From Candidatus Woesearchaeota archaeon (GTDB lineage Archaea; Nanobdellota; Nanobdellia; Woesearchaeales; GW2011-AR9), in contig JACRPJ010000008.1 of assembly GCA_016213985.1 (NCBI GenBank), positions 1 through 14,755 of the forward strand: 14,755 nucleotides of DNA. The letters are read 5' to 3'. The notes below the pieces were generated by a model that ran no database searches, had not been told where the DNA came from, and worked only from the letters and a program-made list of their open reading frames with translations. The position numbers and the translations under genes are program-made. This document shows, one piece after another, positions 1 to 14,755 of this stretch. Position 1 is the stretch's first letter. Each line of letters starts with the position of its first letter.

Positions 1-14
1 AATAACCAAAAAGC

Positions 15-22
15 ATAAATAT
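15..22 (+). promoter_or_regulatory. TATA-like element of the first operon
   Basis: The sequence ATAAATAT lies about 30 bases upstream of the ATG at 48. That is the spacing expected if transcription starts at or next to the start codon, giving a leaderless or nearly leaderless mRNA. No Shine-Dalgarno-like sequence is seen in front of the ATG, which agrees. A promoter here also means that no other gene directly upstream need belong to this operon. Confidence 0.5.
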
Positions 23-47
23 TGCCTGCTAGTTATGTAACCTAACC

Positions 48-401
48 ATGGACGAAACTAGCGAGAAAATACTACTGGACAATGCTAGAGAGTTCACTAC
101 CAAAGCCGAGGAAGCAGAGTGGGATAAGACCTATATCACCGCCGTAACTTTGTATTTCAAAGCAATTGCCGTAGTGGTTGATTTATTTATTTTAAAGACT
201 GAAGGAACAATTCCGAGTAATCATACTCACCGGTTCAGGATTCTGGAAGAAAAATATCCCCTGCTCTACGCTTTAATGGATAAAGACTTCCCTCTCTATC
301 AGCAGAGTTACAAGCTCAAGCTCGACCAGAAATATGTTGAGGTACTGAAAAATGACTTTAGAAAGATTGTTGAGTTTACCCAGATTAAACTTAATCGCTA
401 A
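48..401 (+). CDS. HEPN-like small helical protein paired with an MNT nucleotidyltransferase
   Basis: A 117-aa, all-helical-looking, soluble protein. Its size, its helical pattern and its position directly upstream of a minimal nucleotidyltransferase gene point to the HEPN half of a HEPN/MNT pair. The N-terminal part (about residues 5-25) is charged. A hydrophobic helix spans about residues 34-52 and is followed by the segment SNHTHRFRILEEKYP. The RX4-6H motif of catalytic HEPN ribonucleases is not visible. Any role is therefore more likely in binding a nucleic acid or the partner protein than in RNA cleavage. The reading frame runs 50 bases into the next gene, so the two are probably translationally coupled. 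Family assignment rests on context and overall pattern, not on a diagnostic motif. It could instead be an unrelated helical partner. Confidence 0.6.
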   Translation: MDETSEKILLDNAREFTTKAEEAEWDKTYITAVTLYFKAIAVVVDLFILKTEGTIPSNHTHRFRILEEKYPLLYALMDKDFPLYQQSYKLKLDQKYVEVLKNDFRKIVEFTQIKLNR

Positions 402-942
402 GAAATTTGTATCAAAGTATAATTACGTTTTTGATATTGTTATTTATGGCTCTACAGTCAGAGGAAAGACTAAAATCCGGGATGTCGACGTAGCCCTCAT
501 CTGCAGGGAAGGTGTTCCAGTAGGAGAAAAGCTGGAACTTGCCCAGATTTTCAAAACGCAGATCAAGCCCTTAATCCTGCATGAAATTGATGTCAAGTGC
601 ATAAGTCTTTCCGATTTGACCGACCAGACTTTTATGGCGAGAGCCGGGATCCTGGCGGAAGGATACTCTCTGCTAGAAAAAAATTTCATCTCTGCCCGGT
701 TTGGATTTGAGCCAAGAGCCATTTTTGTCTATTCTTTAGCTGGACTAAGCAATTCAAAGAAGACTATCTTCCAGTATGTTATGAAAGGAAGAAGAGGACA
801 GACTGGGCTGCTTGCTTCCCGTGACTGTAAGCACTTGGGAAGCGGAGCCATTGCTGTGCCCCTAGTCCACTCCGAGGAATTTAAACAACTATTCGAAAGA
901 CAAAAGATTAAATACACGATGTATCCTACTCTATTTTACTGA
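352..942 (+). CDS. MNT-type minimal nucleotidyltransferase with C-terminal extension
   Basis: A 196-aa protein with a polymerase-beta-like nucleotidyltransferase core. The signature runs from about residue 28: IVIYGSTVRGKTKIRDVDVA contains the GS motif with RGK and the DxD metal-binding pair. The later segment HEIDVKC (about residues 78-84) supplies the expected third acidic residue. The core therefore looks catalytically complete, unlike its HEPN partner. Residues from about 115 to the end form an extension not present in the smallest MNT proteins. It contains a Lys/Arg/Gly-rich stretch (YVMKGRRGQTG) and may bind RNA or a substrate. The ATG at 352 gives a plausible N-terminal helix before the first strand. 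The stop is one base before the transketolase start, so this is one operon. Members of this superfamily transfer nucleotides to proteins, RNA or small molecules. The target here is unknown. Confidence 0.75.
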   Translation: MTLERLLSLPRLNLIAKKFVSKYNYVFDIVIYGSTVRGKTKIRDVDVALICREGVPVGEKLELAQIFKTQIKPLILHEIDVKCISLSDLTDQTFMARAGILAEGYSLLEKNFISARFGFEPRAIFVYSLAGLSNSKKTIFQYVMKGRRGQTGLLASRDCKHLGSGAIAVPLVHSEEFKQLFERQKIKYTMYPTLFY

Positions 943-943
943 A

Positions 944-1885
944 ATGACCCAGACCATTAAAGACCAGCAGAAAAGAGCCACCCGCGAAGGCTACGGCCAG
1001 GCTTTGTTAGAATTAGGAGCAGAAAATCCAAAAATTGTGGCTCTCTCTGCCGATTTAACCGAATCCACTTGTGCTCATCATTTCGCCGAGAAATATCCCC
1101 AGCGTTTCTTCCAATGTGGAGTGGCGGAGCAGAATATGATCACTATGGCTGCAGGGCTGGCCCTGGAAGGACTAATTCCATTTGCTTCCTCTTTTGGCGT
1201 ATTCCTACCAATGCGCTGCCTGGACCAGATTCGGATTTCCGTCGGTTATAATCAGGCTAACGTCAAACTAGTAGCCACACATTGTGGCTTAGCTACCGGA
1301 GAAGATGGAGCTACTCATCAAGCTTTGGAAGATGTCGCGGCTTTGAGAGCGATTCCAAATATAACTATTATCGAGCCGGCAGATTATTTTCAGGCGATTA
1401 AAGCGACCAAAGCTGCAGCTGAGTATCACGGACCAGTTTATCTGAGATTGCACCGGGGGAAATTTGCAGCAGTGACCAAAGAAACGGATGCTTTCAAGGT
1501 AGGAAAAGTTCAGGTACTGCAAAGAGGAGAAAAAGTGACTATTATTGGAAGTGGTCCAATCTTGACGGAAGTGCTGAAAGCTTCTTCTCGATTACACTTT
1601 AAACCAGAAATCATCAATTGCCATACTCTCAAACCGCTCGATGAGACTACCATTGTACAGTCAGTTAAGAAAACAGGTAAAGTTTTAGTAATCCAGGATC
1701 ATCAAATTAACGGGGGATTGGGTTCAGCGATAGCGGAATTGTTATCCCAAAAGTTACCCGCTAAGATGATTATTCTAGGAATGCCCGATAAGTTCGGGGA
1801 ATCCGGTACCCCAGATGAACTCTGGGATAGACACCGCTTGTCTGCAGATGAGATCGTAGCTCAGACTCACCAGTTGCTAAAATGA
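944..1885 (+). CDS. Transketolase, C-terminal subunit
   Basis: A 313-aa protein matching the C-terminal half of split transketolases, which carries the pyrimidine-binding domain and the C-terminal domain. The segment CGVAEQNMITMAAGLA (from residue 58) holds the glutamate (E62) that contacts the thiamine diphosphate aminopyrimidine. GLATGEDGATHQALEDVAAL (residues 115-134) is the family signature. QDHQINGGLGSAIAELL (about 251-267) and FGESGTPDELW (about 284-294) belong to the C-terminal domain. The enzyme moves two-carbon units between sugar phosphates and in archaea supplies pentose and erythrose phosphates. It needs an N-terminal subunit carrying the ThDP diphosphate-binding domain, which is not encoded in this window. 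The start is one base after the upstream stop, and the end overlaps the trxB-like start by four bases (ATGA). Confidence 0.93.
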   Translation: MTQTIKDQQKRATREGYGQALLELGAENPKIVALSADLTESTCAHHFAEKYPQRFFQCGVAEQNMITMAAGLALEGLIPFASSFGVFLPMRCLDQIRISVGYNQANVKLVATHCGLATGEDGATHQALEDVAALRAIPNITIIEPADYFQAIKATKAAAEYHGPVYLRLHRGKFAAVTKETDAFKVGKVQVLQRGEKVTIIGSGPILTEVLKASSRLHFKPEIINCHTLKPLDETTIVQSVKKTGKVLVIQDHQINGGLGSAIAELLSQKLPAKMIILGMPDKFGESGTPDELWDRHRLSADEIVAQTHQLLK

Positions 1886-2808
1886 AGAAACCACATGTTT
1901 ACGAGACCATAATCGTGGGGGGAGGAATTGCTGGATGCACTGCCGCAATTTATGCCGCCCGAAAGAAGATGGATTATCTGCTGCTGACCAAACAGTTAGG
2001 CGGGCAGTTTATGGAATCGGGGGATATTTTTAATTATCCTGGAATCAAGCAGATTAGCGGAGCGGACTTTTCCAGAGCAGTCGAAGAGCAGCTTGCTTTT
2101 AATAAGGTAAATGTAAAAGAAAGGGTGATTGTTAATAAAATCATTAAGAAGAGAGAGCATTTTGTGCTCAAGACCGACGGTAAAGATGTTTTAACTAAAA
2201 CCATAATCATTGCCACCGGCTCTCATCCTCGCACCCTCGATGTTCCGGGGGAAAGGGAGTTCCGGTATAAAGGCGTGACTTATTGCGCTATTTGTGATGG
2301 GCCTCTTTTTTATGGCAAAGAGGTAGCCGTGGTGGGAGGAGGAAATTCAGCGTTAGATGCAGCTGATTCTCTGCTGAATATCGCCAGAAAGATTTATGTG
2401 ATCAATATCCATAATAAATTTGAGGTTCATAAATACCTACTGGAAAAGGCACAGAGGAGTCCTAAAGTTAGGTTAATCACTGGTGCCCGGACTACCAGAA
2501 TCACTGGAAATAAATTTGTTAGCGGAATCGAGTATGAGCAGAAGGGTAAAGTTAAAAAATTGGATGTTCAGGGAGTGTTTGTAGAGATTGGCAGAGTACC
2601 GAATACCTCCTTGGTAAAAGGCTTCTTAGAATTAGATGAGCATCACCACATTGTTATCGATTGCAACACCCAGACTTCCGTTCCGGGAGTTTTTGCGGCA
2701 GGAGATTGCTCTTCGGTGCACGAGTACCAGTATGTGATTGCCGCTGGTCAGGGATGCATTGCATTATTAAAAGCAGCTAGATATTTGGCCAGACATAAAT
2801 CAAGATAA
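1882..2808 (+). CDS. trxB: Thioredoxin reductase-like FAD/NAD(P)-binding flavoprotein
   Basis: A 308-aa protein of usual TrxB length. It has the N-terminal FAD-binding GGGIAGCTAAIYAA (13-26), the ATG segment at 111-113, the redox-active pair CAIC (135-138), a second Rossmann motif GGGNSALDAADSL (152-164) and the C-terminal FAD motif FAAGDCSS (271-278). It would pass electrons from a nicotinamide cofactor through FAD to the CxxC pair and on to thioredoxin or a glutaredoxin-like partner. The usual HRR basic motif after the second Rossmann fold, which binds the NADPH 2'-phosphate, is absent. The stretch there reads VINIHNKFEVHKYLLEKA. NADH use, or an atypical electron donor, is therefore possible. 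The start overlaps the transketolase stop (ATGA), so the two are coupled. The gene faces the convergent gene ending at 2852 across a 43-base gap with no clear terminator. Confidence 0.9.
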   Translation: MKKPHVYETIIVGGGIAGCTAAIYAARKKMDYLLLTKQLGGQFMESGDIFNYPGIKQISGADFSRAVEEQLAFNKVNVKERVIVNKIIKKREHFVLKTDGKDVLTKTIIIATGSHPRTLDVPGEREFRYKGVTYCAICDGPLFYGKEVAVVGGGNSALDAADSLLNIARKIYVINIHNKFEVHKYLLEKAQRSPKVRLITGARTTRITGNKFVSGIEYEQKGKVKKLDVQGVFVEIGRVPNTSLVKGFLELDEHHHIVIDCNTQTSVPGVFAAGDCSSVHEYQYVIAAGQGCIALLKAARYLARHKSR

Positions 2809-2851
2809 CGTTGGAGCACCCACCTGCATAAAAGTGGTATTGATGACCTAC

Positions 2852-3505
2852 CTATTGAGGCAACTCATTCCTGTTTCCTCGCTGGTAAATTCCCCTTAAT
2901 TTTGATCCTAATTGCTGGGTCAAGTTTGCTGCCCAAGCTACTTCCTCGGTGAAAGAATATTTTCCTGCCTCCATTGCTTCTCTTTTTCTTTCTACGCCTG
3001 CTAGCATGTAGTCTACGCGGCGCTCTTCCTCGCGGTTGATGTAACCCTTATCCTCTACTACGTCGTTTATTTTAGTGAGTTCTTCATACAAGTCCCACAT
3101 TGGTCTCTGGCTCAAAAAGGCAGCGTAATCAGAATTTATTAGCTCGGGAGGAAGTTCCTTGCTTCCCCGAGTGAGAGCTTCCAACGTTGCGGGTCCTGAA
3201 CCTTTATCCTCCGGCTTACCTTTCCCTGCTTCCACTGCTTCTTCTACTTTTTTGAGACCTATTTTCTTTCCCCGATGAACTCTGATTATCTCCTTGGCTT
3301 CTTCAGCCAGGGTCCCAGCTTCTTCGCTGGCCACTTCGGGGATAGGCACTTTCTCTTTAAGCTTCAGCCTCTCACCCAATTCTTTTTCACTCTCGGTTAT
3401 CTGCCTCTGTGCATCTTCAATTTCTTTCCTTTTTTGCTGCTCAATCTCCTTCAGCTTCTTGATACGCTCTTCCGGAGGAAGGTTTTTTAGATCATCACTA
3501 ACCAT
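2852..3505 (-). CDS. Conserved-looking soluble protein of unknown function with N-terminal coiled coil
   Basis: A 217-aa hydrophilic protein with no membrane segment. Residues about 8-52 are rich in Glu and Lys with heptad-like leucine spacing (ERIKKLKEIEQQKRKEIEDA), which predicts a coiled coil. A low-complexity charged linker follows, to about residue 110. A more globular C-terminal part (about 120-205) contains YAAFLSQRPMWDLYEEL and an Arg/Lys/Glu-rich helix around EEERRVDYMLAGVERKREAM. I do not recognise the family. It lies 32 bases downstream of the 510-aa gene on the same strand, so the two are very likely co-transcribed and may form a complex. The clean start, the operon position and the biased composition support a real gene. 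Confidence 0.75.
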   Translation of the reverse strand: MVSDDLKNLPPEERIKKLKEIEQQKRKEIEDAQRQITESEKELGERLKLKEKVPIPEVASEEAGTLAEEAKEIIRVHRGKKIGLKKVEEAVEAGKGKPEDKGSGPATLEALTRGSKELPPELINSDYAAFLSQRPMWDLYEELTKINDVVEDKGYINREEERRVDYMLAGVERKREAMEAGKYSFTEEVAWAANLTQQLGSKLRGIYQRGNRNELPQ

Positions 3506-3537
3506 AACTACTCAAAAACTCTGGAACAATAAAAATC

Positions 3538-5070
3538 TTACCAAGCAATCATGCCATGGGCCTTCTTAAAGTTGTGGTAAGTGTTCCAGGCTGGGTCGGT
3601 AGCTTCTTTCCTGAGACTGCCCAGAGCTTCTTTTACTTTTTCAGTTTTTCCCCGTACTTCTTTAGGACTAACCGCTTTCTTCCCCTTCTGGGGAGTATAA
3701 AAATCGCCAAAAAATTTTTCCATGAAGGTCTTTTTCGGTGCTGAGACTTCCCTGTTCTTTTCTGTTTCTTTTTTCTGCTCTCCCTTAGCCTCAGCAATAT
3801 ATTTTTCCAACTCTTCGCCCAAAGAACCCATCGCTTGGTATACTGAACCGGAGATATCTGCCATCAATAACATAGTTTCTTTATCTTTCAATTGTTTATA
3901 ACCCTCTACCTGCTCATCGGTCCAGGTATACGCACGTAGGTACACCTCAAATTTACCTATATGCACCGGTCCGCGCTGGTATCCTTCTTGAACTACCTTC
4001 AATTCTGGCCGAGTACGGTAGTGGAAAGTAGCCAGTATACAAGCATTGGCTCCGTCTCTACTCTTTCGGGCCAGAACCTCTACATCCAGCATGCTGCCCT
4101 CAAAAGCAGAGACTATGTCTGCAGAGCTCATGCTCTTTTCTTTCATGCTCAGGCGAGGGATGTGCTTAAGATAAGGTTTGATCCAAGCAGTGTACATTTT
4201 AATGATTTCAAAATGCTGCAGTAAATACCTAAGCATGAACACTCTTCTGCTCTTATGCTCTTTGTGCGTCCTCTTCCTCCATTCCGTATACTGATGGAGA
4301 TGCCGATGTAATACTCTTAACACGTTGCGGTTAAAGTCTTTGGACAAGTCATTAATGTAGCTCTCCAGCTCGTGCTCATCTTTAAAAGGAGGGGCATCGA
4401 AGAACAAGTCAGGAAGAGTAACAAATTCTAGCTCCCTGGCCATCCCAAACACTGAAGCAGCACTTTTAGCTCCTCCCTGAACCAGATCTACAAATATTCC
4501 CTTCAGAGTTATTTCAGCACCCTTGCCTCGGGAAGAAATTGGTTTTTCCAGCTCCTCTTTTACTTGATTGTAATATCCTAACCGCTCATCGAGAATTCTC
4601 AGCTCCCTAACCATTTGGAACAATTCTTTGATCATCTTGCCTGCAGCGATCAGAAATTGAGATATTTTCTCCTGTTGCGCACCTAATCTCTGCTGGGTTA
4701 CCCCAAAGAAAGCGGAGTTTTCGGCCGCAGCAAAAGCATCTTCCAGCTTATATATTTCCGGAAAGCTTTCTTTTAGATTATCCAGAATCCAGAAATAAGG
4801 TTCCTCTAAGCTCAAATCATACACTTCCCAAACCAGATGATAAGTTTTTAGTGAAGTAGGGTAGCCAGTTTTTCCAAAATGTTCTTTGATGATTTCTGCT
4901 ACTTCTTCTTCCGCGTCCTCTTCTTTTAGTCCGTACCCAGGCACCGGCTCGTAAATTTTCTTTGCCTCATTAAATACATAATTCCCCTTCTTATTACTTT
5001 TAATAAAGCCGTACTGAATCAGTAATTCAGAACGCTTGGGTTCTTTCTCTTTCCATAACTCCTCAGTCAT
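3538..5070 (-). CDS. Large soluble protein of unknown function
   Basis: A 510-aa, strongly charged protein with no signal peptide and no membrane segment. The N-terminal 60 residues look like a small winged-helix-sized unit (LLIQYGFIKSNKKGNYVFNE). Residues about 100-200 are helical, with a likely coiled coil around LIAAGKMIKELFQMVRELRI. The central part (about 230-320) has the basic helical stretch LHRHLHQYTEWRKRTHKEHK, which could contact nucleic acid. Residues about 330-405 carry beta-like segments (ACILATFHYRTRPELKVVQE). The tail after about 430 is a low-complexity Lys/Glu region followed by a short conserved-looking end. I do not recognise the family and assign no function. The ATG is preceded by an SD-like GGGG six bases upstream. 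The gene is first in an operon with the 217-aa gene. Confidence 0.78.
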   Translation of the reverse strand: MTEELWKEKEPKRSELLIQYGFIKSNKKGNYVFNEAKKIYEPVPGYGLKEEDAEEEVAEIIKEHFGKTGYPTSLKTYHLVWEVYDLSLEEPYFWILDNLKESFPEIYKLEDAFAAAENSAFFGVTQQRLGAQQEKISQFLIAAGKMIKELFQMVRELRILDERLGYYNQVKEELEKPISSRGKGAEITLKGIFVDLVQGGAKSAASVFGMARELEFVTLPDLFFDAPPFKDEHELESYINDLSKDFNRNVLRVLHRHLHQYTEWRKRTHKEHKSRRVFMLRYLLQHFEIIKMYTAWIKPYLKHIPRLSMKEKSMSSADIVSAFEGSMLDVEVLARKSRDGANACILATFHYRTRPELKVVQEGYQRGPVHIGKFEVYLRAYTWTDEQVEGYKQLKDKETMLLMADISGSVYQAMGSLGEELEKYIAEAKGEQKKETEKNREVSAPKKTFMEKFFGDFYTPQKGKKAVSPKEVRGKTEKVKEALGSLRKEATDPAWNTYHNFKKAHGMIAW

Positions 5071-5120
5071 ATTATTCCCCTTTTTTGAAGTGGATAGTGT
5101 TTTAAGCTTAATAAGTTTTT

Positions 5121-5130
5121 CTTTTTAAAT
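5121..5130 (-). promoter_or_regulatory. Putative promoter of the 510-aa/217-aa operon
   Basis: On the minus strand this reads ATTTAAAAAG, a TATA-like element about 51 bases upstream of the ATG at 5070. That leaves room for a leader of roughly 25 bases. An SD-like GGGGA lies at 5076-5080, six bases before the ATG. The element sits close to the stop of the methyltransferase gene upstream on the same strand. Confidence 0.4.
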
Positions 5131-5133
5131 TGA

Positions 5134-5766
5134 TTATTTTAAGTTTATCCCCTTAAAGAACCAGAGACCCTCTCTGATGCTGAGAGAAACCCTAAATCCC
5201 TGGCTGATTAAGATATCTTTCCATTCCTCTACAGAGCAGTGATTAACTTCTTTCTGTTGCTGCCAATTGTTGATGTTCCGGGAGTAAAGCACCACCATTA
5301 GTGTTCCTCCCTTCTTCAGAACTTGTTTTATTTCTTGCAAGAGTTTCCCGTAATTCTTAATGTAATTTAGGACAAACACCGCTGTGACTGAATCAAATTC
5401 ACTGTGGTTAAAAGGCAACTTTTTTTCTAAGTCTCCCACTACTTTTTGGGTGAGCTGCCCATTAAATTGCAGCATTTTCTCCGAGAAATCTACCCCTACC
5501 GAAGGAAGGTAAGAGTAACTTCCACAACCTAAATCAAGATTCTTTCCTTCCCGCAGGAAACTTAATTTCTGTGTGATTAATTCCCTTTTTTCTTTCTCTA
5601 TTTTATGGTTCCACATGAATGCTTCGGCGTTCCAGAAAGAGGAATTGTTCTCAGGCCAGCCTTTCGCCCAAGGTATCCTGGAAGACAATGTTCTAAGCCT
5701 AGATTTCACTCTTAATCCATACTGTAACTTCATCAGCCCAATTAAAAAGCTAGTTTCAGGGTTCAT
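5134..5766 (-). CDS. Class I SAM-dependent methyltransferase
   Basis: A 210-aa protein of the Methyltransf_11 type. Motif I is LDLGCGSYS (77-85), the SAM-binding glycine loop. The acidic residue that binds the ribose hydroxyls is D93 in VGVDFSEKML. GDLEKKLPF (111-119) and DSVTAVFVLNYI (125-136) are the usual motifs II and III. KQVLKKGGTLMVV (147-159) is the post-motif helix and strand. The first 60 residues form a basic, aromatic-rich extension that may recognise the substrate. The substrate cannot be told from the sequence. The start lies five bases after the stop of the MFS transporter, so the two are co-transcribed. A link between methylation and export or import of the same compound is an inference from that pairing only. 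Confidence 0.85.
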   Translation of the reverse strand: MNPETSFLIGLMKLQYGLRVKSRLRTLSSRIPWAKGWPENNSSFWNAEAFMWNHKIEKEKRELITQKLSFLREGKNLDLGCGSYSYLPSVGVDFSEKMLQFNGQLTQKVVGDLEKKLPFNHSEFDSVTAVFVLNYIKNYGKLLQEIKQVLKKGGTLMVVLYSRNINNWQQQKEVNHCSVEEWKDILISQGFRVSLSIREGLWFFKGINLK

Positions 5767-5771
5767 TTTTA

Positions 5772-6923
5772 TTAAAACAGCAGTCCAGCTAAGACTGCGA
5801 TCCCATTGAATATTACGCCCCCAACTAGGCTTTCTTTAAGCAGTCCGCCGGTGAGAATAAATATTCCCAGGACTACGCATAATAACAGCATTCGGCCCAG
5901 ACAGATGAACATCTCTCTTTTGACAAAATAAGCAGGAAGGTCCGATTTAGCTTTGTCATATTCTAGCGCTCCTGCCGGAGCTTCAAATATTCCGTAAGTT
6001 AGTGAGCCAAATACCGTAACTCCAAATACCTGGGCAACCGTACTTACACCAGCACGTAGGAACCAAGAGATGGACTCGAACAACGTTGCTATTTTAAGTA
6101 GTATGTGTTTGTTTATATGATCGCTGTACTTTCCTACTAGCCATAACAGAACCGCACTTGCTCCCGCTAAGATGGACTCAGTTATTCCTAATGACAAATA
6201 GTCTCTGAGTATGATAAAAATAAACAGTGGCCAAATCACTCCCGCAGCAATCACCCGGGTTCCTCGAGAAATAAAGAACAAAGAATCCTTCCAATATTTC
6301 TTGTCCCACAATGTTCTAAATGAAAAATTACAATGGAATCGGTTTTCCTTACTGAAAAATAAACAGAAAGCAGATGCAAATAGAAACAATGAGGTGACCA
6401 AGAAGAGTAATTTAAACCCCGCAAACTTGATCATAAGCCCACCCAAAAACGGGCCTAACATAGTAGCAAGTATAGATATTCCTTCACGCTTCCCCAATTC
6501 TTCCCCCCGGTGTTTATGGTCGCTGGCATGACAAAATATTAAGTGCATCCCCATCCAATAAAAAGCGAGAGATGCACCTAAAATTATTCCTATTATAATT
6601 AGAGGCACTTTCATAACCGGCAATAGGTACAACAACAGGATGAATAACATATATATAGGCACACTGATGAGAACCGAATGCTTACACCCGTATTTGGACG
6701 TGAATTTAGCTGCTAGGGGGGAAATCAACGCCAATGCCAAGGAATATACAAAGTAAAAATACAAAGTATGGGAGAAGCTTACCCCCATTTCTTGGTATAA
6801 ATATAGTGGAATGAACAAACTAATAAGAGAGAGGGAGAAAGAACGAATAGCGGCAGAAATGTAAATCTGGGTTAGTTCCTGACGGGGAAAGAACCTCCAC
6901 CAAAAGTAGTGATTGGGGTGCAT
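5772..6923 (-). CDS. Major facilitator superfamily transporter
   Basis: A 383-aa integral membrane protein with about eleven or twelve hydrophobic helices. The first spans about residues 20-45, and a long hydrophobic run near 85-130 covers two or three more. The usual cytoplasmic loops are short and basic. The segment CHASDHKHRGEELGKREGIS (about 131-150) corresponds to the loop with a conserved Arg-Gly between helices 4 and 5 in this family. The middle of the protein (about 190-210) is a basic cytoplasmic linker between two six-helix halves. Substrate and direction of transport cannot be read from the sequence. It is the first gene of an operon with a methyltransferase. The ATG lies about 25 bases from a TATA-like element, so the mRNA is probably leaderless. 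Confidence 0.85.
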   Translation of the reverse strand: MHPNHYFWWRFFPRQELTQIYISAAIRSFSLSLISLFIPLYLYQEMGVSFSHTLYFYFVYSLALALISPLAAKFTSKYGCKHSVLISVPIYMLFILLLYLLPVMKVPLIIIGIILGASLAFYWMGMHLIFCHASDHKHRGEELGKREGISILATMLGPFLGGLMIKFAGFKLLFLVTSLFLFASAFCLFFSKENRFHCNFSFRTLWDKKYWKDSLFFISRGTRVIAAGVIWPLFIFIILRDYLSLGITESILAGASAVLLWLVGKYSDHINKHILLKIATLFESISWFLRAGVSTVAQVFGVTVFGSLTYGIFEAPAGALEYDKAKSDLPAYFVKREMFICLGRMLLLCVVLGIFILTGGLLKESLVGGVIFNGIAVLAGLLF

Positions 6924-6945
6924 AAAAGAAAGGAAAATTTAGGGG

Positions 6946-6953
6946 TTTATATG
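6946..6953 (-). promoter_or_regulatory. TATA-like element of the MFS/methyltransferase operon
   Basis: The minus strand reads CATATAAA, ending 23 bases before the ATG at 6923. This places the transcription start at or next to the start codon and predicts a leaderless transcript. It is divergent from the tRNA-Val promoter 40 bases away. Confidence 0.55.
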
Positions 6954-6990
6954 GGTTTCTCCGGGCAATGAGAGTTAAAACGAAAGATTT

Positions 6991-6998
6991 TTTAAATA
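6991..6998 (+). promoter_or_regulatory. TATA box of tRNA-Val
   Basis: The sequence TTTAAATA starts 29 bases upstream of the first base of the mature tRNA at 7020, which is the standard archaeal spacing. Confidence 0.65.
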
Positions 6999-7040
6999 CA
7001 GTTGAAATGACCTTCTCGTGGACCTGTGGTCTAGCGGCTA

Positions 7041-7063
7041 CATGCATAAAAGCATGCCACAGA
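7041..7063 (+). other. Predicted D-loop intron of tRNA-Val (23 nt)
   Basis: The core is a perfect hairpin, CATGC (7041-7045) and GCATG (7052-7056) with loop ATAAAA. Cutting here joins GGCTA to TGAC, giving the expected D arm. The junction could equally be 7040-7062, with the same product. A full bulge-helix-bulge is not evident, so exact ends are less certain than for the other two introns. Confidence 0.65.
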
Positions 7064-7079
7064 TGACAACTCGTTGACG

Positions 7080-7107
7080 GGCTGTGCGTAAATAGCTATG
7101 CTCAAAA
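7080..7107 (+). other. Predicted anticodon-loop intron of tRNA-Val (28 nt, position 37/38)
   Basis: A bulge-helix-bulge is visible. The anticodon stem is the outer helix. The central 4-bp helix is TTGA (7074-7077) with TCAA (7102-7105). The 3-base bulges are CGG (7078-7080) and AAT (7106-7108). Cutting after the second base of each bulge gives the canonical 37/38 junction. Confidence 0.82.
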
Positions 7108-7129
7108 TCGAGTAGATCCCCGGTTCGAA

Positions 7130-7154
7130 AGGTAGCAAAACCTACCTACGAAAG
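7130..7154 (+). other. Predicted T-loop intron of tRNA-Val (25 nt, position 59/60)
   Basis: The T stem is the outer helix. The central helix is TTCG (7124-7127) with CGAA (7149-7152). Bulges are AAA (7128-7130) and AGT (7153-7155). The inner helix is GGTAG with CTACC. Cutting after the second base of each bulge yields exactly TTCGAAT, the canonical T loop, which is strong support for the boundaries. Confidence 0.85.
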
Positions 7155-7187
7155 TCCGGGCAGGTCCATTCATTTCCTTTTCCCAAG

Positions 7188-7658
7188 ATGGAGACAACCA
7201 GATTTTCAGAACAGCCTTTGTATGCGTTATTACCAAGTAGGAGAAGAGTGGTAATTCCAAAGATTATTTCTATAGTAGTGCTAGGGATAATATTCTATTT
7301 AGGAGTGCTGCTTAACGTTTATCTGTTGGAATTAAATGCTGCCGAAGAGACCATCGTTAAGGTCAGTTCACTGGCTCTACTGATATTAATCATAATGCTG
7401 GGGGTTTATTTGGCATACCATCAGGCTAATCAGCCATATAACTTCTACAAAGATAGAATCGAAGCAGGAAGAAAAGCACTCATCCACTACACGGACATTA
7501 CGGGAGTAAGCAAGAAGCAGAATATTCTGGATAAAATCTTCAGGACCTACAACTTAGACTTAGGAAACAAAAACTTCCTTAGGAACCTCCCTGAAGAGAT
7601 ACAAATAGAGAATTATCTGCAACAGTTGAGGGCTTATTCTAAGAACCTTTCTGGATAA
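7188..7658 (+). CDS. Small membrane protein with two helices and a PH-like cytoplasmic tail
   Basis: A 156-aa protein. A basic N-terminal stretch (LLPSRRRVVIPK) precedes a first hydrophobic helix at about residues 26-47, and a second lies at about 57-80. The remainder is soluble. The segment YNFYKDRIEAGRKALIHYTD (about 84-103), then ITGV, has the strand pattern of bacterial PH-like (bPH2/DUF304) domains, where a short two-helix anchor is followed by a sequence describing how an emission-type loop is displayed on the membrane. That family assignment is tentative. The function of such proteins is poorly known; a membrane-associated scaffold role is inference. The ATG lies only 19 bases after the tRNA-Val 3' end with no separate promoter visible, so the gene may be transcribed from the tRNA promoter and released by tRNA 3' processing. 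Confidence 0.7.
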   Translation: METTRFSEQPLYALLPSRRRVVIPKIISIVVLGIIFYLGVLLNVYLLELNAAEETIVKVSSLALLILIIMLGVYLAYHQANQPYNFYKDRIEAGRKALIHYTDITGVSKKQNILDKIFRTYNLDLGNKNFLRNLPEEIQIENYLQQLRAYSKNLSG

Positions 7659-7704
7659 TTATATGCCATAAACTTAGAGTCCTAAAGTATAAAAATCTTT
7701 TTTT

Positions 7705-7776
7705 GATTTAAATGGTCCTTTGATGGTAGTCAATATTTAACTTCTTTTTCAAAAAAAGAATAAAAGATTTAAATGG
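7705..7776 (+). promoter_or_regulatory. Promoter region of the dehydrogenase/ATP-grasp cluster with an 11-bp direct repeat
   Basis: GATTTAAATGG occurs twice, at 7705-7715 and 7766-7776. The second copy contains a TATA-like TTTAAAT about 40 bases upstream of the ATG at 7812, so transcription would start near 7797. Between the copies lies the near-palindrome TTCTTTTTCAAAAAAAGAA (7742-7760), which could be an operator or a terminator for the preceding gene. The repeated element may be a duplicated promoter or a regulator site. Confidence 0.45.
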
Positions 7777-7811
7777 GGTTGTTTTTGAAGATAAATTTTG
7801 GGGGAAGGAAA

Positions 7812-8825
7812 ATGAAAATATGCATACCGAAAGAAACTTATCCTTTGGAAAAAAGGGTGATGTTAATTCCTAATTCCGTGAAAAATCTAGTGAAAGCAGG
7901 GCATGAGGTCTTTGTCCAATCAAATGCAGCTGTAGGGGTTAATATCGAAGATGAAGATTATTCATCAGCCGGGGCTAAGATTGTAACCGAGGCTAGGGAT
8001 CTCTATAACCTAGCAGAATTAGTAGTTAAAGTCAAAGCTCCATCTCCAGAAGAATTTTCTTTGATGCATGATATTACTTTGTTGAGTATGTTTCATAGTG
8101 AGCAGAATCCAGTTCATATTTATTATGCAGGCAAGCAAAATTTAATAGTAGTAGAGGTGGAGTCGATCCGGGATGAAAAAAACAAGAGATTTATTGACCA
8201 AACGGATATAACCGGCAAAGCAGGAGTTTATTATGCTCTGCAGCACAGCAAAAAAACACCGGAAGAAATGAAAGCAGTGATTTTAGGTTATGGCCATGTC
8301 TCCAGCGGAGCAATAGAAGCCTGTGCTCGGTTGGGTATTGAATTTAAAATCATTAGAAAAGGGGAATTCAAATATATCCCTAAATATTTGAAAGAAGCTG
8401 ATCTATTGATAAACGGAATAGCCTGGCCAGAAAGCAGAAGATCCAAGAAAGAATACTTGGTTACTAGAGAAGACATTAAAAATGCCCAAAAAGAGATGAT
8501 TGTTTTAGACCTTTCAGTAGATTTTCCGAATCCTATTGAGACTGTGCGTCCAACAACCTACTCCCAGCCTTATTACCTCGAAGAAGGAAGAGTGCATATT
8601 AGTCTTTATGGATATCCGGGTTTGGTACCAATAACTTCTACCAACCGGTATAGCAAACAAATAGAACCTATAGTTTTGTTGATTGCTGATAATGGGGATG
8701 TTGAGGGAATTAGTAAGAAAGGGGATTTAGGGATAGCGATTAGTAAGGCAATAATATACCCCCATAAATTGGATTGGACGGAATATAAACCAACAGAAAC
8801 ACCGCCAGGAAGTAGGATTGAGTAG
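7812..8825 (+). CDS. Alanine dehydrogenase-family oxidoreductase resembling N5-(carboxyethyl)ornithine synthase
   Basis: A 337-aa NAD(P)-dependent dehydrogenase of the alanine dehydrogenase/transhydrogenase family. The N-terminal domain starts MKICIPKETYPLEKRV with the conserved R15. VVKVKAP (71-77) holds the substrate lysine K75, and MFHSEQNP (93-100) the conserved histidine H95. The nucleotide loop is AVILGYGHVSSGA (155-167). DLSVDFPNPIETVRPTTYS (233-251) matches the region with the catalytic aspartate (D237). GYPGLVPITST (267-277) follows. The features AGVYYAL before the Rossmann fold and ADLLINGIAWPE after it resemble carboxyethylornithine synthase, which reductively joins pyruvate to ornithine or lysine. 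That substrate is inferred. An ATG at 7773 is in frame, but the ATG at 7812 follows an SD-like GGGGGAAGG and begins at the conserved N-terminus, so it is chosen. The next gene starts 12 bases downstream. Confidence 0.85.
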   Translation: MKICIPKETYPLEKRVMLIPNSVKNLVKAGHEVFVQSNAAVGVNIEDEDYSSAGAKIVTEARDLYNLAELVVKVKAPSPEEFSLMHDITLLSMFHSEQNPVHIYYAGKQNLIVVEVESIRDEKNKRFIDQTDITGKAGVYYALQHSKKTPEEMKAVILGYGHVSSGAIEACARLGIEFKIIRKGEFKYIPKYLKEADLLINGIAWPESRRSKKEYLVTREDIKNAQKEMIVLDLSVDFPNPIETVRPTTYSQPYYLEEGRVHISLYGYPGLVPITSTNRYSKQIEPIVLLIADNGDVEGISKKGDLGIAISKAIIYPHKLDWTEYKPTETPPGSRIE

Positions 8826-8837
8826 AAGTGATTTAAA

Positions 8838-9887
8838 ATGCCAGAGGAACATAATGTGTTTAAACTTAATTTTCACCAAAGAAAAGATTTTAATTGTAAA
8901 GGTGTGGAATTGACTACTTGTCTTATTATTGATGAGGCTTTAAAGAGAGGAATAAGGGCAGAGTTTGTGTTGGGCAAATATCTAGAGCTTTCGTTTGAAG
9001 GTAAAAAAAAATTATTTTATCTAGCAGATAATACTTCTTTGTCTTATCTTGCTCAAAAAATAACTGCTAGTAAAACAGAAACAAAAACCTTTCTAAGAAG
9101 AGCAGAGATAACTGTCCCTGAAGGAAGGTGTTTTCAGGTTGGAGAGCTTGAGGAGATTGTTTCTTATGCAGATTATTTACAAGGTCCAATAGTGATTAAG
9201 CCAGATTCAGGAAGCGAAGGGAAAGGGGTTTATTGTGGAGTAGCTCGGAAGGATATTGGGTTGATTGTAAAGGAGATAGCAAAGAAGTTTAGGTCTATAA
9301 TAGTTGAAAAACAAGTATTTGGGAATGAATATCGGGTTTTGGCTACAACTGAGGGTTACCTGGCTACAATTATGAGAAGGCCGGCAAATGTTTTAGGTGA
9401 TGGGAAGCAGTCAATAAAGAAGCTAATTGAAGAAAAGAATGTAGGTAGACAAAACAAAGCAACAAAACCATTAACTTGTCCTTTTATAAAGATTGAGATT
9501 GATGATGTGGTGCAGAGATATCTGGCGAGTAAAGGAATAAGTTTAGCTTATATACCAAAGGAAGGGGAAAGGGTCTATTTAAGGGAAAATTCAAATATCA
9601 GTACTGGTGGTGATGCTATAGAATTAACTGATAAGGCACACCCGTCAGTGAAGGAAATAGCTTTAAGAGCTCTTGGGGCAATTCCAGGTATGACTTATGC
9701 TGGTATTGATCTGATTACAAAGGATATAATAAAAGATATAAATAAAGCAGGTTATGCCATCATCGAGCTGAATAATATGCCAGGCATCTGGCCTTTACAT
9801 TATCCTTATATTGGAAAACCCCAAAATGTAGCTGGCGCTTTAATTGATTTAAATTTGGCAGAGACAAAACCTAAAGGGGGTGGCTAA
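8838..9887 (+). CDS. ATP-grasp ligase of the GshF/cyanophycin synthetase type
   Basis: A 349-aa stand-alone ATP-grasp enzyme. The ATP-binding loop is VIKPDSGSEGKGV (119-131). The adenine-binding region is around IIVEKQVFGNEYRVLATTEG. RRPANVLGDGKQSIKKLIEE (180-199) and RENSNISTGGDAIELTD (249-265) closely resemble the ATP-grasp domains of bifunctional glutathione synthase (GshF) and cyanophycin synthetase. Metal ligands D291, E310 and N312 (IIELNNMPG) are present. Such enzymes make an amide bond through an acyl-phosphate. It lacks both the glutamate-cysteine ligase domain of GshF and the Mur-ligase domain of cyanophycin synthetase, so substrates differ or come from a partner. It follows the dehydrogenase by 12 bases, with GTGAT as a weak SD. 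Composition is clearly AT-richer than the transketolase region. Confidence 0.87.
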   Translation: MPEEHNVFKLNFHQRKDFNCKGVELTTCLIIDEALKRGIRAEFVLGKYLELSFEGKKKLFYLADNTSLSYLAQKITASKTETKTFLRRAEITVPEGRCFQVGELEEIVSYADYLQGPIVIKPDSGSEGKGVYCGVARKDIGLIVKEIAKKFRSIIVEKQVFGNEYRVLATTEGYLATIMRRPANVLGDGKQSIKKLIEEKNVGRQNKATKPLTCPFIKIEIDDVVQRYLASKGISLAYIPKEGERVYLRENSNISTGGDAIELTDKAHPSVKEIALRALGAIPGMTYAGIDLITKDIIKDINKAGYAIIELNNMPGIWPLHYPYIGKPQNVAGALIDLNLAETKPKGGG

Positions 9888-9902
9888 GATAAGTAAGAAT
9901 TT

Positions 9903-9993
9903 ATGAATACTAAGAAAAGGAGATACCCCTTATTCCAACCGTAATGCAAAGAACTTATTTAATTATGCAAAAGAATCTGGCTTTGAAGCTGAA
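9903..9993 (+). other. In-frame coding extension of the second ATP-grasp gene without a normal start
   Basis: The frame of the gene at 9994 stays open upstream to 9907 and translates as ILRKGDTPYSNRNAKNLFNY followed by AKESGFEAE. It looks like the N-terminal strand and helix of a RimK-type pre-ATP-grasp domain. No ATG, GTG or TTG lies in this frame before 9994; the frame closes with TGA at 9904-9906. An ATG at 9903 is one base out of frame and stops after 13 codons. Either one base is inserted (or two lost) just after that ATG, or a rare start codon is used. Confidence 0.6.
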
Positions 9994-10929
9994 ATGAGAG
10001 ATTATTCCGAGATAAGGGATGGTCCATCTTTTAAGAATGAAATAATCAATGTGATGTTCTTTTTTCCTTATGTTTTCTGGAATAAAAACTGTGAAATGCC
10101 AGAAGATACAAAATTATATGGGACATCAAAAAAAAGTTATGAATTGCTTAGGGAATTTTTTTTTGAAGTAGAAGGGGCTTTACAAAAAAAATATAAGGGT
10201 CGCCAATTAAATTATATCATCTCGCCGAAATTTGCCGCTTTAGATAGGGATAAAATAGCCACAATTCAGAAGTTGAGCGAGTCTAAAGTTCTGACCAGTA
10301 AAATGGTTTCCGAGAGGAACTTGGATGAGATCTTAAACAGAATAACTCCAAAAAGGGGGATTTTTATAAAATGCCGGTATGGAGCAGAAGGAAAAGGTAT
10401 TACTTTGCTGCAAAAAGATAAGTGGGTAACTAATTATAAAGTGGAAGGAAATAGGTTAACTAATTATGGGGTTTATGATCGTTGGGAATTTTCTGAGATC
10501 ACAAGCAGAAGAGATTTACTAGAACAGCTTCTAGAACAGGAAGTGATTGTGGAAGAAGAAATAATTGTTCCAGAATTGTTTGCAGATAAAAAATTTGATT
10601 GCAGGGCCTATGTGATCAAAGGTAGGGTTCCTCATTTTTTTGTCAGGGTAAATGAACAGTCAAAGGTAGTAACTAATTATGCTCAAGGGGGCAAAGTCTT
10701 TCACCATCCTGAAACTGGTTTGTCTTCTAAGTTTAAAATCAAAATTGAAGAAGAGGCAGTTAAATCAGCAGAGGCCTTTGAATTCAAATTTTTGGGCGTA
10801 GATATTATGTTTGACCGTAGTGAAGGAGCTAAAGTAATAGAGATCCAAACTTTCACTGATTTTCCCGATATAAACCATTTTAATCTAGCCAAGTATATGG
10901 TTAGTGATAAAAGTGGGTTGTTTTGTTAA
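9994..10929 (+). CDS. ATP-grasp ligase, RimK/YheC-like (N-terminus probably further upstream)
   Basis: A 311-aa protein from the first ATG, and about 340 aa if the upstream in-frame extension from 9907 is included. FIKCRYGAEGKGITLL (about 125-140) is the ATP-grasp phosphate-binding loop. KKFDCRAYVIKGRVPHFFVR (about 197-216) is the adenine/ribose strand pair with the conserved FDxR pattern. FLGVDIMF and KVIEIQTFTDFPD (to about residue 293) provide the metal-binding Asp and Glu. The usual third ligand, an Asn two residues after the Glu, is replaced by Gln (EIQ), which may alter metal binding. Overall it is nearest to the peptide-ligase and spore-associated YheC/D group. It joins a carboxylate to an amine at the cost of ATP. 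Substrate unknown. It shares strand, composition and cluster with the two upstream genes, 106 bases after the previous stop. Confidence 0.82.
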   Translation: MRDYSEIRDGPSFKNEIINVMFFFPYVFWNKNCEMPEDTKLYGTSKKSYELLREFFFEVEGALQKKYKGRQLNYIISPKFAALDRDKIATIQKLSESKVLTSKMVSERNLDEILNRITPKRGIFIKCRYGAEGKGITLLQKDKWVTNYKVEGNRLTNYGVYDRWEFSEITSRRDLLEQLLEQEVIVEEEIIVPELFADKKFDCRAYVIKGRVPHFFVRVNEQSKVVTNYAQGGKVFHHPETGLSSKFKIKIEEEAVKSAEAFEFKFLGVDIMFDRSEGAKVIEIQTFTDFPDINHFNLAKYMVSDKSGLFC

Positions 10930-10954
10930 AGACTCTTTTATCCAGACAAAATCC

Positions 10955-10962
10955 TTATAAAT
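10955..10962 (+). promoter_or_regulatory. TATA box of tRNA-Phe
   Basis: TTATAAAT ends 25 bases upstream of the first base of the tRNA at 10987. The spacing matches the tRNA-Val promoter. Confidence 0.65.
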
Positions 10963-11007
10963 CCCCCTCTAATTTAACTCTATACTGGGACCTTAGCTCA
11001 GCCTGGG

Positions 11008-11040
11008 ACAACCTTTAGGACCTTTCTGAAGGTGCGGGGA
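11008..11040 (+). other. Predicted D-loop intron of tRNA-Phe (33 nt)
   Basis: Removal joins CAGCCTGGG to AGAGC, the usual archaeal tRNA-Phe D arm. The intron folds as ACCTT (11011-11015) with AAGGT (11029-11033). The ends may shift by one base (11009-11041) with the same product. A canonical bulge-helix-bulge is not obvious, so boundaries rest on the consensus tRNA. Confidence 0.68.
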
Positions 11041-11057
11041 AGAGCACTACGCTGAAG

Positions 11058-11080
11058 ATGTTCTTCAAGAACAAGCTGAA
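11058..11080 (+). other. Predicted anticodon-loop intron of tRNA-Phe (23 nt, position 37/38)
   Basis: The intron contains a hairpin TGTTCT (11059-11064) with AGAACA (11068-11073). Removal gives the loop CTGAAGA between perfectly paired stems. The central helix of a bulge-helix-bulge is only partly formed, so the exact cut sites are deduced from the tRNA consensus. Confidence 0.72.
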
Positions 11081-11096
11081 ACGTAGTTGTCCGGGG

Positions 11097-11127
11097 AGGT
11101 CGTTCCTTAATTGAAATGGCCACGGAA
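11097..11127 (+). other. Predicted T-arm intron of tRNA-Phe (31 nt, position 53/54)
   Basis: The T stem CGGGG ends at 11096 and the T loop TTCAAAT begins at 11128, so the extra bases lie exactly between them. An inner helix GGTC (11098-11101) with GGCC (11118-11121) is followed by a partial central helix, CCG (11091-11093) with CGG (11123-11125). The bulges are GGA and AAT. This is a relaxed bulge-helix-bulge. Confidence 0.75.
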
Positions 11128-11149
11128 TTCAAATCCCCGAGGTCCCAGC

Positions 11150-11166
11150 TTTTTCTCTGATAAAAA
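11150..11166. terminator. Back-to-back T-run terminators
   Basis: On the plus strand TTTTT (11150-11154) follows the tRNA-Phe 3' end by two bases. On the minus strand TTTTT (11162-11166) follows the stop of the T2SSF gene. Oligo-T runs act as archaeal terminators. The two transcription units converge here. Confidence 0.5.
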
Positions 11167-11167
11167 T

Positions 11168-11998
11168 CTATCCCATCATCGTTGTTTTGGTGAGAATTTG
11201 CAAGGCAAAGACATTAAACAATACTATTACCACCGCTGATATGAAACAATATAACAAAGTGCTGTTGATCAAGTTCTTTCCCAGCTGGTATCTCTCCGCT
11301 AACTTATCTGCACCATTTTCAATACCGTTACTTAATACTGTTAAAATATAAACTATCTGAACAATATAAATTCCTACCACAATCTGAAAATAAAAGGTAG
11401 GAATGCCTATCCCGAATATGCTCACCATATCTCCTAATGAACCCAACTGTTCTCCACTTCCAGTAAATCCTCCCAACTGCGCACTTAACCGGGTTAAAAT
11501 AGTAGAAATCATGGCGGTAATGCCTACTACAATGCCCGCAATGGCCGGAGTGAGGAACTTAATCTGAGCTTTCATGGAAGAAATCTCCTCCCCCATCAGG
11601 TCTTTCAATCTCTCCTCGACCGTATGTATTTCTTTGATATAACGCGACATCGACAATAAGGCCTGAGCGGCGATTCTTGGACCTTTTTTGGCGCTTTCCA
11701 CCAACACTTTCATCGATGATTCAATGACTTTAGAAGGGTAGCTGGCTAATGCACCAACTTTAGGATCAAAAATGGCCTGCTCTAATCCCATACCCAGCCT
11801 AGTCATATTATGTTCGGCTACGCTGAAAAAATCTCCTGAGGTGGTTCCCCGCATCGTTTCTGCTACTCGGAAAAAAGCAATCTCTGCCGGAATTCCATCC
11901 CCTAGCCGATTTCCTAGCTGGAATAAAGCAGAAGAAAATTCATCTTCCAGTAACCTCGTTTGCTCTCTGATTTTAATCACGTTCTTGTAGCGCAGCAA
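11168..11998 (-). CDS. T2SSF/ArlJ-like membrane protein, second half
   Basis: A 276-aa protein with a T2SSF domain, the membrane platform of type IV pilus, archaellum and Tad-type machines. The soluble helical bundle at about residues 20-135 includes LFQLGNRLGDGIPAEIAFFR, the family's usual opening. VLVESAKKGPRIAAQALLSM follows. Membrane helices lie at about 148-168, 192-222 and 246-268. The platform would anchor the assembly ATPase, whose gene is not in this window. The longest frame starts with TTG at 11998 and overlaps the upstream gene by 26 bases. A GTG at 11980 gives an 8-base overlap and may be the true start. The beginning reads as a direct continuation of the upstream protein, so the two may be halves of one platform protein separated by a shift of frame. 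Confidence 0.82.
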   Translation of the reverse strand: MLRYKNVIKIREQTRLLEDEFSSALFQLGNRLGDGIPAEIAFFRVAETMRGTTSGDFFSVAEHNMTRLGMGLEQAIFDPKVGALASYPSKVIESSMKVLVESAKKGPRIAAQALLSMSRYIKEIHTVEERLKDLMGEEISSMKAQIKFLTPAIAGIVVGITAMISTILTRLSAQLGGFTGSGEQLGSLGDMVSIFGIGIPTFYFQIVVGIYIVQIVYILTVLSNGIENGADKLAERYQLGKNLINSTLLYCFISAVVIVLFNVFALQILTKTTMMG

Positions 11999-13334
11999 TC
12001 ACTACCAAAGACATTAAAGTACCTCCCACTCCATAAGGACCCAACTTTTTCGCTATATCACAATTAGGATTCTCGGGAGGACAAATATAGTCCAAGAACT
12101 TGAACGTCCCTTCTTCGTCTTGGATTTCAAAATTTTTATCTATGGAATGCAATATCAACGGGCTAAAGCCAATAATCACTCCAACTAGTAAAACCATCAT
12201 GCTGAAGTACAATGGATTTATGCTTATTACCAACTTCTTGCCTAAATTGAGATTAACATTCCTAAACCTCCTGACTGCCGGATTTTCTCCTATATCAGTA
12301 GCCCCATAGCCAGTGGGGCGCTTGGAAAGGATGACCTTCCCCAGGTAAAACACGCCGATAGGCAAGCCTACGTTGTACAGTACCGAGATATAAATAGCAG
12401 AGATGAATGGACTGCTGCCACCGCCGCTCATAAAGCTTACCACCAAAGGCAGAATGACCAACCCTAAAATAGGTAATATGATTCCTAGCATGTTTAGCAT
12501 ATTGATGGGAGATTGTAATGAATGGGCATAATGTAGCATATTCTCGTAGGTGCCGTTGAGAATGACATCCAGAGCTTTATCCAGGAGACTTAGCCGACGG
12601 TCCTCGGAAGGCTCAAACAAAGATGATTCCACGAGGTGAAATGCTTCCACGAATTCCTGGTTAGCTTCTTTCCAGCTTTCCAGATAAGCGTTAGCGGAAT
12701 CACGAATGGTACTATATTTCTGCGTTTCTGCATCCCACAGGATTTTGCGGAAGTCCAGCGACAAAGGAGAATCTAAATGATCGGCAGCAAACTCGATTGC
12801 CCGTTCGAGATTAGAAGTATGACGCATGTAAGTGACTAAATAAAGTATGCTTTGTACCATTTGGTTGCTGGCTTTCATCCTCCAAGTATTAGCCATAAAT
12901 TTGGGAATAGAACGCAGGGCAGGAATCATCAGCAGGCCGCCAAATGCCACCAATGCTACTAACGGAAACATCGAAGGAAGTCCGAACAAGACGGGGAGGG
13001 CATACGCTATCAACGAACCAAACACCATAACCAGCAGAGGAGCGAGAATCGAGAAAGAGATTACCCCAGCAGGAGTGGTATTTAAGTGGCAGGTATCTAA
13101 GTCTTTCTGCATTACCCCTGCTTTTGAAGCATCTACCTTTAGTTTTAGAACCTCTCCAGAAAAATTACCAGCTTTTTCGTACCAGGAATAGCGGGCGGGA
13201 TACAGCTCTTCTTTAAATTCAGTATATTCTTTAGAAGTAATCTTAGCTGGTTTACTTATGGCATGCTCACCGAACTCCTCTTTAACCTTTTCTTTATACT
13301 TTTCCAGTAATCGCTTATATTCATCCTGCTCCAT
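11973..13334 (-). CDS. T2SSF/ArlJ-like membrane protein, first half
   Basis: A 453-aa protein. Residues 1-85 are a charged cytoplasmic region. Hydrophobic segments at about 90-115 and 120-140 form the first membrane part. Residues about 155-275 are a helical T2SSF-type bundle (MVQSILYLVTYMRHTSNLER and following). Further membrane helices lie at about 277-301, 308-336 and 372-394, with a last hydrophobic stretch at about 433-449 directly before the stop. Bundle followed by helices, repeated in the next gene, is the architecture of ArlJ/TadC-like platforms. The ATG follows AGGGTGATAA (13343-13352 on the minus strand), a good SD. No ATPase, pilin or prepilin peptidase gene is visible nearby. The substrate and type of filament, if any, are unknown. 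Confidence 0.82.
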   Translation of the reverse strand: MEQDEYKRLLEKYKEKVKEEFGEHAISKPAKITSKEYTEFKEELYPARYSWYEKAGNFSGEVLKLKVDASKAGVMQKDLDTCHLNTTPAGVISFSILAPLLVMVFGSLIAYALPVLFGLPSMFPLVALVAFGGLLMIPALRSIPKFMANTWRMKASNQMVQSILYLVTYMRHTSNLERAIEFAADHLDSPLSLDFRKILWDAETQKYSTIRDSANAYLESWKEANQEFVEAFHLVESSLFEPSEDRRLSLLDKALDVILNGTYENMLHYAHSLQSPINMLNMLGIILPILGLVILPLVVSFMSGGGSSPFISAIYISVLYNVGLPIGVFYLGKVILSKRPTGYGATDIGENPAVRRFRNVNLNLGKKLVISINPLYFSMMVLLVGVIIGFSPLILHSIDKNFEIQDEEGTFKFLDYICPPENPNCDIAKKLGPYGVGGTLMSLVVIAALQERD

Positions 13335-13370
13335 CTATTAACTTATCACCCTAAGCAGGATTAATCTGAG

Positions 13371-13380
13371 AGTTTAAAAA
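13371..13380 (-). promoter_or_regulatory. TATA-like element of the T2SSF operon
   Basis: The minus strand reads TTTTTAAACT, about 37 bases upstream of the ATG at 13334. This predicts a short leader that still contains the SD at 13343-13352. Confidence 0.45.
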
Positions 13381-13408
13381 GATTGTTGCAGGGAGATGGT
13401 ATATACAA

Positions 13409-13446
13409 ATAACTGCGCAGGTTATATCTCATTAGTGCGCAGTTAT
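13409..13446. repeat. Perfect 11-bp inverted repeat
   Basis: ATAACTGCGCA (13409-13419) and TGCGCAGTTAT (13436-13446) are exact inverted copies separated by 16 bases. The right arm includes the stop codon of the truncated toxin frame. It could be a terminator-like stem, a protein-binding site upstream of the T2SSF promoter, or an end of an element. Confidence 0.75.
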
Positions 13447-13565
13447 CTTACAACGGGCAGGGCGACTATTAGAAATTGAAGATCTTCCTCAAAGATGATT
13501 TCCTCAGTTTTCCCTTTCTTTATCAAGACAGAAAAAAGTATATTAGCATCAATTTCGAAATCCAT
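13443..13565 (-). pseudogene. Truncated PIN-domain (VapC-like) toxin gene
   Basis: The ATG at 13565 lies one base after the antitoxin stop. The 40-residue product begins MDFEIDANILFSVLIKKGKT and continues to EEDLQF. This is the first strand and helix of a PIN domain, with the first catalytic aspartate (D6 in IDANIL). Then it breaks into an unrelated tail (LIVALPVVR) and stops. Full PIN toxins are about 130-140 residues, with three more acidic residues. None of the three downstream frames resumes the domain. The break lies within six bases of the arm of an inverted repeat, so truncation by rearrangement is likely. The fragment cannot be an active ribonuclease. Confidence 0.75.
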
Positions 13566-13566
13566 C

Positions 13567-13791
13567 TTAAGCCGGCGGTCTCCTCTTGGCGAGCTTCTTG
13601 TTAAGCTCTCTCCCTAACCTTATGGCATCTTCCTCTGTAAGGGTGCTTTTTGACTTGAATTTCTTTATGAATTCTAAGTCAGCTATCTTCTCATTAATAG
13701 CTTCTCTTGCGACAGCGCTCCAATTAATCTCGGCAAAGGAGTCCATCTTGTGTTTCAACTCAGAGGGTATTGATAATGTTACATTTACCAT
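13567..13791 (-). CDS. Ribbon-helix-helix antitoxin (VapB-like)
   Basis: A 74-aa protein. The N-terminal strand MVNVTLSIPSELKHKMDSFA (1-20) and the helix pair after it (INWSAVAREAINEKIADLEF) form a ribbon-helix-helix DNA-binding fold. The basic C-terminal tail (TEEDAIRLGRELNKKLAKRR) is the usual toxin-binding part. In an intact pair it would neutralise a PIN toxin and repress its own promoter. Here the toxin that follows is truncated, so the antitoxin is orphaned or acts on a toxin elsewhere. The ATG follows AGTGATAA (13793-13800 on the minus strand), an SD-like sequence. Confidence 0.85.
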   Translation of the reverse strand: MVNVTLSIPSELKHKMDSFAEINWSAVAREAINEKIADLEFIKKFKSKSTLTEEDAIRLGRELNKKLAKRRPPA

Positions 13792-13836
13792 TTTATCACT
13801 TTTGTATTAAGTGTTCATGTATGTAAATATGTGCTA

Positions 13837-13850
13837 ACATATAAATATTG
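13837..13850 (-). promoter_or_regulatory. TATA-like element of the antitoxin gene
   Basis: The minus strand reads CAATATTTATATGT, about 46 bases upstream of the antitoxin ATG. The region between them has repeated ATGT/ACAT units (13815-13840), which could be an autoregulatory operator. Confidence 0.4.
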
Positions 13851-14009
13851 TGTTTTTAAGTCGCCCTGTCCTTAAGACATAGACTTTGCTTTGCAAAACA
13901 CGTTTGCCGGCAGTATGAGCCAAATGAAGTTTTGTATTCCTCTTTATCGCGACGTAACTAACCCTCTCCCGGTTGAGCATTTAGATAGTTTATTACTATT
14001 AGGTAGAAA

Positions 14010-14021
14010 AATATTTAAATA
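14010..14021 (+). promoter_or_regulatory. Promoter and SD of the 129-aa gene
   Basis: AATATTTAAATA is a strong archaeal TATA element. Transcription would start near 14043. GGAGGG at 14053-14058 is a clear SD, eight bases before the ATG at 14067. The rest of the 275-base gap from 13792 holds the antitoxin promoter and one inverted-repeat arm. Nothing coding is seen between 13872 and 14009. Confidence 0.6.
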
Positions 14022-14066
14022 ACCTCCTGTTTTTAAAGAGAAGTTAACAAATGGAGGGAAGTAAAA

Positions 14067-14456
14067 ATGGACTTAGTTCAGCAAATAAAAACAAAAGGAG
14101 CAAAAGCACAAGAAAAGCCATCCTTGCCTCTGGTTTTGCAAATCATTCCGGGACAAGCTAAAACCGGCGTATATTGTAAGTTTGAAGCCGGAACGTGGGA
14201 AGGCGAAAATATAGCGAGCTTGGTAAACGCTGCGTTGAAAAGAGAGTACAGTATTGAAGACCGGGAAGTGCTAGCTAAAATCAAAGAGCAGGTGAATGAT
14301 GGAGGAAAACTCCTTTATCAGGGCAAAGATATTGATACGAATGGGCTATCCGCCTACCTGGTGAAAGAAAAAACAGACTCTGGCCAGGAATATTTTTACT
14401 CCGAGCTTAAAGCCATAAAAGCACAAGAGGGTGGCGGTTATTGTGGCTACTATTAG
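14067..14456 (+). CDS. Unknown 129-aa protein with Gly-Gly-Gly tail; possible ubiquitin-like fold
   Basis: A soluble 129-aa protein with a strong SD and TATA box. I do not recognise it with confidence. After a basic N-terminal stretch (1-17), a strand pair (LPLVLQIIPGQ, then GVYCKFEAG) leads to a helix, ENIASLVNAALKRE (about 47-60). A second part follows with KLLYQGKDI, a loop, and the strand EYFYSELKAIKAQEGGGYCGYY at the end. Strand-strand-helix-strands followed by a terminal Gly-Gly is the layout of ubiquitin-like beta-grasp proteins. Five residues follow the glycines and would need removal by a JAB-type protease. This reading is speculative, since no family motif is decisive. A second gene starts 54 bases downstream and is probably co-transcribed. 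Confidence 0.6.
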   Translation: MDLVQQIKTKGAKAQEKPSLPLVLQIIPGQAKTGVYCKFEAGTWEGENIASLVNAALKREYSIEDREVLAKIKEQVNDGGKLLYQGKDIDTNGLSAYLVKEKTDSGQEYFYSELKAIKAQEGGGYCGYY

Positions 14457-14510
14457 GCAGGATTCAGAATCAGACTGAGCAGGAGGGTTAAGCCGGGCAG
14501 GGTAAAATGA

Positions 14511-14755
14511 ATGGATACACCGCTATCTAAAACCATCTTTGGAGAGTTGAATGAGCTTTGGCTGGACCCAAATGAGGTTATTTACTATCCCTTGCTGCTC
14601 GATCCTGAAATAGAGAAAGAATCAAAAAATAATAAACTAATCAAAAGAGAGAATGGGCAAGCCTACATTAAAGGCCCAAGCCTAAATAATATTCTGGAAT
14701 GCTTTGGAGAGATTTATCCCCGGCTTTACCAACAAAAAAAGAAAGAAGTTCTGGA
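14511..14755 (+). CDS. Unknown protein, 5' part only (runs off the window)
   Basis: An open frame from the ATG at 14511 continues for 81 codons to the window edge without a stop. It begins MDTPLSKTIFGELNELWLDP and includes VIYYPLLLDPEIEKE, KRENGQAYIKGP and ECFGEIYPRLYQQKKKE. It is soluble, charged and mixed helical and strand in character. No family is recognised. GGGCAGGG at 14495-14502 could serve as an SD. An overlapping ATG at 14507 stops after seven codons and is not the start. It follows the 129-aa gene on the same strand with no promoter seen between them. Confidence 0.65.
   Translation, partial: MDTPLSKTIFGELNELWLDPNEVIYYPLLLDPEIEKESKNNKLIKRENGQAYIKGPSLNNILECFGEIYPRLYQQKKKEVL

Follow-up and report, generated by a model that had tools for sequence, protein, structure and literature searches.

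A dehydrogenase and ATP-grasp ligase gene pair from a Woesearchaeota genome: a candidate amidoligase cassette with an optional third gene

N5-(carboxyethyl)ornithine synthase of Lactococcus is an NADPH-dependent enzyme that forms an opine. LysX and ArgX modify LysW, and RimK modifies the ribosomal protein S6, in each case at the C-terminus of the protein. GshF, in its C-terminal domain, and cyanophycin synthetase both carry an ATP-grasp domain alongside a second catalytic domain. A review describes methanogens in which relatives of the ATP-grasp domain of GshF stand alone, beside GshA-like genes (PMC7278568). Predicted bacterial peptide-ligase operons include some with a saccharopine dehydrogenase and some with ATP-grasp enzymes (PMC2922099); like the locus described below, they would combine peptide ligases with the reductive formation of an amine link, but are bacterial and have other core genes. 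In the accessible portions of the open-licence literature we found no description of such a dehydrogenase-plus-ATP-grasp cassette in archaea.

The window analysed here is a stretch of 14,755 nucleotides from a Candidatus Woesearchaeota archaeon (assembly GCA_016213985.1, contig JACRPJ010000008.1), whose fragmented assembly of 634,937 bases is 59% complete. It holds three co-directional open reading frames, at the positions given by the first-pass annotation: a dehydrogenase (DH) followed by two ATP-grasp ligases, AG1 and AG2 (Table 1). Their family matches in Pfam, family models or the PDB lie far above chance level. For DH, an in-frame ATG at 7773 is the less likely start, and relatives begin at the equivalent of the start listed.

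Table 1. Positions of the cassette genes and associated features in the window
Feature	Position	Strand	Description
DH	7812..8825	+	AlaDH/saccharopine-superfamily dehydrogenase, 337 aa
DH C-terminal tail GSRIE codons	8808..8822	+	immediately 5′ of the DH stop
AG1	8838..9887	+	free-standing GshF/cyanophycin-synthetase-type ATP-grasp ligase, 349 aa
AG2 N-terminus homologous region	9895..9993	+	interrupted by TGA at 9904-9906; profile match G000:C11:9895-10926
AG2	9994..10929	+	RimK/LysX/YheCD-type ATP-grasp ligase ORF, 311 aa as open

At all nine loci that can be read downstream of DH (the window, L002, L003, L004, L005, L006, G089, G191 and G221), AG2 follows on the same strand. From contig coordinates we take L002 to be G448, L003 to be G564, L004 to be G054 and L005 to be G488. 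The start of the L005 DH is cut by a contig end and the G221 DH has an aberrant N-terminus; in one more genome, G300, the contig ends inside DH and the neighbouring gene would lie beyond it. The order DH-AG1-AG2 is intact at 2/9 loci, scarred at one (G191) and without AG1 at the remaining six. Since AG2 is constant and AG1 is not, the core of the cassette is two genes, with a third that is often lost. The three-gene neighbourhood put forward by the first-pass annotation is thus conserved as regards DH and AG2, but not as a complete set. Distances for DH and AG2 are correlated across the nine loci (Mantel r 0.65, p 0.0007, n 9), which fits co-inheritance weakly, as shared ancestry would yield the same result.

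The distribution of the pair is patchy. A scan of genome contigs with DH returned 12 relatives, five of them close (60–77% identity) and seven at 30–45% over residues 1–175 or 1–91. Across 371 genomes of the phylum, 13 matched DH at 1e-30: six at 378–661 bits, the G300 fragment at 150 bits, and six at 106–116 bits, a group that includes two ordinary alanine dehydrogenases (L021 and L022). AG2 also matched in 13 of the 371 at 1e-20, and the five genomes above 445 bits all have a strong DH. Within the family, four of 49 genomes matched DH at 1e-40, the G300 fragment included; within the order, eight of 352 did so at 1e-50, and seven of these hold the DH-AG2 pair. In the eighth, G199, a distance of about 3 kb separates DH from an AG2-like gene on the opposite strand. 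G191 comes from a different order within the class. A further locus, L006, lies on a contig binned as Thalassocella blandensis, which we take to be a gammaproteobacterium, with RtcR and RtcB genes nearby. The L006 DH is 79% identical to the archaeal L005 DH, and searches for AG2 around L006 found it in one of 61 genomes of the family and one of 349 of the phylum, on both occasions the genome of L006 itself; the contig may be chimeric. Taken together, the pair has probably moved horizontally. Carriage by phages or plasmids was considered and rejected: no DH relative was found in 26 candidate stretches of viral contigs, searched with DH alone, and DH matches in 215 plasmid and 8 phage records all fall below 60% identity. 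Among the best 30 of the 215 plasmid matches the annotated entries are alanine dehydrogenases; over the best 30 of 215 and the best 60 of 538, the plasmid entries are alanine dehydrogenase, transhydrogenase, weak unrelated proteins or unnamed, with no carboxyethylornithine synthase named among them, and the phage entries have no informative name.

Judged by sequence, DH is a member of the alanine dehydrogenase/saccharopine dehydrogenase superfamily, which also includes the NAD(P) transhydrogenase alpha subunit. It shares the two AlaDh_PNT domains (AlaDh_PNT_N 1.6e-28, AlaDh_PNT_C 1.8e-17), the overall fold, and R15, K75, H95 and D237, whose active-site roles we assume from alanine dehydrogenase; position 75 is Arg in the L002, G221 and G199 proteins and position 15 is Glu in G221. 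The first-pass annotation likened DH to carboxyethylornithine synthase, which is presumably of the same superfamily and similar in length; the matches obtained here place DH in the superfamily at large, and a closer likeness to that synthase is conjectural. DH differs from ordinary alanine dehydrogenases in three respects, besides the longer nucleotide-binding domain of the latter. Gly267 occupies the position of what we take to be the active-site Asn of alanine dehydrogenase (at about residue 300) in all ten pair-type sequences, that is the nine pair loci and G199, whilst Asn is present in 8/8 others; position 182 is Arg in the same ten; and the protein ends in a tail closing with IE. Against the alanine dehydrogenase model TIGR00518, DH scores 136.5 bits and does not reach the cut-off of 391.85, whereas two ordinary alanine dehydrogenases from this phylum reach 499.7 and 431.8. 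A plain alanine dehydrogenase is ruled out by this score together with the change of Asn to Gly. The gene is under purifying selection, with a dN/dS of about 0.10 against L002 (0.143/1.487), a rough value given the high dS.

AG1 aligns across the ATP-grasp region of cyanophycin synthetase (4.7e-68) and GshF (2.5e-58), and matches cyanophycin synthase in the PDB at 2.2e-36. It lacks the second catalytic domain of those enzymes, in agreement with its first description as a free-standing ligase, and its full-length scores stay under the family cut-offs (230 vs 850 bits for cyanophycin synthetase, 198 vs 425 for GshF). A Pfam scan of 16 window ORFs revealed no GCS-type or Mur-ligase-type domain, and glutathione synthesis was rejected as no GCS-type gene is among them. 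A housekeeping role, the second of the findings that the first-pass annotation had named as overturning its proposal, is therefore unsupported for either DH or AG1.

AG1 has its own history. A search of 16 genome entries, in which the genome of L004 is counted twice, found it in the window and L003, where the two proteins are 67% identical, with a weak relative in G280. At the DH-AG2 junction of G191 there is a 39-codon frame in which MTEEHNKFILDFHKRKDFYFKNVELATCLIID leads into LVFSETS and a stop codon. This frame is 72% identical to the AG1 N-terminus over 32 residues (1.9e-10), and its end resembles the AG1 C-terminus LVFPETK, a likeness that is weak by itself (E 1.1); we read it as the scar of an internal deletion of AG1. 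The junctions of six other loci bear no trace of AG1, the best match (E 0.005) lying in AG2 itself. From these comparisons, AG1 appears to be an older member of the cassette that has often been lost. AG1-like proteins occur in six of the 371 phylum genomes at 1e-20. Outside the window their surroundings differ: the G170 gene accompanies a GCS2-type gene and a class-II GATase, and that of G192 lies among genes for radical SAM, DUF3419 and methyltransferase proteins. The contexts in G134 and G243 seem to be alike.

The assignment of AG2 to the RimK/YheC-type ligases stands (RimK family 5.4e-13, PF14398 YheCD-like 4.3e-11), although the open frame is cut at its N-terminus, a point that the first-pass annotation does not mention. 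Without its N-terminus, the window protein stays far under the family cut-offs for RimK (48.9 vs 143.4 bits) and LysX (38.8 vs 275.6), and no solved structure is related to it by sequence at E 0.01. The modelled full-length L002 protein has a RimK/LysX-type fold, and its best structural matches are RimK, LysX and ArgX; the models of this protein and of DH were built from shallow alignments of 15 and 18 sequences. The first impression that catalytic residues are largely kept holds for AG2 (Lys, Lys, Asp and Glu) as for DH, with the exception that the usual ExN of LysX and RimK is ExQ in AG2 at 9/9 loci. Unlike LysX and ArgX with LysW, AG2 has an enzyme, DH, as its neighbouring partner. A LysW model gave no match in 11/11 genomes (the control was positive in 4/14), and lysine or arginine synthesis by a LysX-LysW route was rejected on this ground.

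The explanation that we favour, with a probability of roughly 0.45, is a small amidoligase cassette, probably spread horizontally, with a DH-AG2 core and an optional AG1, that would make an opine-like or pseudopeptide metabolite. The gene families, their adjacency, the loss of AG1 and the patchy spread are observed; the opine-type reaction and the ‘small peptide-like compound’ of the first-pass annotation belong, together with the substrates, cofactor, order of steps and product of the scheme that follows, to what we infer. DH would be an NAD(P)H-dependent reductase other than an alanine dehydrogenase, and its Asn-to-Gly site would suit a reaction in which a 2-oxo acid and an amino compound are coupled reductively. 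AG2, following the chemistry of its class, would activate a terminal carboxylate as the acyl phosphate and then add an amino acid. AG1, where it is kept, would extend the product by another residue, a dispensable step.

DH might instead supply a building block, an L-amino acid obtained by amination of an unusual 2-oxo acid, from which AG2, with or without AG1, would make a di- or tripeptide, with no opine formed. The fold of DH and its R15, K75, H95 and D237 do resemble alanine dehydrogenase, and AlaDH-superfamily enzymes are paired with AG2-like ligases and GATases in looser clusters of related archaea. In G199 a DH 47% identical to that of the window accompanies the AG2-like gene, two class-I GATases and a ligase of RimK type. 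The G280 cluster combines an AlaDH-superfamily gene with a GATase, an AG2-GNAT fusion and two Ddl-type ligases, and also includes a decarboxylase and a weak MurL relative. In both G025 and G014 an AlaDH-superfamily gene is grouped with GATase-like, GNAT and AG2-like genes, the AG2 of G014 being cut by a contig end, and in G215 a DH-like gene is joined by a GATase, an AG2-like gene and an Asp/Glu racemase. An AlaDH-superfamily reductase, an AG2-type ligase and variable amide-forming enzymes thus form a recurrent theme in these archaea, one that also counts in favour of the amidoligase cassette. The replacement of the active-site Asn in every pair-type sequence and the shortfall against the alanine dehydrogenase cut-off speak against simple amination, however, and we think a supply role unlikely.

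A further alternative concerns the C-terminal tail of DH, which the first-pass annotation does not mention, any more than it does the protein C-termini on which the structural matches of AG2 act. Beyond a variable linker, the Ser, the Ile and the closing Glu of the tail are the same at 9/9 pair loci, whilst a C-terminal Glu occurs in 0/9 other AlaDH-superfamily sequences. The codons change synonymously (Glu is GAG at six loci and GAA at three, Ser AGT at three and AGC at six), which rules out a nucleotide-level cause of the conservation. Residues 331–337 are modelled with pLDDT below 50 and the tail is probably flexible. Given this invariance, and the action of the best structural matches of AG2 on a protein C-terminal Glu, AG2 may charge DH: it would be a protein C-terminal ligase with DH as its substrate, placing an amino compound on the terminal Glu. 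The tail could then present the tethered compound to DH as a carrier, or the modification could regulate DH. We regard this as doubtful in either form. Conservation of the tail could serve assembly or closure of the active site; the EDWGE motif at the C-terminus of LysW is absent from DH, and in L005 the Gly of the tail is replaced by Arg. Small molecules are also substrates of RimK-fold ligases, and in the structural comparison two further LysX entries score 18.9, equal to D-Ala-D-Ala ligases, and PsnB and Ddl enter the Foldseek ranking at positions 10 and 13. In its most specific form, which we hold to be less probable still, DH would be its own carrier: AG2 would load the C-terminal Glu, at its gamma-carboxyl, with an amino acid, the tail would bring this tethered amino acid to a DH active site for reductive coupling of its free amine with a 2-oxo acid, and AG1, where present, would extend the compound before release. 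If true, this would be a new carrier-bound chemistry in which a reductase carries its own substrate, and to our knowledge the first enzyme to be both an amino-group carrier and an opine-type synthase.

Considering the amidoligase cassette again, the copy in the window carries one lesion. The AG2 profile match begins upstream of the open frame and contains a single in-frame TGA, with no in-frame ATG, GTG or TTG in the 29 codons from there to the start of the open frame (Table 1). The frame translates as KNL*ILRKGDTPYSNRN, where the L003 counterpart reads NLLILGKGDTPYSDRN. Either some 34 N-terminal residues that are present in L002, where they form the first strand-helix-strand of the model, are missing in the window, or the assembly is in error. 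Against three common relatives, pN is 0.287–0.318 for the window AG2 and 0.270–0.302 for that of L002, which suggests that the window gene evolves at most slightly faster. As the rest of the gene is open, pN is only slightly raised and dN/dS against L002 is about 0.10 (0.198/1.875, again rough at this dS), the lesion is either recent or an assembly error. That the pathway is already dead in this genome and the region records loss alone would accord with the TGA and the want of a usual start after it, with the loss or scarring of AG1 at other loci, and with an orphan AG2 in G028 that has lost the catalytic Glu, but a possible base error, 311 other open codons and purifying selection on AG2 make it improbable.

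The genomes of DPANN archaea are tiny, and few biosynthetic pathways are known from them. An amidoligase cassette that is patchy in its distribution, under selection, and seemingly present in a bacterium too suggests an exchangeable small-molecule trait.

The dehydrogenase (DH) and its RimK/LysX/YheCD-type ATP-grasp partner (AG2) also occur as a pair in a contig binned as bacterial (L006; table), which points to transfer between domains, a chimeric contig being the less likely alternative. Genes for RtcR and RtcB lie near this pair.

Relatives of AG2 are found in other settings. The neighbours of the AG2–GNAT fusion include two Ddl-type ligases, a weak relative of MurL and a diaminopimelate-decarboxylase-like gene. 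For the orphan relative in genome G028, no DH match was present within the stretch examined (L045), and the catalytic ExN/ExQ motif is replaced by AxH.

Features of the window and of the stretches compared
Feature	Stretch (genome)	Coordinates	Strand	Remarks
Transketolase C-terminal half, thioredoxin-reductase-like protein	Window	944-2808	+	Transketolase half free-standing; adjoining
p217, p510, methyltransferase, MFS transporter genes	Window	2852-6923	-	Same contig as DH–AG2
tRNA-like stretch	Window	10987-11147	+
Two membrane-type proteins	Window	11168-13334	-	Overlapping; no Pfam match
DH–AG2 pair	L006	8001-10248		Contig binned as Thalassocella blandensis
AG2–GNAT fusion	L043 (G280)	5256-13637		Coordinates cover the fusion and its neighbours
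Orphan AG2 relative	L045 (G028)	7520-8542
GCS2-type ligase (weak), AG1-like ligase (44%), class-II GATase	L063 (G170)	3131-6079		Consecutive

Within the window, p217, p510 and the methyltransferase and MFS transporter genes share the contig of the pair, as they do in genome G054 (L051), with a layout that differs between the two. The thioredoxin-reductase-like protein scored 293 bits, under the family cut-off of 343, and the membrane-type proteins are reminiscent of the pilus assembly proteins TadC/FlaJ. The tRNA-like stretch begins with GGGACC and ends with GGTCCCA, and looks like an intron-containing tRNA gene; it gave no ARAGORN call and no Rfam match.

Ligases resembling AG1, the GshF/cyanophycin-synthetase-type enzyme, also occur elsewhere. 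The G170 row possibly represents a split glutathione-like pathway. Three clusters (L064 in G243, L065 in G192 and L066 in G134; the family scan covers L065 only) combine radical SAM, DUF3419, AG1-like ATP-grasp and methyltransferase genes, and form a putative biosynthetic set of their own.
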